DNA from: Sphingobacteriaceae bacterium
Lineage (GTDB): Bacteria > Bacteroidota > Bacteroidia > UBA7662
DNA length: 64,000 nt
NCBI GenBank assembly: GCA_013824115.1
Contig: PNNG01000038.1
Location: 1 to 64,000 of the forward strand
Reading direction: 5' to 3'
Of the stretch, positions 1 to 64,000 are shown piece by piece (position 1 is the stretch's first letter; each line of letters starts with the position of its first letter). The position numbers were made by a program, and so were the translations under genes. The notes below the pieces were generated by a model, which did not search any database, was not told where the DNA came from, and was given only the letters and a program-made list of their open reading frames with translations.

Positions 1-120
1 GGGATGGCCGGGGTTTGCAACGCAGAGAGGGGGAGGGGTTTTTGGCTATGAAGGAATGAAGTGCGTAATTCAGGGTTCATGTAGCTCAGAATGACATTGT
101 TGGTGCAGTTACCGGCTTTG

Positions 121-271
121 GGTGGTTGAGCGGAGCCGAAACCACCAGGAAAGATATTTTACCATGCCACCGGTTCACTTCGACTTCGCTCAGTGACCGG
201 CCTTTTCGGTGGTTGAGCGGAGCCGCCCTTCGACGCAGAGACCAAGGGTCTAGGAGGCAATCGAAGGGCGG
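121..271. repeat. Cluster of short REP-like inverted repeats
   Basis: Three related hairpin units lie downstream of the symporter gene. Unit 1 (121-146) has GGTGGTT/AACCACC arms around a GAGCGGAGCCGA loop. Unit 2 (170-200) is the same family in reverse orientation, with arms near CCGGTTCACT/AGTGACCGG. Unit 3 (208-271) restarts the unit 1 sequence and runs into an exact 11-bp inverted repeat, CCGCCCTTCGA (223-233) with TCGAAGGGCGG (261-271). The motif TTGAGC-N4-TCGAA is a commonly seen dispersed repeat in Bacteroidota intergenic regions. No gene is visible in 1-287. The hairpins may also help terminate the operon ending at 288. Confidence 0.7.
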
Positions 272-287
272 TCGATCAATCCTGTGG

Positions 288-1976
288 TCAATGCACCTGC
301 GCACTACCCGCACCCCGTGGAATGCGGATGTCTTCAATCAAATCCTGGATATGCGCGGGAGGAGCAGGGGTAAATCGACTCACCAGCAGCGATACGCCAA
401 AGTTCACCAGCATGCCCAGGGTACCCACACCTTCGGGCGAAACACCAAACCACCAATGCTCGGCGGTGTTGAGGTCGGGCGCCAAAAATTTGAAGTACAC
501 AATGTAAGCCGTGGTAAACACCAAACCGGCAATCATGCCTGCTATGGCGCCTTCTTTGTTCATGCGCTTGCTAAAAATGCCCATGATGATGATGGGGAAG
601 AAGCTCGAAGCCGCTAAACCAAAGGCAAAAGCCACTACCTGGGCCACAAAGCCGGGGGGATTGATGCCGAAATATCCTGCAACAATTACCGCCACCGAGG
701 CAGCCACCCGGGCAGCCATCAGCTCGTTCTTTTCGGTGATGTTGGGCATGATCGACTTCTTTAGCAAGTCGTGTGAAATGGAGGTAGAAATCACCAGCAA
801 GAGCCCTGCCGCCGTGCTCAAAGCAGCTGCAAGTGCACCGGCTGCCACCAAACCTACCACCCAATTGGGCAGCTCGGCGACTTCGGGATTGGCCAACACC
901 ATGATGTCCTTGTCGATGGTGAGCTCATTGGCTTCCTTATCGGCCACATACTGCACCTTGCCGTCGCCGTTTTTGTCGTCAATGGCTATGAGCCCGGTTT
1001 TGGTCCAGTTGTTCATCCATTCGGGCAAAGCGGCTATCTCCTTTTCAGAAGTGCTGTTGATCATGTTGTAGATGCCAAAGGCGCCGATGGCTGGGGCGGT
1101 GGTGTACAAAATGGCGATGAACACCAAGGCATAACCGGCCGATTTACGGGCGTCCTTTACTTTGGGTACCGTGAAAAAGCGCACAATTACGTGGGGCAAA
1201 CCCGCAGTTCCTACCATGAGGGCGGCGGTGATGAAAAAGATGTCGATCATACTCTTGCTGCCGTCGGTATAGGCGGTGAAGCCTAGTTCTGTGAGCATGC
1301 CATCGAGCTTTTCGAGCAGCGGTGTGCCGTCGGCTACATTGCCGCCAAAACCCAGCTGAGGAATGGGATTGCCCGTTACCTGCATGCTGATGAAGATGGC
1401 GGGGACCATGTAAGCGAAAATCAATACACAATACTGGGCCACCTGGGTATAGGTAATGCCTTTCATGCCACCTAGAACCGCGTAAAAGAGTACGATCACC
1501 ATGCCGATGATCACACCGGTATTGATGTCTACCTCGAGGTAGCGCGAAAACACAATGCCTACGCCACGCATTTGTCCGGCTACATAGGTAAACGACACAA
1601 AAATGGCGCTTACCACGGCCACCAAACGGGCGGTTTTGCTGTAATAGCGCTCGCCCACAAAATCAGGCACGGTAAACTTGCCAAATTTGCGGAGGTAAGG
1701 GGCGAGCAAGAGGGCTAAAAGCACGTATCCACCCGTCCAGCCCATCAAATACACCGAGCCGTCGTAGCCCATAAAGCTGATGAGTCCGGCCATGGAGATG
1801 AACGAGGCAGCGCTCATCCAGTCGGCCGCAGTGGCCATTCCGTTGGCCAGGGGCGAAACGCCTCCGCCGGCCACGTAAAATTCTTTGGTTGATCCAGCAC
1901 GCGTCCAAATGGCGATGCCGATGTACAGGGCGAAGGTGAGTCCTACGATGATGTAGGTCCAGTCTAAAATGCTCAT
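288..1976 (-). CDS. Sodium:solute symporter, acetate-permease (VC_2705) type
   Basis: A 562-aa polytopic membrane protein of the SSS family. It probably moves a small monocarboxylate such as acetate into the cell with Na+. The N-terminus carries the family signature region (FYVAGGGVSPLANGMATAAD), and about 13 hydrophobic segments follow. A soluble insert near residues 325-365 contains an EF-hand-like DDKNGDGKV stretch, a feature I associate with the VC_2705 subfamily. It is the last gene of a minus-strand operon: the DUF4212 small subunit ends 7 bases upstream of its ATG, and a porin lies before that. DUF4212 is the usual small partner of this symporter type, which supports the assignment. 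The exact substrate is inferred. Confidence 0.9.
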   Translation of the reverse strand: MSILDWTYIIVGLTFALYIGIAIWTRAGSTKEFYVAGGGVSPLANGMATAADWMSAASFISMAGLISFMGYDGSVYLMGWTGGYVLLALLLAPYLRKFGKFTVPDFVGERYYSKTARLVAVVSAIFVSFTYVAGQMRGVGIVFSRYLEVDINTGVIIGMVIVLFYAVLGGMKGITYTQVAQYCVLIFAYMVPAIFISMQVTGNPIPQLGFGGNVADGTPLLEKLDGMLTELGFTAYTDGSKSMIDIFFITAALMVGTAGLPHVIVRFFTVPKVKDARKSAGYALVFIAILYTTAPAIGAFGIYNMINSTSEKEIAALPEWMNNWTKTGLIAIDDKNGDGKVQYVADKEANELTIDKDIMVLANPEVAELPNWVVGLVAAGALAAALSTAAGLLLVISTSISHDLLKKSIMPNITEKNELMAARVAASVAVIVAGYFGINPPGFVAQVVAFAFGLAASSFFPIIIMGIFSKRMNKEGAIAGMIAGLVFTTAYIVYFKFLAPDLNTAEHWWFGVSPEGVGTLGMLVNFGVSLLVSRFTPAPPAHIQDLIEDIRIPRGAGSAQVH

Positions 1977-1983
1977 GGTCGTA

Positions 1984-2244
1984 TTATTTTTCGTCTACGT
2001 CAAAGTCCTTGTCGAGTTGGTTCATCCAGCGCACATACACGAAGATGAGGATCACGAAGGCGTAAATGCTGCCTTGTTGGGCGAACCAAAAGCCCAGTTT
2101 GAAGCCGCCCAGCTGGATGGCGTTGAGGGGGTCGACCAGCAGAATGCCAAAGCCGAACGACACCACGAACCAAACGCTGAGTAAAATGAGCAGGAAGCGC
2201 AAGTTGCGGCGCCAGTAATCCTGCATGCTTTTGTTTTTTTCCAT
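1984..2244 (-). CDS. DUF4212 family symporter small subunit
   Basis: An 86-aa protein with two predicted membrane helices (about residues 13-35 and 50-72). A basic N-terminus contains YWRRNLR and a conserved VRWMNQLDKDFDVDE-like tail follows the second helix. DUF4212 proteins are typically encoded directly before VC_2705-type sodium/solute symporters and are thought to act as their small subunit. Here the symporter ATG follows after 7 bases. It is the middle gene of the three-gene minus-strand operon. Confidence 0.9.
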   Translation of the reverse strand: MEKNKSMQDYWRRNLRFLLILLSVWFVVSFGFGILLVDPLNAIQLGGFKLGFWFAQQGSIYAFVILIFVYVRWMNQLDKDFDVDEK

Positions 2245-2256
2245 AGGTGGAGGTTT

Positions 2257-3588
2257 TTAAAGGTAAATCATGGTTTGAAGGGTAATCTCGGGACGGTAAC
2301 GCAGGGCGTTTACGTTGGTAAAGTCGGGCCGACTGCGGTAGTTGAGGGTGATTTTGGCGTGGTGCCCATCGAGGAAGTAGTTGCCACCAATGTCGAGTAC
2401 CTGCACCGGAACGATGTTGCCGCCAGCATCTTTCACGCCCTCAAAGCGGGCATGCGAATAAGCCAGGTAGGTTTGTAAGCGCCCTTTATTGCCGAGCCAG
2501 CTTTTGGGGAAGAGGTAACCCGCCTGGGCATACACAATGCTGCCGGTTCCGAGCAAAGGAAAGGCGTTGCCCCGCAAACTGCCGCCCCCGGTAGCCGGGT
2601 TGAGGATGCCGATGTTGCGCACCTGGTTGGGACCAAAATCGTAGTTGTAATACACCCCATACACGGTGAGGGCGGTTCCTTTTTCTTTATTCAAAGGCAG
2701 ATCGAGGAAGGCATCGAAGCCCAAGAGCAATTGGTTGTGGAAGGCTGTATCGCCGGTAGCGGTTTTCGACCACATGGCGTCGCTGTTTTGCAAGAATCCA
2801 GCGCCGAGGTTAAATACTTTTTTGGTGCCGAGGTAACTGCCCACGGTGAAAGGCAGATAGTTCGATTCTTTGTCCCAAAACTGCCAAAAGGCATATCCCT
2901 GGTACACCTTTTTGTTGTTCCGCGGCGAATATTGGGCGCGGGCCGAGTCGATGACCCCTGCCGTATTGGTTAAAAACGGATCGTTGATGGCCAAACGGTA
3001 ATCGAGTGGGCCGATTTGCCCCTTGGCATATACGCCCAACATACGCGCAAACTGGTCGGTAGCCTCAATGGTGGCCCAGTTAAAAATGGGCGCATCCATA
3101 TTCATGAAATTGAGGGTGCTGGCGCTGCTCATGCGGCTGATGCCGTTCCAGTAATGCAAGCCCATGCCGATGTGCAGGTAATTTTTAAGCACCCGGTATT
3201 CGGTCCAGGCATCGTGCACATACAATTGCGGGCGTTTGCCATCGGTACCCAAATAGCCACCACTCACGGCGTTTTGGTTGTTGATACCAAAGTGGGTGAG
3301 GATGAGGAAGCGGGGATTGAGCTGCACAATGGCCAAAAAGCGCGAGCGGCGGATGCCAAAATCGGTGGTGCTGTTTTGCACTTCACCCAGGCGGGTAGAG
3401 CCGCTGTTGTTTTCGTTGTAACGCAGCCACATCTGGTGCCAGGTAATAAAGCGGATGTGTTTTTGGCCGCTTTCGTCGAGGTTTACGCGGATGCCTTTGC
3501 CATAAGTATCGGAGCCTTGGGCGTGCGTTTTAGTGATTGTACAGCCAAGCAGCAAGAAAAGAAGGACGTATAGGCGCTTTTGGTTCAT
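2257..3588 (-). CDS. Outer-membrane porin-like beta-barrel protein
   Basis: A 443-aa protein with a signal peptide (residues 1-23, ending THAQG). Alternating aromatic/polar beta-strand patterns run to a C-terminal Leu (QTMIYL), as expected for an outer-membrane beta-barrel. The text GIRRSRFLAIVQLNPRFLILTHFGINNQN resembles Bacteroidota porins of the OprO/OprP-like group in its middle part. It is the first gene of the symporter operon (12 bases before the DUF4212 gene), so it probably lets the symporter substrate cross the outer membrane. Substrate and exact porin family are inferred. Confidence 0.75.
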   Translation of the reverse strand: MNQKRLYVLLFLLLGCTITKTHAQGSDTYGKGIRVNLDESGQKHIRFITWHQMWLRYNENNSGSTRLGEVQNSTTDFGIRRSRFLAIVQLNPRFLILTHFGINNQNAVSGGYLGTDGKRPQLYVHDAWTEYRVLKNYLHIGMGLHYWNGISRMSSASTLNFMNMDAPIFNWATIEATDQFARMLGVYAKGQIGPLDYRLAINDPFLTNTAGVIDSARAQYSPRNNKKVYQGYAFWQFWDKESNYLPFTVGSYLGTKKVFNLGAGFLQNSDAMWSKTATGDTAFHNQLLLGFDAFLDLPLNKEKGTALTVYGVYYNYDFGPNQVRNIGILNPATGGGSLRGNAFPLLGTGSIVYAQAGYLFPKSWLGNKGRLQTYLAYSHARFEGVKDAGGNIVPVQVLDIGGNYFLDGHHAKITLNYRSRPDFTNVNALRYRPEITLQTMIYL

Positions 3589-3734
3589 GTCCAGGTGTTT
3601 AGGCCGACCCGAAGTCGAATGCCCAAACCTTGGAAAAATTAGCGATGTGCGAAAAAGTGCTATAGTTTAGTGGTAACAGTATAGTTTTTTGGGTGAATGG
3701 GCTGAGTAGCTGGGTTTAAGGTTGAGCTGTGCGA

Positions 3735-3764
3735 AATCCCGAGAGCCAAAAGGAATTCGGGATT
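3735..3764. repeat. Hairpin upstream of the tandem array
   Basis: Perfect 8-bp inverted repeat: AATCCCGA (3735-3742) and TCGGGATT (3757-3764), with a 14-base loop. It lies in the 664-bp intergenic region 3589-4252, which otherwise holds only the tandem array that follows and no credible gene. Confidence 0.5.
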
Positions 3765-3780
3765 CAAAAGGAGTTTATCT

Positions 3781-4164
3781 GCTCCGTGCCAAGCTGTTGC
3801 CTGAGCGTTCGCCAATCACCGTTACCAAAAACATTACAGCGTAACGGAATCTTGCGCCCCTCTCCTCTGGAGAGGGGTTGGGGGTGAGGCCGTTGGTTTG
3901 TGCATAAAAAGGCAAGATTCAAAGAGATGCTGCTGCTCCGCGTTAAACTGTTGCCTGAGCGGTCGCCAACCACTGTTACTAAAAATATTACAGCGTAACA
4001 GAATCTTGCGCCCCTCTCCTCTGGAGAGGGGTTGGGGGCGAGGCCGTTGGTTTGTGCATAAAAAGGCAAGATTCAAAGAGAAGCAGCTGCTCCGTTACCA
4101 AAAACATGACAGCGTAACAGAATCTCGCGCCCCTCTCCTCTGGAGAGGGGTTGGGGGTGAGGCC
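3781..4164. repeat. 154-bp tandem repeat array with REP-like hairpin
   Basis: Two full 154-bp units (3781-3934 and 3935-4088) and a shortened third unit (4089-4164) that lacks about 40 internal bases. Each unit starts GCTCCG and carries a perfect palindrome, CCCCTCTCC-TCT-GGAGAGGGG, at 3857-3877, 4011-4031 and 4130-4150. The palindrome is followed by TTGGGGG(T/C)GAGGCC. A hairpin of this type with a GGGGGTGAGG tail is a familiar dispersed repeat in Bacteroidota genomes. The units differ by scattered substitutions, so the duplication is not brand new. No coding function is apparent; apparent reading frames here merely follow the repeat. Confidence 0.85.
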
Positions 4165-4252
4165 AGATGGCAAACATTCCGGGCCCAAAACCCCATGCCA
4201 TTTGCCAGCATATGTATGAACCGATCACTGCTAGCAATCGCTCCATTACCTA

Positions 4253-4687
4253 TCAATGCCTAAACCGCTCCCACTTAATCAACATGTACTTATCGCCAAT
4301 TTCGGTGATGATCATCCCAAATCCCTTGGTGTTTTCAGGTTTGGCCATGAAGGCCGCTAACTCGGCATGATTCAGGATTTTGTAGGTGGGATGGTATTCA
4401 TTCTGCTGCGGGGCCTTGATGCCATATTTGCGCACCCAATTGATCACCGACACATGGCTTACCCCCAACAGCCGCTCAATTTCACGGTAGCTTACGCCTT
4501 CCATATACAGTTGCAGGGCTTTGATTACATAATATTGATCAATCTGCTTCCCGGCCTTTAATACCGTAAAATGATAGCCACAAAGCCCGCATTTATAGCG
4601 CTGACGCTCGTTGAGGATGCCCGATTTGGTGAATTTATCCTTGTTGCTACAAGAAGGGCATTGGAGTTCGGTGGTTTGGCTATGCAT
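4253..4687 (-). CDS. Orphan InsA-like zinc-ribbon/HTH protein
   Basis: A 144-aa protein. Residues about 9-40 form a zinc ribbon (CPSC ... CGLCGYHF). A helix-turn-helix follows (YREIERLLGVSHVSVINWVRKYG), as in the InsA protein of IS1-type elements. The last 50 residues are an extra region not typical of InsA. No DDE transposase (InsB) gene or terminal inverted repeats are present nearby, so this looks like a stand-alone DNA-binding protein and not part of an intact insertion sequence. The ATG at 4687 is preferred over an upstream TTG because a TAGTTTTG box ends 6 bases before it. It sits next to the tandem hairpin array; a functional link is speculation. Confidence 0.75.
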   Translation of the reverse strand: MHSQTTELQCPSCSNKDKFTKSGILNERQRYKCGLCGYHFTVLKAGKQIDQYYVIKALQLYMEGVSYREIERLLGVSHVSVINWVRKYGIKAPQQNEYHPTYKILNHAELAAFMAKPENTKGFGMIITEIGDKYMLIKWERFRH

Positions 4688-4693
4688 CGTTAG

Positions 4694-4701
4694 CAAAACT
4701 A
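4694..4701 (-). promoter_or_regulatory. Bacteroidota -7 box for InsA-like gene
   Basis: Minus-strand TAGTTTTG, an exact match to TAnnTTTG, ending 6 bases before the ATG at 4687. This predicts a very short or absent leader. No clear -33 TTG was placed. Confidence 0.55.
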
Positions 4702-4850
4702 TATTAATTCAGCACAACTCCGAAAAATCAAGAAGGTATTTTTTGAGAAAATCGCAGCCTTTATAAATGCGGTGCAGCGACTTTAAAATCTGAGTCAATA
4801 AAAACATTACCGAATATCAGATGTATATTTATGGTGTCAAGAAACCTATT

Positions 4851-5006
4851 ATGAATGATGTATTAGCTACCACCCTGGAGAAAGCGGGCGACCGCAAAAC
4901 TCCTCTGCGCGTGATCAAGCGCTACCTGCATTTGAAATACCGCATCCTCGTTTCCGACGAGGTGATTGCGCAACGTGTTCGATCACTCGGCCTCAAGGTG
5001 GCCTGA
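4851..5006 (+). CDS. Small conserved-looking hypothetical protein
   Basis: A 51-aa basic protein (starts MNDVLATTLEKAGDRKTP). An in-frame ATG at 4821 would add 10 residues, but a TATATTTA box at 4824-4831 overlaps that start, so 4851 is preferred. Codon use matches the surrounding genes, and a strong intrinsic terminator begins 10 bases after the stop, which supports a real transcription unit. The sequence is rich in Arg/Lys and predicted helical (VIKRYLHLKYRILVSDEVIAQRVRSL, read here as two helices). I do not recognise the family and give no function. Confidence 0.6.
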   Translation: MNDVLATTLEKAGDRKTPLRVIKRYLHLKYRILVSDEVIAQRVRSLGLKVA

Positions 5007-5016
5007 AACTCATCGA

Positions 5017-5044
5017 CCGGAATTGAAAAATTCCGGTTTTTTTT
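5017..5044 (+). terminator. Intrinsic terminator
   Basis: Perfect 8-bp stem CCGGAATT (5017-5024) with AATTCCGG (5029-5036), GAAA loop, then eight T. It ends the transcript of the 51-aa gene. Confidence 0.9.
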
Positions 5045-5054
5045 GCTCAAGCCG

Positions 5055-5062
5055 TATCTTGG
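5055..5062 (+). promoter_or_regulatory. -7-like box for GDPD gene
   Basis: TATCTTGG, close to TAnnTTTG, ends 4 bases before the ATG at 5067. It directly follows the T-run of the previous terminator. Confidence 0.5.
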
Positions 5063-5066
5063 GAGC

Positions 5067-5981
5067 ATGTTCAGGTCGGCCGTCCTATTTCTTGCCCTTT
5101 CGCTATTTGTCATGTTGGCAGCCTATGCCCAAAGCCCCCTCGATGTTCAAGGCCACCGCGGCGCTCGCGGCCTGATGCCCGAAAACACCATTCCGGCCAT
5201 GCTCGAAGCCGTGCGCCTAGGCGTTACAACCCTCGAGTTGGATGTGGTGATTACAGCCGACAAACAAGTGTTGGTGTCGCACGAACCTTGGATGAATCCG
5301 GAGATTTGTTTGGATCCGGCCGGACAAGAGCTCAGTACCAGCAAAAGCAAACAGGTGAATATTTACAGCCTCAGCTACGACGAAACAACCACCTATGATT
5401 GCGGCTCCAAAGGAAACAGCCGTTTTCCCGAACAGCAGAAAATTCCCGTACACAAGCCCCTGCTCGCCGATGTGTTTCAGGCAGTAGAACGCTATTGCAA
5501 AGAGCACAAAAAGGCAGGTGTACAGTACAATATCGAAATCAAATCGAGCCCCGTTGGCGACGATAAACAACACCCCGCACCCGAAGAGTTTGCCGATTTG
5601 GTATTGGCCGAAATTGCCAAAGCTGGCCTGCTGGCACGCACTACCATTCAAAGCTTCGATATGCGCCCTTTGCGCTATCTCAACAACAAAAACAGTCCAG
5701 TTAAACTGGCACTTCTCATCGAAAGCCAACCGAATTACGAAGGAGCCATCCGTGAACTGGGCTTTATTCCCACCATTTACAGTCCGTATTTCAAATTGGT
5801 CAACAAAAAACTACTCAGTTACGCCGCACAAACCGGCATGAAAGTCATTCCATGGACGGTGAACGAAACCGACGATATGCGCCGCATGTTGGAGTTGGGC
5901 GTAGACGGCATCATTACCGATTATCCCAACCGGCTGCTCGAATTGCTCCGAAACAACCAGTCCACGGTGCCCAATGATTAA
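5067..5981 (+). CDS. Glycerophosphodiester phosphodiesterase family protein
   Basis: A 304-aa exported enzyme with a signal peptide (about residues 1-22, ending AYAQS). It hydrolyses glycerophosphodiesters to glycerol-3-phosphate and an alcohol. GDPD motifs are clear: the catalytic GHRGARG with PENT a few residues later, the metal ligands in LELDVV, and the second catalytic His in SHEPW. The C-terminal WTVNETDDMRRMLELGVDGIITDYP region is also typical. The ATG at 5067 is chosen because it begins the signal peptide and a -7-like box lies 4 bases upstream; a start at 5043 would put it inside the terminator. Likely periplasmic; it could serve phosphate or phospholipid salvage. Confidence 0.93.
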   Translation: MFRSAVLFLALSLFVMLAAYAQSPLDVQGHRGARGLMPENTIPAMLEAVRLGVTTLELDVVITADKQVLVSHEPWMNPEICLDPAGQELSTSKSKQVNIYSLSYDETTTYDCGSKGNSRFPEQQKIPVHKPLLADVFQAVERYCKEHKKAGVQYNIEIKSSPVGDDKQHPAPEEFADLVLAEIAKAGLLARTTIQSFDMRPLRYLNNKNSPVKLALLIESQPNYEGAIRELGFIPTIYSPYFKLVNKKLLSYAAQTGMKVIPWTVNETDDMRRMLELGVDGIITDYPNRLLELLRNNQSTVPND

Positions 5982-6051
5982 CACATAACGTCAAAAACGT
6001 AGCCCACGGCACCTTCATCAGAATTTAACCTGCTGATCTTTCCGATTTTGG

Positions 6052-6059
6052 TAGTTTTG
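6052..6059 (+). promoter_or_regulatory. -7 box for MATE gene
   Basis: TAGTTTTG matches TAnnTTTG exactly and ends 6 bases before the ATG at 6066. Confidence 0.55.
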
Positions 6060-6065
6060 CGGGCT

Positions 6066-7454
6066 ATGCAAAAATGGACTGCCCTATTTAAAGAAGCACT
6101 CAAAGGCGAAGACCAGGATTATACCAGCGGAAGCATCCGTAGAGCCATTGTGCTATTGGCCATTCCCATGATATTGGAAATGGTGATGGAATCGCTTTTT
6201 GCAGTGGTCGATATTTTTTTCGTGGGCAAGCTGGGGGTTTCGGCCGTGGCAACGGTGGGCTTAACCGAATCGGTAATTACCATTGTTTACAGCATATCTA
6301 TTGGCTTGAGCATGGCAGCTACAGCCTTGGTAGCTCGCCGCATTGGTGAAAAAAACCCAAAGGCAGCAGCCGACACCGCCTTTCAAGCCATAGCGTTGAG
6401 CAGCATTTTGGCCATCACCTTGGGCATTGTAGGCTTTCTACAAGCCGAAAACTTGTTGCGCCTCATGGGTGCCGACGAACAGGTAATTGCTGAAGGTGCG
6501 GGCTATACCAAAATCATCTTTCTGGGCAACTTGCCCATCATGTTGCTTTTTCTCATCAATGGTATTTTCCGCGGGGCAGGTAAGCCCGCCATTGCCATGC
6601 GGTCGTTGTGGTTGGCCAATGGCATCAACATTATCATGGACCCTATCCTTATTTTTGGTCTAGGAGAGTTTATTCCTGCCTTAGGTATTGAAGGTGCAGC
6701 CTGGGCTACTACAGGCGGCCGCACCATTGGTGTGTTGTACCAGTTGTATCACCTCTTTGGCAAAGAAAGTCAAATACGACTCACCGCCGCTAACCTGGTG
6801 CTCGAAGCCAAAACGGTACTTACCATCCTCATAGTAGGTGCGGGCGGTATGGGCCAATTCCTCATCGAGTCGGCCTCTTGGATTGCACTCACCCGCATCG
6901 TGGCCGGATCGGGCAGCATTGCCGTGGCAGGCTGGACGGTCGCCATCCGCATTGTGATTTTCGCCTTGCTTCCTGCCATGGGATTGGCCAATGCGGCTAC
7001 CACCTTGGTGGGGCAAAACCTCGGCGCCGGGCATCCCGAGCGGGCAGAAGCCTCCGTTTGGAAGGCAGCCTTGTACAACGCCATTTACCTGGGCTCAGCC
7101 TCCATCTTCTTCATTGTGTTTGGCAATCCCATCATCGGTTTGTTCAACAACGATCCGGGGGTGCTTACCATTGGCCGCGAAGCCTTGTTCGTGCTCTGCC
7201 TGGGTTACGTCTTTTTCGCCTACGGCATGGTCATCGCCCAGAGTTTTAATGGCGCTGGCGATACCTTCACCCCCACCCTCATCAATGTGGTGATGTTTTG
7301 GCTATTCGAAATCCCTCTCGCCTGGTTTTTAGCCGTGAAACTACAATGGGGTGCTTCGGGCGTATTTTGGTCGGTAGCCTTTGCCCACAGCCTCCATGCC
7401 TTGGTAAGCATTTACATTTTCCGCTTGGGCCGCTGGAAAAAAGTGCAGGTCTGA
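6066..7454 (+). CDS. MATE family efflux transporter
   Basis: A 462-aa inner-membrane protein with about 12 hydrophobic helices arranged as two similar halves. Family features include PMILEMVMESLFAVVDIFFVGKLG at the first helix (shown here in parts: VVDIFFVGKLG) and MGLANAATTLVGQNLGAG at the start of the second half. MATE proteins export cationic drugs, metabolites or toxins in exchange for H+ or Na+; the substrate cannot be told. The ATG at 6066 is preferred to an upstream in-frame TTG because of the TAGTTTTG box. The next gene starts 23 bases downstream on the same strand. Confidence 0.92.
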   Translation: MQKWTALFKEALKGEDQDYTSGSIRRAIVLLAIPMILEMVMESLFAVVDIFFVGKLGVSAVATVGLTESVITIVYSISIGLSMAATALVARRIGEKNPKAAADTAFQAIALSSILAITLGIVGFLQAENLLRLMGADEQVIAEGAGYTKIIFLGNLPIMLLFLINGIFRGAGKPAIAMRSLWLANGINIIMDPILIFGLGEFIPALGIEGAAWATTGGRTIGVLYQLYHLFGKESQIRLTAANLVLEAKTVLTILIVGAGGMGQFLIESASWIALTRIVAGSGSIAVAGWTVAIRIVIFALLPAMGLANAATTLVGQNLGAGHPERAEASVWKAALYNAIYLGSASIFFIVFGNPIIGLFNNDPGVLTIGREALFVLCLGYVFFAYGMVIAQSFNGAGDTFTPTLINVVMFWLFEIPLAWFLAVKLQWGASGVFWSVAFAHSLHALVSIYIFRLGRWKKVQV

Positions 7455-7477
7455 GCCTTTTTGCGGTTCTTAGCAGC

Positions 7478-8335
7478 ATGCAATTGAACCTGTGGTTGAT
7501 CGTTAGCCTGCTAGGCGTTCTGTCGGTAGTAGGATACGCCGTGCATGCCCAAAAACCCAAAAACGGCTTGGTAATGGCCACCTACAACATCCGCTATTAC
7601 ACCGAAAAAGATGGCGAAAACGCCTGGCCCCATCGGCGCGAGCGATTGGTCAAGCAGCTCATGAGCCACCAACCCAGTATCATCGGTATGCAGGAGGTGC
7701 TGCATACGCAACTGCTCGATTTGAGACAGCTGCTCCCCGCCCATTATGCTTACGTGGGTGTAGGTCGCGATGATGGAGCCACCTTGGGTGAATATGCACC
7801 CATTTGGTACGACAGCAGCCTGTTTGAATTGCTAGAGAGCGGCCATTTTTGGCTCAGCCAACAGCCCAACCTGCCTGCCAAGGGCTGGGATGCCCACTTG
7901 CCACGCATTTGTAGCTGGGCCGTTCTACGCGACCGACAGCACGCCCAGTCTTTACTGGTGATGAATAGCCATTTCGACCATGCCGGGGCGGAAGCCCGCC
8001 TCCAAAGTGCCACCTTGGTAGCACAAATAGGGAGTTCGCTCAGCAAGGGTTTGCCCTTGGTTTTTATGGGCGATTTGAATTGCACACCCACCGAGGCTCC
8101 ACACCAGCACTTGATACATGCTGGCTGGCGTGATGCCCGCAATACCGCACAATCGTTGTCAGGACCCGTGGGTACCTTCCCCGATTTCGACGGCCGCCGC
8201 CCCGAAAAGCGCATCGATTATGTCTACTACCACGGTCTAGATTCGCCCTTGAGCTACCTGGTCGATGGTCCCCCCGACCGCAAACCACCCTTTGCTTCCG
8301 ACCATTTGCCGGTGATAGTCCGTTTTAAATGGTAG
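7478..8335 (+). CDS. Endonuclease/exonuclease/phosphatase family protein, exported
   Basis: A 285-aa protein with an N-terminal signal or anchor segment (residues 1-24, ending VHAQ). The EEP fold motifs are present: MATYNIRYY, IIGMQEVL with the catalytic Glu, VMNSHFDHAG, FMGDLNCTP, and a C-terminal FASDHLPVIV with the catalytic Asp-His. Members cleave phosphodiesters in nucleic acids, sugars or lipids; this exported form is probably a periplasmic or surface hydrolase with unknown substrate. It probably shares a transcript with the MATE gene (23-base gap). Confidence 0.88.
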   Translation: MQLNLWLIVSLLGVLSVVGYAVHAQKPKNGLVMATYNIRYYTEKDGENAWPHRRERLVKQLMSHQPSIIGMQEVLHTQLLDLRQLLPAHYAYVGVGRDDGATLGEYAPIWYDSSLFELLESGHFWLSQQPNLPAKGWDAHLPRICSWAVLRDRQHAQSLLVMNSHFDHAGAEARLQSATLVAQIGSSLSKGLPLVFMGDLNCTPTEAPHQHLIHAGWRDARNTAQSLSGPVGTFPDFDGRRPEKRIDYVYYHGLDSPLSYLVDGPPDRKPPFASDHLPVIVRFKW

Positions 8336-8381
8336 TCGTTTGTAAGCGTTTACAAACGTTTACAAACGCTTAACAACCGAC
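8335..8381 (+). terminator. Long hairpin after endonuclease gene
   Basis: Near-perfect inverted repeat with 17-18 base arms (8335-8351 and 8364-8381), one offset, around a 12-base loop. The loop region itself contains the direct repeat GTTTACAAAC twice. It starts at the last base of the stop codon. There is no T-run, so it is either a terminator that does not depend on one, an mRNA-stabilising hairpin, or a binding site. Confidence 0.5.
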
Positions 8382-8412
8382 TCGGGCCGACCAGTCTGCT
8401 GAACTTGCGGGC

Positions 8413-10119
8413 ATGAAAGCGCTCACTCCCGAACAACAGCACATATTGGCAGCCCGTGGCGATTTAAAAATCAATGCCGTAGCGGGTTCGGGCAAGACCA
8501 CGACCCTGGTAGCCCTGGCAGGCAGCTTGCCCCCTGCCGATAAAATTCTGTATCTGGCCTTCAATCGAACCGTACGCGATGAAGCCAAACAACGATTTCA
8601 GGCAGCAGGACTCGAACGGGTGAGGGTAGAAACTGCCCATTCGCTGGCCTATCAGTCGGTAATGCGCCGTCAAAAAATGCAGCTCACCACCAACTACAAG
8701 CCCTACGAGCTGGTCCAACAGCTGCAAATCAAAATGCGCGATCCCGAGCTGCGGTATTTGTTGGCCACACATACACTCAAATACTTGCAGTTATACCTGA
8801 ACAGCAAAGAGGCCAACCACCAAGCCATCAACTATGCCGGCAGTCTTACCGACCCCAAAGCCAAGAGCTTTGCCGACCGCTTTGCAGGCGATTTAGTGGG
8901 CTATACAGGCCGTCTCCTCGAACTCATGGAAGGCGGCAAAATACCCTGCTTGCACGATTATTACCTCAAAAAATACCAGCTCAGCAAGCCCAAACTGTCC
9001 TACGACCACGTGCTATTCGACGAAGGTCAGGATGCCAGCGGCGTGATGCTCGACGTGCTCTTAGCGCAGAAAGCCCGAAAAGTGATTGTAGGCGATGTGC
9101 ACCAGCAAATTTATGCCTGGCGTCAGGCGGTCAATTCGTTGCAAAAAGTGTCGTTTCCTACCTACCAACTCAGCACCAGTTTTCGATTTGGTGACGAAAT
9201 TGCCGAAATGGCCCGCCGCGTATTGGCTTGGAAGCAGCTTTTGCCCGAGCCGGGAATGGCCACCGATTTGCGCGGCTGTGGCGGACAGGGTGCAGGCGGC
9301 GGTCCCAAAGCCATATTGGCGCGCTCCAATCTCTTTTTGCTCGACCGGGCCATTCAATGCCTCCATGCTGAAGAAGAAGGCAAATGGTGGTTCGAAGGCA
9401 ACCTATCGGCCTACACCTTTGCTGCCGATGGCACCAGTATTTTCGATGTGCTTTCGTTGCAGCAGGGCCGCAATGAAAAGGTGCGCGATCCTTTACTTCA
9501 ATCGCTCGCTAGCTTTTCTAAACTCGAAGAATACCTCGAAAAGGCCGAAGACCCCGAACTGGCCATGATTACCGAAATGGTGCGCAAGTATGGCGATGAG
9601 CTCCCTGCATTCATCCAGCAGCTCAAAGGCAGGCAAATAGAACCCGAAAACAGGTCGCAGGCAAATCTCATTTTCAGCACGGTACACCGCAGTAAGGGAC
9701 TCGAGTACGACTCGGTTGAGCTCACTGAGGATTTTATTACGCACGATAAGCTCTTACGCACACTGGCTGATGCTGAAGCACACAAGGTGGCCCGTTTGAA
9801 CGAAGAAATCAACCTTTTGTACGTAGCCATGACCCGCGCAAAAAAGCGTCTATGGCTGCCAGCAGCATTGTGGCCGCAAAGCGCAGTGATGCCCTTAGTG
9901 CCGCCTGTGGCTGAATTCCCGTTCAGGCGCCGCCGTCCACAGCCCTACGTCCGAGCCGACAAGCATGCCTGGGAGTGGGGTCAGGCCCTGGCTGGACGGG
10001 TTTCCGATACCGAAGTTTCCCACCTGTACCAGTTGCTCATCGACGAGCAACACGAGTGGTTGGCCGCCACCGACGACTCGGGTGCAGGGGGCAACTCGCC
10101 CGATGAAGAAGACGGCTAG
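8413..10119 (+). CDS. UvrD/Rep-type superfamily 1 DNA helicase
   Basis: A 568-aa ATP-dependent helicase. Motifs in order: Walker A AVAGSGKTTTL (about 22-32), Ia LAFNRTVRDEA, II VLFDEGQDAS, III VGDVHQQIYAWR, IV LSTSFRFGDEIA, V STVHRSKGLEYD and VI LLYVAMTRAKKRL. It is shorter than UvrD (about 720 aa), and its pattern (FNRTVRDEA, TAHSLAY, SFRFG) resembles FBH1-like helicases. These unwind DNA or dismantle recombinase filaments; the cellular role here is inferred as repair. The C-terminus is acidic. Confidence 0.9.
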   Translation: MKALTPEQQHILAARGDLKINAVAGSGKTTTLVALAGSLPPADKILYLAFNRTVRDEAKQRFQAAGLERVRVETAHSLAYQSVMRRQKMQLTTNYKPYELVQQLQIKMRDPELRYLLATHTLKYLQLYLNSKEANHQAINYAGSLTDPKAKSFADRFAGDLVGYTGRLLELMEGGKIPCLHDYYLKKYQLSKPKLSYDHVLFDEGQDASGVMLDVLLAQKARKVIVGDVHQQIYAWRQAVNSLQKVSFPTYQLSTSFRFGDEIAEMARRVLAWKQLLPEPGMATDLRGCGGQGAGGGPKAILARSNLFLLDRAIQCLHAEEEGKWWFEGNLSAYTFAADGTSIFDVLSLQQGRNEKVRDPLLQSLASFSKLEEYLEKAEDPELAMITEMVRKYGDELPAFIQQLKGRQIEPENRSQANLIFSTVHRSKGLEYDSVELTEDFITHDKLLRTLADAEAHKVARLNEEINLLYVAMTRAKKRLWLPAALWPQSAVMPLVPPVAEFPFRRRRPQPYVRADKHAWEWGQALAGRVSDTEVSHLYQLLIDEQHEWLAATDDSGAGGNSPDEEDG

Positions 10120-10144
10120 GCAAACAAGCTGTGCCTTTGGCAGT

Positions 10145-10152
10145 TATTTTTG
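10145..10152 (+). promoter_or_regulatory. -7 box for pdxJ
   Basis: TATTTTTG matches TAnnTTTG and ends 18 bases before the ATG at 10171. Confidence 0.55.
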
Positions 10153-10170
10153 CAGCCTCAATTCGAATCC

Positions 10171-10899
10171 ATGCCTGCAAAACTCAGTGTAAACATTAAT
10201 AAAATAGCCACCCTGCGAAATTCACGGGGGGGCAATGTGCCCAACGTTTTGCAGGTGGCACTAGATTGCGAGCGCTTTGGGGCCGACGGTATCACGGTTC
10301 ACCCGCGGCCTGACGAGCGACACATCCGTTATACCGATGTGTACACCCTCAGCCAACACCTCACCACCGAATTCAACATCGAAGGCAATCCGAAAGAAGC
10401 CAAATTTGTAGAGTTGGTACTTGCCGTAAAGCCGGCACAAGTAACCTTGGTACCCGATGCCGGCAACCAACTCACCAGCGACCATGGCTGGGATACTTTA
10501 GCCGAGCGTGCTTACCTCACCGATATGATTGCCCGTTTCAAAGCGGCAGGTATTCGTACTTCCATTTTTATAGATCCCAACGAAGCCATGGTAGAAGGCG
10601 CGGCCCTTACTGGTACCGACCGCATCGAATTATACACCGAAGCCTATGCTCAGCAGTATCCCAACGACCGGGTAAATGCACTGGCGCATTTTATCAAAGC
10701 TGCGGAAAAAGCACAGGAGGTGGGATTGGGTTTGAATGCTGGTCATGACCTCTCGCTACACAACTTGACATACTTTGCAAGTCGTATATCAGGCTTATTG
10801 GAGGTTTCTATCGGTCATGCCCTGATAGCCGATGCCTTGTACTTGGGCCTTGAAAACACCATTCAACTCTACAAGAGAGCCTTAGCATTACATGAATAA
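10171..10899 (+). CDS. pdxJ: Pyridoxine 5'-phosphate synthase PdxJ
   Basis: A 242-aa cytoplasmic enzyme that condenses 1-deoxyxylulose 5-phosphate with 3-amino-2-oxopropyl phosphate to pyridoxine 5'-phosphate (DXP-dependent vitamin B6 route). Diagnostic stretches: [17 protein letters not shown], the catalytic [33 protein letters not shown] and [14 protein letters not shown]. Length fits the family (about 240). The ATG at 10171 is preferred to an in-frame TTG 21 bases upstream that lies within the -7 box. Confidence 0.97.
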
Positions 10900-10931
10900 T
10901 GCAATAAGGTAAAATTTTTCTATAAAAGGTA

Positions 10932-10961
10932 TTGTCACATCAAGATATAGGTATATTTTTG
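10932..10961 (+). promoter_or_regulatory. Promoter of Rrf2 gene
   Basis: TTG at 10932-10934, 19-base spacer, TATTTTTG at 10954-10961: a full match to the Bacteroidota -33/-7 consensus. The -7 box ends 16 bases before the ATG. Confidence 0.75.
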
Positions 10962-10977
10962 TCCAATACTCGACCCA

Positions 10978-11427
10978 ATGTTTTCAAAATCTTGTGAATA
11001 CGGCCTCCAGGCGATTCTGTACATCGCGTTGCATGCACGACCTGATCGCAAAGTCGGTTTGAAAGAAATCGCCGACAACCAGGATATTCCTGCACATTTC
11101 TTAAGCAAGATTCTCCAGATTTTGGTGAAGTATAAATTGCTCGTTTCTGTAAAAGGTCCCAACGGCGGTTTCGGTCTCTACCGCAAACCCGAAGACATCA
11201 CCTTGTTAGAGGTAGTATCGGCCATCGACGGACTGGATATTTTCGACCGTTGCGGCATTGGCCTCAAGCAGTGCGACGATGCACATCCTTGCCCCATTCA
11301 CAACAAATTCAAGTTTTTGCGCGAAAGCATCCGCAATACCTTGATGAAGGAAACCTTGGCCGACCTCATTTTCACCGTAGAGGAAGGTAAGTCGTACGTT
11401 ACCCTCAAAAACCTCATCGAAGAATAA
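10978..11427 (+). CDS. Rrf2 family transcriptional regulator with three-Cys cluster
   Basis: A 149-aa winged-helix regulator. The N-terminal half carries the Rrf2 fold (SCEYGLQAILYIA, IPAHFLSKILQIL, VKGPNGGFGL wing). Cys92, Cys99 and Cys105 (CGIGLKQCDDAHPC) fall where IscR and NsrR bind a [2Fe-2S] or [4Fe-4S] cluster, so an iron-sulfur, NO or redox sensing role is likely. It is not adjacent to isc/suf genes; it is followed after 3 bases by trmB. Its own promoter is well formed. Confidence 0.92.
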   Translation: MFSKSCEYGLQAILYIALHARPDRKVGLKEIADNQDIPAHFLSKILQILVKYKLLVSVKGPNGGFGLYRKPEDITLLEVVSAIDGLDIFDRCGIGLKQCDDAHPCPIHNKFKFLRESIRNTLMKETLADLIFTVEEGKSYVTLKNLIEE

Positions 11428-11430
11428 GTT

Positions 11431-12081
11431 TTGGCGCGCCGTAAACTCCAGCATTTCGCCGAGATGGACGAAATGCGGCACGTATTGCAGCATCCCGAAA
11501 ACATGCCGGGACAATGGGCTGCCTTTTTCGGAAACAACCATCCCCTCGTCTTAGAAGTAGGTTGTGGCACAGGTAGGTATACCATTGGTCTTTCTAAATT
11601 ATTTCCCCAACAAAATTTCATTGGCACCGACATCAAAGGGGCCCGCATGTGGCATGGCGCTACCCAAGTGCGCGATGAAAACATAGCCAATGCCGCATTT
11701 TTGCGTACGCGTATTGAACAAATAGACACCTATTTTGCTCGAGACGAAGTGCAGGAGATTTGGATCACCTTCCCCGATCCACAACCCCGCGAAAGCCGTG
11801 AACGGAAACGTTTGCCCGGCACCCGCTTTCTGAATATCTACACCAAATTTTTAGCGCCTGGCGGACTGTTGCACCTCAAAACCGATAACCGGGTTTTGTT
11901 TGATTATGCCGTTGAGTGCTGGCAGGCACATCCGCAACTGGAGGTAGAAACCGTGATGCACGATTTGTACAGCCATGGCGACCAAGGTACTGCCACCGCC
12001 ATTCAAACCACCTACGAAGAAAGGTACCGGGCGCAGGGTATTCCTATCAACTACATGCGTGCCAAGTTCATCGAACGCTGA
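11431..12081 (+). CDS. trmB: tRNA (guanine-N7)-methyltransferase TrmB
   Basis: A 216-aa SAM-dependent enzyme that makes m7G46 in tRNA. The SAM site is LEVGCGTGRYTIGLS; FIGTDIKGARMW and the signature WITFPDPQPRESRERKRL follow, and the C-terminal half holds PGGLLHLKTDN and the TTYEERYRAQG motif. The start is a TTG at 11431, three bases after the Rrf2 stop; the protein aligns from there with the usual basic N-terminus (RKLQHFAEM), and no suitable ATG exists upstream. Co-transcription with the Rrf2 gene is likely. Confidence 0.95.
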   Translation: MARRKLQHFAEMDEMRHVLQHPENMPGQWAAFFGNNHPLVLEVGCGTGRYTIGLSKLFPQQNFIGTDIKGARMWHGATQVRDENIANAAFLRTRIEQIDTYFARDEVQEIWITFPDPQPRESRERKRLPGTRFLNIYTKFLAPGGLLHLKTDNRVLFDYAVECWQAHPQLEVETVMHDLYSHGDQGTATAIQTTYEERYRAQGIPINYMRAKFIER

Positions 12082-12441
12082 TTAAGCAGCTTGAGCTGAT
12101 TTAAGCGCAATCTGTTCAAGAGCGTGATGTTAAGTACTGCCAAAGGCTTTGTCTCTGCGGCCTCCGGTCAAGCTGCGAAGCAGCGCGGACCAAACGCCTC
12201 CGTTGGTCATTGAGCTCGTCGAAATGCGCGGTTTGCGTTCCGCTATTCTCAGCACTGAATGGAAATGCCTTTTCTGGTTTCAGAGTTGATTAATGCTGCA
12301 CTAACGCTTTTACCACGTTAATGCACCCTCCCTACCTCTGCGGTTAAATTGCCAGCTGAACATGAATTCTTGCAGATAAACTGATTAAGCAATTATATAA
12401 GTGGCTTTTTTTGCCAAAGGCCCGATTTCACGCTTCTAACT
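12082..12441. other. Intergenic region with one REP-like motif
   Basis: 360 bp between convergent genes with no credible ORF or clear intrinsic terminator. At 12205-12226 the sequence GGTCATTGAGCTCGTCGAAA is a solitary member of the repeat family seen at 121-225. Nothing else is recognised. Confidence 0.5.
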
Positions 12442-13059
12442 TCAATCTTCCAGCGCTTCCAACTTCTCCTGCATATCGGCAAACTCACGGATACCTGGGC
12501 GTTGTTCTTGTCCGCCATACAAACAAATGGCATAAGGATCAAGTGCCGCTACCATTTCGCGCAGCTGCGCCGTTTCGGCTGGGATATCGATGATGCAGCG
12601 GGTTTGGGCGCAGGCATCTTGCAGCAATTGAAACAGCTGACGGTTGGCCTTGGTGAGTGTCCAATTGGGGAAAAGCGCATCGGCATGCAGCAACAGATAG
12701 TCGCCATCGAAGTGGCGAATGCCGGCTTGGTCGAGTGCCGATAATTTGAGCCGCATGATGGTGGGTGCATGCACCGAACGGGCGTAACCGGCGTAAATTT
12801 CGTAGGGCACCTCCACTGCTTCGAGGCTGTATTCCGCTATTTCGCGGTTCAATTCATCGGGGGCGATGAGGTTAAAGTTGCCCACCATTTGCGGCCCGCT
12901 CAGCCAGCCACGCATTTCCATCATGCGCGATGGCTCAACATAATTAGAAGAAGATGGGTCGAACGAAAAACCTACAAAGTCGGCATCTGCAGCGGCTGCA
13001 AAACGCGCGTCGCTTAAGTTGGTGATGTCTTTGAAGTATAAACGGGTGATGCTTGCCAT
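12442..13059 (-). CDS. TrpF-like (phosphoribosylanthranilate isomerase-like) protein
   Basis: A 205-aa protein resembling phosphoribosylanthranilate isomerase in layout: an N-terminal DARFAAAADADFVGFSF stretch (compare DA..AAELGADALGFIF), and a C-terminal ICLYGGQEQRPGIREFADM stretch where TrpF has the SGVE..PGIKD segment. The TrpF catalytic Cys, in KICG(I/L)T near residue 7, is replaced: the equivalent segment reads RLYFKDITN. It is therefore unlikely to be a normal tryptophan enzyme, and no trp genes are nearby. The ATG at 13059 is preferred; an in-frame TTG at 13095 would lie 11 bases after a TACATTTG box (13107-13114) and cannot be excluded. Confidence 0.65.
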   Translation of the reverse strand: MASITRLYFKDITNLSDARFAAAADADFVGFSFDPSSSNYVEPSRMMEMRGWLSGPQMVGNFNLIAPDELNREIAEYSLEAVEVPYEIYAGYARSVHAPTIMRLKLSALDQAGIRHFDGDYLLLHADALFPNWTLTKANRQLFQLLQDACAQTRCIIDIPAETAQLREMVAALDPYAICLYGGQEQRPGIREFADMQEKLEALED

Positions 13060-13106
13060 GTGGGTAAAGTTAATGGCTGAGCACGTGATGCACAAGCTAA
13101 AAAAGG

Positions 13107-13114
13107 CAAATGTA
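13107..13114 (-). promoter_or_regulatory. -7 box for TrpF-like gene
   Basis: Minus-strand TACATTTG matches TAnnTTTG. It lies 47 bases before the ATG at 13059. Confidence 0.5.
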
Positions 13115-13141
13115 TTGTGGTTAGCCCTGTTTTGAGAATCC

Positions 13142-14065
13142 TTACCGCTTCACAAACCGCAGCTGTTCTTGTCGCCCAGCAGCGTCAGTAAGTCTTACTT
13201 GAAACAGTCCTGTTGGCAAATCGCTTAAGTCCAATCTGTTCTGCCCCAAAGGGTCAAGAAGCCGTTCGTTACTTACTTCCTTACCCTGCACATCGTAAAT
13301 AGATAAATGCAGTGGGAATTGTAGTGTTTCAACGCCCGTAATAAACAGCTCATCGGTGGCCGGATTGGGATAAAGCTTAAATGAGTTCTTTTCATGGGCA
13401 AGCAATTCCATAATGCCAACCGGGAAATACTGGTTGAAAATATCGGCTCCACGTGTCATGGAGCTCGAGCGATTGGCCATCATCGCTGTACCATAAATAG
13501 GCCCAAAGGGATCGGTATCTAAGCCCACCCCATGCATGATGCGTTCACGTAGGTTAGAGTTTGAAAAATTGCTATCCACCGAAGGAACCAGTGCTTGGTG
13601 GCTTACCACCCCATTGGTTGTGTCAAAATTGGTTGCGATGTAGTATTGTTCAGAACCAAAACTGCTATTCGACACCCTGAGCTCTGAATACACCGTGTCA
13701 CCTTCCGCCACGTCAAAATCGTACAATAACCGCTCTCCGCCTGAAGGATCAACAGGAATGCCATTGTTGAAAGGCACATAGTACACTTTTTTATCTAGCT
13801 CGCGCAGCAGGCCGATTTGGGAAATGCTCGTTGCCTGTTTAAAAGCAAACTCAGAATGGGCACCCATAAAGCCTACACCGTACAATTTAAAATAGGACCG
13901 GCCAAAATAACTGACAGTCCCCATGGTCAAATATCCATAAACCGACCATTGTGCCGGCACATATACCTTCCATAAAGTAGAGTCGGCAGCCATGGGACTA
14001 TACGTTTGCGCCTGGCTGACGGTGCCAAAACCAAGGCCTAAGAAGATGAGAAGTAGCTTTTTCAT
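13142..14065 (-). CDS. Secreted protein with T9SS type A sorting domain
   Basis: A 307-aa protein with a signal peptide (residues 1-19, ending VSQAQ). A middle region of about 200 residues belongs to no family I recognise. A C-terminal sorting domain begins at KLYPNPATDELFI and ends GLFQVRLTDAAGRQEQLRFVKR (in parts: LSDLPTGLFQVRL, LRFVKR). The C-terminal domain directs export across the outer membrane by the type IX system and usually attachment to the cell surface. It stands alone as a transcription unit; the upstream 245 bp (14066-14310) is AT-rich and shows no gene. Confidence 0.88.
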   Translation of the reverse strand: MKKLLLIFLGLGFGTVSQAQTYSPMAADSTLWKVYVPAQWSVYGYLTMGTVSYFGRSYFKLYGVGFMGAHSEFAFKQATSISQIGLLRELDKKVYYVPFNNGIPVDPSGGERLLYDFDVAEGDTVYSELRVSNSSFGSEQYYIATNFDTTNGVVSHQALVPSVDSNFSNSNLRERIMHGVGLDTDPFGPIYGTAMMANRSSSMTRGADIFNQYFPVGIMELLAHEKNSFKLYPNPATDELFITGVETLQFPLHLSIYDVQGKEVSNERLLDPLGQNRLDLSDLPTGLFQVRLTDAAGRQEQLRFVKR

Positions 14066-14298
14066 GGGTTTGGCTTGATGTAAAAGGTTTAAAATTCAAT
14101 ATTAATTAAAAAAACACAAAAAAAACAATCTCTGATTTTTTCAGCTAATGGGCCTATCAAATGGGTGAAAGTTATTTGAATCGGCATACCATGGGCAAAC
14201 TACAAAATACACTTCATGCACATTGCTTTAAAACGCAATCCTAAAAGCACAACCTGCCAGTAATTTCTTTGCTTCGACACAGCTCGCCTGGTTTCCGC

Positions 14299-14306
14299 TA
14301 TTTTTA
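14299..14306 (+). promoter_or_regulatory. -7-like box for alkyltransferase-like gene
   Basis: TATTTTTA, one mismatch to TAnnTTTG, ends 4 bases before the ATG at 14311. Confidence 0.45.
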
Positions 14307-14310
14307 CGGC

Positions 14311-14652
14311 ATGACCACCGCGGGCAACGACTTTTACCAAAATGTATACGAAGTAGTGCGGCTCATCCCACCAGGCAGGGTGACGAGCTACGGAGCCATT
14401 GCGCGCTATTTGGGCACTGGGCGGTCGAGTCGCTTGGTGGGCTGGGCCATGAACGCTTCGCACGGCCTGGCCGAACCCGTTCCTGCCCACCGGGTGGTGA
14501 ACCGCTTGGGCTTGTTGAGCGGCAAACATTTTTTTGGTGGACCCAACCGCATGCAAGAACTTTTAGAGGCCGAGGGTGTCGTTATTCGTGACGATCAGGT
14601 TCAGGATTTCGACCGCATTTTCTGGGACCCCGCGAAAGAACTGGCATTATGA
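14311..14652 (+). CDS. Alkyltransferase-like (ATL) DNA repair protein, MGMT family
   Basis: A 113-aa protein matching the DNA-binding domain of O6-alkylguanine-DNA alkyltransferase (IPPGRVTSYGAIARYLG; arginine finger region SSRLVGWAMN). The alkyl-accepting Cys of the PCHRV motif is Ala here (PAHRVV, residues 58-63). ATL proteins lacking this Cys bind O6-alkylguanine tightly and hand the lesion to nucleotide excision repair. The next gene overlaps its stop by ATGA, implying translational coupling. An upstream in-frame start at 14269 is less likely given the box at 14299. Confidence 0.9.
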   Translation: MTTAGNDFYQNVYEVVRLIPPGRVTSYGAIARYLGTGRSSRLVGWAMNASHGLAEPVPAHRVVNRLGLLSGKHFFGGPNRMQELLEAEGVVIRDDQVQDFDRIFWDPAKELAL

Positions 14653-15281
14653 GCAACGCCCGGCAATTGTATGCATGGATAGAAGAAGGCGAACACGACC
14701 GGCAAGATTTTAAGGAAACCATCAGCAGTTCCAAAAAAATTGCCAAAACCATCGGCTCCTTTGCCAACACCCGCGGTGGACGCATTTTGGTGGGCGTGCG
14801 CGATAACAAAGCCATCCGTGGCATCAAGGTAGATGAAGAGCAGCACATGCTAGAGGCTGCTGCCGGCTTTTTCTGCAAGCCTGCCGTGACCCTGCAGTAC
14901 GAGCGCATAGAAATAGGCATGAAGCAAGTGCTGGTAGCGCACGTGCCCGAGGTACCGCAAAAGCCCATTTACAGTCTGGGCGACGATGAGCAGTGGTGGG
15001 CATATATACGTGTGGCCGACAAAAGCCTGTTGGCCAGCAAAACGGTGCTCGAAGTAATCAGGCGAGAGCAAAAAGGAAGCAACAGTCTTATTGAAATGGG
15101 CAGCAAAGAAACCGGACTGCTCAAATACTTAGGCGAAAACGAGCGCATTACCCTCAAGCAATTCTGCAAACTCATGAATATTTCGCCCTGGAGGGCACGC
15201 AAAATATTGGTGAACCTCATCACTGCCGGCGTCATCCGTGTGCATACCACCGAAAAAGCCGAGTTTTACACGCTTTCTTGA
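14649..15281 (+). CDS. AlbA_2 (Schlafen-type) ATP-binding domain protein
   Basis: A 210-aa protein. Residues about 10-140 form an AlbA_2/divergent AAA-4 domain: E-x-DRQDFKETI, KTIGSFANTRGGRILVGV and a long acidic beta region. The C-terminal 60 residues look like a winged helix (ITLKQFCKLMNISPWRARKILVNLITAGVI). Function is unknown in this family; DNA or RNA binding is common. It overlaps the ATL gene by 4 bases, so a role with DNA damage handling is possible but inferred. Confidence 0.82.
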   Translation: MSNARQLYAWIEEGEHDRQDFKETISSSKKIAKTIGSFANTRGGRILVGVRDNKAIRGIKVDEEQHMLEAAAGFFCKPAVTLQYERIEIGMKQVLVAHVPEVPQKPIYSLGDDEQWWAYIRVADKSLLASKTVLEVIRREQKGSNSLIEMGSKETGLLKYLGENERITLKQFCKLMNISPWRARKILVNLITAGVIRVHTTEKAEFYTLS

Positions 15282-15319
15282 GCGCTTTTAGGGCTAACCA
15301 ATTTATTCACAAGGGTCTG

Positions 15320-15350
15320 TTGGAAACTCAAAATGCTTCCTCTATATTTG
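15320..15350 (+). promoter_or_regulatory. Promoter of ribosomal protein operon
   Basis: TTG at 15320-15322, 20-base spacer, TATATTTG at 15343-15350: a full Bacteroidota promoter. The leader to the GTG start at 15392 would be about 35 bases, much longer than for most genes in this window. Confidence 0.75.
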
Positions 15351-15391
15351 CAGTCCTTTTTGGAAACAATCTAATCAATTCAATTTAAGCA

Positions 15392-15835
15392 GTGAATACG
15401 TTAAGTTACAAAACTGTCTCTGCCAACCGCAACACGGTTGACAAAAAGTGGTATCTGGTAGATGCCGAAGCAGAGATTGTGGGTCGCCTTGCTAGCAAGG
15501 TTGCCGGTGTGCTTCGTGGCAAGCACAAGCCGTCCTACACCCCACACGTAGACTGCGGAGATAATGTAATCATTATCAACGCAGACAAGGTGAAGTTCAC
15601 AGGTGAGAAAATGCGCGAAAAAGAGTACTTTTTCTACTCGGGCCATCCCAGTGGAAAGCGTCTCGTAACAGCGAAAGACCTGATGCAGCGTCGTCCTACC
15701 TACGTGGTGGAGAAAGCCATCAAAGGCATGTTGCCCAAAAATCGTTTGGGTCGCGAAATGTTCCGCAATTTGTATGTGTACGCTGGCAACGAGCATCCGC
15801 ACGTGGCCCAGCAACCCGAAAAATTAACCATCTGA
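15392..15835 (+). CDS. rplM: 50S ribosomal protein L13
   Basis: A 147-aa large-subunit protein. WYLVDAEAEIVGRLASKVAGVLRGKHKP and GDNVIIINADKVKFTGEK are typical L13 segments (quoted in parts: IVGRLASKVAGVLRGKHKP; INADKVKFTG), as is the C-terminal LPKNRLGREMFRNLYVYAG. The start is a GTG; the N-terminus MNTLSYKTVSA is the usual Bacteroidota form. It is the first gene of rplM-rpsI-rpsB. Confidence 0.98.
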   Translation: MNTLSYKTVSANRNTVDKKWYLVDAEAEIVGRLASKVAGVLRGKHKPSYTPHVDCGDNVIIINADKVKFTGEKMREKEYFFYSGHPSGKRLVTAKDLMQRRPTYVVEKAIKGMLPKNRLGREMFRNLYVYAGNEHPHVAQQPEKLTI

Positions 15836-15842
15836 TCTCACC

Positions 15843-16229
15843 ATGTCTGTTACCAATACCATCGGTAGAAGAAAAAATGCCATAGCCCGCGTGTATGTTA
15901 CCGCCGGCTCGGGCAACATTGAGGTGAACGGTCGTCCGTACACCGAGTATTTCCCCCTGGAGACTCTCCAGCAACTGGTTCTGAAGGCATTTGCTGCCAC
16001 CAACACCCTTGGTCAGTTCGACGTGAAAGCTACCCTCAATGGAGGTGGAGTAAGCGGTCAGGCTGAAGCATTGCAATTGGCTTTGGCACGTGCGCTCGAC
16101 GAAATCAATCCCGAGCACCACACCGCTCTCAAGGCCGACAAGTTGCTGACCCGCGACCCCCGCATGGTGGAACGCAAGAAATTCGGTCAGCGCAAGGCCC
16201 GTCGTCGTTTCCAGTTCAGCAAACGTTAA
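15843..16229 (+). CDS. rpsI: 30S ribosomal protein S9
   Basis: A 128-aa small-subunit protein. [18 protein letters not shown] at the N-terminus, [19 protein letters not shown] in the middle and the basic tail [17 protein letters not shown] are diagnostic; the tail reaches the P-site tRNA. The ATG follows the rplM stop after 7 bases; co-transcribed with rplM and rpsB. Confidence 0.98.
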
Positions 16230-16233
16230 TCTC

Positions 16234-16239
16234 AGGAGG
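16234..16239 (+). promoter_or_regulatory. Strong Shine-Dalgarno site before rpsB
   Basis: AGGAGG, 9 bases before the rpsB ATG. Such a site stands out because Bacteroidota genes, including the neighbours here, generally lack Shine-Dalgarno sequences. Confidence 0.75.
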
Positions 16240-16248
16240 AATCAAATT

Positions 16249-17049
16249 ATGTCAAGAGTTACATACCAGGAATTGCTGGATGCAGGTGTACATTTTGGTC
16301 ACCTCAAGCGTAAGTGGCACCCTAAGATGGCCCCTTATATCTTCATGGAGAAGAATGACATCCACATCATCGACCTGAACAAAACCCAGGTTAAGTTGGA
16401 TGAGGCTGCCAACGCTATCAAACAAATCGTAAAGTCGGGCCGCAAGGTGCTCTTCGTAGCTACCAAAAAGCAGGCAAAAGAAATCATCGAAACCGAAGCC
16501 AAGCGTTTGAACATGCCGTTCGTAACCGAGCGTTGGTTGGGTGGTATGCTTACCAACTTTGCAACCGTTCGCAAGAGCATCAAAAAGATGAGCAACATCG
16601 ACAAGATGGAGCAAAACGGCACCATGCAAACCCTTTCTAAGAAAGAGCGTTTGATGATTGCCCGTGAGCGCGAAAAAATGGGTCGTGTATTGGGTGGTAT
16701 CGAAGACCTTACCCGTCTTCCAGCTGCCTTGTTTATCATCGACATCAAAAACGAACACATTGCCGTAAAAGAGGCTCAGAAATTGAACATCCCTACCATT
16801 GCGATGGTAGATACCAACTCTGACCCTACTTTGGTCGACTTCCCTATTCCTGCCAACGACGACGCCACCAAGTCGATTGCCCTCATTTCGAAGGTAATCA
16901 TGAAGGCCGTTGAAGAAGGTTTGCAGGAGCGCAAGCACGACAAGGAAGCTGAGGCCGCCGAAAGTGCTGAGCCAGCACAAGAAGTAGTTGCCGAAACAAC
17001 GGTGGTTGCGGAAGCAACCGACGCCGGGGCAGAAACCCCCGAGGCATAA
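16249..17049 (+). CDS. rpsB: 30S ribosomal protein S2
   Basis: A 266-aa small-subunit protein. Family segments: [53 protein letters not shown] and [21 protein letters not shown] (in parts). The last 40 residues are an Ala/Glu-rich acidic extension typical of Bacteroidota S2 and probably disordered. It is preceded by a strong AGGAGG and followed by a hairpin with a T-run before tsf. Confidence 0.98.
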
Positions 17050-17054
17050 TATCG

Positions 17055-17087
17055 GATGGGTTGACGCAAGTCAGCCCATCTTTTTTT
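17055..17087 (+). terminator. Intrinsic terminator or attenuator between rpsB and tsf
   Basis: An 11-bp stem (17055-17065 with 17070-17080, one G-U pair) around GCAA, then seven T (17081-17087). It sits inside the rpsB-tsf pair, 25 bases before the tsf start, so it probably lowers or separates tsf transcription. Confidence 0.85.
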
Positions 17088-17112
17088 AACGCAAAAATCA
17101 AAAACTCATAAC

Positions 17113-17946
17113 ATGAACATTACAGCAGCTGATGTAAACAAGTTGCGCCAATTGACCGGCGCCGGAATGATGGACTGCAAAAAGGCCCTCACCGAATCCA
17201 ATGGCGACTTTGAAGAAGCCGTAGTCATTCTGCGCAAAAAAGGCCAGAAAGTATCGGCCAGCCGTGCCGACCGCGACGCCAATGAAGGCGTTATCATCGC
17301 CCTTACTTCGGCCGACAAAACTTTCGGTTTGATTGCCGAGGTAACTTGCGAAACCGATTTCGTGGCTAAAAACGAAGATTTTGGTTCACTTGCTCAAGAG
17401 ATTGCCGCCATTGCCATGGACAAAAAAATCACCGATAAAGAGGCCCTGTTGCAAGAGCACATCGGTGGTATTACCATCGCTGAAAAATTGATTGAGTACA
17501 CTGGCAAAATCGGCGAAAAAATCTCTTTGCAGAGCCTTGCTACCATCAATGGCGAAGGTGTGGTATCGTACGTACACAGCAACAACAAGCTCGGCGTATT
17601 GGTAGCACTTAACCAAGGTGTAAACACCGAGGTAGAAGCCGCCGGTAAAGACGTAGCCATGCAAATTGCTGCCATGAATCCTGTTGCCGTTGACAAAGGC
17701 GATGTAGATCCTTCGGTAGTTGAGCGTGAAATCGAAATTGGCAAAGACCAAGCCCGTCAAGAAGGCAAGCCAGAAGCCATCGTAGAAAAAATTGCTTTGG
17801 GCAAACTCAACAAATTCTACCAAGACAATACCTTGTTGAACCAGGCTTTCGTAAAAGACAACAGCGTGAACATTGCGCAGATGTTAGACAAAGTAAGCAA
17901 AGGTTTGACAGTGAAGGCCTTCCATCGCGTTGCGATTGGTGCCTAA
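17113..17946 (+). CDS. tsf: Translation elongation factor Ts
   Basis: A 277-aa guanine-nucleotide exchange factor for EF-Tu. The N-terminal UBA-like domain has [19 protein letters not shown]; the core has [12 protein letters not shown], and the C-terminal module ends with a [16 protein letters not shown] segment. Usual gene order after rpsB. A terminator-like hairpin lies before it and a strong terminator after it. Confidence 0.98.
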
Positions 17947-17965
17947 ATCCTGTCTTATTCATCAC

Positions 17966-17991
17966 AAAGCCACCTTCGGGTGGCTTTTTTT
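17966..17991 (+). terminator. Intrinsic terminator after tsf
   Basis: Stem AAAGCCACC with GGTGGCTTT around a TTCG tetraloop, running into a T-run to 17991. Confidence 0.92.
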
Positions 17992-18043
17992 ATACCCTTC
18001 GAAGCCGTTGTAAATTTTGCAGGCGGTCAAGGTTAAAATTATT

Positions 18044-18051
18044 TAACTTCG
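18044..18051 (+). promoter_or_regulatory. -7-like box for pyrH
   Basis: TAACTTCG (one mismatch to TAnnTTTG) ends 8 bases before the ATG; a TTTG lies at 18016-18019, a slightly long 24-base spacer. The same TAACTTCG occurs at 26819-26826 before the T9SS hydrolase-like gene. Confidence 0.45.
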
Positions 18052-18059
18052 CATCCGGC

Positions 18060-18764
18060 ATGAAATACAAGAGAATACTGCTCAAACTCAGTGGTGAATC
18101 GCTGATGGGCGACAAACAGTTTGGCATCGACCAGACCATACTCGACCAATATGGCAAAGAAATCAAACAAGTGGTTGACCTTGGCATTCAGGTAGCCATT
18201 GTAGTGGGGGGTGGCAACATCTTCCGCGGGGTGCAAGCCGAATCGGGAGGCATGGAACGTGCCCAAGGCGATTATATGGGCATGTTGGCCACCATGATCA
18301 ACAGCATGGCGCTGCAAGCCACACTCGAAAAAATGGGCATCAACACCCGTTTGCAAAGCGCCATCAAAATGGAGCAAATTGCCGAGCCATTCATTCGCCG
18401 CCGGGCGATCCGTCACTTGGAAAAGGGCCGTGTGGTTATTTTTGGTGCAGGCACAGGCAACCCCTACTTCACCACCGACACGGCTGCTTCTTTGCGTGCC
18501 ATCGAAATCAATGCCGATGTAATATTGAAAGGCACACGGGTAGATGGCATTTACACCGCCGATCCTGAAAAGGACAAAACAGCCACCCGTTACGAAACCA
18601 TCAGCTTTGGTGAGGCCATGAGCAAGAACCTGAAAGTGATGGACATGACTGCCTTTGCCTTGTGCCAAGAGAACCAGTTGCCCATCATTGTGTTCGATAT
18701 GAACAAGTCGGGTAACCTGGGCCAAATCGTGGAAGGTAAAACCGTTGGAACCTTAGTATCTTAA
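18060..18764 (+). CDS. pyrH: UMP kinase
   Basis: A 234-aa cytoplasmic kinase that phosphorylates UMP to UDP in pyrimidine synthesis. Motifs: [26 protein letters not shown], the [20 protein letters not shown] segment (in parts) and the C-terminal [16 protein letters not shown]. It is followed after 17 bases by frr, a conserved order. Confidence 0.98.
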
Positions 18765-18781
18765 TACGCAAAGCTTTAATT

Positions 18782-19345
18782 ATGAACGAAGAAGTTCAGT
18801 TTTATATCGAAGAAGCGCAGGAAGGCATGGATAAGGCCATTGGCCACCTGCAGTCGGAATTGGGTAAAATCCGTGCCGGCAAGGCCAGTACCGCCATGCT
18901 CGACGGCGTGCGTGTAGACTATTATGGTGCTCCTACCCCATTGAATCAGTTGGCTAGCGTAAATACGAGCGATGCCCGTACCTTGGTCATCACCCCATGG
19001 GAGAAAAGCGCACTTTCGGCCATCGAACGCGCCATAATCAATGCCAATTTGGGGCTTAATCCAAGCAACGATGGCACCCTCATCCGCATCAACGTACCAC
19101 CGTTGACCGAGGAGCGTCGCCGCGAATTGGTAAAGCGTACCAAGGCAGAAGGCGAAAATGCCAAAGTAGCGGTGCGCAACATCCGCCGCGATGCCAACGA
19201 AGCCATCAAGAAGCTTCAAAAAGACGGCGTGCCCGAAGACATGGTGAAAGATGGCGAAGGCAAGGTGCAGCAAATCACCGATAAGATGATTGCCAAGGTA
19301 GACGAACTGCTGGTGGTGAAAGAAAAGGAAATCATGACCGTTTAG
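18782..19345 (+). CDS. frr: Ribosome recycling factor
   Basis: A 187-aa factor that splits post-termination ribosomes with EF-G. Recognised by GKIRAGKASTAMLDGVRVDYYG, LNQLASV, VITPWEK, and INVPPLTEERRRELVKR (quoted in parts), all normal. Length matches the family (about 185). It ends the rplM-frr core cluster, followed by a terminator. Confidence 0.98.
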   Translation: MNEEVQFYIEEAQEGMDKAIGHLQSELGKIRAGKASTAMLDGVRVDYYGAPTPLNQLASVNTSDARTLVITPWEKSALSAIERAIINANLGLNPSNDGTLIRINVPPLTEERRRELVKRTKAEGENAKVAVRNIRRDANEAIKKLQKDGVPEDMVKDGEGKVQQITDKMIAKVDELLVVKEKEIMTV

Positions 19346-19362
19346 GGTCGACATAAATGGAG

Positions 19363-19387
19363 AAGGAGCTTGTGGGCTCCTTTTTTT
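19363..19387 (+). terminator. Intrinsic terminator after frr
   Basis: Stem AAGGAGC with GCTCCTT around a short loop, then a run of T to 19387. It overlaps the 3' end of the convergent ORF6N gene. Confidence 0.85.
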
Positions 19388-19889
19388 ATGCCCTGTAGCC
19401 AATGGGCTTGCGTTCGGGCATCTCTGGCCGCATGAGTTGGCGAATGGCTTCAAATACCGTGGCGAATTGCTGGTCGTAATGGTTTTCGAGTTGTTCTATT
19501 TTTAGCCATAAATCGGCCTGACCAGCCAGCAATTGCCGCATTTGCACAAATACCCGCATGATGGCAATGTTTACCTCAATGGCCCTTTCGTTTGAAATGA
19601 CGCTCGACAGCATGGCCACCCCCTGCTCGGTAAAGGCAAAAGGCGCATAACGGATGCCTCCCCAACTTGAGGTGCCAAAATGGCACCTCAAGTTTTCCCA
19701 CTCTTCGGGGGTGAGCTCAAACATAAAATCGGCCGGGAAACGGGCTAAATTCCGCTTTACCTGGCGTTTGAGCATCTTGGTTTCTATGCCGTACAGGTTG
19801 GCAATGTCGAAATCGAGCAATACCTTTTGCCCGCGCAACCAACAAATGCGGCTGCTTATTTCCAATTCACTGAGCGAGAGCATTTCCAT
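19386..19889 (-). CDS. ORF6N domain DNA-binding protein
   Basis: A 167-aa protein. The ORF6N domain fills residues about 15-100: LLDFDIANLYGIETKMLKRQ, RFPADFMFELTPEEW, and FGTSSWGGIRYAPFAFTEQG followed by VAMLSSVI and NIAIMRVFVQMR. A coiled-coil-like tail (LWLKIEQLENHYDQQF) follows. ORF6N proteins come from phages and mobile DNA but are common as chromosomal orphans; here no other phage genes are near. The ATG at 19889 is supported by a TAAATTG box 4 bases upstream; an in-frame start at 20000 would overlap the lycopene cyclase gene. Confidence 0.88.
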   Translation of the reverse strand: MEMLSLSELEISSRICWLRGQKVLLDFDIANLYGIETKMLKRQVKRNLARFPADFMFELTPEEWENLRCHFGTSSWGGIRYAPFAFTEQGVAMLSSVISNERAIEVNIAIMRVFVQMRQLLAGQADLWLKIEQLENHYDQQFATVFEAIRQLMRPEMPERKPIGYRA

Positions 19890-19893
19890 GCGG

Positions 19894-19900
19894 CAATTTA
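19894..19900 (-). promoter_or_regulatory. -7-like box for ORF6N gene
   Basis: Minus-strand TAAATTG, four bases before the ATG at 19889. Confidence 0.4.
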
Positions 19901-19968
19901 GCCACAAGGCAGCATTCGGTTGTTTCGTGTTTTGCGCAATAATTATCTCGAATTGCGCAAATTTGAGA

Positions 19969-21117
19969 TCACAACAACTCTTTGAAAAAGGCTTTGGCAA
20001 ATTTGCGGCGGGGAACCGAATTCATGATGGCCAGCTCCTGCAAAAAGTGGCTTTGATCATCCAGAAAATCGAACATACGGGCGGCAGGATTTTTCAAGAA
20101 CAAGGTCTCAAACAAATCGGCGCCGCGCATTTGCTGATGTACCAGCACATGCAAAAGCGTATTGTCGTACAGCGAAAAACGCCGCTGCCAGGCCGAGCGA
20201 GGTACTATGGGGCTTTGACCATCCATCAGCCGTTCTACAATGGCATCGCTGTGGCGTTGAATATTCATAAAAGTATAGCCCGTAGAAGCTTTGGTTTGTC
20301 CACCAGCCGTACCTATAAACACCACCCTTCCCTCGTTTACCGGAAATTTGTAACTGCTCATGGGGATGCGACCTTGCTCTACGTGCAAAATGTCGAAATC
20401 GGTGAGCTTGTAAAACATACGCAGGTATTCGCGGGTAGCTTGCTCATACACTTCTTTCTCCCAAACTTCGGGTGAAAAAACAGTGTATTCCACCAAGGCT
20501 TCAAAGCGACTCAAAGGCAAAACATACACAAAACAACTGCCATCGGTTTGGGGCACCCTGAAGTCCATGAAAACGGGCTGATTGGGATCGAAAAGCGGCT
20601 CTTCGCTTCGAATGTGCCAGCCCAAAAAGTGCTGCCACAAGAAGAGTCGCTTTTTGGCATCGTGTATTTCCTCGTTTCCCAAAAGGCTTGAAAATACCCA
20701 AGGAGCCGTAAAACTGCCTTCGGAGGTATTTACTTCGGCATCTTCACCGCTCAGCCCTATGTCGTAAATCTCTGCCTTTTTTACTACCACATTGGCCGAT
20801 GCTTGCAGCTTGTCGAGGGCATAATCGTAAAAATCCAATCCCCGCAGCATTTTATAGCGATAAGGCGCCATGCGCAAATCGAGGGAGCTGTTGGGCCCAT
20901 GGAATTTTACGTTTTCCCACGAACGGTAAACGGCTTCGTCGTACATACCCGTTCCTTTTTCCCAGAAGCACCAGGTACGGTCGTTTTCACGTTTGGCCGA
21001 TCTGTCGAGCAGCAGCACTTGCTTGTTGGCAAAAGGCTTGCTGGCCAGGCGCAAGGCCAAACTTAATCCGGCAGCTCCAGCACCGGCAATGATGTAATCG
21101 TAGTGGTTGTCGCTCAC
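19969..21117 (-). CDS. crtY: Lycopene beta-cyclase (CrtY family)
   Basis: A 382-aa flavoprotein that cyclises the ends of lycopene to give beta-carotene. The N-terminal dinucleotide fold (YDYIIAGAGAAGLSLALRL), DRTWCFWE, FMDFRVPQTDGSCFVYVLPL (in parts) and FIGTAGGQTKASTGYTF are lycopene-cyclase signatures. The start codon overlaps the stop of the small membrane protein gene by 4 bases. No other carotenoid genes (crtB, crtI, crtZ) are in the window. Pigment from beta-carotene is expected in the organism. Confidence 0.93.
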   Translation of the reverse strand: MSDNHYDYIIAGAGAAGLSLALRLASKPFANKQVLLLDRSAKRENDRTWCFWEKGTGMYDEAVYRSWENVKFHGPNSSLDLRMAPYRYKMLRGLDFYDYALDKLQASANVVVKKAEIYDIGLSGEDAEVNTSEGSFTAPWVFSSLLGNEEIHDAKKRLFLWQHFLGWHIRSEEPLFDPNQPVFMDFRVPQTDGSCFVYVLPLSRFEALVEYTVFSPEVWEKEVYEQATREYLRMFYKLTDFDILHVEQGRIPMSSYKFPVNEGRVVFIGTAGGQTKASTGYTFMNIQRHSDAIVERLMDGQSPIVPRSAWQRRFSLYDNTLLHVLVHQQMRGADLFETLFLKNPAARMFDFLDDQSHFLQELAIMNSVPRRKFAKAFFKELL

Positions 21118-21482
21118 CGTTTTTTGGTCAGGTATTTTCGGAACAAGGTTTTGGTTACGATTTCGTAAGTGGTAGTGGTGGTAAGCACCATCGTAAGGGT
21201 ACTAAATATCACCACTGCCGCAATAAAACCGGGGCCGCCCGTTCCGGCGATGCTGCCCACCATATCTAACACTGCCGAAGTTGGTTTGTTCAACAGCAGA
21301 CAAACGGCCAAAGCTGCCACCTCCAACAAAGCATACTTCCACCATTTGGCCTGGCGAATAGGTAATAAGCCCACAATGATAGAACCGCCGACAAAAAAGG
21401 CAAATTGGTGCAGATTCATTTGCACATGCACGAGCAAAAACAAGCTCACAACGTATAAAAAGAGTTCGGGTTTGATGCGCAT
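21114..21482 (-). CDS. Small polytopic membrane protein of unknown function
   Basis: A 122-aa protein with about four hydrophobic segments (residues 8-24, 28-42, 48-64 and 80-105). It has no family I can name. The C-terminus is basic (LFRKYLTKKR). It lies between the penicillin acylase gene (3 bases upstream) and crtY (4-base overlap), so it is translationally coupled to carotenoid cyclisation. A role in holding the cyclase at the membrane is possible but inferred. Confidence 0.8.
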   Translation of the reverse strand: MRIKPELFLYVVSLFLLVHVQMNLHQFAFFVGGSIIVGLLPIRQAKWWKYALLEVAALAVCLLLNKPTSAVLDMVGSIAGTGGPGFIAAVVIFSTLTMVLTTTTTYEIVTKTLFRKYLTKKR

Positions 21483-21485
21483 GGC

Positions 21486-23834
21486 TTAGCGGTTAAAACG
21501 AACGGTGGTACGGTACAAATCGGGACGGAAAGTGCGCTCCAAGCGAGCAGCATGGTAAGTGCCTCCCAACCAATGCAATACTTGGTCGCTGTAATTGGCA
21601 CTGTTGAATCGACCGCTTTGGCCGCCTGTGAGCATCAACAAAGCATTGGGGCCTTGTGGCGTAAGTTCAATGATGGTGCGCATGCTGGCCGCATGGGTGC
21701 TGGGTAATTTACTGGCAACGTTCACAGTGCGGTTACTTCCATTGCTGGCAAAAAGCGGCATGGCCAATTGCGGCAGGCGCAAAAGGTGCTGGATGTTGGT
21801 TTGGTGGAATTTGCCATACACCCACTCTTGCTTGTTGGCGCCAAAACGCGCGTTGAGTTGAAGCAGGCTGCTGTCCCAGGCTTCTTGAGCCAAAGCACGA
21901 CTGCTTACCCAGCCCATCTTCAAGGGCAACGAATCGTCTACAGATATACTGTTGAAAATATGCTGCTCCGATGGAGGCAAACGCAGCTCGCCGCCCAAAT
22001 GGCGCACCACAGCATTCACCAGATTGATCTTAAAGTTGTAGAAAAGCGTTGGTGCCACCAATGCGGTATCCATTTGGCCTTCCCAACCACTGAAGAAGCT
22101 GGTATCGGCGCCGGCTACTGCCAAAAGGCGTTTGTTTAACAAGCGCCATTCTACATCTACCACATCCATGTGCAAGGCACGCAGCTCGGCAACACCTATG
22201 CTGTCGCGGGCCTCGAGCAATTCGGTAATGCGCCTACCACGGGCTGCTGGTTCGTAGCGGGTGCTGATGTGGGCCGAAAGGGGATGATCGATGTGTTCCT
22301 GATTCGCACTGTACACGTATTCACGCGGGGTGTTAAAGTGGTTCAGGTAGTTTTGCATGGGCACGTAGCCAATGCGCTGTTCTTTTTTCACGCCTTCGCG
22401 TATGCCTTTTTCGGGCGATGGGTGCAAGCAGGCCAAACCCGAAGTCATCAGCCCAATGTTGCCACGGTGATCGGCTAAAATCAGGTTTTGCGGCGGCTGC
22501 ATGAAGTGCTGCAGGGCAGCCTTGGCATCGTCGATGTGGTTGGCGCGCTCCAAGCCATCAAAAGCAAGGGCTTCGTTGGTGGGCTGCATGGCAATCCAGT
22601 TTACGGCGAGGTAGCGGCCTGCGGCGGTGTCAACCGGACCGAAATACGAGCGGTAGTAGGTCTTTACTACATCGGGCTTGCCTTTTACGGCAATGCGCAC
22701 TTCAAAAGGCTCGAGCTTTTCCCAACGGCCGTCGAGTTTGTATTCGGTAGCCCCTTTATTCACTTCGAGCTGATAGAAATCCACCAAATCCCAGGTAGCA
22801 TTGGTCATGCCCCAGGCAATGCTGTCGTTAAAACCGGTGATTACAAAGGGAGAGCCGGCAATGCTAAAGCCGCGGGTGATGCGGCCGTTTACCGACTTAT
22901 GTACCTCATACCAAGTGGATGGAAAAGCCAATTGCAAATGGGTATCGTTGCTGAGGAACGGATTGCCGGTAGCCGATTTTTTGCCCTGCACCGCCCAATT
23001 ATTGGAGCCAAGGCTGAGTTCATCGTTGTTTTTGATGTAAGCCTGCGGATAAGTATGGCCAAGCCCGCCCACGAGCACCTCTTCCACATCGGGCAGTAGG
23101 GCTTGCATCAGGCTATCGGACATGCTGAAATCGGGATAAATGGCATGTGGGGCACGGCTGTAATGTGGGTACCAGAAATTGTAGAGCGGTAGGCCCAATT
23201 GACTGCGAATTTCGGTGGCTTTGAGGTCGTCTTCCGAATAGGTGAGCACATGGGTCATGTACTTGAGCAGGTAAAAGATGTTTTCGGCTTTCCATTCCAT
23301 GGGGTCGATGCCCAAAAGGTGGTATTCGAGGGGAAGAGACCCATAGGGCATGAGGCGGCGATAGTCGTTCACCCCGGCGGCATAGGCTTCGAGGCGCTTG
23401 GCCAAATCGGGCAGGCTGTCGGCCATGGCTTCGTACCAACCCGGCACCAGGCGCTCAAACTCAAATTTCCGCCAAAATAAATCGCTGTTCACGGCTGCTT
23501 GGCCCGCTACTTCGCTTACGCGGCCTGTGACCACACGAACAAGCATCTCCATTTGGAAAAGGCGATCGCGGGCATGCGTATAGCCTGTAGCATAATCGGC
23601 AGCCAGTTGCTGTTCACTGAAAATGTGCGGCACTCCCAAACTATCGTAACCCACTTCGGCCGTTCCAAAGGGCGTTTGCCGCATTTCGAGGCTGTTTTCG
23701 AAACGGTTATCGATTTGTAGTGGCGAGGTGGCATAGGTGAAAAAACGCGACAACAAGGGCAAATCGCCCCAGCGTTGCTGCACAGCCCACAGCCAACCCA
23801 CGGTAACCAACAGGAGTAGGATTTTCTTAATCAT
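21486..23834 (-). CDS. Penicillin acylase family protein (Ntn hydrolase)
   Basis: A 782-aa secreted or membrane-anchored N-terminal nucleophile amidase. After an N-terminal hydrophobic segment (residues 5-20), the alpha region carries VPHIFSEQQLAADYATGYTHARDRLFQME (in parts). Auto-cleavage is expected before Ser277 in LGSNNWAV, where the new N-terminal Ser acts as nucleophile. GNPFLSNDTHLQLAFPS and the NLILADHRGNIG segment are typical of the beta chain. Members cleave acyl amides such as beta-lactams or acyl-homoserine lactones. It heads the operon with the small membrane protein and crtY; the ATG at 23834 gives the signal segment. Confidence 0.93.
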   Translation of the reverse strand: MIKKILLLLVTVGWLWAVQQRWGDLPLLSRFFTYATSPLQIDNRFENSLEMRQTPFGTAEVGYDSLGVPHIFSEQQLAADYATGYTHARDRLFQMEMLVRVVTGRVSEVAGQAAVNSDLFWRKFEFERLVPGWYEAMADSLPDLAKRLEAYAAGVNDYRRLMPYGSLPLEYHLLGIDPMEWKAENIFYLLKYMTHVLTYSEDDLKATEIRSQLGLPLYNFWYPHYSRAPHAIYPDFSMSDSLMQALLPDVEEVLVGGLGHTYPQAYIKNNDELSLGSNNWAVQGKKSATGNPFLSNDTHLQLAFPSTWYEVHKSVNGRITRGFSIAGSPFVITGFNDSIAWGMTNATWDLVDFYQLEVNKGATEYKLDGRWEKLEPFEVRIAVKGKPDVVKTYYRSYFGPVDTAAGRYLAVNWIAMQPTNEALAFDGLERANHIDDAKAALQHFMQPPQNLILADHRGNIGLMTSGLACLHPSPEKGIREGVKKEQRIGYVPMQNYLNHFNTPREYVYSANQEHIDHPLSAHISTRYEPAARGRRITELLEARDSIGVAELRALHMDVVDVEWRLLNKRLLAVAGADTSFFSGWEGQMDTALVAPTLFYNFKINLVNAVVRHLGGELRLPPSEQHIFNSISVDDSLPLKMGWVSSRALAQEAWDSSLLQLNARFGANKQEWVYGKFHQTNIQHLLRLPQLAMPLFASNGSNRTVNVASKLPSTHAASMRTIIELTPQGPNALLMLTGGQSGRFNSANYSDQVLHWLGGTYHAARLERTFRPDLYRTTVRFNR

Positions 23835-23980
23835 AGAAAGAGATTCTGTACGAATTAAGGCATTATTTGCGACAAGCGGAAGCGCCCTTACTTTCAATTT
23901 TTTGCGATTTCCTTAAAATATAGCCCCATTCGGCGCTTCAATGCACTTCATTGCTTATTATTGACCTTCCTTTAACCCGT

Positions 23981-26785
23981 ATGAATACTTCGCGCTGTCT
24001 GTTTATACTCGCATGGGTGCTTTTGCTCCTCCAAATCACTGTAGTTCAAGCTCAAGCACCACTCACTGGCCAAATCAAAGACCAGCAGAGTGGTGAAACC
24101 CTCATTGGAGCATCAGTAATCATCAAAGGAACCACGATTGGTACCACCACCGATATAAATGGCAAGTTCAGCCTTGCCCACAACCGTCCCTATCCGCTCA
24201 CCTTGGTAATTTCTTACATCGGCTACCAAAATACAGAGGTAAATGTGAGTTCGGCCGAGAAGCCCATCAATATCAAACTAGCACAAAACAATGTGCTTCT
24301 GAAAAGTGTGGAAGTGGTTGATAGCCGCATCACCGAAAAACAACGCGAATCGGCCCTTACCGTAGAGGCCATGGATGTGCTGGCCATCAAAGAAACCCCT
24401 GCGCCTAGCTTTTACCAAGGCCTAGGCAACCTCAAAGGGGTAGACATGACTACCGCCAGCTTGGGTTTTGTGGTTATCAATACCCGCGGATTCAACAGCA
24501 CTTCGCCTGTGCGTTCGCTGCAGTTGATTGATGGGGTAGATAACCAATCGCCCGGACTCAACTTTTCACTTGGTAACTTCCTGGGCGCCTCCGAATTGGA
24601 TGTGTTGAAAGTAGACCTCATCGTAGGTGCCAGTTCAGCCTTTTACGGTCCGAATGCCTTCAACGGGGTAATCAATATGACCACCAAGAGTCCGTTTACC
24701 CACCAAGGCCTCTCTGCCAGCATGAAAGCCGGTGAGCGCGCCTTGTTTGAAACGGCCATGCGCTATGCCCAAGCTTACAAAGACAAAAACGGCAACGACA
24801 AATACGCTTGGAAGTTCAATATGTCGTATTTGCGGGCGAACGATTGGGTTGCCGACAATATGGACCCAACGGAACAATCGGTTGGCAGGGTTGGCGATCC
24901 TGGAGGTTACGATGCTGTGAACCGTTATGGCGACGAAAGGTTGTTTGAAATCAATTTGCCTGTTTCTCACCCCGCTTTGTACAGGTTTTACCGCACGGGT
25001 TACGAAGAACGCGATTTGGTAGATTACAATACCAGGAATTTAAAAACGAGTGCAGCCTTTCATTACATGATCAAGCCGAAAGTAGAATTTATTGCGGCTT
25101 CTAACTTTGGCTACGGCACCACGGTTTATCAAGGCGATAACCGATACAGCTTGCGCGATGTATTGTTCTTTCAGAATAGACTTGAATTGCGCCAAAAAGA
25201 CAAATGGTTTGTACGTGCCTATGCAACCAATGAAGATGCGGGACGTTCGTACGATGCTGTATTTACAGCGCTTTTATTACAGCAAGCAGCGAAAGATGAT
25301 ATAACCTGGTACGATAACTTTATTACCCATTGGCAAACCGTTATTGGTCCTGAATTGCGGAACAGCAGCATCCACCCCGATTTTCCCAATTTAGGCAGCT
25401 TTACAAGCTTGCAGGCCTACCGCGACGCGGTTCAAACCTTTTTCAACAACAATCCCGCATTGATGCAAAGCCTGTATGGCAGGTCACGTGGGGTTGCCGA
25501 TCAGGCCGCAACCGGGGTGACCTTCAATCCCACCTTCAATCGTTTTGAGCCAGGTACCATGCGCTTTGATTCGGCATTCAACGCCATCACTTCACGCACC
25601 AGTTTTGAAGAAGGTGGTTCGCGGTTTTATGACAAATCGGCTTTATACCACATCCAAGCTGAGTACAACTTCGACACCACCAAAATTGGCCTTTTCAAAA
25701 TTGGTGGAAATGGCCGTTTGTACCGGCCCAATTCGCGGGGAACCATCTTCAGCGACACCAATGGAGTGGTTTTGAGAAATTCTGAATTTGGGTTGTATTC
25801 GGGTTGGGAAAAACGAACCAATGAAGACAAATGGATTTACAGCATTACAGCGCGCTTAGACAAAAACCAAAACTTCAATTACCTGGTTTCGCCTGCTGGT
25901 AGCATTGTGTTCAAATGGAAACCCGAGCATATTTTCAGGGTATCGGCCAGTGCAGCCATTCGAAACCCGACGTTGGCAGACCAATTTTTATATTACAATG
26001 TGGGCACAGCTAGGCTTGTCGGAAATTTGAATGGGTTTGATTCGCTGGCTACGGTGGAATCGTTCAGAAATTATTTGTCGAGTAAATCACCGGCCGATTT
26101 GTCTTACTTCAATGTGGATCCCATCCGTCCGGAGCGCGTGCGAACCTTGGAGTTTGGCTACCGCGGCACGCCATGGGAAAAAGTGTATGTAGATGCCAGC
26201 TACTACTACAGTTGGTACCAAGATTTTATAGGATTTAATTTAGGTGTAACCTTTGACCAAGCGCTTGACTTCGGCTTGGCGGCAACCAATATTCAAGCCT
26301 TTCGTATTGCCGCCAATGCTACCGACATAGTTACCACCCAGGGAGCAGCCATTGGCATTAATTACTATTTCCACAGACAATTTGCGCTACTTGGCAACTA
26401 CAGCTGGAACCGTTTGGATTTACGGGGCTCCGACGACCCCATCATTCCTGCCTTCAATACACCTGAGCACAAGTTCAATATTGGTTTTAGCGGTAAGGAT
26501 CTTATCGTGAATTTGGGAAAGCTTACTTTGCCAGGGGTAGGCTTCAATGTGAATTACAAATGGATAGAAGGATTTTTGTTCGAAGGATCACCACAATTCA
26601 CCGGATTTATACCGACTTACGACCTGGTTGATGCCCAGGTGAATTACTATCATGCCGACTGGAAAACAACCTTTAAGCTAGGAGCCTCAAACTTATTGAA
26701 TAACAAAGTGTTTCAGGTTTATGGTGGGCCAAGGGTTGGCCGCTTGGCGTACATTTCTATTCTGCTAGAACTCGACAAAATCTAA
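23981..26785 (+). CDS. TonB-dependent outer-membrane receptor with carboxypeptidase-like domain
   Basis: A 934-aa outer-membrane importer. A signal peptide (about 1-26, ending VQAQA) is followed by a carboxypeptidase-regulatory-like domain (GQIKDQQSGETLIGASVIIKG, GTTTDINGKFSL, ISYIGYQ), a plug domain (LQLIDGVDNQSPG, VDLIVGASSAFYGPNAFNGVINMTTK in parts) and a long barrel ending ISILLELDKI. It is not followed by a SusD gene; the next gene is a T9SS-exported hydrolase-like protein 62 bases downstream, which may help supply the substrate. It diverges from the penicillin acylase gene. Confidence 0.92.
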   Translation: MNTSRCLFILAWVLLLLQITVVQAQAPLTGQIKDQQSGETLIGASVIIKGTTIGTTTDINGKFSLAHNRPYPLTLVISYIGYQNTEVNVSSAEKPINIKLAQNNVLLKSVEVVDSRITEKQRESALTVEAMDVLAIKETPAPSFYQGLGNLKGVDMTTASLGFVVINTRGFNSTSPVRSLQLIDGVDNQSPGLNFSLGNFLGASELDVLKVDLIVGASSAFYGPNAFNGVINMTTKSPFTHQGLSASMKAGERALFETAMRYAQAYKDKNGNDKYAWKFNMSYLRANDWVADNMDPTEQSVGRVGDPGGYDAVNRYGDERLFEINLPVSHPALYRFYRTGYEERDLVDYNTRNLKTSAAFHYMIKPKVEFIAASNFGYGTTVYQGDNRYSLRDVLFFQNRLELRQKDKWFVRAYATNEDAGRSYDAVFTALLLQQAAKDDITWYDNFITHWQTVIGPELRNSSIHPDFPNLGSFTSLQAYRDAVQTFFNNNPALMQSLYGRSRGVADQAATGVTFNPTFNRFEPGTMRFDSAFNAITSRTSFEEGGSRFYDKSALYHIQAEYNFDTTKIGLFKIGGNGRLYRPNSRGTIFSDTNGVVLRNSEFGLYSGWEKRTNEDKWIYSITARLDKNQNFNYLVSPAGSIVFKWKPEHIFRVSASAAIRNPTLADQFLYYNVGTARLVGNLNGFDSLATVESFRNYLSSKSPADLSYFNVDPIRPERVRTLEFGYRGTPWEKVYVDASYYYSWYQDFIGFNLGVTFDQALDFGLAATNIQAFRIAANATDIVTTQGAAIGINYYFHRQFALLGNYSWNRLDLRGSDDPIIPAFNTPEHKFNIGFSGKDLIVNLGKLTLPGVGFNVNYKWIEGFLFEGSPQFTGFIPTYDLVDAQVNYYHADWKTTFKLGASNLLNNKVFQVYGGPRVGRLAYISILLELDKI

Positions 26786-26847
26786 TAGCCAAAAAAGAAT
26801 TATTATCAACAGATTAACTAACTTCGATTGTCAAAAACCTCAAAATT

Positions 26848-28365
26848 ATGAAAACAAGCTTACTCAAAATGGGATTGCTGGGCGCAGGATTATTCCTGTA
26901 TAACAGCAGCATTGCCCAAACGCGTTACATCGACAAGGTGTTTCAAAATGTAACCGTGCAGGCCGATGTAACCTACGGTCAAAATTATCAAGTGCTTACT
27001 GGCACACCGGTGCTTATTCCTTTGCAAATGGACGTTTATCGTCCTGCAGGCGACAATGCTACCAATCGCCCTTTGATTGTGTATTTGCATACCGGTAGCT
27101 TTTTGCCGCCCATCATCAATGGTTCTCCTAGCGGATCACGAAAAGACAGCGCAACAGCAGAAATGTGTCGCGAGTTCGCCCGCCGCGGTTACGTGGTGGC
27201 ATCGGTTTCTTACCGTTTGGGTTGGAACCCACAAGGCAACCAGGAAGTGCGCACAGGCACCATCCTCAATGCCGTTTATCGCGCCAATCAAGACGTTAAA
27301 ACCGCCATTCGTTTCTTTAGAAAAGAAACAGCCACCAATGGCAACCCTTACGGTATCGATACCACCAAAATCGTGGTAGTTGGCCAAGGAACGGGTGGTT
27401 ATGCCGGTTTGGCTGCTGCTTATCTCGACAAAACCAGCGAGTTAAACTTACTCAAATTCATCGACCCTACCACGAACCAGTCGTATGTAAATCAGGCCAT
27501 CGTTGGTGATTTTGATGGTTTTGGTGGGGCTGTTGGTGTGGCCAACAATCCGAATCACGCAGGTTACAGCTCAGACTTTAACATGGTGATTAATTTAGGC
27601 GGCGCCATTGGCGACACCTCTTGGATGGAACCAGGTGATATGCCAACCATTGCCTTCCAAAGCGTTACTGACCCATTTGCCCCTTTCAACAATGGTATTG
27701 TTTTGGTGCCAGGTACCACTTTCCAAGTGATTGAAGTTGGCGGCAGCGGTGCTTTCACCCCCCGTGCTTTCCGTTTGGGCTTGCAAAGCCCTTTGGCCGA
27801 TATTTCATTGAATGATCCTATTTCGCAAAAAGCCAGAAGTTTGAACAATGGAGTAAGTGGGTTATACCCTTTGTTCATTGCGCCTTTTACTCCTCAGGCT
27901 GGTCCATGGGAATGGTGGGACTCAACAATCGTTAAGACGTTAACGGTAGGAACTGCTAGCGGCCTCACTGCCCACAACAACTCGATGCTCACCAATCCGA
28001 ACATGTCTAAGACCAAGGCTTTGAATTACATCGATACCATTCAGAGATACTGTGCTCCTCGCATTGTGAATGTTTTGGGTTTACCAGGCAATACGGTGAG
28101 TGTGGCCGAAAAACAAGCCAATGAAGCACGTGTAAATGTATTCCCCAACCCTGCTACCGACTACCTCACCATCCGTGCTTTGGGCGAAAACGATCGCATC
28201 CGCAGCATTGAGGTGATTGATGTAATTGGCAAGCGCGTGCGTTTCGAAAACAACATCCTCGAGGGCAGCCATACTTTTTCACGCGATGGTTTGCCTACAG
28301 GTTTGTACTTTGTACGCGTAACCACCGACAAAGGTGAAGCCACCCACAAGGTGAATTTCAAATAA
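26848..28365 (+). CDS. T9SS-exported alpha/beta-hydrolase-like protein lacking the nucleophile Ser
   Basis: A 505-aa protein. Signal peptide 1-23 (SSIAQ); alpha/beta-hydrolase domain about 55-330 with IPLQMDVYRPAGD, RPLIVYLHTGSF (oxyanion region), ARRGYVVASVSYRLGW and IRFFRKE, typical of BD-FAE/carboxylesterase folds. The nucleophile elbow reads VVVGQGTGGYAG, so the GxSxG Ser is Gly181. A T9SS type A sorting domain starts near NVFPNPATDYLTI and ends KVNFK. A TAACTTCG box lies at 26819-26826. It follows the TonB receptor gene and is closed by a strong terminator. It may bind its ligand instead of hydrolysing it; that is inference. Confidence 0.82.
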   Translation: MKTSLLKMGLLGAGLFLYNSSIAQTRYIDKVFQNVTVQADVTYGQNYQVLTGTPVLIPLQMDVYRPAGDNATNRPLIVYLHTGSFLPPIINGSPSGSRKDSATAEMCREFARRGYVVASVSYRLGWNPQGNQEVRTGTILNAVYRANQDVKTAIRFFRKETATNGNPYGIDTTKIVVVGQGTGGYAGLAAAYLDKTSELNLLKFIDPTTNQSYVNQAIVGDFDGFGGAVGVANNPNHAGYSSDFNMVINLGGAIGDTSWMEPGDMPTIAFQSVTDPFAPFNNGIVLVPGTTFQVIEVGGSGAFTPRAFRLGLQSPLADISLNDPISQKARSLNNGVSGLYPLFIAPFTPQAGPWEWWDSTIVKTLTVGTASGLTAHNNSMLTNPNMSKTKALNYIDTIQRYCAPRIVNVLGLPGNTVSVAEKQANEARVNVFPNPATDYLTIRALGENDRIRSIEVIDVIGKRVRFENNILEGSHTFSRDGLPTGLYFVRVTTDKGEATHKVNFK

Positions 28366-28385
28366 GTTACATCCACTTGATTTAG

Positions 28386-28415
28386 AGCCCGGGAAGCAAT
28401 TTCCGGGCTTTTTTT
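28386..28415 (+). terminator. Intrinsic terminator
   Basis: Stem AGCCCGGGAA with TTTCCGGGCT around a short loop, followed by seven to eight T. Confidence 0.9.
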
Positions 28416-28441
28416 ATGAACTTTACAGCAACCCAAACCCT

Positions 28442-29620
28442 ATGAGATGGTTGCTTTGCTGGCTGCTTTTACTGCCACAGTGGACTTTATGCCAACAGTA
28501 TGTCCCAGGACAAACTTATTGGTCGGCCGATGGCTACATAGAATACCGCTGCGGAAGCCTGCCCTTGATCATTACCGCCCCACATGGTGGTTATCTGTCG
28601 CCCGACAGCTTGCCAACCCGTGTCTGTCCGGGTGCTACTACCGTACAAGATGGCTTCACCTTAGAACTCGCCCAAGCCATCGACTCCATGTATGCTTTGA
28701 ATCATGCCTGTCGGCCACATGTGATCATTTCGCATTTACACCGCCGCAAACTCGACCCCAACCGCGATTCGAGTGAAGCCAGTTGCGACGATGCGCGCAG
28801 CATGGCCATTTGGCGGGCCTTTCATGGCTTTGTGCAGGCGGCGCGCGATACGGTGCAACAACGGCATGGCAAAGGCTTGCTGCTCGATTTGCATGGACAT
28901 GCCCACACCTTGCAGCGCATTGAATTGGGCTATCAGTTAACCGGAGATCACCTTCGCAGTGGCGATTCGGCCATCAACAGCGCATTCAGGGCACAAAGAA
29001 GTGGCATCCGCAGTTTGGTGATGCTTAATTTAGGCGCGCAAACGCACAGCCAGCTATTGCGCGGACCGCAGGCTTTGGGCACTTGGCTTCATGCATCGGG
29101 TTATCCGTCGGTTCCATCGCAACAAGATCCCACCCCGCAAGCTGGCGAGCCTTTTTTCAGTGGCGGCTACATTACCGAGCGGCATGGCAGCATGTTTGGC
29201 GGTACGGTAGATGCTATTCAGCTGGAACATTATATGACCGGCATCCGCAATACTGCGGCTAACCGCGCGCGCTATGCCGATACCCTGCGACTGGTAACCA
29301 ATCGTTTTTTGGCCACCCACTATTTTGGGAGTACCGCCTTTTTGACGGCTTGTGTAGCAGCGCCTAATGCCTTGCCATTGCAGGGACACTCGAGTCCTTG
29401 GTTTAGGCTTTACCCCAATCCAGGCAGTGCGTTTTACCTTGATAGCGATGCAAATGCTGAGCTTCAACTGTTTGATATACACGGAAAGCGCATGTTCAAG
29501 CAGTCGGTAGCAGCCGGAACGCAGCTGATTTCGCCGGCGCTACCTGCGGGGGTGTACTTGCTCATGCTTCAGTCCGAAAAGCAGCTTGTTGGTTGGGTGC
29601 GCTGGGTGAAAACCCAATAA
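28442..29620 (+). CDS. N-formylglutamate amidohydrolase-like protein with T9SS sorting domain
   Basis: A 392-aa protein. After a signal peptide (residues 1-18, ending TLCQQ), the region 40-300 shows the FGase-like fold: LIITAPHGGY, HLHRRKLDPNRD, LLLDLHGHAH and a late YITERHG, consistent with a metal-dependent amidohydrolase. The C-terminal 75 residues are a type A sorting domain (FRLYPNPGSAFYL ... LPAGVYLLML). FGases usually act in the cytoplasm on N-formylglutamate in histidine breakdown; this one is predicted to be exported to the surface, so its substrate is probably different. It has a terminator upstream, and no his genes are nearby. Confidence 0.82.
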   Translation: MRWLLCWLLLLPQWTLCQQYVPGQTYWSADGYIEYRCGSLPLIITAPHGGYLSPDSLPTRVCPGATTVQDGFTLELAQAIDSMYALNHACRPHVIISHLHRRKLDPNRDSSEASCDDARSMAIWRAFHGFVQAARDTVQQRHGKGLLLDLHGHAHTLQRIELGYQLTGDHLRSGDSAINSAFRAQRSGIRSLVMLNLGAQTHSQLLRGPQALGTWLHASGYPSVPSQQDPTPQAGEPFFSGGYITERHGSMFGGTVDAIQLEHYMTGIRNTAANRARYADTLRLVTNRFLATHYFGSTAFLTACVAAPNALPLQGHSSPWFRLYPNPGSAFYLDSDANAELQLFDIHGKRMFKQSVAAGTQLISPALPAGVYLLMLQSEKQLVGWVRWVKTQ

Positions 29621-29623
29621 TCG

Positions 29624-29701
29624 TCCCTTTAATAAGGATGAAAACGCTATAATGTCCTTATTAGAAGGATAATTAATCAAAAAGCGAACCTTTTAAAAGG
29701 A
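29624..29701 (+). promoter_or_regulatory. Three regularly spaced palindromic boxes (putative operator)
   Basis: Three 15-bp boxes built on CCTT...AAGGA: TCCCTTTAATAAGGA (29624-29638), TCCTTATTAGAAGGA (29655-29669) and AACCTTTTAAAAGGA (29687-29701). Starts are 31 and 32 bp apart, about three helical turns, so all face the same side of the DNA. The third box is a perfect CCTTTTAAAAGG palindrome, lies 9 bases before the TATATTTG box and covers the expected -33 position. This is suited to repression of the ATPase gene that follows. Confidence 0.65.
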
Positions 29702-29710
29702 CGAGTATCG

Positions 29711-29718
29711 TATATTTG
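29711..29718 (+). promoter_or_regulatory. -7 box for AAA ATPase gene
   Basis: TATATTTG matches TAnnTTTG exactly and ends 4 bases before the GTG start at 29723, predicting a leaderless mRNA with a GTG start. Confidence 0.65.
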
Positions 29719-29722
29719 TGAA

Positions 29723-31036
29723 GTGATACGCAAAGAAGTCATACAGCAGCTCATCAAAAACTTCCAAGATCGGCATCAACCGGCCTTGGTAGCGCGCGAA
29801 GAGGCCTTGCCTTTGCACACCCGCAAAGTGGTGGTAGCCAAGGGAGTGCGGCGCTCGGGTAAATCGAGTGCCATGCTTTTGGCCGTTGATGCTTTGCTGG
29901 CCGAGGGCACTTCCATAGAGCAAGTGCTGTACTTGAACTTCGACGATGAACGTTTGCCTTTCACCGCCGAAAGCTTCGACCTCATACTACAGGCCTACCG
30001 CGAGCTCTATCCACACCAGGCCATGCAGCAAGTGTATGTGTTTTTAGATGAGGTGCAGCAATGTGCAGGCTGGGAGCAGTTTGTGCGCAGGCTGTACGAC
30101 CAGGAAACGCAAAACGTATTTGTAACGGGCTCCAATGCGCGGCTGCTTTCGTCGGAGATAGCCACCTCGTTGCGTGGGCGAACCCTGCAATTCGAGTATT
30201 TCCCCTTGTCGTTTGGCGAATATTGCAGCTTTAAAAAAGTGGATCGGAAGTACGGCAGTTCGCGCCAAAACGCCTTGTTGGAGGCTGCGTTCAAAAGCTA
30301 TTACCAGCAAGGGGGCTTTCCCGAACTGGTGCTCGACGAAATGCCCTACCGCGACAAAATACTCCAAGAGTACTACCACCTCATGCTGTACCGCGATATG
30401 GTGGAGCGTTACGACATACGCAACCTGCCTGCCCTGCGCTACTTCATACGCCGCCTCATCGTCAACATCAGCAAGCCTACTTCCATACAGAAGATATTTA
30501 ACGAACTTAAATCGGCCGGACTGGCAGTGAGCAAAAACTCGCTCTATGAATGGGTCGATCAGCTCGAGGCCATCTACCTATTCTTGCCCTTGCCCAAATT
30601 TGAACCTTCCATGGTGAAAGAACAAAGCAGCGAAAAGAAGTACTACCTCATCGACAATGGATTGTTACGCGCATTGAGTCCGGCTTTGAGTGAAGGTCGG
30701 GGCGTGATGCTCGAAAATGTGGTCTATTTGCAACTCCGTCGATTGGCCGATTTATCGAGCCAGTTCTTCTTTTACAAAGGCAAAAAGGAGTGCGATTTTG
30801 TGGTGGCCCGCAACCAACAAGTAGTGCAATTGGTGCAAGTGTGCTGGGAGGTTTACGAGGCCGACACCCTTAAACGCGAAATCGCCGGCCTGCTTGAGGC
30901 GGCCCAAGCCACGGGCTGCAATAACTTATGGCTGGTAACCGATCACCAGGAAGACGAAATACAACAAGACGGCTATACCATACGCATGGTTCCGGCCTGG
31001 AAGTTCTGCTTGTTGCACGAGCGCCGCTCTGCTTGA
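29723..31036 (+). CDS. AAA ATPase with DUF4143 domain
   Basis: A 437-aa protein of the widespread ATP-binding/DUF4143 family. Walker A VRRSGKSSAML (about residue 39), Walker B VYVFLDEVQQ, and VTGSNARLLSSEIATSLRGR form the AAA module. The C-terminal DUF4143 part has YYLIDNGLLRALSP, an ENVVYLQLRR helix and FFYKGKKECDFVVARN, resembling a PD-(D/E)XK nuclease core. Function is not established; such genes occur in many copies in Bacteroidota and are thought to be linked to mobile DNA or defence. The start is a GTG; regulation by the three palindromic boxes upstream is likely. Confidence 0.88.
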   Translation: MIRKEVIQQLIKNFQDRHQPALVAREEALPLHTRKVVVAKGVRRSGKSSAMLLAVDALLAEGTSIEQVLYLNFDDERLPFTAESFDLILQAYRELYPHQAMQQVYVFLDEVQQCAGWEQFVRRLYDQETQNVFVTGSNARLLSSEIATSLRGRTLQFEYFPLSFGEYCSFKKVDRKYGSSRQNALLEAAFKSYYQQGGFPELVLDEMPYRDKILQEYYHLMLYRDMVERYDIRNLPALRYFIRRLIVNISKPTSIQKIFNELKSAGLAVSKNSLYEWVDQLEAIYLFLPLPKFEPSMVKEQSSEKKYYLIDNGLLRALSPALSEGRGVMLENVVYLQLRRLADLSSQFFFYKGKKECDFVVARNQQVVQLVQVCWEVYEADTLKREIAGLLEAAQATGCNNLWLVTDHQEDEIQQDGYTIRMVPAWKFCLLHERRSA

Positions 31037-31065
31037 TGTTGCTGTTTGGCTTACAGATTCACCTT

Positions 31066-31085
31066 ATTGAGTCCATTAACTCAAT
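31066..31085. terminator. Weak hairpin between convergent genes
   Basis: ATTGAGT (31066-31072) and ACTCAAT (31079-31085) with a 6-base loop, spanning the stop codon of the minus-strand DnaJ-domain gene. No strong T-run on either side. Confidence 0.35.
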
Positions 31086-31816
31086 CCCCGCTCTTTTTTA
31101 ATTTGGTCCCACGCCTGGTTCAGCTGCTGGAATTTCTCCTTGGCGGCGTGCTGCACTTCTTCGCCGAGGTGGGCTACTTTGTCGGGATGGTGTTTGATGG
31201 CCAAGCGGCGGTAAGCCTTTTTCACCTCTTCGTCGCTGGCATCGGCACTTACCTCCAAAACGGCATAAGCATCGGCGGTGCTGTGACCGTACATGGCGCG
31301 GATAGATCGGTATTCGGTATCACCCAAACGCAGCAGATGTGCCATGGTGGCCAGCACCTTTTCTTCTGCTTGGGTAATGCTGCCGTCTGCCTGGGCCAAG
31401 CCAACGAGCAAGTGCAGTAACTCGCGCCGGGCGGCCACATCCATAAACTGGGCAATTTGTCGACAAACAGGCTGGTAGTCGAAATCCTTTTCAACTACAT
31501 CGCGCAGCAACAAGGTCATGTCTTTGGCCTGTTCTGCCCCAAAATTGCGCTTGAGGAAGTCCTTCACAAAGTCGAGCTCGGCCCGTACCACGCGGCCATC
31601 GGCCTTCATCACGGCGGCAGTGAGTACCAGTAAGCTCACGCTAAAATCGGAGGGCGTGGTTTCGGGCCGTCGATAGGGGCCTTGTGGGTTGGATGTTCGC
31701 TTTTGAGCATCGAGGTTTTCTACCACCGAGCCCAGCATAAATCCAACGATGGCCCCAATTGGGCCACCAAATACCCAGCCCAGCCCACCGCCGAACCAAC
31801 GTGCATATTTTGACAT
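31076..31816 (-). CDS. TerB- and DnaJ-domain protein (DjlA-like)
   Basis: A 246-aa protein. A Gly-rich hydrophobic N-terminus (WFGGGLGWVFGGPIGAIVGF) probably anchors it to the inner membrane. A TerB-like helical domain follows (about 60-165: VLTAAVMKADGRVVRAELDF, LVGLAQADGSITQAEEKVL), then a C-terminal J-domain (YAVLEVSADASDEEVKKAYRR, HHPDKV with the HPD motif). The architecture is that of DjlA co-chaperones, which stimulate DnaK at the membrane. A -7-like TAAATTTA box lies 4 bases before the ATG. Confidence 0.93.
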   Translation of the reverse strand: MSKYARWFGGGLGWVFGGPIGAIVGFMLGSVVENLDAQKRTSNPQGPYRRPETTPSDFSVSLLVLTAAVMKADGRVVRAELDFVKDFLKRNFGAEQAKDMTLLLRDVVEKDFDYQPVCRQIAQFMDVAARRELLHLLVGLAQADGSITQAEEKVLATMAHLLRLGDTEYRSIRAMYGHSTADAYAVLEVSADASDEEVKKAYRRLAIKHHPDKVAHLGEEVQHAAKEKFQQLNQAWDQIKKERGLS

Positions 31817-31820
31817 GGCG

Positions 31821-31828
31821 TAAATTTA
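31821..31828 (-). promoter_or_regulatory. -7-like box for DnaJ-domain gene
   Basis: Minus-strand TAAATTTA, one mismatch to TAnnTTTG, ends 4 bases before the ATG at 31816. Confidence 0.45.
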
Positions 31829-31908
31829 AGAGGATGGCAGCATTTTTTGGGCCTCGGGGGACCAATTGAAGCCGCTTTAACTAAAAATGAGAAACACCCG
31901 GCCCTTTT

Positions 31909-33087
31909 TCAGCTTGGTGCAGTGGCTTTTGGCAAATAGGTGTTGCATTTGGCCCACAAAACCACCGTCAACAGCACTAAATAAACGGTCAGGTATTCAT
32001 GAAAGTAGTTCGCGTCGGGATGAGCCCCACTCATTACATAGGTTTGTGGCAGCCAAACAGCCAAAATAGCCGCTATGGGTACTATCCACCACCGGCGATG
32101 GCCGAGCTGCCACCATTGCAAGCAAGCCAATTTGAAGGCTGAGCCCAAAAAAGGCCAAGCCAACAGCAAAGGTAAGGCAAACAAACGGGCCTCGCGGGCA
32201 AAGGCGGTGCTGAAAACCAGTGGGCTGTTGAGCAGTACGGTGAGCCAAAAAACCTGCCGCCATGCCTTCGGCCAAGTGTCTTTGCTATTTACACTGAGCA
32301 GCAAGGGCAAGGCCAGTACCAGCACGAAGGTCCACACACTTTCGCCCCAGCGATCGGCGGCAAAATTCTGCTCTAAAAGGGTGAGCCGCAACAGCACCTC
32401 GCCTGCCGGCTGTTGGCTTACGCCGTACATGGCGCTTCCCCAAAACCACCAAGCCAGATAGGCCAGCAACCAGAAAATAGACAAGGCCCAAAAAAGGGCT
32501 TTGCGTTCACTGTTTCGGCCAAAAAGCCAGGCCAAGGCGGGCCACAACAGCCAGCCCGTTTCGCGTGCCAGCAAACTAATGCCGAACAACAGCATGGCTC
32601 CAAAAATGGCATTGCGTTGGGCGGCCAGCAGTGCGCTCAGCAAAACGGCATATTGCAACGGTTCATCAAAGGTGTATACCGGCGGAAACCAGGCGAACAC
32701 GACCGAAAAACTGGCAAAAAAGAATACCTGTGCCCACCAGCCCCCAATACCTCCGGCTGCCAGATAGTACAGCAAAACTGCCGCCACCAACCAGCCTAGC
32801 AATTGCACCACCAACCAGACATAGGCCACCGACCAGCCACTCCATCCATGCACCAACCATACTGTTTGTGTAGTGAGCGGCCGGCGTGCAAAAGCAGGTT
32901 CGGTTCGGTGGTATTGCACCTCTTCGGCAAGGTAATCGGCGCTGATGCCCAGCGCATCGGGTGCATATTGTTCATATTTCAGATTGAGCATGCTATTAGC
33001 CGAAGGTTGCACATGCAGCCAAAGCAGCAAAGGCAGGCAAAGGAGGGGCAGCAGCAGAGATTTCAGAAAATCGCGCAGGCGAATCAT
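31909..33087 (-). CDS. Polytopic membrane protein of unknown function
   Basis: A 392-aa protein rich in Trp and Leu with about nine or ten hydrophobic segments. A periplasm-like loop lies between the first helix and about residue 75, and the middle contains an LLARETGWLLWPALAW stretch. The layout (large first loop, ARETG motif) resembles membrane mannosyl-/glycosyltransferase-type proteins of the GT-C class, but no decisive motif is visible, so no function is given. The ATG at 33087 (MIRLRDFLKS) is preferred; a TATCTTGC box lies 3 bases upstream. It is divergent from the M3 peptidase gene, with a 62-bp shared region. Confidence 0.72.
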   Translation of the reverse strand: MIRLRDFLKSLLLPLLCLPLLLWLHVQPSANSMLNLKYEQYAPDALGISADYLAEEVQYHRTEPAFARRPLTTQTVWLVHGWSGWSVAYVWLVVQLLGWLVAAVLLYYLAAGGIGGWWAQVFFFASFSVVFAWFPPVYTFDEPLQYAVLLSALLAAQRNAIFGAMLLFGISLLARETGWLLWPALAWLFGRNSERKALFWALSIFWLLAYLAWWFWGSAMYGVSQQPAGEVLLRLTLLEQNFAADRWGESVWTFVLVLALPLLLSVNSKDTWPKAWRQVFWLTVLLNSPLVFSTAFAREARLFALPLLLAWPFLGSAFKLACLQWWQLGHRRWWIVPIAAILAVWLPQTYVMSGAHPDANYFHEYLTVYLVLLTVVLWAKCNTYLPKATAPS

Positions 33088-33090
33088 GCC

Positions 33091-33098
33091 GCAAGATA
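33091..33098 (-). promoter_or_regulatory. -7-like box for membrane protein gene
   Basis: Minus-strand TATCTTGC, 3 bases before the ATG at 33087; near TAnnTTTG and like the box before the GDPD gene. Confidence 0.4.
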
Positions 33099-33137
33099 GC
33101 CAGCCACTGTGAAAGCGCAACCTGCCCATAAAGACCC

Positions 33138-33145
33138 TAATTTTG
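33138..33145 (+). promoter_or_regulatory. -7 box for M3 peptidase gene
   Basis: TAATTTTG matches TAnnTTTG exactly and ends 4 bases before the ATG at 33150. Confidence 0.6.
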
Positions 33146-33149
33146 CAAT

Positions 33150-34886
33150 ATGCCACAGCTGATTTCCCTTCCCAAAAACCGCCGCTTTGTTGCTGCCGAC
33201 CTCAGTATTACCGCTTGGAGCGTATTGGAGCCCTATTTCGAACAACTGGCTGCCGCCTCTTTGTCGACCCGCGAGCAGCTCGAAGCCTGGCTCGCCCAAC
33301 GATCCGAATTGGAAGCGGTGATTGACGAAGACCAGGCTTGGCGTTATATCCGCATGACCTGCGATACCACCAACAGCGCATACCGCGAGGCGTACCAGTT
33401 CTTCATCGGTGAAATTTTTCCGCAATTGGCTCCTTGGGACGACCGTTTGAACCGCCAGTTGCTCGCCAGTGAGGCCATCGACAGCATGAGCGACCCGGCA
33501 TTTTCTCTTTACCGCCGTCGGGTAGAAGCCGCCATACGCCTCTACCGCGAAGAAAATGTACCCCTACAAGCCCAGTGTAAAGAGCTGGAAAGTGCCTATG
33601 GAGCCGTGATTGGCGCCATGAGCATCACCCATAACGGACAAGAACTCACCCTGCCCCAAGCGGCACAACTTCTTAAATCGGCCGACCGCAACGAACGACA
33701 GCAGGTGTGGCAGGCGATGGTAAACCGCCGGGCACAAGACCAGGATAAACTCGACGATTTGCTCAGCCAGCTCATCGCCCTGCGACACCAAATTGCCACA
33801 CAAGCCGGTTTTGCGAGCTATACCCAATACCGCTTTCTCGAGCTGGGCCGTTTCGACTATACCGAAGCCGATTGCCTGCAGTTCCACGATACCATCGGCC
33901 GATTGGTAGTGCCCCTCAAGGCCCGCTTTGATGCCGACCGTGCCCAGGAACTTGGACTTGATCAATTGCGCCCCTGGGATGTAAAAGCCGAAGCAGTTGG
34001 TAAAAGTCCGCTCAAACCCTTTGCCGACGAAGCCGAACTCATAGAGCGCAGCATTGGGGCCTTTGCCAATATCGATCCGTATTTTGGCGACTGCCTGTAC
34101 AGCATGCAGCAAATGAGGCATTTCGACCTCAGCTCGCGCAAGGGCAAGGCCCCGGGCGGTTACAATTATCCCCTACTCGAAAGCGGTGCGCCCTTCATCT
34201 TTATGAATGCGGCCGGCAGCATGGAAGACCTCGAAACCATGATGCACGAAGGCGGACATGCCGTGCATTCGTTCCTCACCAAAGACTTGAGCCTGAGTGC
34301 CTACAAAAGCCTGCCCAGCGAAACCGCCGAATTGGCTTCTATGTCGATGGAGTTGATTTCGATGGATCAATACCCGCTCTTCTTTGCCACCGAAGCGGAA
34401 CAAAAACGTGCCCGTTACGAACAAATTCAGCGTGCCGTAAGCGTACTGCCCTGGATTGCCACCATTGATGCCTTCCAGCATTGGTTGTACGCCAACCCCC
34501 AACATACCGTAGCCGAGCGCCGTGCCCAATGGCAGCGGCTGTTTAGCAGATTTGCCTCTCCGGTAGTAGACTGGAGCAGTTTAGAGCAGTATTTACCCAT
34601 GCAATGGCAGGGACAACTGCATATTTTTGAAGTGCCTTTTTACTACATCGAATACGGTTTTGCACAATTGGGTGCTTTGGGCGTTTGGAAAAACTACCAC
34701 GAAAATGCTGCCCAAGCCTTGGCAGCTTACAAAGCTGGCTTGTCGCTGGGTCATACCCGCACCATTCCGGAGGTTTATGCCGCTGCAGGGGTGAAATTCG
34801 ATTTCAGCGAAGCCTATTTGGCCGAATTGCTTGCCTTTGTGAATAGCCAGCTTAATGCTTTGAGGCTTGAAGGGCCGGTTTCTTAA
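33150..34886 (+). CDS. M3 family oligoendopeptidase
   Basis: A 578-aa zinc metallopeptidase of the PepF/thimet group that cuts short peptides in the cytoplasm. The catalytic site is TMMHEGGHAVHSF (HExxH) near residue 364, followed about 25 residues later by the third-ligand helix ETAELASMSMELIS. KGKAPGGYNYPL upstream and FYYIEYGFAQLGAL downstream are further M3 signatures. No signal peptide. The -7 box 4 bases upstream fixes the ATG and predicts a leaderless mRNA. Confidence 0.95.
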   Translation: MPQLISLPKNRRFVAADLSITAWSVLEPYFEQLAAASLSTREQLEAWLAQRSELEAVIDEDQAWRYIRMTCDTTNSAYREAYQFFIGEIFPQLAPWDDRLNRQLLASEAIDSMSDPAFSLYRRRVEAAIRLYREENVPLQAQCKELESAYGAVIGAMSITHNGQELTLPQAAQLLKSADRNERQQVWQAMVNRRAQDQDKLDDLLSQLIALRHQIATQAGFASYTQYRFLELGRFDYTEADCLQFHDTIGRLVVPLKARFDADRAQELGLDQLRPWDVKAEAVGKSPLKPFADEAELIERSIGAFANIDPYFGDCLYSMQQMRHFDLSSRKGKAPGGYNYPLLESGAPFIFMNAAGSMEDLETMMHEGGHAVHSFLTKDLSLSAYKSLPSETAELASMSMELISMDQYPLFFATEAEQKRARYEQIQRAVSVLPWIATIDAFQHWLYANPQHTVAERRAQWQRLFSRFASPVVDWSSLEQYLPMQWQGQLHIFEVPFYYIEYGFAQLGALGVWKNYHENAAQALAAYKAGLSLGHTRTIPEVYAAAGVKFDFSEAYLAELLAFVNSQLNALRLEGPVS

Positions 34887-34907
34887 CAGCCCTTTGAACC
34901 ACCTTTG

Positions 34908-34915
34908 TATCTTTA
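34908..34915 (+). promoter_or_regulatory. -7-like box for methyltransferase gene
   Basis: TATCTTTA, one mismatch to TAnnTTTG, ends 4 bases before the ATG at 34920. Confidence 0.45.
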
Positions 34916-34919
34916 GGCC

Positions 34920-35759
34920 ATGTTGAACCTGCGCAAACTGTATTACCAACTCAGTCCCGAAAACCGTTTGCGGGCACGGCGACTTTATTTTTTGCCTGTT
35001 GATTTGTGGGAGCAATTCACGGGCAAACGCCCGCATTTGAGTCCACCGCGGGGCATGATTTTCGTCGGTTCGGGCGACTTTGCACTGCAGGGCCGCTTGC
35101 TGCTCGATCAGCTGATAAGGCTCGGTCGGCTCCAACCCAACGAAAGTGTTTTGGACGTAGGCTCAGGCATCGGCAGGGTAGCAGCACCCCTTACCTCTTA
35201 CCTCAACAAGGAGGGCAGTTACGAAGGATTCGATATAGTGAAAAGCGGGGTGGCCTGGTGCAATCAAAATATTGCCGCCAAGTATCCCAACTTCAGGTTT
35301 CTGCATATCGACCTCAAAAACGACCTGTACAACCTCAGCACCGAACTAGAAGCCAAGGCCTTTATTTTTCCGTATGACGATGAGCGCTTTGACCTGGTAT
35401 TCCTCTTTTCGGTTTTTACCCATATGATGCCCGAAGATGTAGCCAATTACCTCAAGCAAATTGCGCGGGTGCTCAAGCCGGGTGGACGTTGTTTGGCCAC
35501 CTTTTTTGTACTCAACCACGATAGCCGGCAAGGGATGATGCAGTACGACGGACTCAAATTCGTGCACCACTACGGCAATTACGCGCTCATCGATCCGGAA
35601 GTAAAAGAAGCGAACATTGCCTTTGACGAAAGCTGGCTGATGCAGGCCATTGCCGCAGCCGGTTTGGAAGTGGCTGGCAACTGGCCGGGTTATTGGCCGG
35701 GGCGCGATAAAAGCGCTTGCGAAGGCTTTCAAGACACCCTATTGCTGCGCAAACCATGA
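34920..35759 (+). CDS. Class I SAM-dependent methyltransferase
   Basis: A 279-aa methyltransferase. SAM-binding motif I is VLDVGSGIGRVAAPL, the acidic residue follows in YEGFDIVKSGVAWC, and motif IV is FDLVFLFSVFTHMMPEDVA with VLKPGGRCLATFF after it (in parts). The substrate is not evident. Its stop overlaps the start of the trmH-like gene by ATGA, so the two are translationally coupled. Confidence 0.88.
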   Translation: MLNLRKLYYQLSPENRLRARRLYFLPVDLWEQFTGKRPHLSPPRGMIFVGSGDFALQGRLLLDQLIRLGRLQPNESVLDVGSGIGRVAAPLTSYLNKEGSYEGFDIVKSGVAWCNQNIAAKYPNFRFLHIDLKNDLYNLSTELEAKAFIFPYDDERFDLVFLFSVFTHMMPEDVANYLKQIARVLKPGGRCLATFFVLNHDSRQGMMQYDGLKFVHHYGNYALIDPEVKEANIAFDESWLMQAIAAAGLEVAGNWPGYWPGRDKSACEGFQDTLLLRKP

Positions 35760-36439
35760 GTGAACAGCACCAGCTGCTGCAACGCATTGCTTTTTTAGAG
35801 CAGCACATTTCGGAACACCGGCTTCAAAAAATCAAAAACGTACTGGCACAACGCACCCGGCACCTCACCGTGGTGCTCGAAAACCTCTACCATCCCGAAA
35901 ACGGCAATGCTGTAATGCGTTCGGTAGAGTGTTTTGGCTTACAGGAAATGCAGGTGATCCAGGAAAAATACGACTGGAAATACAGCCTCAAGATTGCACG
36001 CGGGGCTGCTAAATGGACCGAAGTGCAAACCTATGGACAAGAAGAAGGCGGAGCCAAAGCCTGTTATGCTGATTTACGTGTGCGCGGCTACCAATTGGTG
36101 GCTACAGACCCCCAACCCGGCAGTTGCACCGCTCAAAACCTCGACATCAGCCGTCCGGTTGCCCTTATTTTTGGTACCGAAAGCACCGGTGTCGCTCCCG
36201 AAACCCTGGCCATGGCCGATGCGCGCATCCATATTCCCATGGTAGGCTTTACCGAGAGCTTCAACATCAGCGTAAGTGCGGGCATTTTGCTGGCCCAATT
36301 GCGTCAGCGACTCGAAAAAGAGGTTCCCCATTGGCAGCTAAACGAGGCCGACCAGCTCCACATTTATGCCGACTGGCTCACCAAATCGGTACGGCATGCC
36401 GATGCATTGCTGCGGGCCTTTGAAAAAGACAGTAAGTAG
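35756..36439 (+). CDS. trmH: TrmH/SpoU family RNA 2'-O-methyltransferase
   Basis: A 227-aa SPOUT enzyme, probably tRNA Gm18 methyltransferase. The three SPOUT motifs are present: VLENLYHPENGNAVMRSVECFG (motif 1, quoted in part: NLYHPENGNAVMRS), VALIFGTESTGVAP (motif 2) and HIPMVGFTESFNISVSAGILL (motif 3, in part). The N-terminal and C-terminal helical extensions match TrmH more than TrmL. It overlaps the upstream methyltransferase gene by 4 bases. The 255 bp that follow (36440-36694) hold no gene or clear terminator. Confidence 0.9.
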   Translation: MSEQHQLLQRIAFLEQHISEHRLQKIKNVLAQRTRHLTVVLENLYHPENGNAVMRSVECFGLQEMQVIQEKYDWKYSLKIARGAAKWTEVQTYGQEEGGAKACYADLRVRGYQLVATDPQPGSCTAQNLDISRPVALIFGTESTGVAPETLAMADARIHIPMVGFTESFNISVSAGILLAQLRQRLEKEVPHWQLNEADQLHIYADWLTKSVRHADALLRAFEKDSK

Positions 36440-36694
36440 TGCCCTTTGAGGCAGTTTGTTTAATGCACTCTTTTTTAACGGTAGCGCTCCCGCATTGTGG
36501 TACCCGCATCGCCCAGCTCGCGAAAAAACGGGTTGCCACACCGGTGCTTTGCGGTAGTTCCCTCTCTGTTGCGGCCCCAAACATTCGAGCCGCCATGAAC
36601 TTTGTAGCTTATTTGTAGAAAACGGCATCGCCGCAAGAAAGGGGCCCAATGGCCCATTCCCCCCTTTTCCGTAGTTTGCAACAAATTCAACCTC

Positions 36695-38752
36695 ATGCGC
36701 CTGATCCTTATTTGCGCCATATTGGTACTGGCTGCAGCTTGCTCCAAACCCGCTTCCCAACAAGTCCAATTATCATCGCCCGATGGCCTTTTGCAAGCCG
36801 AAGTATACCTCACCGCCGATGGCCAACCAGGCTACCGCTTGCTGCGGGGCGAGGTGGTGCTCATTGACAGCAGCAGCCTGGGACTCGATTTTGGTGGGAA
36901 AGCCGCCACTTGGGACTGGCAATCGGCTGAAACCGACAGCATCCGCGAAAGTTGGGAAATGCCCTGGGGCGAGCAACGGGTGGTGGAGAACCATGCGAAC
37001 AGCTTGTCGCTTCGGCTTCGTACAGGGCAAGACCTGCAAATGACACTGCACTTCCGCCTGAGCAACGACGGCCTGGCCTTCCGCTACGAATTGCCGGCCC
37101 AAGGCAATGATTCGGTACTTTACCTGCGCGAAGAGCTGAGCGCATTCAACCTGCCCGCCGATGCCACAGCCTGGTGGCTGCCCGGCGATTGGGACATCAA
37201 CGAGCACCTCTACACCCGCTCGGCGGTGAGTAAAATCAATGCCCTCAGCAAGCGCAACCACCCCAACCTGGCACAAACTTACATTCCGCATAACGCCGTA
37301 CTCACACCCTTCACCCAGCGCCGCGCCGATGGCATCCACCTGGCCTTCCACGAAGCCAGTTTGGTAGATTATCCAGAAATGACCTTGGGAGTTGACACCA
37401 ACAACCTCCGCCTCAACAGCATTTTGGTGGGCAGCGATAACACGCCCTACAAAGCCGAACTGCGCCTGCCCTTCAAAACGCCCTGGCGGGTGGTGATGGT
37501 AAGCCAAAACGCGGCCGGACTCCTCGCCTCGCGCCTCATCGACAACCTGAACGAACCGGCGAAACTGGCAGATGTAAGCTGGTTCAAACCCACCAAATAC
37601 GTAGGCATGTGGTGGCAAATGCACTTGGGCATCAACAGCTGGGACATGGCCAGTGGCAAACACGGGGCTACCACCGCCAAGGTGAAAGAACTCATTGATT
37701 TTGCGGCCGAAAACGGCATCGGAGCGATTTTGGTGGAGGGCTGGAATACCGGCTGGGAACATTGGATTGGCTTTGAAGACCGCGAAGGGGTGTTCGACTT
37801 TGTGACGCCCTATGCCGACTATGATTTGGAAGGCATTGTGGCCTACGGCAGAGCCAAGGGGGTGGAGCTGATCATGCACCACGAAACTTCCTCGGCGGTT
37901 ACCACCTATGACCAACAGCTCGATACCGCTTACCGCCTCATGGACCGCCTCGGCATTCGGGCCGTAAAAACGGGCTATGTAGGCAAAATCATTCCCAAAG
38001 GCGAATACCACCACGGGCAATACATGGTGCGGCACCATCACCGTGTGATTGAAAAGGCCGCCCAGTACCGGGTGGCGGTGAATGCCCACGAGCCCATTAA
38101 AGGGGCCGGCATCAGGCGTACCTGGCCGAATGTGATTTCGAGGGAGGGTTTGCGTGGACAAGAATTCAACGCCTGGAGCAGCGATGGCGGCAATCCGCCC
38201 GACCACCTGCCCACCGTGGCTTTCACCCGCCTGCTCGACGGACCGATTGACTATACCCCCGGCATTTTCAACCTCTCACTCAAACCCCACAAACCCAACA
38301 ACCAGGTAAACACCACCCTGGCGCATCAGCTGGCCTTGTATGTGGTGATTTACAGTCCCATCCAAATGGTTCCCGACCTGCCCGAGCATTACCGCGGCCA
38401 TCCCGCCTTTCAGTTCATCCGCGATGTGGCGGTTGATTGGGAGCAAAGCCGTGTGTTGGCTGGCGAAGTAGGCGAATATGCCGTGGTTGCCCGGCAAGAA
38501 CGCGGGGGCGACCGCTGGTTTTTGGGTGCCATTACGGGTTACGAGGCCCGGCAGCTCGACCTGCCGCTCGATTTCCTCGCCTCTGGCAAAAAATACCGGG
38601 TGGTGGTATACGAAGATGCCCCCGATGCCCACTGGCAAAACAAGCCGGCGGCCTACAACATCCGCACCCTCGAGCTACAAAAAGGCGACCGCCTGCAGCT
38701 ATCGCTGGCGCCAGGGGGTGGAGCAGCGGTGAGTTTGGTGCCGGTAAATTAA
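36695..38752 (+). CDS. Glycoside hydrolase family 97 lipoprotein, inverting type
   Basis: A 685-aa enzyme with a lipoprotein signal (LAAAC, Cys16). The N-terminal beta-sandwich domain covers about 25-290, the catalytic barrel about 295-570 and a C-terminal beta domain the rest. The barrel has VGMWWQMHLG, ILVEGWNTGWE, IMHHETSSAV, AVKTGYVGKIIPKGEYHHGQ (as in SusB), the VNAHEPIKGAGIRRTWPN segment with the catalytic Glu, and GQEFNAW. The VKTGYVG text in place of a nucleophile Asp places it with inverting alpha-glucosidase-type GH97, not the retaining alpha-galactosidases. Its stop overlaps that of the convergent SoxB-like gene. Confidence 0.92.
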   Translation: MRLILICAILVLAAACSKPASQQVQLSSPDGLLQAEVYLTADGQPGYRLLRGEVVLIDSSSLGLDFGGKAATWDWQSAETDSIRESWEMPWGEQRVVENHANSLSLRLRTGQDLQMTLHFRLSNDGLAFRYELPAQGNDSVLYLREELSAFNLPADATAWWLPGDWDINEHLYTRSAVSKINALSKRNHPNLAQTYIPHNAVLTPFTQRRADGIHLAFHEASLVDYPEMTLGVDTNNLRLNSILVGSDNTPYKAELRLPFKTPWRVVMVSQNAAGLLASRLIDNLNEPAKLADVSWFKPTKYVGMWWQMHLGINSWDMASGKHGATTAKVKELIDFAAENGIGAILVEGWNTGWEHWIGFEDREGVFDFVTPYADYDLEGIVAYGRAKGVELIMHHETSSAVTTYDQQLDTAYRLMDRLGIRAVKTGYVGKIIPKGEYHHGQYMVRHHHRVIEKAAQYRVAVNAHEPIKGAGIRRTWPNVISREGLRGQEFNAWSSDGGNPPDHLPTVAFTRLLDGPIDYTPGIFNLSLKPHKPNNQVNTTLAHQLALYVVIYSPIQMVPDLPEHYRGHPAFQFIRDVAVDWEQSRVLAGEVGEYAVVARQERGGDRWFLGAITGYEARQLDLPLDFLASGKKYRVVVYEDAPDAHWQNKPAAYNIRTLELQKGDRLQLSLAPGGGAAVSLVPVN

Positions 38753-38778
38753 CGGAAGGTATACGGCACCCCACTCAC
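38729..38778. terminator. Hairpin spanning two convergent stop codons
   Basis: Imperfect inverted repeat: 15-base arms at 38729-38743 and 38764-38778 (GTGAGT and GTGCCG paired, two mismatches between). The loop contains the overlapping stop codons of the GH97 and SoxB-like genes. It could act in both directions, although no T-run is present. Confidence 0.5.
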
Positions 38779-40461
38779 CTGCGTAAGCAATTCCTGCGAC
38801 GCATCTAACACCCGGGCATTGCCGGCGGGCAGGGGACACACCGGTGAATTTTCCTTGAGGTAGGCACGCAGCACGCCATGCAGGGTGTAGGGCTCGTTTT
38901 TGGCATTTTTTACCCCTTTGATGCGGCAAAGCATGTCGGCCGGATCGCCGTCGCGTTCGCAGGCGGAAATGCTGTAGGTGCGTTGTTCGTCGAGGGGTTC
39001 GCCGGCCACCTTCACTTCTTGCACACGCTGGCCTTTGGGACCAAAAGCGTTAAAAGTTACCGTCATGCCCTTGAATTTGATCACCCAGCCTCCAAAACGC
39101 TCGGCAGCATTTTTGGCGAACACATTGTTGAGCTCTTTTTCGAGCCAGGTTTTCAATTGGGCGCCGGTAACGGTTCCCGAACGCACGGTGCTGTCTACCG
39201 GCAGCATGTCGTATAAAAAGCCGTTGGTGATGGGGATGTTGCCGGTATGGTCGGGCGTGGCGCGCGGAGGACAAAAACGAAAGCCGTTCGACAACACGAT
39301 GTCGATATGCGGCATTTGCCACTTCAGCGCATCGAGGAGCAGGGTGTCGATGGTGTTTTCGATCACAAAGTAGCGGTACAGGGGCACCGAACTGTAGCCA
39401 ATGACCTGCTCGATGCTGTTGAGAAAGGGCTTTTCGAGCTCCGAAACCATTTTTTGCATACCGGCATCGGGCTTTAGTTGGGTGGCACTTACCTCCAGCA
39501 GATCGTACTTTTCTTCGAGCACTTTGCCGTTTTGCACCTTCAATTGCAGCTTGCCTATAAACGAACCAAAGGCGCCGGGCTCCACCACTTTGCTGTAAGC
39601 ACATACGATGGGCTCGCGCACGCGTTCGTGGGTGTCGCCACCCAAGATGATGTCGATGCCTGCACATTCGGGCATGTTGGCGAGCGCAATTTGCTGCGAC
39701 AAGCCCAGGTGGGCCAGCATGATCACATAGGCGCAGCCCTCGTCTTCACGCAGCACTTTTACATAATGTGCCAGGTTTTCTTCGGGCTTGGTGTACACTA
39801 TGCCCTTGCTGTAGTTGGGCGACTGGCGCATGGGCACCAAATGGTCGGTATAGCCCAAGAAGCCGATTTTGACGCCGGCTACCTGCCAAATGTGGTAAGG
39901 ATGGAAAATGAGCTCGCCTTTTTGGCCTTCGCCGAGGTCGTGGTACATATTGGCGCATACCTTGGGGGCATTGAGTCCGCCCAAAAGCTGCTGCATGGCC
40001 TTTTTGTAATATACCACCTCCCAGTTGCCGGGCAGGTAGAGGTCGTAGCCGAGGCCGTTGAGGATAGGCTGCATGGCTTTGCCGGTGGTTTTTACCGACA
40101 ATTCACTGCCTTGAAACATATCGCCCGTATCAATTATGAAGGTGTGCTTGTTTTTTTTGCGTTCGGCCTGAAAAAGGCTGGCCATGTTGGCATAACCGCC
40201 GGTTTTGCGGAAAACAGCTTTGTTGTTCTCCCAAAAAAGCTCGTCGTGGGCGTGGATTTGGCAGTGTACATCGGTGCTTTGCAAGATGTTGAGCCAAACC
40301 GCACCTGCTTTTCGGGCAGCGGTTTCCGCTTCGGTTTCCAAGGCATGGGCATCGGTGCTGTTTGCCAACGACAAGGCCGGCATCACCACGGGTGCGGCGA
40401 GGCCGAGGGTGGTTATTTTTTTGAGGAAGTCGCGGCGGTTGTCGGAAGAAGAGGAACTCAT
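38749..40461 (-). CDS. soxB: SoxB-type thiosulfohydrolase / 5'-nucleotidase family metallohydrolase
   Basis: A 570-aa periplasmic enzyme with a Tat signal (RRDFLKK, then LGLAAPVVMPALSLA). The metallophosphatase domain has QSTDVHCQIHAHDELFW, FIIDTGDMFQGSE, LPGNWEVVYY, VIMLAHLGLSQQ and IILGGDTHERV; the C-terminal 5'-nucleotidase-like domain follows. NWE instead of NHE/NHD in the third motif and the Tat signal favour SoxB, the di-manganese enzyme that releases sulfate from SoxY-bound sulfur, over UshA. GGDTH where GGHTH is usual is odd. SoxYZ is not in the window, so ordinary nucleotidase activity remains possible. It is separated from the sulfur operon by a 470-bp repeat region. Confidence 0.75.
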   Translation of the reverse strand: MSSSSSDNRRDFLKKITTLGLAAPVVMPALSLANSTDAHALETEAETAARKAGAVWLNILQSTDVHCQIHAHDELFWENNKAVFRKTGGYANMASLFQAERKKNKHTFIIDTGDMFQGSELSVKTTGKAMQPILNGLGYDLYLPGNWEVVYYKKAMQQLLGGLNAPKVCANMYHDLGEGQKGELIFHPYHIWQVAGVKIGFLGYTDHLVPMRQSPNYSKGIVYTKPEENLAHYVKVLREDEGCAYVIMLAHLGLSQQIALANMPECAGIDIILGGDTHERVREPIVCAYSKVVEPGAFGSFIGKLQLKVQNGKVLEEKYDLLEVSATQLKPDAGMQKMVSELEKPFLNSIEQVIGYSSVPLYRYFVIENTIDTLLLDALKWQMPHIDIVLSNGFRFCPPRATPDHTGNIPITNGFLYDMLPVDSTVRSGTVTGAQLKTWLEKELNNVFAKNAAERFGGWVIKFKGMTVTFNAFGPKGQRVQEVKVAGEPLDEQRTYSISACERDGDPADMLCRIKGVKNAKNEPYTLHGVLRAYLKENSPVCPLPAGNARVLDASQELLTQVSGVPYTFR

Positions 40462-40580
40462 AAACGGATTTTAGGAAAAACGAAATGCCAACATAAGCTT
40501 TTTTAGCGGGTGTGGCTGTAACCTGGGTTACAAAGGGGCTCGATATGCAACCAAATGCGCATCTCGCGTTGGTTAATTGA

Positions 40581-40923
40581 TTCCTTCCATCTGGCGGTCA
40601 TCCCTGTGGGACACACATGCCGCCCCGACAGGGCTTTTAACCGAGACTCGCCTTTATTTGCTACACACATTTCGCCCCCCTGGTGCTTGCATTATTCCAG
40701 CCCCGGTAGGGGCAACATGTGCGTCATCTAGCAACGCTCGGCCGCTGAGCCCCGGTAGGGGCGATATATGCGTAGACCCCGCGAATGCATCACAAAAAAA
40801 ATGCGCCCTGTATGGGCGCGATGCGCGACCAAACGTGAATCATGGGTTGGTGAATAGATTCCCTCCATCTGGCGGTCATCCCTGTGGGACACACATGCCG
40901 CCCCCCTGGTGCTTGCAGCATCT
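40581..40923. repeat. Mosaic of duplicated segments and GC-rich palindromes
   Basis: The gene-free interval 40462-40931 is built of repeats. A segment of about 45 bp (near GATTCC(T/C)TCCATCTGG, ending ACACACATGCCGCCCC) occurs at 40581-40626 and again at 40858-40904. A second segment, CCCCCCTGGTGCTTGCA, occurs near 40673-40690 and 40900-40917. The palindrome GCCCCGGTAGGGGC occurs at 40700-40713 and 40749-40762, and GCGCCC-N5-GGGCGC at 40803-40819. The GGTAGGGGC(N)ATAT(A)TGCGTAGA type is a familiar dispersed repeat in Bacteroidota. Confidence 0.8.
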
Positions 40924-40931
40924 ATGAATTG

Positions 40932-42332
40932 CTAAAATTGATAATTCACCACCACGTTCCACAACGACATGTTCACCTTGTTTACCACCCAGCGGTCGTT
41001 GAGCGGACCGGTTGACATGGGCGTTTTGTACACATACAACAGCTGCCCGGTGAAACCTTCGAACCAACCGCCAAAGGTGTAAAAGGCATCAAGGTTGATT
41101 TGGTAGTACGAAGGCATGGCATATTTGTTCCGGGCCGCATCATCGGGGGCAGGCAGGCGGTAAGCGCCAGTGCCGCTGCTTAGCATGAGTCGGCCATTCA
41201 CTTGCTTTTTGATGCTTAGGCTCACGGCATCCACATTGGCGTAACCTTCGTTTCGTTCACGCGGCAAAAAGGTAAACATCGGATCGCGGCCCCACTCGCG
41301 TGGCATGAGGTAACGGTCGGCATCGGCAATGTGGCTGTAATTGAGGGTCACTTGAAATTTACGGGGCAAATCGGCACCCAGACGGGCACCATACACCCGG
41401 GCGCGGTGTCCAGGCTGCAAATAATCGTGCGCGGCACCGGCTTCCACCAGGCCGTTTTGGGCAATGAACTTTGCACCCGCACGCAAGGCACCGTCGCCCA
41501 ACGTCAAACGGTAATCGGCCTGCAAAAGGAGATTGTTCATGAGCCGATCTACATACATGTTCCAGGCCTGCAGCTCTAACCCTGCTACTGGCTTGTAGTT
41601 GGCACCTACAAAGGCTACGTATTCAGTGGGAATTTTTCCTGCATAATTGCTGGCTTGACCGCTGGTATTCACACCCGTTGGAAACACCCCAATCGAATGC
41701 CCAATGCCAAACCAACGTACCGTACTCCGGGGCGATAGGGCATACAAATAGGCTCCGTGCAAGTGTAGTTTAGGATGCGCTTGCCATTGCACTTGCAGTC
41801 CTTCTACCAAGGTGGGGCGCTGGCGGCCGTCTTGCGGATTGATAAAGGGCGATCGGATGTGCTGTTTGCCAAAAACAACCTCCAAATGCTGCCGGCTGTA
41901 TTTGATGTACAGATCCTCCAACCGGTCCATGTCTTCGCGCTCGTGCGGCCGTTCCACATCAAATAAGCCCACTTCGTAGCGGTTGGGCACACCTGAACGT
42001 ATATCTGGCTGGTAAATGCTGTTCGAAAAGAGGTTGTAGTTGAAAAAGCCACTCAAACCCATCTGAAAACCACGAAGCGACCCGCTTTCGTAGGCAATGC
42101 CCATTCCGGCAGCCAAGGCGTGATAGTCCTGAAAGCCATCGACATTGTCGGTAGCCATAAAAAAAGTACGGCCGTGGCCAAAAAGTGTTCCCTTTCTGAA
42201 AAACTGCTGGAGTGATTTGGCCTCCACGCTGTCGCGCTCCTGCTCAATGGGGTGCACGTAGGGATGTACCCCTTGGGCCATACCCATGGCGGGGAGCAGC
42301 CAAAGGCCGACCCAAAAAATGCCTTTTTGCAT
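40932..42332 (-). CDS. OprD-like outer-membrane porin
   Basis: A 466-aa beta-barrel protein with a signal peptide (residues 1-19, ending GMAQG). Features: FMATDNVDGFQDYHALAAG, VVFGKQHIRSPFINPQDGRQRP (in parts), long stretches of alternating residues, and a final aromatic in VVNYQF. These resemble the OprD/alginate-export porin group. It is the last gene of the sulfur operon (8 bases after the DsrE gene), which suggests uptake of a small anion such as thiosulfate or release of its oxidation product; the cargo is inferred. Confidence 0.75.
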   Translation of the reverse strand: MQKGIFWVGLWLLPAMGMAQGVHPYVHPIEQERDSVEAKSLQQFFRKGTLFGHGRTFFMATDNVDGFQDYHALAAGMGIAYESGSLRGFQMGLSGFFNYNLFSNSIYQPDIRSGVPNRYEVGLFDVERPHEREDMDRLEDLYIKYSRQHLEVVFGKQHIRSPFINPQDGRQRPTLVEGLQVQWQAHPKLHLHGAYLYALSPRSTVRWFGIGHSIGVFPTGVNTSGQASNYAGKIPTEYVAFVGANYKPVAGLELQAWNMYVDRLMNNLLLQADYRLTLGDGALRAGAKFIAQNGLVEAGAAHDYLQPGHRARVYGARLGADLPRKFQVTLNYSHIADADRYLMPREWGRDPMFTFLPRERNEGYANVDAVSLSIKKQVNGRLMLSSGTGAYRLPAPDDAARNKYAMPSYYQINLDAFYTFGGWFEGFTGQLLYVYKTPMSTGPLNDRWVVNKVNMSLWNVVVNYQF

Positions 42333-42340
42333 GCGTTTAC

Positions 42341-42772
42341 TTAGTTTCCGGCCTTGATGTAACTCCAACCTTGTTCTTGTTTCACCACAATTTCAGCGAT
42401 GCCCATGGGTACATAATCCATGCCCGGCAAAACCTCTTCTTTGCGGATGTTGCGCTCACGTAGGGTGTTTTCGCAGGCCACAAAGCGGATGCCCTTTTTT
42501 TGGAAGGCGTAAATTTTGTCGGCATGTTTGGTTTGGGCAGTAAGCAGCAAGTTCATGCCCGGACCATGGCACACCACTTCAATCTGCACACTGTCGCCCC
42601 AACCGGTGGTGAGGTTGCGGAGTTGCTTCATGAGGCCATTGTAAGCCGTGGTATCGCCCGAGGTCAGTTGCATCACAATGCGGTGCTCAGGCTGGCGGGT
42701 AGATTGTGCGTGTGAATGGAGCCCATTCAGGGCGAAAAGTGCCATGAACAAAAGGGGAAGGAATTTTTTCAT
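42341..42772 (-). CDS. Periplasmic DsrE family protein
   Basis: A 143-aa protein with a signal peptide (residues 1-23, ending SHAQS) followed by a DsrE/DsrF-like domain: IVMQLTSGD, IEVVCHGPGMNLLL and KGIRFVACENTLRERN. Cys68 and Cys100 are present; Cys100 is at the position of the sulfur-carrying Cys of DsrE-like proteins. Cytoplasmic DsrE/TusD proteins relay persulfide sulfur; this one is exported. Its ATG is 2 bases after the cytochrome gene's stop, so it probably serves the TsdA reaction or scavenges reactive sulfur. Confidence 0.85.
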   Translation of the reverse strand: MKKFLPLLFMALFALNGLHSHAQSTRQPEHRIVMQLTSGDTTAYNGLMKQLRNLTTGWGDSVQIEVVCHGPGMNLLLTAQTKHADKIYAFQKKGIRFVACENTLRERNIRKEEVLPGMDYVPMGIAEIVVKQEQGWSYIKAGN

Positions 42773-42774
42773 AC

Positions 42775-43728
42775 TCAAGATTTTTTGGCTTTGTAAAAGG
42801 CCTTGATGGGTTTAAAGGGACCGTATTTGTGCTGCTCGGCCGAAAAGCTGTCGGCCCAGGGACCAAAAGGATGGTCGGCAGGCTTGCCACTGATGTCGGG
42901 CCAGTCGGCACTGAGGTCGAATCCCGGCCGGGGCTGCGAATTCACGTAAGCGGCAACATCCCAGGCTTCAGCATCGGTAAGCTGAGGTTTGTCATGGGTG
43001 GTGCCCAACGGCATGCCCTGCTTCACATACGACGCAAAACGCGACAAGCGGTACAAGCCCGCCGCATGGTTATAGCTTTTATCCCCCCAAAGTGGCGGAA
43101 AGGTATATCCTCCCTGCCCATTGGCAATACCCTGCCCATCGACCTGGTGGCACGATTGACATTTGGCTGCGTACACCAGCTTGCCTGAATCGGGATGGGC
43201 AGCACGATCAAGCCCCTCAATTTCATACAAACCGGCTCCTTCGCGTGTTTCTCCTTTATTTACATTGCTTCCTACCCACAGCACATAGGCCGCAATGGCT
43301 TGTCCTTCGCGGCTCAGGCTATCGGGAGCGGTACCGTTCAAACTGCGTTCAAAGCAGTCGGCAATGCGCTTGTGCACGGTTTCTACCGAGCCACTGCGTG
43401 CCCTGAAACGGGGATAGGTGCTGGCTACCAAGGCGTAGTTGTTGGTGAAAGGTCGCGTACCGGCGTCGAGGTGACAGTTTTGACAATTGAGGCCATTGGT
43501 GAGGCTGGCAATACTGCCTTTTTCACCAAAAAAAGCGGTGGTATTGGCCACCAGCGCACGTCCGTAGCGGAGCAAATCGCCATCGGGCTGCTGGGCCCAG
43601 TCGGCTGTATCGGGCGCCGACCAAACGGCACTGTCGGCTGCGGTAACAACGGCTTCTTCGCTTTTTTCATTGCTGCAGGCCCAACCCATTGCGAGCAGTC
43701 CTAACATCCACAAAACAGGCTTTTTCAT
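42775..43728 (-). CDS. tsdA: Dihaem cytochrome c, thiosulfate dehydrogenase (TsdA) type
   Basis: A 317-aa periplasmic protein, possibly a lipoprotein (WACS near residue 18). Two haem sites: CQNCH (82-86) and CQSCH (190-194). The first domain has LNCQNCHLDAGTRPF and RIADCFERSLNGTAPDS, the pattern of TsdA; Cys125 is the likely Cys ligand of the first haem. TsdA oxidises two thiosulfate to tetrathionate, or runs the reverse reaction. The second domain is an ordinary class I cytochrome c (FPPLWG, TDAEAWDVAAYVNSQPRP). It lies between the YeeE/YedE and DsrE genes. Confidence 0.88.
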   Translation of the reverse strand: MKKPVLWMLGLLAMGWACSNEKSEEAVVTAADSAVWSAPDTADWAQQPDGDLLRYGRALVANTTAFFGEKGSIASLTNGLNCQNCHLDAGTRPFTNNYALVASTYPRFRARSGSVETVHKRIADCFERSLNGTAPDSLSREGQAIAAYVLWVGSNVNKGETREGAGLYEIEGLDRAAHPDSGKLVYAAKCQSCHQVDGQGIANGQGGYTFPPLWGDKSYNHAAGLYRLSRFASYVKQGMPLGTTHDKPQLTDAEAWDVAAYVNSQPRPGFDLSADWPDISGKPADHPFGPWADSFSAEQHKYGPFKPIKAFYKAKKS

Positions 43729-43731
43729 TGC

Positions 43732-44142
43732 TTAATGAGGTAATTTGGGGCGCAAGTAACTGTACAACCAGGTGCCAAACAAAGCCGAGGCAATGGCCAC
43801 CCAAATGGCAGGGTAACCGGCGCCGGCCAAGGCGTAAAGCGGACCAGGACAAGCGCCCGAAAGGGCCCAGCCCATGCCGAAAATGGTGCCTCCGATGATG
43901 CTGCCTTTGTTGAAGGTTTTGTCGGGGATCACGATGTCTTCGCCACCCAGCGACTTCACCTTGAAAAAGCGAATCAGGAGCACCGAAATGAGTCCCACCA
44001 CCACTGCCGAGCCAATAATGCCGTACATATGGAAGCTTTGAAAATGAAACATTTCCTGGATGCGGTACCACGAAACGGCTTCTGTTTTCGTGAGAATGAG
44101 CCCAAACAGGCTACCTATGAGTAAAAATTTGATGTTTTTCAT
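43732..44142 (-). CDS. YeeE/YedE family transporter, short subunit
   Basis: A 136-aa membrane protein with four hydrophobic segments. It carries the C-terminal-half signature of YeeE/YedE: FNKGSIIGGTIFGMGWALSGACPGPLYALAGAG (in parts, with the conserved Cys in SGACPG). YeeE (TsuA) imports thiosulfate through a path of Cys residues. The family is split here into two genes, with the long subunit ending 12 bases upstream. Confidence 0.9.
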   Translation of the reverse strand: MKNIKFLLIGSLFGLILTKTEAVSWYRIQEMFHFQSFHMYGIIGSAVVVGLISVLLIRFFKVKSLGGEDIVIPDKTFNKGSIIGGTIFGMGWALSGACPGPLYALAGAGYPAIWVAIASALFGTWLYSYLRPKLPH

Positions 44143-44154
44143 TGTCCGTCAGCC

Positions 44155-44730
44155 TTAAGGGAGTGCATAAAAGAAAGGAGCAAGCACATGGGTCATGAGC
44201 AAGCCACCTATAAAAAAGAAAATCACCGTTACCAGCGAAGGCCATTGGAGGCTACTGAGGCCCATGATGGCGTGGCCCGAGGTGCAACCGCCGGCATAAC
44301 GGGCGCCAAAGCCAATCATGAAGCCCCCCAGCACCAGGATGATCCAGGCACGCAGGCTGCCAAAGGCTTCCCAGCCGAACAATGATTCGGGCAAAAGGCC
44401 ATCGCGCGCACTTACGCCCAGGGCTTCTACCGAGGCTTGGGCTTCTACCGTGAGGGCAACAGGATCGGGATTGGCCAACAAAGTGCCACCAATCAATCCA
44501 CCCAAAAAGATACCGCCGGCAAAGAAGAGGTTCCAGCTTTCGGCCTTCCAGTTGTATTTCAAAAAGGCAATGTTTTTGGGATACACCGCTGCGCAAGTAT
44601 GGCGCAGGCTTGAGGAAATCCCCAACATTTTATTTCCCGTGATGAGCAAAAGTGGCACAGTAATGCCAATGAGCGGACCGCTTACATACCACGGCCAGGG
44701 CTGCGAGAGCCATTCGATGAAAGTATTCAT
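44155..44730 (-). CDS. YeeE/YedE family transporter, long subunit
   Basis: A 191-aa membrane protein with about five hydrophobic segments. The signature FGARYAGGCTSGHAIMG carries the conserved Cys of the thiosulfate path; another Cys is in SSLRHTCAAVYP. With the 136-aa subunit it reconstitutes a full YeeE-like transporter, a split common in Bacteroidota and Proteobacteria. Its ATG is 3 bases after the universal stress protein's stop. Confidence 0.9.
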   Translation of the reverse strand: MNTFIEWLSQPWPWYVSGPLIGITVPLLLITGNKMLGISSSLRHTCAAVYPKNIAFLKYNWKAESWNLFFAGGIFLGGLIGGTLLANPDPVALTVEAQASVEALGVSARDGLLPESLFGWEAFGSLRAWIILVLGGFMIGFGARYAGGCTSGHAIMGLSSLQWPSLVTVIFFFIGGLLMTHVLAPFFYALP

Positions 44731-44733
44731 GTG

Positions 44734-45567
44734 TTAGTCGCGGAGTTTAAAGGTGAAAATGGGTTTCTGTACGTGGTTCACCAAATCGGCCGAAATGCAA
44801 CCGTTGATGAGCTTATTCAAGCCGGTGCGTTGCATGCTGCCAATGGCAATCAGGTCGATGTTGTTGTCGGCCGCAAAGCGCACCATGCCTTCTTCCAAAT
44901 CATCGGCGGGGAAAATGGCGTAAGACACATCGTCGAGCCCGTGCTCTTGGGCGAAGGCCGACATGCGTTCTTGTATGCTCACTTCTGACTTCTTTTTGCC
45001 GGGAAGTTGGATTTGAAGTAAATACAAGCGGGCTGCCAAGGCTTGACGCAGGGCCACCAGCAGGTCGATGTTTTGGGGCAGGATGCCGGTAAAGTCGGCC
45101 GCTAATACCATGCGCTCGATGCGCTTGCCCGCCTCACCTTTGAGCGAAAGGATAGGCATATCGGCATGCATGGCCAAATGTTCAGCATGGGAGCCGGTGA
45201 ACAGCTCGCGCATGCCAAAAGCACCGTGCGTACCCATGACCACCAAATCGATTTGCTGTTTGCGGGTGTATTCCAGCAGGGTTTCGTTTACATGCCCGAA
45301 TACCACTTTGAACACCACTTTGCTGGGACCTTGCACCCAGGCTGCCAGCTGGCGTTCGGCTGCAGCTTGCTGCAGCTTGAGCTTCTCAACATCCATCTCC
45401 TCATCGTCGAAAAGCTCTCCCTCGGGAGTCAGCAGGATGTGGCTGGGCAATGGCAGCACGTGAATAAAGTGCAGCTCGGCATTGAGTACCGGCTGCAATT
45501 GGCGCCCTAGCTCAAATGCATGACGGGCAAGGTCGCTGAAATCGACCGGAATCAGTATTCTTTTCAT
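44734..45567 (-). CDS. Universal stress protein, two tandem domains
   Basis: A 277-aa cytoplasmic protein made of two UspA-like domains. Domain 1 (about 1-145) has MKRILIPVDFSDLARHAFEL and the nucleotide motif VMGTHGAFGMRELFTGSHAEHL (in parts). Domain 2 (about 150-275) ends with IAIGSMQRTGLNKLINGCIS. The ATG at 45567 starts the typical KRILIPVDFS strand. It is the first gene of the operon USP-YeeE-YeeE-tsdA-DsrE-porin, just after a strong minus-strand terminator, so it probably has its own promoter in 45568-45598. Confidence 0.92.
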   Translation of the reverse strand: MKRILIPVDFSDLARHAFELGRQLQPVLNAELHFIHVLPLPSHILLTPEGELFDDEEMDVEKLKLQQAAAERQLAAWVQGPSKVVFKVVFGHVNETLLEYTRKQQIDLVVMGTHGAFGMRELFTGSHAEHLAMHADMPILSLKGEAGKRIERMVLAADFTGILPQNIDLLVALRQALAARLYLLQIQLPGKKKSEVSIQERMSAFAQEHGLDDVSYAIFPADDLEEGMVRFAADNNIDLIAIGSMQRTGLNKLINGCISADLVNHVQKPIFTFKLRD

Positions 45568-45598
45568 CACAATCAGGTTAATGGGGTGAATTATAAAA

Positions 45599-45624
45599 GC
45601 GCCGCCGGACCTCTCCGACGGCGC
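45599..45624 (-). terminator. GC-rich terminator after MBL/rhodanese gene
   Basis: Stem of 11 bases with one mismatch (45599-45609 with 45614-45624, GCGCCG/CGGCGC core) and a 4-base loop. Read on the minus strand it is followed by TTTTATAATT. Confidence 0.8.
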
Positions 45625-45644
45625 AAACCAACCTAAGGCCTCAC

Positions 45645-47060
45645 TTAGAGCATGGTGGTTGGGCAAACGTAATCGCTTACGTTGAACTTGCCCGATGCCT
45701 TAATGGCCCCAAAACCGCCTGCTACATTGATGAGGTTATCGTAACCACGTGCTTTCAAAATAGAAGCGAAAATCATGGAGCGGTAACCGCCCGCACAATG
45801 CACATAGTATGTTTTCTTTTTGTCGACGAGCAACATGCTGTCGTTGATGTAATCGAGTGGCGCGTTCACCGCATTCACAATGTGCTCGCTGAAATACTCG
45901 CTCTTTTTACGCACGTCGAGGATGTCGATGTCGGGGTTAGCAGCCTCGGTAGCAGCAAATTCATCAACCGATACGCTTGGGATGCGGTCAACATCCATCT
46001 CGGCAGCTTCCCAGGCAGCAAAGCCACCCGATAGGAAGCCGATGGCATGGTCGTAACCCACACGGGCCAAACGCGTTACCACCTCCTGCTCGCGACCGGC
46101 ATCGGCCACAATGAGGATCTCCTGCTTGATGTCGGGAATCAAAGCACCCACCCAGGGAGCAAATCCACCATCAATGCCAATGTTGATGCTGTTGGGGATG
46201 AATCCTTTGGCAAAGGTTTCAGCATGGCGCGTATCGAGAATCAGTGCGCTGGTTTCGTTGGCAGCAGCTTCAAAAGCGGCGGGTGATAGGGCACGGGTGC
46301 CGCGCTCCATTACGTCGTCGATGCTGTCGTAACCCTGTTTATTCATCATCACATTGAGTGGGAAATAAGCAGGTGGTGGCATGAGGCCGTTGGTTACTTC
46401 GGCAATGAAGTCGGCTTCGCTCATATCGGCACGCAAGGCGTAGTTCGATTCTTTCTGGTGACCCAACGTATCAAAAGTCTCTTTACTGAGGTTTTTGCCG
46501 CAGGCCGAACCGGCACCATGGGCAGGATAAACCAGCACCTCATCGGCCAAAGGCATGATTTTTTTGCGGAGCGAATAAAAGAGGTGGCGTGCCAAATCGG
46601 CCTCGGTGAGGTCAGACTTCACAGCCAAATCGGGACGGCCAACGTCACCAATGAAGAGGGTATCGCCGGTGAACAAAGCGTAGTCCTTGCCTTCGGGGGT
46701 ACGCAGCAAGTAGGTGGTGCTTTCCATGGTATGACCAGGGGTATGCAATACCACCAAATCGAGGTCGCCTACCTTCAACACTTCGCCGTCGGTGGCAATG
46801 TGGGCGTTGAAGTTGGGCTTGGCATTGGGACCAAACACAATTTGCGCGCCGGTTGCCTTGGCCAGGTCGAGGTGACCCGATACAAAATCGGCATGGAAAT
46901 GCGTTTCGAGCACATATTTGATTTTGGCACCGCTTTTTTCTGCACGTTCGAGGTAAGCGCCAATTTCGCGCAGCGGGTCAATCACCACGGCTTCGCCTTT
47001 CGACTCGATGTAGTAGGCACCCTGTGCCAAACATCCGGTATAGATTTGTTCTACGGTCAT
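45645..47060 (-). CDS. MBL-fold hydrolase with two rhodanese domains (persulfide dioxygenase-like)
   Basis: A 471-aa cytoplasmic protein. Residues 1-240 form an MBL-fold domain: ETHFHADFVSGH, LHTPGHTMEST and FTGDTLFIGDVGRPDL, as in rhodanese-linked persulfide dioxygenases that oxidise sulfane sulfur to sulfite. Phe replaces the second-metal His of HxHxDH, compatible with one iron. Rhodanese 1 (about 265-360) has IVADAGRE at the active loop, with no Cys; rhodanese 2 (about 370-465) has YYVHCAGGYRS with the catalytic Cys. The ATG at 47060 is chosen over an upstream start. It fits sulfur oxidation or detoxification with the genes downstream. Confidence 0.9.
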   Translation of the reverse strand: MTVEQIYTGCLAQGAYYIESKGEAVVIDPLREIGAYLERAEKSGAKIKYVLETHFHADFVSGHLDLAKATGAQIVFGPNAKPNFNAHIATDGEVLKVGDLDLVVLHTPGHTMESTTYLLRTPEGKDYALFTGDTLFIGDVGRPDLAVKSDLTEADLARHLFYSLRKKIMPLADEVLVYPAHGAGSACGKNLSKETFDTLGHQKESNYALRADMSEADFIAEVTNGLMPPPAYFPLNVMMNKQGYDSIDDVMERGTRALSPAAFEAAANETSALILDTRHAETFAKGFIPNSINIGIDGGFAPWVGALIPDIKQEILIVADAGREQEVVTRLARVGYDHAIGFLSGGFAAWEAAEMDVDRIPSVSVDEFAATEAANPDIDILDVRKKSEYFSEHIVNAVNAPLDYINDSMLLVDKKKTYYVHCAGGYRSMIFASILKARGYDNLINVAGGFGAIKASGKFNVSDYVCPTTML

Positions 47061-47086
47061 GGGTAGTTTTTTTGATTTTCTGAAAA

Positions 47087-47094
47087 CAAAACTA
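47087..47094 (-). promoter_or_regulatory. -7 box for MBL/rhodanese gene
   Basis: Minus-strand TAGTTTTG matches TAnnTTTG, 26 bases before the ATG at 47060. A short perfect palindrome, GTAAC-TTCG-GTTAC (47117-47130), lies upstream between the two divergent promoters. Confidence 0.5.
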
Positions 47095-47164
47095 CAGGCC
47101 GCCATTTCACTACTCGGTAACTTCGGTTACAAGGGCACATATCGCAAAAAATTGAAATTGTTTT

Positions 47165-47193
47165 TTGTAGTCCACTCCAACTGCATACATTTG
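47165..47193 (+). promoter_or_regulatory. Promoter of small secreted protein gene
   Basis: TTG at 47165-47167, 18-base spacer, TACATTTG at 47186-47193; good match to the Bacteroidota consensus. The TTG start follows 15 bases after the -7 box. Confidence 0.65.
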
Positions 47194-47208
47194 TCGCAGC
47201 TTATCGCT

Positions 47209-47577
47209 TTGACGATACTTCAATTCATAGGGCATCTTTTTCTCAGCTGGCTGGCATTCACTTCGCCTGCCCAAGCCCAAGCTACGCCTCAGGCAACTTT
47301 CATCTTAAATCAGTCGGCACAGCTTGAACAAACAGCGCCTTTGCCTTTTTGGAAGGAAAGTGCTTCTTCGGTTTGGACGCATTTGAGCGAAAGCCTCGAA
47401 GAAAGCGCGGCGGAAAATGAAGAAGACAATGATGAAGGCGAAGCTGCAGCTATCCAACAAATCCTGCATGCTTCGGCCGCCCACGATGCCGCTTCCGATA
47501 ACCGAAACCGGACTTTTTTTCAAGCAAAAGTCCCGCTTTACCTGCGCTACTGCATTTTGAAAATCGACCTGGTTTAA
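47209..47577 (+). CDS. Small secreted acidic protein upstream of DabA
   Basis: A 122-aa protein starting at a TTG that gives a clean signal peptide (MTILQFIGHLFLSWLAFTSP, cleaved near AQAQA). The mature part is rich in Glu/Asp/Ala (SLEESAAENEEDNDEGEAAA) and ends with the hydrophobic YLRYCILKIDLV. Upstream in-frame sequence to 47059 would overlap the divergent gene and lacks a signal. It has its own promoter and is followed by an intrinsic terminator just before dabA. Small exported proteins with such a C-terminus are frequent in Bacteroidota, but I know no function. Confidence 0.7.
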   Translation: MTILQFIGHLFLSWLAFTSPAQAQATPQATFILNQSAQLEQTAPLPFWKESASSVWTHLSESLEESAAENEEDNDEGEAAAIQQILHASAAHDAASDNRNRTFFQAKVPLYLRYCILKIDLV

Positions 47578-47591
47578 GTCCGCTCCTTTTT

Positions 47592-47617
47592 GCGCTGCCC
47601 TTTGGCAGTGCTTTTTT
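47592..47617 (+). terminator. Intrinsic terminator or attenuator before dabA
   Basis: Stem GCGCTGCC (47592-47599) with GGCAGTGC (47604-47611), CTTT loop, then six T. It lies 22 bases before the dabA ATG. Confidence 0.85.
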
Positions 47618-47639
47618 GCATTCGACTTAAATCCATTTC

Positions 47640-50147
47640 ATGTCACCAAAAGATCAGGTTTTCGATGAAGCCTACTGGCTGCACGAACTCCAACATTATT
47701 TACCGGCACAAGCGCCTTTGAAGGACTTTGTGCACCACAATACGCTGCATGCCTTTCAGGACCTGCCGTTTCACCAGGGCATGGAAGCAGCCACCAACTT
47801 ATTCGGCTACCAGACCTACGCCGATCCGGCCTATTACCTCGAGGCCTTGCGCAAAGGACAAATCACCCACGAGCAGCTCGAAAAGCGCCTGAAAAAGGCC
47901 GGTGCTGCCAGTGTCGACGAACTCATTCACCAGCTCCATGCGCTTTCGGGTTCGTTGGCCTGGGAGGGTGAGGTGGGACAAATCCGCAAGCGCTGGCACG
48001 AACGGCACCACCTCAACCTCGACAAGGCCGTGCACCCCTTGCTGTTTCGTACCCTCGGCAGCTACCTCGACCAGGGTTTTGCCACCTGGGCTTTTCCCCG
48101 CTCGTCCCGCGGCTTTTTGGCTTCGTTGCGTGAGCTCGATAGGCAGAGCTATTACCGCATTTTCAAACACAAAAGAGTACGGGCGCTACTCAAACAACCT
48201 GGATTGAGTTTGGAGCGAGTGCTTCAACTCTTGGTAGGACGTGCAGCTTATTTCGGTCCTTATTTGGTGGATATGGCATTTGCCCACCCCGGCTGGTCGG
48301 GTATGGTAGCCACCCTGGAGCAGCAACCCGATAGCCTGCTCGATCAGCGTAAAATCACCTTACGCGAGTTTCTGCTGTTCGAATTGCTGCTCGAGCTCGA
48401 TGCGGTATATGCACGGCTGGGGGATCATTTTATGCCGTTGATGAACGAATCAACCGATGACGCCCCTGTCTATTTTGGTGCCCAAAAGCCGCTGCCCGCC
48501 TTGCGTACACTAGCGGTTTGGCAAGAGGCCCTTGAGTGGAGTTATTTCGATCAGGTATTGGCTGGTATGGCCGATGCGCCTGAAAGTAAACCGCGCAGGG
48601 GAAGCAGTTTCCAGGCTTTTTTCTGCATCGACGACCGGGAATGTTCGCTCCGCCGCCACCTCGAAGCCCTCGATGCGGACGCCGCCACCTATGGTACCCC
48701 TGGCTTTTTCCAAATCGACGCCATGTACCAACCCGAAGGAGGTAAATTCATGACCAAAATTTGTCCGGCCCCCATGCAGCCTGCCCATGTGCTACATGAA
48801 TTGCCTGCCAGGGGGAAAAAAACCAGGCAGCAGACCGACTGGCATTTTTCGCGCCGCAGTCACGGCTTGCTGGGGGGATGGCTCACCAGCCAAACTTTAG
48901 GCTTTAGCTCGGCTGTGCGTTTGGCCGCGAATATTTTCCGTCCCGGTGAAAGTCCCGCAACGGTCTCTGCCTTTCGCCACATGGCGCGCGATTCGAAGCT
49001 GAACCTCCGCTACAAAGGCGAATCGCACCATGGCCTGCAATTGGGCTATACAGTCATTGAAATGGCCGATCGGGTAGAGCGCTTATTGCGGTCAACGGGA
49101 CTGGTTTCCGATTTTGCGCCCCTCATTTATGTGGTTTCGCATGGTGCCAGCTCGGTAAACAACACCCATTATGCAGGTTACGATTGCGGCGCTTGCAGCG
49201 GGCGCCCGGGCAGCGTAAATGCCCGCGCTATTGCTGAAATGGCAAACGATGCGCATGTACGTGAACTTTTGGCCGGGCGCGGCCTGCATTTGCCAGTCGA
49301 TTGCCGTTTTGTACCCGCCTTGCACGATACTACCCGCGATGAATTGGTCTGGTACGACGAAAAAGGCCTGTCGGAAGTGCGCAAACAACAACACGAACGC
49401 AACAAGAGCACCTTTGAAGCCGCCCTGCAATGCAATGCACGGGAGCGTGCCCGCCGCTTTGTGCTCATCGATATCCAAAAGCCTGTGGCGCAGGTACACG
49501 AAGCCGTGAAAAAGCGTGCCCTCTCGCTCTTTGAACCCCGACCTGAGCTCAACCACGCCACCAATGCCCTGTGTATTGTGGGTCGCCGCAGCCTCACCGA
49601 TCATCTTTTCCTCGATCGCCGGGCCTTCATGAACTCCTACGATGCCTCGGCTGACCCAGATGCTAGCCTGCTGCTAGGCATCCTACAAGCAGCCACCCCA
49701 GTGTGCGGCGGCATCAATTTGGAGTACTATTTTTCACGTGTTGACCCTGATAAACTTGGCGCGGGCAGCAAATTGCCCCACAATGTGATGGGCCTCATTG
49801 GCGTGGCGAACGGTATGGATGGAGATTTACGGCCGGGTTTGCCCACACAAATGATTGAAGTGCACGATCCGCTGCGGCTGCTCATGATTGTGGAACGTGC
49901 ACCCGACGAGCTGCTTGATACATTGAGCAAGCACCCACCCACCTTAGATTGGTACCGCAAGCAATGGGTGCTGTTGGTAGCTGTCGACCCACAAAGCAAG
50001 TCCCTGTACCGCTTCGAAGACGATGCCTTTGTGCGTTATCGGCCGCAAGCCCATGTGCTACCCGAGCTGCGGGAGGTGGAATCGGTGGTGCTGGCTACTT
50101 CCGAAAACCTACCCGTCATGCGCATTCAACAGGAGGAACAGCTATGA
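47640..50147 (+). CDS. dabA: Inorganic carbon transporter subunit DabA (DUF2309)
   Basis: An 835-aa protein of the DUF2309 family, the beta-carbonic-anhydrase-like half of the DAB energy-coupled CO2/bicarbonate accumulator. Zinc-site residues are visible: FFCIDDREC (Cys near 329, Asp near 331), VVSHGASS (His near 500) and YDCGACSG (Cys near 515). The N-terminus has LKDFVHHNTLHAFQDLPF, and VCGGINLEYYFSRVDPDKLG lies near the end. Its stop overlaps the dabB start by ATGA. Presence suggests CO2 fixation or a need for bicarbonate in anaplerosis. Confidence 0.95.
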   Translation: MSPKDQVFDEAYWLHELQHYLPAQAPLKDFVHHNTLHAFQDLPFHQGMEAATNLFGYQTYADPAYYLEALRKGQITHEQLEKRLKKAGAASVDELIHQLHALSGSLAWEGEVGQIRKRWHERHHLNLDKAVHPLLFRTLGSYLDQGFATWAFPRSSRGFLASLRELDRQSYYRIFKHKRVRALLKQPGLSLERVLQLLVGRAAYFGPYLVDMAFAHPGWSGMVATLEQQPDSLLDQRKITLREFLLFELLLELDAVYARLGDHFMPLMNESTDDAPVYFGAQKPLPALRTLAVWQEALEWSYFDQVLAGMADAPESKPRRGSSFQAFFCIDDRECSLRRHLEALDADAATYGTPGFFQIDAMYQPEGGKFMTKICPAPMQPAHVLHELPARGKKTRQQTDWHFSRRSHGLLGGWLTSQTLGFSSAVRLAANIFRPGESPATVSAFRHMARDSKLNLRYKGESHHGLQLGYTVIEMADRVERLLRSTGLVSDFAPLIYVVSHGASSVNNTHYAGYDCGACSGRPGSVNARAIAEMANDAHVRELLAGRGLHLPVDCRFVPALHDTTRDELVWYDEKGLSEVRKQQHERNKSTFEAALQCNARERARRFVLIDIQKPVAQVHEAVKKRALSLFEPRPELNHATNALCIVGRRSLTDHLFLDRRAFMNSYDASADPDASLLLGILQAATPVCGGINLEYYFSRVDPDKLGAGSKLPHNVMGLIGVANGMDGDLRPGLPTQMIEVHDPLRLLMIVERAPDELLDTLSKHPPTLDWYRKQWVLLVAVDPQSKSLYRFEDDAFVRYRPQAHVLPELREVESVVLATSENLPVMRIQQEEQL

Positions 50148-52015
50148 AATGGTGGTTAGAATTCTTCATTGCAGTGCCTTTGTTGGGTTTTTTGGTGAGC
50201 CTCTTGCTTTCCGGAAATTCGGAGAAGGCCCTCTCGCGTACCGCTTGGATGACCATTGCCTTGCATTTGGGAGGGGTCATTCCTTTCCTGGTATATTGGC
50301 TTTGGCAGGGAGCACCGGTAGTAAACCTGGCTGCTTTTACGCTCTTTCAGGATCCCCACAACGCTTTCATCATCGATTTTTACTTCGACAAGGTAACGGC
50401 GGTCTTCCTGGTAGTTGGCAGTTTTTTAACCTTGCTTATCACCCTCTACAGCCGCGTTTACCTGCATCGGGAAGCAGGTTACAAACGCTTCTTCAACACC
50501 ATCCTGTTTTTCTTCAGTGGCTACCAGGTGGTGATTTTCGGCGGCAATTTCGAAACCCTCTTTTTGGGTTGGGAGATGCTGGGCTTGTCGAGTTTCTTGC
50601 TCATTGCCTTTTACCGCGACCGTTACCTGCCTATTCGCAATGCCGTGAAGGTGTTTTCGGTGTACCGCGTTGGCGATGTGGGTTTGTTGTTGGCCATGTG
50701 GGCCAGTCACCATTTGTGGAAGGCCAACATCCCCTTCATGCAGCTGAACAACTATGACCTGGTGCACCAACAGTTGGAGCAACATGGCGGCATTGGCCTC
50801 TTTATTTCGCTGATGATATTGTTGGGTGCTGCAGCCAAATCGGCACAGCTGCCTTTCAGTTCCTGGCTGCCACGGGCCATGGAAGGTCCCACCCCTTCGA
50901 GCGCCATTTTTTACGGCGCCCTATCGGTGCACCTCGGTGTTTTTTTACTGCTGCGCACCTGGCCTTTTTGGGAGCACCAGTTGACGGCGCGCATACTCAT
51001 CGGGCTTACTGGCGCCACTACAGCCGCTTTGGGCTATGCCATTGCCCGGGTGCAAGCCACGGCCAAAAGCCAGATTGCTTATGCTTCGGTGGCGCAAATC
51101 GGACTCATTTTCGTGGAGATGGCCCTGGGCTGGCGCGATTTGGCCCTGTTGCATTTTGCAGGCAACGCCTTCTTGCGCAGCTATCAACTGCTCATCAGTC
51201 CATCGGTGGTTAGCTACCTCATCCGCGAGCAGTTTTACCACCACCAAAAACGCGAGCACAGCATCGAAGACAGCTATCCCAAACGCTTGGAGTACACCTT
51301 GTACCTGCTGTCGCTCAAAGAATGGCATTTGGATGAGGGGGTGAACAAGCTGTTTTTCGCGCCTTTGAAAAAGCTAGGCCATAAACTCGATTTCCTCAAA
51401 GTGACCAATGTGTTCTGGTTCTTTGGGTTGACGTTCGGTTTGTCACTCTGGTTGTTTCCGCGCACCCACCTCTTACCTCCGCAGTTGGCACATTACCTGC
51501 CCGAAATATTCTCGGGCATGGCGCTCTTGCTGGTTCTCAAGGCTTTTTCGGAGCGTAAGTACCCCCGTTTGGTGGTGCTGCTCATTGCCATGAGTCACGC
51601 TTGGTTGGCCCTGGCGGCCTCTTTCAACGAGCATTATGAGGCCAACCATGTACTTTGGTACCTGGGTGGGGTGGTTCCAGCTACTTTTCTGGCCTATGCC
51701 TGTTTGGAGTACCTATGCCGCAAAGAAGAGCGCTATTTCGACTTACAACAGTACTACGGACACCAGTACGAATATCCTCGCCTGAGTTTCGTCTTCTTGC
51801 TCGCCATTTTGGGGCAGATGGGTTTCCCCATCAGTCCCAGCTTTGTAGGCGAAGACTTGCTGTATAGCCACATCCACGAAGACGAATGGCTGATGGCCTT
51901 TTTCAGTGCACTGAGTTTCGTGGTAGGCGGCATTGCACTTATCAGGGTGTACGCCCGTCTCTTCTTGGGTCCACACATCAAAACCTACCACCACCGGCCC
52001 TGGCGGTCGGCTTAA
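50144..52015 (+). CDS. dabB: Inorganic carbon transporter subunit DabB (NuoL-like)
   Basis: A 623-aa polytopic membrane protein of the proton-conducting NuoL/MrpA family, with about 15 helices. Core segments: FLGWEMLGLSSFLLIAFYRDR (in parts), NAVKVFSVYRVGDVGLLLAMW, AKSAQLPFSSWLPRAMEGPTPSSA (in parts). It is the ion-conducting partner that drives DabA. The ATG at 50144 overlaps the dabA stop by 4 bases; a short C-terminal part is specific to this family. Confidence 0.95.
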   Translation: MKWWLEFFIAVPLLGFLVSLLLSGNSEKALSRTAWMTIALHLGGVIPFLVYWLWQGAPVVNLAAFTLFQDPHNAFIIDFYFDKVTAVFLVVGSFLTLLITLYSRVYLHREAGYKRFFNTILFFFSGYQVVIFGGNFETLFLGWEMLGLSSFLLIAFYRDRYLPIRNAVKVFSVYRVGDVGLLLAMWASHHLWKANIPFMQLNNYDLVHQQLEQHGGIGLFISLMILLGAAAKSAQLPFSSWLPRAMEGPTPSSAIFYGALSVHLGVFLLLRTWPFWEHQLTARILIGLTGATTAALGYAIARVQATAKSQIAYASVAQIGLIFVEMALGWRDLALLHFAGNAFLRSYQLLISPSVVSYLIREQFYHHQKREHSIEDSYPKRLEYTLYLLSLKEWHLDEGVNKLFFAPLKKLGHKLDFLKVTNVFWFFGLTFGLSLWLFPRTHLLPPQLAHYLPEIFSGMALLLVLKAFSERKYPRLVVLLIAMSHAWLALAASFNEHYEANHVLWYLGGVVPATFLAYACLEYLCRKEERYFDLQQYYGHQYEYPRLSFVFLLAILGQMGFPISPSFVGEDLLYSHIHEDEWLMAFFSALSFVVGGIALIRVYARLFLGPHIKTYHHRPWRSA

Positions 52016-52037
52016 CCACCACTCCAAAAATCAAACA

Positions 52038-53657
52038 ATGAAAACAAATCATATCCCCCAGGCCGGGCTCAAAGGCCTTCCGCAAAACTGGAAAAGCGAC
52101 TTATCATCCGGCTTTTTCGTATTTCTCATTGCCCTTCCGCTTTGTTTGGGCATCAGCATGGCCTCAGGTTTTCCGCCAGTGGCAGGCTTGTTTACCGCCA
52201 TCATCGGCGGACTGATAGTAAGCTTCTTTGGCGGAAGTCAGCTCACCATTAAAGGTCCGGCGGCCGGACTCATCGTCATTGCCCTGGGAGCTGTTGAAGA
52301 GCTCGGTAAGGGCGACGCCCTGCTCGGGTACAAGCTCGCCTTGGCTACCATTGTAGCTGCAGGGGTGCTGCAAATCATTTTTGGTTTGCTGAAGTCGGGC
52401 ATCCTCAGCGACTTTTTCCCATCTGCCGCAGTACATGGCATGCTGGCGGCCATTGGCGTGATCATTGCCGCCAAACAGCTGCATACCCTGGTAGGTGTGA
52501 AGCCCGAAGGCAAAGAAACGCTGGAGCTGTTGCTGGAAATTCCCCGTTCGTTTGGGCTGTTGAACCCCGAAATATTTATCATAGGTGCGGTAAGTTTGCT
52601 CATCCTTTTTCTGTTTCCGCTGATTAATCACCCGTTGGCCAAAAAAATCCCGGCTCCTTTGCTGGTCATATTGGTGGCCATACCCCTGGGGCATTTCTTC
52701 GATTTGGAACATGAGCACCAATACCTCTTCCTCGACAACCACACTTACACTGTAGGACCACGCTTTTTAGTAACCCTGCCCAACAACCTTTTGGCAGCCG
52801 TCACCTTCCCCGATTTTTCGCAGTTGTTTTCGGCTATTAGCATCAAATACGTCATCATGTTTGCGCTAGTTGGCAGTTTAGAGTCGCTTTTGAGTACCAA
52901 GGCCATTGACAGCCTCGACCCCTGGAAGCGGAAAGCCAATATGAACCGTGATTTGGTAGGCGTGGGCGTAGGCAACACCCTGGCTGGCATGATTGGGGGT
53001 TTGCCTATGATCAGTGAAATTGTGCGGAGCTCGGCCAACATCAATTACGGAGGCAAAACCTGGTGGTCGAACTTCTTCCACGGGCTGCTATTGCTCGTAT
53101 TTGTGGTGTTTTTCCCCATGCTCATCCACCAAATTCCGCTGGCGGCCTTGGCGGCCATGCTCATTTTTACGGGCTACCGCCTGGCATCGCCCAAGGAGTT
53201 TTACAAGACCTACAAAATTGGCAAAGAGCAACTGCTCATTTTTGTGGTGACCATTGTGGTGACCCTGGCTACCGACCTGCTCATTGGCATAGGCGTGGGC
53301 ATTGCCACCAAACTCATCGTGCATTTGGCCAACGGCTTGCCACCACGCTATATGTTTAAGCCGCTCTTTTCGGTGAACCAACGCGAAGAAACCGGTGAAT
53401 ACATAGTAGATGTGTACCATTCGGCGGTTTTTAGCAACTACATCAAGCTCAAAAAGTCGCTGGATGCCCTTCCGCGAAAGGCCCACATCATTGTCGATTT
53501 TTCAAATGCCACCCTCATCGACCATACGGTGATGGAAAATTTACACCGCTACCAACACGATTATGAACACGAAGGCGGTAGTTTTGCCTTGGTAGGACTC
53601 GAAAACCACCAAAAATTTTCGGCGCATGACTTGGCTGTTCGCAAAAAGAAAAAGTAG
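52038..53657 (+). CDS. SulP family anion transporter with STAS domain
   Basis: A 539-aa protein with about 12 membrane segments. The N-terminal SulP region has DLSSGFFVFLIALPLCLGIS, GGSQLTIKGPAAGLIV and FFPSAAVHGML; ALVGSLESLLSTKAID and GLPMISEIVRSSANINYGGKT (in parts) follow. A STAS-like domain (VDFSNATLIDHTVMENL) ends it. SulP proteins move sulfate, bicarbonate or other anions. Directly after dabAB (22 bases) a bicarbonate role (BicA-like) is attractive; next to sulfur oxidation, sulfate export is an alternative. Confidence 0.92.
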   Translation: MKTNHIPQAGLKGLPQNWKSDLSSGFFVFLIALPLCLGISMASGFPPVAGLFTAIIGGLIVSFFGGSQLTIKGPAAGLIVIALGAVEELGKGDALLGYKLALATIVAAGVLQIIFGLLKSGILSDFFPSAAVHGMLAAIGVIIAAKQLHTLVGVKPEGKETLELLLEIPRSFGLLNPEIFIIGAVSLLILFLFPLINHPLAKKIPAPLLVILVAIPLGHFFDLEHEHQYLFLDNHTYTVGPRFLVTLPNNLLAAVTFPDFSQLFSAISIKYVIMFALVGSLESLLSTKAIDSLDPWKRKANMNRDLVGVGVGNTLAGMIGGLPMISEIVRSSANINYGGKTWWSNFFHGLLLLVFVVFFPMLIHQIPLAALAAMLIFTGYRLASPKEFYKTYKIGKEQLLIFVVTIVVTLATDLLIGIGVGIATKLIVHLANGLPPRYMFKPLFSVNQREETGEYIVDVYHSAVFSNYIKLKKSLDALPRKAHIIVDFSNATLIDHTVMENLHRYQHDYEHEGGSFALVGLENHQKFSAHDLAVRKKKK

Positions 53658-54414
53658 GAAGTTCGGTGGCTTGCTCATGCTTGTGCTGGTTTTGGCCGGC
53701 ACACAGCTTACATCGGCCCAACAGCGGCAGCAGGCCGTGCAGCAACACGGCTGGTATATGTACTACGGTAACCACCGTTTAACCAATAAGTGGGGCCTGC
53801 ATACCGAATACCAGTTTCGCCGACATGGCTTGATTGCCGATTGGCAGCAATCGTTGTTGCGTGTGGGGGCCGATTATCATGTTGACCCCAATGTGCAACT
53901 TACTGCGGGTTATGGTTGGATTGTGACTTTCCCCTACGGCGCGCAACCGGTGCTCACCACCTTGCACGAAAACCGCTTGTGGCAGCAGGCCTTGCTGCGG
54001 CAAAGCACAGGTCGCTTGCGCATGAACCACCGACTGCGCTTTGAACAACGTTGGGTGCAGCACTTTACGCCTTTAAGCGATGGCAGCCTGCGCTACGACG
54101 GCCGCAACTACAGCGACCGTTTTCGCTATCGGTTTTGGATTGAAGTGCCTTTGAACAAGCCCAAATTCGAAACAGGAACGTGGTTCGTGGCCGTTTACAA
54201 TGAGCTATTCGTGAACTACGGCCAAAACCTACGGCTGAATCGTTTCGACCAAAACCGGCTTTACGGTGCTGTGGGCTATCAGTTCAGTCCAAAGGGAAAT
54301 GTGCAACTGGGCTATATGCAGCAGTTGATTGTGAAAGGAAATGGTTGGCAGGAAGAGTTAAACAACACTTTACAATTGGCCGTGACCTATAACCTTGATT
54401 TTTGGGATAAGTAA
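53626..54414 (+). CDS. DUF2490 family outer-membrane-type protein
   Basis: A 262-aa protein with a signal peptide (ending LTSAQQ) and an alternating beta-strand pattern (HGWYMYYGNHRLTNKWGLHTEY, FRYRFWIEVPLNK) typical of DUF2490, a small Bacteroidota beta-barrel family of unknown function. The ATG at 53626 overlaps the SulP gene by 32 bases; an internal ATG at 53677 (MLVLVLAG) also gives a signal peptide and would leave a 19-base gap. It is the last gene of the dab cluster and ends in a hairpin shared with convergent rnc. Confidence 0.82.
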   Translation: MTWLFAKRKSRKFGGLLMLVLVLAGTQLTSAQQRQQAVQQHGWYMYYGNHRLTNKWGLHTEYQFRRHGLIADWQQSLLRVGADYHVDPNVQLTAGYGWIVTFPYGAQPVLTTLHENRLWQQALLRQSTGRLRMNHRLRFEQRWVQHFTPLSDGSLRYDGRNYSDRFRYRFWIEVPLNKPKFETGTWFVAVYNELFVNYGQNLRLNRFDQNRLYGAVGYQFSPKGNVQLGYMQQLIVKGNGWQEELNNTLQLAVTYNLDFWDK

Positions 54415-54433
54415 AAGGAGCGTTTATCCCAAA
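54401..54433. terminator. Bidirectional hairpin between convergent genes
   Basis: Perfect 10-bp inverted repeat: TTTGGGATAA (54401-54410) and TTATCCCAAA (54424-54433). It spans the stop codons of the DUF2490 gene and rnc. Confidence 0.7.
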
Positions 54434-55161
54434 TCGTTCTTGCTCAAGAACGCTTCGGCGGCCTTTTGCTCCGCCTGCTTTTTGTTGATGTCGATGCCTT
54501 TGGCCACCACCTGATCATCGACCAACAACTCAACTACAAATTGCTTGTGCCTGCCTTGCTGCAAGGTATCGGCTACTTCAAAGGCAATCTTTTTGTTGTT
54601 GCGGTGGCTCCACTCTACCAAGCGACTCTTGAAGTTCGACTCGGTATGCACCAGGGTTTCAAAATCTACAAATACCTTAAAAACCCGTTTTTGAACGAAT
54701 AGCGAAGTTTTGGTAAAGCCATGATCGAGGTAGAAAGCACCAATAAACGCCTCAAATACGTCGGCATTCATGTTTTTGCTGGGTTTCTGGTTTTTTTGGT
54801 AGCCTGAAGTTTCCTGCAAGAGGGTATCGAGCCCAAGCCGACGCGCCATTTGGTCGAGCGAATTGGCATTAACCACCTTCGAACGCATTTCGGTGAGAAA
54901 GCCCTCATCTCGAAAGGGGAATTTTTTAAACAACAATTCTGCTACAATCAAATCGAGCACGGCGTCACCCAAGTATTCCAAACGCTCGTTGTTTTTTTTG
55001 TAACCTATTTCGGTTTCGATGCGGGCACTCGAATGGGTAAATGCCAACCGGTACAAACTGATGTTTTTCGGCCGGTAGCCCGTGAGGTTGTGAATGGCCC
55101 GGTGGAGGGGGTCTTTCGACTTAAAAATGTTTCCCGGTAGTTTGGCGAACAGCCTGGTCAC
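54424..55161 (-). CDS. rnc: Ribonuclease III
   Basis: A 245-aa endonuclease that cuts double-stranded RNA (rRNA and mRNA processing). The RNase III domain has the signature NERLEYLGDAVLDLIVAE with catalytic acidic residues, FLTEMRSKVVNANSL, and DVFEAFIGAFYLD. A C-terminal dsRNA-binding domain follows (SNFKSRLVEWSHRNNKK, NKKQAEQKAAEAFL). The GTG at 55161 lies 4 bases after the fabF stop; a TTG at 55176 would overlap fabF by 11 bases. It is the last gene of acpP-fabF-rnc, a widely conserved order. Confidence 0.95.
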   Translation of the reverse strand: MTRLFAKLPGNIFKSKDPLHRAIHNLTGYRPKNISLYRLAFTHSSARIETEIGYKKNNERLEYLGDAVLDLIVAELLFKKFPFRDEGFLTEMRSKVVNANSLDQMARRLGLDTLLQETSGYQKNQKPSKNMNADVFEAFIGAFYLDHGFTKTSLFVQKRVFKVFVDFETLVHTESNFKSRLVEWSHRNNKKIAFEVADTLQQGRHKQFVVELLVDDQVVAKGIDINKKQAEQKAAEAFLSKNDLG

Positions 55162-55165
55162 GGGT

Positions 55166-56419
55166 TTACTTTTCAAATTCCCTAAAAATCACCGAAGTAT
55201 TGTGCCCACCAAATCCAAAGGTATTGCTCAAAGCAGCCCTTATTTTACGCTCCTGTGCCTTGTTAAAGGTGAGGTTGATGCGTGGATCAAATTGGGGATC
55301 GTCGGTGAAGTGATTGATCGTTGGCGGAACCAAACTGTGCTTCATGGCCAAAATGGTAGCCACTGCTTCCACCGCACCGGCAGCACCCAATAAGTGGCCT
55401 GTCATCGATTTGGTAGAACTGATGTTCATGGTATATGCATGCTCACCAAAAACAGCTTGTATAGCTTTAATTTCGCTGATGTCGCCCAGCGGAGTAGAGG
55501 TACCATGCACGTTCACGTAATCTACCTCTTCGGGCTTCATACCGGCATCGCGCAGGGCTGCCTTCATTACATTGGTGGCACCCAATCCGTCGGGGTGAGG
55601 TGCGGTAATGTGATAAGCATCGGCCGACATGCCGCCACCTGCTATTTCAGCATAAATTTTGGCGCCACGAGCCAAAGCATGCTCCATGTCTTCGAGGATA
55701 AGCGCGGCACCACCTTCACCCAATAAAAAGCCATCGCGGTCTAAGTCAAACGGACGGCTGGCAGTTTTGGGATCGTCGTTGCGTTCCGACAAGGCTTTCA
55801 TGGCATTAAAACCACCAATGCCCGCTTCGTTAACTGCCGCTTCTGAACCACCGGTGATAAACACATCGGCATAACCCAAACGGATATAGTTAAAAGCATC
55901 GATGATGGCATTGTTGGCCGAGGCACAGGCCGAAACCGTGGCGAAATTCGGTCCACGGAAACCGTATTTGATAGAGATATATCCCGCAGCAATGTCGCCA
56001 ATCATCTTCGGAATGAAGAATGGATTGAAGCGCGGGGTCCCGTCTCCGCGGGTAAATGCAGCTACTTCTTCATAAAAGGTAAGAATACCACCAATACCCG
56101 ATGCCCAAATTACACCGGCACGATCGGTATCCATCTTCTCTAAATCGAGACCTGAATCCTTCATGGCTTCCTCAGCCGTTACCAAGGCATAATGGGTATA
56201 TGGGTCCATCTTCCGCGCTTCTTTCCGGTCCATGTGCTGCATGATGTCGAAGTTCTTCACCTCGGCAGCAAATTGGGTACGGAATTTCGACGCATCGAAA
56301 TGGGTAATGTGGTCGGCGCCACTTACCCCATTCGACAAACCCTGCCAGTATTCGGCAACGTTGTTTCCGATTGGGGTAAGTGCACCTATACCGGTTACGA
56401 CTACTCTTCGTAGCTGCAT
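55166..56419 (-). CDS. fabF: 3-oxoacyl-ACP synthase II FabF
   Basis: A 417-aa condensing enzyme of fatty acid elongation. The catalytic triad is visible: Cys in ATVSACASANNAIID, His in VNVHGTSTPLGD and His in STKSMTGHLLGAAGAVE. The N-terminal VVVTGIGALTPIGN and C-terminal LSNTFGFGGHNTSV are standard. The ATG lies 26 bases after the acpP stop. Cytoplasmic, type II fatty acid synthesis. Confidence 0.98.
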   Translation of the reverse strand: MQLRRVVVTGIGALTPIGNNVAEYWQGLSNGVSGADHITHFDASKFRTQFAAEVKNFDIMQHMDRKEARKMDPYTHYALVTAEEAMKDSGLDLEKMDTDRAGVIWASGIGGILTFYEEVAAFTRGDGTPRFNPFFIPKMIGDIAAGYISIKYGFRGPNFATVSACASANNAIIDAFNYIRLGYADVFITGGSEAAVNEAGIGGFNAMKALSERNDDPKTASRPFDLDRDGFLLGEGGAALILEDMEHALARGAKIYAEIAGGGMSADAYHITAPHPDGLGATNVMKAALRDAGMKPEEVDYVNVHGTSTPLGDISEIKAIQAVFGEHAYTMNISSTKSMTGHLLGAAGAVEAVATILAMKHSLVPPTINHFTDDPQFDPRINLTFNKAQERKIRAALSNTFGFGGHNTSVIFREFEK

Positions 56420-56445
56420 GCTAAAAGTTCAAATGAATGGAAGTA

Positions 56446-56682
56446 TTACTTCGCGTTGGCCTCGAGGTAGCTGATGGCCTGGCCCACAGTCTGGATGTTT
56501 TCAGCCTGATCGTCTGGAATAGAGGTGTTAAACTCTTTTTCGAACTCCATGATGAGCTCAACTGTGTCGAGTGAGTCAGCACCCAAATCGTTGGTAAAGC
56601 TGGCTTCGGGAGTTACTTCGCTCTCGTCCACACCCAGTTTATCAACCACGATGGCACGAACTTTTGTTGCAATGTCTGACAT
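56446..56682 (-). CDS. acpP: Acyl carrier protein
   Basis: A 78-aa acidic protein. The phosphopantetheine attachment Ser37 lies in [18 protein letters not shown], with the typical [11 protein letters not shown] before it and [12 protein letters not shown] after it. It carries acyl intermediates in fatty acid synthesis and is first in the operon with fabF and rnc. Confidence 0.98.
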
Positions 56683-56712
56683 TTTTTATTGGTTTGAATG
56701 GAAAATTCCGTG

Positions 56713-56742
56713 CAATATTAGTGCATTCTGAAAAAAAAGCAA
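56713..56742 (-). promoter_or_regulatory. Promoter of acpP-fabF-rnc
   Basis: On the minus strand: TTG (56742-56740), a 19-base spacer rich in T, and TAATATTG (56720-56713), one mismatch to TAnnTTTG. The leader to the acpP ATG is about 25-30 bases. Confidence 0.65.
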
Positions 56743-56808
56743 TGCCGAAAGGCAAAAGATTTGCCCACAAGTCTGCTGAGCTTGAAAGAGAATGGCCATT
56801 GCCTTCTT

Positions 56809-56816
56809 TATATTTG
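56809..56816 (+). promoter_or_regulatory. -7 box for IPExxxVDY gene
   Basis: TATATTTG matches TAnnTTTG exactly, 19 bases before the TTG start at 56836, in the region divergent from acpP. Confidence 0.6.
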
Positions 56817-56835
56817 TAGGTAAATCAAATCCACT

Positions 56836-57261
56836 TTGGCCCGAAAAGTCCTTCAGCTCGAACTTGAACTCGAAAAATCGGTCATTGGCATCAGCAGCGC
56901 TCTGCGTCCTTGGCAGGTGGCCTTCTTCATCAACCAGCATTGTGGCTTCGATTTGCGGCGCGACGACGACCTGGAACTCTTGCTGGGCAAACAAAAAATC
57001 CACAGTTGCTTCCAAAAATTCTCATTTGCCTTGTCGGAAGCAGAAAGCATTCTATATTTGGTGGCCAATGCCGGTAGCGAAGGCAAGCTGGTGCCCGAGT
57101 TGGGTAACACCTTCGATTACTTTTTGCTTTTCGATGAAATACCAGGCATTAGCACGACACAAGAGCTGCTCGGGCAGTTCAAATCGGCACAGGTTTTCAC
57201 CCTGGTGATGCCGGTAGAGGTAAATGAAAAGTTGCGTTCAAAGCAACATTTAGTTTTTTAA
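56836..57261 (+). CDS. IPExxxVDY family protein
   Basis: A 141-aa cytoplasmic protein starting at TTG. The family is named for a loosely conserved motif in the middle; here ELGNTFDYFLLFDEIPG occupies the usual following segment, and NQHCGFDLRRDDDLEL matches the N-terminal part. It is small, Bacteroidota-specific and of unknown function, and typically sits upstream of pyruvate kinase, as here (3-base gap). Assignment rests on gene order as well as sequence. Confidence 0.75.
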   Translation: MARKVLQLELELEKSVIGISSALRPWQVAFFINQHCGFDLRRDDDLELLLGKQKIHSCFQKFSFALSEAESILYLVANAGSEGKLVPELGNTFDYFLLFDEIPGISTTQELLGQFKSAQVFTLVMPVEVNEKLRSKQHLVF

Positions 57262-57264
57262 AGA

Positions 57265-58698
57265 ATGTATTCAAACGACAAAAAAACCAAGATTGTGGCC
57301 ACAGTAGGCCCGGCTTGTTCCGAAAAAGATGTACTCCTCCGCATGGTGAAGGCAGGAGTAAACGTATTCCGACTCAATTTTTCCCATGCCAATTACGACG
57401 ATTTACGAAAAGTAATTGCCAGCATACGTGCTATCAACCAGGAAATAGGAACCAATGTGGCCATATTGGGCGACTTGCAGGGACCCAAAATCCGAATTGG
57501 CGAAGTTCAGAACAATGGAATTACCTTAAAAACCGGTGACCGAATAAAGTTGGTGACCGAAAAATGTATAGGTACCAAAGAGAAAATTTATCTGAATTAC
57601 CTCGAATTCCCCATCGATGTAGAAGAAGGCGACCAAGTGCTGCTTGATGATGGCAAAATCAAATTTGAGGTGGTAAGTACCAACCGGCTCGACGAGGTAG
57701 AAGTGGTGGTCATCCATGGTGGCCTGCTCTCATCGAAGAAGGGCGTAAACTTGCCCAACACCAAGGTTTCGTTGCCTTCGCTTACCGACAAAGACAAAGA
57801 AGACCTCGACTTCATTTTGGAGCACGATCTAGACTGGGTAGCCTTGTCGTTCGTGCGTGAGGCCGCCGATATTTATGATTTACGCGAACGCATCCGGGCA
57901 CGTGGCAAAAATATCCACATCATCGCTAAAATAGAAAAGCCCCAAGCCGTAGCCAATATCGATGCCATTGTTGCCGAAACCGATGGGGTGATGGTAGCAC
58001 GGGGCGACTTGGGCGTAGAATACCCCATCGAAAAGCTGCCGCTCATCCAAAAACTCATAGTGCAAAAATGTTTGCGCGCCAGCAAACCCGTGATCATTGC
58101 TACCCAAATGATGGAAAGCATGATTACCAGCTTTATGCCCACCCGTGCCGAAGCCAACGACGTGGCCAATGCCGTATTCGATGGCGCCGATGCATTGATG
58201 CTATCGGGCGAGACCTCCGTAGGGCAGCACCCGGTACAAGTAATCGAATATATGGTGCGCATCATCAAAAACGTGGAAGAAGAGGCCGAGCTCATTTATC
58301 ACCGCGATAACGAAACACCCGCAGAAAGCGACACCTTTTTGTCAGACAGTTTGTGCTACATTGCCAGCCGGGCTGCAAAATATGTGAACGCCAGGGCCAT
58401 CATTGGCATGACCAAATCGGGTTACACCGCCTACCAGGTTGCCAGCTACCGCCCCAAATCGGACATTTTTGTGTTTACTCCCGATCCCGCGTTGCTTACC
58501 CGCATCAGCTTGATTTGGGGGGTAAGGGCGTTTTATTACGACAAACTCACCACCACCGACGAAACCATCAGCGATGTGCTGGGCATGCTCAAAGACAAAA
58601 AGCTCGTAGCCAAAGGCGATGTAATTGTGAATACTGGCGCCATGCCCATCAAAAGCAAGCACCGGGCAAATTTCATGAAGTTTTCGGTGGTTGAATAA
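57265..58698 (+). CDS. pyk: Pyruvate kinase
   Basis: A 477-aa glycolytic enzyme that converts phosphoenolpyruvate and ADP to pyruvate and ATP. The barrel has TKIVATVGPACSEKDVLL, GVNVFRLNFSHANYDD, ILGDLQGPKIRIG, VMVARGDLGVEYP and IIATQMMESMI; the B domain and a C-terminal regulatory domain (IIGMTKSGYTAYQVASYRP) follow. It is co-transcribed with the IPExxxVDY gene (3 bases). Confidence 0.98.
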   Translation: MYSNDKKTKIVATVGPACSEKDVLLRMVKAGVNVFRLNFSHANYDDLRKVIASIRAINQEIGTNVAILGDLQGPKIRIGEVQNNGITLKTGDRIKLVTEKCIGTKEKIYLNYLEFPIDVEEGDQVLLDDGKIKFEVVSTNRLDEVEVVVIHGGLLSSKKGVNLPNTKVSLPSLTDKDKEDLDFILEHDLDWVALSFVREAADIYDLRERIRARGKNIHIIAKIEKPQAVANIDAIVAETDGVMVARGDLGVEYPIEKLPLIQKLIVQKCLRASKPVIIATQMMESMITSFMPTRAEANDVANAVFDGADALMLSGETSVGQHPVQVIEYMVRIIKNVEEEAELIYHRDNETPAESDTFLSDSLCYIASRAAKYVNARAIIGMTKSGYTAYQVASYRPKSDIFVFTPDPALLTRISLIWGVRAFYYDKLTTTDETISDVLGMLKDKKLVAKGDVIVNTGAMPIKSKHRANFMKFSVVE

Positions 58699-58762
58699 TG
58701 AAAGTGGCCTTTATAAGGCTTCCTTTAATTTCAGAAAACCGCTTCGTAGTGTTAAAAACCTC

Positions 58763-60043
58763 ATGGAAATACTCATTCTTCTTGTTTTAGTATTGCTCAA
58801 TGGCATTTTTTCGATGTCGGAAATCGCCTTGGTTTCGGCCAGAAAAACCCGTTTAGATAGCCTTGCAACTCAGGGCAATCGCAAAGCGAAGGCTGCTTTG
58901 GAGTTGGCCAAATCTCCGAACACCTTTTTGAGCACAGTACAGATAGGCATTACGGCCATTGGTCTGATCACCGGAATTTACAGCGGTGAAAACATCACCG
59001 ATGACTTTGAATCAGTGCTCATTCAGTTCCATTGGATACGGCCCTATTCCCACCAAGCGGCGCTTATCACCGTGGTTTTCATCGTTACCTTTGCCTCATT
59101 GGTACTTGGTGAATTGGTGCCCAAACGCCTGGGTATGAGCAATCCCGAAGCTGTAGCCATGGCGGTAGCACGACCCATGCAAGTGATTTCTTCCATATGC
59201 AAACCTTTCATTTGGCTGCTTACTTCTTCGACCGAAATCATTTTGCGGTTTTTTGGAGCACAAAATGCCACCCAACAACACATGACCGAAGAAGAAATCA
59301 AATCAATTATACAGGAAAGTGTGCTTACAGGTGAGTTGAAGGAAATTGAGCAAGATATTGTAGAAAGGGCTTTCGGTTTGGGAGATCTGCGGGTGAGTTC
59401 ACTCATGACGCACCGCAGCGATCTGGCAGCCATTCACATTGATAAACCAGTTGAGCAAATCAGAAGGATAGTAGAACAGGATTTGCATAGCTTCTACCCC
59501 GTTTTCAAAGGATCGGAGTACGAAACCTTGGGCGTAATTGCCCTCAAAGACCTGTTTAAATTGCCCCTTCCTTGGTCGCGTGATGCACTGCTTGGGATCT
59601 TGCGCAAACCGCACTATTTCCCTGAGTACCTTACCGTATACAATGCGCTAGAAAAGTTCAAAGCCGATAGGCTGCATTACGGCTTGGTACTTGACGAGTA
59701 CGGCGGTTTGCAAGGCATGGTAACCATCAATGACATACTCGAGGCTTTGGTGGGCGAAATCAATGAATTGGATGAAGAAGAGTATCGCATTGTAGAAGTG
59801 GCACAAAACGAATGGCTGGCCGATGGTGCATTCCCCTTCTTCGAGTTCATCAATTATTTCGACATAGATGGCCCCATTGAAAAAGACCTGCCCTTTAATA
59901 CGCTTGCCGGACTCGTGCTAGAGGAACTCGAACGTTTCCCGCAAAAAGGGGAATCGGTAACATGGCATGGCTTCAAGCTCGAAGTGGTAGCCATGGGCAG
60001 CATGCGTATCGAAAAAATCAAGATAGTCCGATTGGCCGAATAA
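58763..60043 (+). CDS. CNNM/CorC-type membrane protein with CBS domains
   Basis: A 426-aa protein often called hemolysin-family or CorC. The N-terminal CNNM domain (DUF21) has three or four helices (ILILLVLVLLNGIFSMSEIALV, in part; TVQIGITAIGLITGIYSG). Two CBS domains lie at about 200-320 (LRVSSLMTHRSDLAAI, LVLDEYGGLQGMVTINDI) and a C-terminal CorC/HlyC domain follows (FNTLAGLVLEELERFP). Relatives are Mg2+ or other cation exporters. The ATG at 58763 gives the usual N-terminus; an in-frame TTG at 58691 would overlap pyk. Confidence 0.92.
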   Translation: MEILILLVLVLLNGIFSMSEIALVSARKTRLDSLATQGNRKAKAALELAKSPNTFLSTVQIGITAIGLITGIYSGENITDDFESVLIQFHWIRPYSHQAALITVVFIVTFASLVLGELVPKRLGMSNPEAVAMAVARPMQVISSICKPFIWLLTSSTEIILRFFGAQNATQQHMTEEEIKSIIQESVLTGELKEIEQDIVERAFGLGDLRVSSLMTHRSDLAAIHIDKPVEQIRRIVEQDLHSFYPVFKGSEYETLGVIALKDLFKLPLPWSRDALLGILRKPHYFPEYLTVYNALEKFKADRLHYGLVLDEYGGLQGMVTINDILEALVGEINELDEEEYRIVEVAQNEWLADGAFPFFEFINYFDIDGPIEKDLPFNTLAGLVLEELERFPQKGESVTWHGFKLEVVAMGSMRIEKIKIVRLAE

Positions 60044-60065
60044 TCGGTTCATGCCATAGGATCAC

Positions 60066-60710
60066 TCACTTCTTCTCACCAAAAGCCAAATCTCCCGCAT
60101 CGCCCAAACCAGGTACAATGTAGGCCTTGGCGGTAAGCTCGGCATCTACCGCAGCAGCAAATATTTTTACCCCGGGAATGTGTTTTTTCACGTAGCTGAG
60201 GCCTGCTTCACTGCCTATGGCAGTAACCACAAATACCTGAGCAGGTTGCCCATATTGCAAAAGCGCCTTGTAGCTGAGTACCAAACTGGTTCCAGTGGCC
60301 ACCATGGGGTCGGCAATGATAAGGGTGCGGCCCTCGAGAGGCGGGCATGAAGCATACTCCACCTTTACTTCAAACGAATGGTCGCGGTGGTGATAGCGGT
60401 AGGCCGAAATGAAGGCATTGTCGGCCCGATCGAAATAATTCAAAATGCCCTGATGCAGGGGCAAACCCGCTCGGAGAATGGTTGCTACCACGGGCTCGTC
60501 GATGGGCAATGAAGTATGTGCAATGCCCAGGGGGGTGGTGATGGCCTCCTCGCGGTAGGCCATGTCTTTGCTTATTTCGTAGGCACAAATCTCACCAATG
60601 CGCTCCATGTTTCGGCGGAAACGCATGCGATCGGCCTGAATGGCCACATCGCGCATTTCGGCTACAAAACGGTTGAGCAGAGAGTTCTTTTTACTGAGAT
60701 TAACCAACAT
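60066..60710 (-). CDS. upp: Uracil phosphoribosyltransferase
   Basis: A 214-aa salvage enzyme that makes UMP from uracil and PRPP. The PRPP loop is IIADPMVATGTSLVLS; the ATILRAGLPLHQGIL segment and the C-terminal uracil-binding region AYIVPGLGDAGDLAFGEK are characteristic. The start overlaps the end of the acyltransferase-like gene by 11 bases, so it is the last gene in a three-gene minus-strand operon. Confidence 0.96.
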   Translation of the reverse strand: MLVNLSKKNSLLNRFVAEMRDVAIQADRMRFRRNMERIGEICAYEISKDMAYREEAITTPLGIAHTSLPIDEPVVATILRAGLPLHQGILNYFDRADNAFISAYRYHHRDHSFEVKVEYASCPPLEGRTLIIADPMVATGTSLVLSYKALLQYGQPAQVFVVTAIGSEAGLSYVKKHIPGVKIFAAAVDAELTAKAYIVPGLGDAGDLAFGEKK

Positions 60711-61611
60711 GGAGCAAACGGTTTAGCGGGAAGGGAAGGTTGTTGCGTGTCAAACGCATATAAAGATAAGGTTTTGCACCGAATCCGGCGTAAAAACGCT
60801 GCAAACCAGGCAACATCGAACCTTCAAAATCGAACTCAAACCTGCTACCCAAATACGACTCAAGTACAAAGGCAATCAAATGGTGCATGGCCTGGCATTC
60901 CTTTCCTTCGGCATTACTCACCGCCCATTGGTACAACAAACGGTCGCCGCTGTGGAGTATGAAACATCCCGCCACCAATCTGCCATCCAACCGCGCCGTG
61001 AACAGCTGTCCGCGCCGCTTGATGCTAATCCAGGTCATCAGCCGTACGGCTTTTTCTAACTCCTCACTTTTGAGGCCGCTCAGTTGGGGCATTTCCAACT
61101 GAAACAAGGTAGAAAATTCCTCGATTTCCGATTCTGCCGACAGCTTCAACGCATGGCTCTTTTTTAAGATGCGCTTGTGATGGCTGCTAAAGCCTTGCCG
61201 AAGCACTTCCTGGGTGTTGGGAAGCGGCATGCGGTAACTCACCCGCTCATGCATTTGCCAACCTGGAGGCGATGGCTCTGGCGGTAAATCGAGCTGGATG
61301 GAAATGCGGTTTGCCAAAGGTTCGAGCGCTTTTAAGAAGCCAGTCAAATCAAAAGCGGCATCGGCACCGCGATAAATAGGCCGAAAGTGCTGGATAAAAA
61401 GCGGATGGGTGATTTCATGCATGCCCCACCTTTGGCGCAACCAAACGGGCACCTGGATGCCTTTTTCGCTTTCGAGATAACCCCAGCCGGGCGCTACCTC
61501 ATCGAGGTACAAACTGTGCATATACAAGCTGCTGCCCGATTGACGCAGGGCATGCTGGTCCCAATCGGGCGCCTGTTTCGACTCAAGTATGCGGTATTGC
61601 CAATCAGCCAT
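60700..61611 (-). CDS. GNAT-like acyltransferase (BioF2/FemAB-like)
   Basis: A 303-aa protein with an acyl-CoA/acyl-tRNA N-acyltransferase-like layout. LRQSGSSLYMHSLYLDEVAP near the N-terminus, SSHHKRILKKSHAL in the middle and the C-terminal GRLVAGCFILHSGDRLLYQW, FDFEGSMLPGLQRFYAGFGA match the BioF2/FemAB-like GNAT fold often found in polysaccharide gene sets. Substrate unknown. The ATG at 61611 overlaps the end of the deacetylase gene by 8 bases, and its end overlaps upp by 11 bases. Confidence 0.75.
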   Translation of the reverse strand: MADWQYRILESKQAPDWDQHALRQSGSSLYMHSLYLDEVAPGWGYLESEKGIQVPVWLRQRWGMHEITHPLFIQHFRPIYRGADAAFDLTGFLKALEPLANRISIQLDLPPEPSPPGWQMHERVSYRMPLPNTQEVLRQGFSSHHKRILKKSHALKLSAESEIEEFSTLFQLEMPQLSGLKSEELEKAVRLMTWISIKRRGQLFTARLDGRLVAGCFILHSGDRLLYQWAVSNAEGKECQAMHHLIAFVLESYLGSRFEFDFEGSMLPGLQRFYAGFGAKPYLYMRLTRNNLPFPLNRLLHVG

Positions 61612-62932
61612 GTGGATGTGCTTCAGCCAACAGCGCCTCATATACACGGCGCCATCCCTTCCATGGACCGTTTTCACCCAGCGAGCTGTTGTGCCACAAA
61701 CTTACAAAAGTGCCTTCAACCGATTTCACCTCGGTAATGAGGCGCTTGATGTTTTCGATGGCTTGCTCGGGCGTAAGTTGCAAGTATTGCTGCAAGGTGG
61801 TATCCATCACACAGGTGGGATAAACAAGCAGTGAGGTGGGACTCTCTGAATCCAAATCGTAAAACGGATGCACGCTTGCTGTACCCGAGCGAAAACCCGG
61901 CTGGCTGGCATAGGCCATGCTGAAATCGGCCTCAAAATCACGCTTGATGAGTTGGTGATAGGTGCCCGGCAGTGTTACCTTCAAAAAGTGCTGTCGGCTA
62001 TAGGTTACCGGGCGATGCAATATCTCCTCTAGCAACTTCCGTTCTCGATCGATGAGGGAAGGCTGGTGGTTCGACCGATAGGACGGATGCAGGCCTACTT
62101 TAAAATGATCGGCTGTGCTTTTAACGAGCTCTCTAAAAACATCGGTGAAGGGCGAATGCGCATTGTCGAAACCCCCGTAATCGCCAACAAGAAAAAAATA
62201 CACAGGTTCACCACCTGCCTTTTTGTGCAAGTCGCGCAAATAAGCGTAGGTATCAAAGGGGTCGGCCTCCTGCTTGCGAAGCACCCTCCAGTGCTGGTTC
62301 CAAACTTCCCACTGTCTGTGGCGCAGGCTTTGGCCTAAACCATACATGCTGCGCAACAGTCCTTTCCCTTTGAAAGCATACAACTGGTCAACATCGATGG
62401 TTGGTACAAAACGATACTGCCGTTGCGGCATAGGTAATTGGGGCCAGCGACGTCTGAGGTGCACAGCCAACAACAAAGCATAGTGGTCAACCAAAGGCTG
62501 TTGTAGCCAGCCATACTCATGCAAAACGCTACTTTCGGGCTGGAAACGCTGATGCGCATCGGCGCGGTGCGGCAAATATTCTTCGTAGCGCGCAATGAGG
62601 TAAAAAATGGCGGCAAACGGATCAAAAGGCAAGTCGTATCGCTGGTGCGTACGAAACAATACTGGCAATTTTTCGAGATAGGCAGGGGCCAGGCGCTGCT
62701 CTTTTAATCCCTTTTCAAACAACAAATCAACCGCTTTGATGCGGAGGCCCATTTCAAAGGCCAATGGGTCGGCTGAGTACACCAATATGGGGCCCTCGCT
62801 GGCATGTACAGCAGCAGCCTCGTTGGTAAGCTGGTAGTTCCACCCCAACAAATACCTAAAAACCAGGTCAACGGTATACTTCAACCTGGGCGTTACCCGC
62901 TCAACATACACAAGCACCGGCATATTCTGCAT
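61604..62932 (-). CDS. Polysaccharide deacetylase family protein
   Basis: A 442-aa protein. An N-terminal region of about 150 residues (YSADPLAFEMGLRIKAVDLLF, FDPFAAIFYLIARYEEYLP in parts) precedes a NodB-like part: PTIDVDQLYAFKGKG has the first Asp, FKVGLHPSY the His region, and QHFLKVTLPGTYHQL a late motif. This organisation is common in Bacteroidota polysaccharide clusters. No signal peptide. It heads the operon with the acyltransferase-like protein and upp. A TATATTCG box lies 3 bases before the ATG. Confidence 0.85.
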   Translation of the reverse strand: MQNMPVLVYVERVTPRLKYTVDLVFRYLLGWNYQLTNEAAAVHASEGPILVYSADPLAFEMGLRIKAVDLLFEKGLKEQRLAPAYLEKLPVLFRTHQRYDLPFDPFAAIFYLIARYEEYLPHRADAHQRFQPESSVLHEYGWLQQPLVDHYALLLAVHLRRRWPQLPMPQRQYRFVPTIDVDQLYAFKGKGLLRSMYGLGQSLRHRQWEVWNQHWRVLRKQEADPFDTYAYLRDLHKKAGGEPVYFFLVGDYGGFDNAHSPFTDVFRELVKSTADHFKVGLHPSYRSNHQPSLIDRERKLLEEILHRPVTYSRQHFLKVTLPGTYHQLIKRDFEADFSMAYASQPGFRSGTASVHPFYDLDSESPTSLLVYPTCVMDTTLQQYLQLTPEQAIENIKRLITEVKSVEGTFVSLWHNSSLGENGPWKGWRRVYEALLAEAHPHG

Positions 62933-62935
62933 GCA

Positions 62936-62943
62936 CGAATATA
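62936..62943 (-). promoter_or_regulatory. -7-like box for deacetylase operon
   Basis: Minus-strand TATATTCG, one mismatch to TAnnTTTG, 3 bases before the ATG at 62932. Confidence 0.45.
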
Positions 62944-63003
62944 GGAACGCCCCGGCTTTAATGTGGGAATTTCGGTAAATACACGCTTTTGGCTGCTAAT
63001 TCG

Positions 63004-63011
63004 TTTATTTG
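63004..63011 (+). promoter_or_regulatory. -7-like box for small lipoprotein gene
   Basis: TTTATTTG, one mismatch to TAnnTTTG, 3 bases before the ATG at 63015. Confidence 0.4.
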
Positions 63012-63014
63012 TGC

Positions 63015-63134
63015 ATGCGTAAATCCATTCTGCTTTTGGCCCTTGTAGCCCTTACTTTTGCTTCCTGCGCTTCTAAAAGAGGCTGCAACTGCCCTTCATT
63101 TTCGCAAGTGGAACAGCAAAACCAGCGGGTTTAA
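63015..63134 (+). CDS. Small lipoprotein, 39 aa
   Basis: A 39-aa protein with a lipoprotein signal: MRKSILLLALVALTFASC, Cys18 as the lipidated residue. The mature 22 residues contain a CNC pair (KRGCNCPSF) and a polar tail ending QNQRV. It is shorter than usual gene-calling cut-offs. Support comes from the signal structure, the promoter-like box 3 bases upstream and fitting codon use. Function unknown; the Cys pair could bind a metal. Confidence 0.65.
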   Translation: MRKSILLLALVALTFASCASKRGCNCPSFSQVEQQNQRV

Positions 63135-63248
63135 CGAAATTTTACATTTTGCGGAACCATTTGAGCGGCTTTGCAGTAAGGTAATACAGACTGTGCGAAA
63201 GAACGGCTAAGCTTGCTTATATTCGCAACGGTCCTATGTGTTTTCGTC

Positions 63249-63857
63249 ATGATTGTACTAGCGGCCACCAAAGAAAGGAATACCTTGGAGCTCAGCCCAG
63301 AACAGAAAAACCGGGTGTTCGAGGAGGAGTTTTATCCTCATATGGACGCCCTATACAATTTTGGCTACCGCCTTACCCTCAACGAAGATGATGCTAACGA
63401 CCTGGTGCAAGACACCTATTTGAAAGCATTTCGCTTCATAGAAACCTACCAGCAAGGCACCAATGCCAAAGCCTGGTTGTTTCGCATCCTCAAAAACAGC
63501 TTCATCAACGATTTCAGGAAGCGTACCAAAGAGCCCGATAAAACCGATTACGACGAAGTAGAACAAATCTACAATTCGGAGGATGCGCACTATACCGCTA
63601 CGGTTGATCTGCGCTCGGAAGTTTTTGGAGGCAAACTGGGCGATGAAATTACCAATGCCCTGAACAGCTTGCCGGTAGACTTCAGGCTAATCATGCTGTT
63701 GAGCGATATTGAAGAATTTACCTATGAGGAGATGTCGAAAATCATAGGCATACCCATCGGCACGGTACGTTCGCGCCTGCACCGCGCACGCAATATGATC
63801 AAAGACAGATTGAAGGAATACGCCCGCTCACAGGGTTATAAAGTGGACGAAGCATGA
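63249..63857 (+). CDS. ECF-type RNA polymerase sigma factor
   Basis: A 202-aa sigma-70-family factor of the extracytoplasmic-function class. Region 2: DANDLVQDTYLKAFRFIETY with WLFRILKNSFINDFRKR; region 4: TYEEMSKIIGIPIGTVRSRL, the helix-turn-helix that reads the -33-type element. The ATG at 63249 is preferred; an in-frame TTG at 63213 overlaps a TATATTCG box at 63218-63225. The stop overlaps the anti-sigma gene by ATGA, so the two are coupled and probably form a stress-response pair. Confidence 0.93.
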   Translation: MIVLAATKERNTLELSPEQKNRVFEEEFYPHMDALYNFGYRLTLNEDDANDLVQDTYLKAFRFIETYQQGTNAKAWLFRILKNSFINDFRKRTKEPDKTDYDEVEQIYNSEDAHYTATVDLRSEVFGGKLGDEITNALNSLPVDFRLIMLLSDIEEFTYEEMSKIIGIPIGTVRSRLHRARNMIKDRLKEYARSQGYKVDEA

Positions 63858-64000
63858 ACCGGAAGGACAATATGTGCTATAAGGTGGTTGAAAAAATACC
63901 ACAATACCTCGACGGTGAAATGTCGGAGTTTGAGATTCCCATTTTCCTCGAACACGTGGAACATTGCCACAAATGCCTCGAGAAATACGAAATTGAGAAG
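63854..64000 (+). CDS. Anti-sigma factor, zinc-finger type (partial, cut by window end)
   Basis: First 49 codons of a protein starting MNRKDNMCYKVV. The segment FLEHVEHCHKCLEKY holds the HxxxCxxC zinc-binding pattern of ZAS anti-sigma domains. It overlaps the sigma gene by 4 bases, and the reading frame continues past the window. It probably holds the ECF factor inactive until a signal arrives; whether it is redox-controlled or membrane-bound cannot be seen. Confidence 0.85.
   Translation, partial: MNRKDNMCYKVVEKIPQYLDGEMSEFEIPIFLEHVEHCHKCLEKYEIEK

Follow-up and report, generated by a model that had tools for sequence, protein, structure and literature searches.

Genes of a very common but poorly understood bacterial ATPase family, a candidate anti-virus defence, often carry their own, mostly gene-specific set of evenly spaced DNA palindromes at the promoter (110 of 183 family genes versus 42 of 361 control genes), which suggests that each protein controls its own gene. 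We arrived at this from a 64,000-nucleotide stretch of a Sphingobacteriaceae genome (GCA_013824115.1, contig PNNG01000038.1, positions 1 to 64,000; hereafter the window), for which an earlier note, made from the sequence alone, had described three palindromic boxes upstream of an AAA/DUF4143 ATPase gene. The boxes are real. The note's reading of them as a layout for cooperative repression is supported only in part, as repression and cooperativity are plausible but not shown.

Results

Between the stop codon of the upstream gene (29618-29620) and the GTG start of the ATPase gene at 29723 lie three exact CCTT-N4/5-AAGG sites. Box 1 spans 29624-29638 (TCCCTTTAATAAGGA; core CCTT-N4-AAGG at 29626-29637), box 2 spans 29655-29669 (TCCTTATTAGAAGGA; core with N5 at 29656-29668) and box 3 lies at 29689-29700 (CCTTTTAAAAGG; N4). 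Box 3 is a perfect 12-bp palindrome, whereas by hand count boxes 1 and 2 pair at 5 of 7 and 6 of 7 positions, respectively, in the 15-bp register. The centres are 30.5 and 32.5 bp apart, or about 2.9 and 3.1 helical turns, where the note had given 31 and 32 bp and three turns each; its start coordinates shift by 1-2 bases. A Bacteroidota-type -7 box, TATATTTG, lies on the plus strand at 29711-29718, four bases before the GTG, as the note had stated. Box 3 ends 10 bp before the -7 box, with its centre 20.5 bp 5' of the TTTG of that box and over the expected -33 region, a position inferred from the -7/-33 consensus of Bacteroidota promoters. The layout, promoter overlap and three-turn spacing claimed in the note hold.

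In 20,000 dinucleotide shuffles of this 102-bp gap (29621-29722), 19,907 contained no such box and 93 contained one, while none contained two or three. The window as a whole holds 11 such sites (mean of 100 shuffles 2.47, largest 8), 3 of them within 75 bp here. A search for the box elsewhere, which the note had proposed as a check, did not support a genome-wide regulon: the pattern TCCTT-N5-AAGGA is exact only at box 2, and with one mismatch it occurs at 74 sites versus 71 for the reversed control pattern. The array is unusual because it is clustered.

The array is not peculiar to this gene. The genome, which is 85% complete, gave 11 DUF4143 ATPase genes, and all 11 have repeats or palindromes in the 160 bp before the start (each at most 5 of 1,000 shuffles on either a direct-repeat or an inverted-repeat test), compared with 0 of 17 other window genes with at least 80 bp free upstream. 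For one of the 11, L007 (loci of the survey are numbered with the prefix L), a TTG start was chosen by hand, as an ATG-first rule misplaced it; the window gene was entered with its GTG. The sequences mostly differ between paralogues: of 55 gene pairs four exceed their 20 shuffles, one because L003 and L004 share one intergenic region and three weakly. The motif of another paralogue, L008, matches exactly at 3 places in the genome, all in its own array (with one mismatch 8 places, 4 in the array, against 9 for the reversed pattern).

We next surveyed loci from other genomes of the class and phylum together with a few plasmid and viral records, dereplicated at 80% identity. Of the family genes, 110 of 183 pass p<=0.01 on either test versus 42 of 361 neighbouring genes; with at least 100 bp free upstream the counts are 85 of 146 versus 28 of 214, and at GC 30-42% they are 35 of 57 versus 12 of 88. 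A first survey with the ATG-first start rule had given 71 of 115 versus 21 of 218. The controls were left unfiltered and their count is inflated: of the 18 controls with the strongest direct repeats, L189, L204, L209, L210 and L214 lie 80-150 bp from a divergent family start and see its array, and one is the 3' array of L007. On the other hand, 73 of 183 family genes show no signal by this test.

Direct-repeat periods are quantised. Among 63 family genes with direct repeats beyond all 300 shuffles, the best period is 22-24 bp in 19, 31-34 bp in 28, 39-43 bp in 13 and something else in 3, corresponding for the three classes to about 2.2, 3.1 and 3.9 helical turns. For the 60 classed genes, the nearest relative below 60% identity has the same class in 55, whereas shuffled labels give 21.1 on average and 35 at most in 1,000. 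In the window the best lags are 32 and 31. Among relatives of the window type with strong direct repeats the lag is 32-33 bp in 15 of 16 (30 in L257); these 16 are not dereplicated, and 6 of the 6 dereplicated ones are at 32-33. The helical phasing is not strict, however, as gaps between single boxes found with a loose pattern scatter, 22 of 39 falling between 27.5 and 34 bp versus 1 of 11 in controls, and that pattern also hits 33 of 84 controls. The period thus goes with the protein subfamily while the sequence of the box can change, which is what one expects if the protein sets the geometry. Period class and motif were not mapped on a full PDC-S01 tree.

The note had named absence of the boxes upstream of orthologues as the outcome that would overturn it, and this outcome did not occur. 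A scan of further genomes gave relatives at 40-54% identity (the best 80 of 241), of which 76 had at least 100 bp upstream and 39 remained after dereplication at 80% identity. The pattern from window box 2 alone, TCCTT-N5-AAGGA, passes p<=0.05 in 20 of 39 (18 at p<=0.01, 12 exact), against 2 of 84 control genes (0 exact). The 20 are labelled as Bacteroidota, Fibrobacterota, Chlorobi, Aquificota, Spirochaetes, Geobacter and other deltaproteobacterial lines, Thermosulfurimonas and one Campylobacterota, although some MAG labels may be wrong. L268 and L271 have three boxes in a row. The remaining 19 do not pass, among them the two closest relatives, L249 (54%, p=0.074) and L250 (53%, p=0.54), 6 of 7 Campylobacterota and both labelled Nitrospirae; by eye, many of these have variants such as GTCTTTC..GAAAG or ATCTT..AAGAT at the same place. 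We could see no box at L040 (45%), and L129 (52%) has only variant sites. The generic repeat test passed only 15 of the 39, fewer than the window box, since single short boxes are below its power. No neighbouring gene family occurs in more than 3 of the 40 loci examined, making a separate regulator co-inherited next door unlikely.

Of 17 window-type genes with a recognisable TAnnTTTG, 8 have a box centre 19-22.5 bp 5' of its TTTG and 5 have one 4.5-10.5 bp 3' of it (7.5-10.5 bp in L249, L250, L251, L252 and L256; 4.5 bp in L273, a weak box), that is, over the -33 element or near the start site; box 3 of the window, at -20.5, was missed by the pattern used.

Operator similarity rises with protein identity, with Z>4 in 0.8% of pairs at 20-25% identity, 8% at 40-45%, 23% at 50-60% and 65% at 60-80%. 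In a regression it depends on similarity of the AAA, lid and winged-helix parts (0.075, 0.074 and 0.100; each 95% interval above 0) and not detectably on the nuclease domain (0.016, -0.059 to 0.071); the winged helix exceeds the nuclease in 98% of gene bootstraps, the lid in 90% and AAA in 88%. The coefficients are small, and a finer sliding-window correlation along the protein is weak and diffuse, reaching at most 0.26 at residues 191-205 and, in one subset, being highest at residues 71-85 and 401-415.

The ATPase gene (29723-31036, plus strand) encodes 437 residues, and many relatives align from residue 1. It matches Pfam AAA_14 (PF13173) and DUF4143 (PF13635) at 120.8 and 72.9 bits against gathering cut-offs of 27 and 28.1, and the PADLOC profile PDLC04787 of the phage-defence candidate PDC-S01 at E=3.9e-108 over residues 30-430. 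An AlphaFold model (pLDDT 89.1, pTM 0.88) predicts, in order, an AAA+ ATPase domain (residues 30-170; 29810-30232), a helical lid, a winged helix (residues 231-310; 30413-30652; helices 235-247, 255-264 and 271-283, strands 287-292 and 305-309) and a C-terminal alpha/beta domain (residues 311-431; 30653-31015). The name winged helix is our reading of the secondary structure and of the fold matches. The best of these, the archaeal STAND-like ATPases SSO1545 (2fna) and PABY2304 (2qen), share the AAA+ and winged-helix fold with Z 16.6 and 16.5 over 273 and 266 residues; they end near residue 320, so that the C-terminal domain is not covered, and we are aware of no DNA-array role for them. CED-4 and NLRs follow as nearly as good matches, and DNA-bound Orc1/Cdc6 (2qby, 2v1u) is found near Z 11. 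Sequence searches found no clear relative among solved structures (best E 0.012), none in NCBIfam at E 0.001 and a best E of 0.25 in PHROGs, while searches of viral contigs returned 6 and 1 relatives.

The PD-(D/E)XK assignment of the C-terminal domain rests on the description of PDC-S01 (PMC12988326) and on the kept residues E331, E356, D358 and Q372; the fold of this domain was not searched alone. Residue 374 (30842-30844) is Cys where 80 of 129 members below 30% identity have Lys, and members at 35% identity or more have Cys (11), Ser (6), Thr or Val (0 Lys of 19), so the nuclease-like domain may be altered or inactive here and the residue pattern does not decide whether this is a PD-(D/E)XK nuclease.

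Some members carry a near copy of the 5' palindrome or array after the stop codon: L003 and L004 in this genome, L077, L099, L107, L153, L155, L157 and L158, and the window-type L041 and L283. L003 and L004 are divergent genes side by side, each with its own long palindrome ending at the start codon and another 22-38 bp after the stop. L007, also in this genome, has at least five units at an exact 23-bp period before its start and four or more at the same period about 390-480 bp after its stop, so 3 of the 11 genes here are flanked on both sides. Overall, 14 of 182 family genes versus 4 of 347 controls match 5' to 3' within 120 bp of the stop, and 8 versus 0 at a score of 25 or more, though L093, L144, L178 and L241 of the 14, two of them among the 8, look like other repeats. 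With a 250-bp window, 11 of 107 genes match 3' but 6 of 107 also match a stretch farther 5'. The L153 palindrome is found exactly twice in its genome, on the two sides of the gene. The window has no 3' copy.

Discussion

We favour, with moderate confidence, the reading that the boxes are a tandem operator for the ATPase gene and that the protein binding them is most likely the ATPase itself. In this view its winged helix, with help from the AAA+ and lid parts, would read a palindrome private to its own subfamily, and several copies lined up every 32-33 bp (23 or about 41 bp in other subfamilies) would let neighbouring protomers contact each other and cover the -33/-7 region, keeping the gene low until ATP state or an infection signal releases it. 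What our analysis establishes are conserved, promoter-proximal, mostly gene-specific and period-quantised arrays that track the protein and recur with it without a shared neighbour gene; that the ATPase binds, that binding represses, that it is cooperative and what releases it are inferences, as neither binding nor expression was measured. Repeated palindromes over the gene's own promoter are conserved with the gene in 20 of 39 relatives, not all. Against this reading, the winged helix of STAND proteins such as CED-4 and NLRs is thought not to bind DNA, and simple autorepression does not explain the copies after the stop codon. Beyond what the note described, the feature is family-wide with a mostly different sequence per paralogue, its period is quantised, and the family, whose function the note called unknown, is a known candidate defence.

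The rivals are each unlikely. Tandem palindromes over a promoter are the classical sign of any repressor, and winged helices of STAND proteins often serve other roles, so the arrays could be operators for separate host repressors, one per ATPase gene or subfamily, encoded elsewhere. This would need many dedicated repressors per genome, since motifs mostly differ between the 11 paralogues, which also led us to reject one shared regulator for the family; moreover, the same box goes with part of the orthologues across phyla without a shared neighbour, and period class follows ATPase kinship.

About equally doubtful is that the palindromes are recognition ends of a mobile single-gene unit on which the ATPase-nuclease acts, with regulation secondary. 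The 3' copies and the variable site of the window gene speak for it, and either such ends or a looping auxiliary operator would explain the 3' copies, though neither was tested. However, 168 of 182 family genes show no 3' match, periodic promoter arrays with a subfamily-specific period fit regulation better, and the window protein has no transposase domain, only AAA_14 and DUF4143 being found. Nor did we find a clean empty site: the ATPase is absent beside the DnaJ-like gene in 7 of 7 family relatives, but so is the gene on its other side (28442-29620, with an N-formylglutamate amidohydrolase-like domain and a Por-type secretion tail below cut-off), so no boundaries could be read; target-site duplications were not looked for, and genes with arrays on both sides and empty sites in close strains were not counted.

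RNA-level control by hairpins of the 5' leader is very unlikely. Several members have one long palindrome close to the start codon (L003, L004), and 5 of the 17 window-type genes above have a box centre 3' of the -7 box or just beyond the expected start site, but in the window all three boxes lie 5' of the -7 box and, from the inferred start site, should not be transcribed, and short, weakly paired boxes at a 32-bp period do not look like an RNA fold. Chance or a low-complexity artefact of AT-rich intergenic DNA, to which the 42 of 361 scoring controls might point, is equally improbable given the dinucleotide shuffles, GC-matched controls, quantised period and conservation in relatives, and at the family level the counts already speak against it.

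PDC-S01 is described as an ATPase fused to a PD-(D/E)XK-superfamily domain and as the fourth most common defence across prokaryotes, with validation pending for most such candidates (PMC12988326); it is among the most abundant candidate defence genes (PMC12988326, PMC13356809), and anti-phage activity was not assayed here. The AAA_14-DUF4143 ATPases are linked to COG1373. Our literature searches on DUF4143, COG1373, PF13635 or PF13173 and PDC-S01 returned no regulatory array, self-operator or worked-out mechanism for the family, although most subscription journals and all preprints lay outside their scope and priority is not proven. One lead from print is a Thermus thermophilus gene with AAA_14 and DUF4143 (TT_P0211), which rose 6.6-fold when a plasmid was present, only in the strain with Argonaute (PMC4406477).

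As a promoter with tandem operators the array is ordinary; what is unusual is that one of the commonest candidate defence families appears to carry private, period-quantised operators that follow the protein. Toxin-antitoxin and phage repressor operators likewise place several palindromes at helical-turn spacing over the promoter of the binder's own gene, but here the supposed binder is an AAA+ ATPase with a nuclease-like domain and the period is quantised at 23, 32 or 41 bp by subfamily. Orc1/Cdc6 initiators also combine AAA+ and winged helix on DNA, but with an origin function and shared rather than private repeats. REP-RAYT units pair a single gene with private palindromes, as some members here do on both sides, but the window protein has no tyrosine-transposase domain and in the one genome tested the palindrome is not dispersed.

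A private DNA site next to each gene offers a direct handle on how the family works, namely whether the protein binds it, in which nucleotide state and with what stoichiometry, and whether phage induces it, as well as many natural protein-site pairs for learning how one fold changes its DNA specificity. It would also explain how a genome can keep 11 related ATPases without cross-talk. More speculatively, and we think improbably, though our data do not rule it out, each PDC-S01-type ATPase might assemble as a regular oligomer on its private array (one protomer or dimer about every 2, 3 or 4 helical turns, set by the subfamily), the array being not just an operator but the docking platform that holds an ATPase-nuclease inactive at its own gene until invading DNA or a viral protein releases it; copies after the gene in some members would close a loop around the gene or mark the ends of a self-transferring unit.

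Two minor features of the window are recorded here. Eight further exact CCTT-N4/5-AAGG sites, at 11339, 41800, 43904, 46204, 47344, 47845, 54554 and 55258, are not explained. Between the convergent ATPase and DnaJ-like genes, ATTGAGT-CCATTA-ACTCAAT at 31066-31085 forms a 7-bp inverted repeat with a T run a few bases on, perhaps a terminator.
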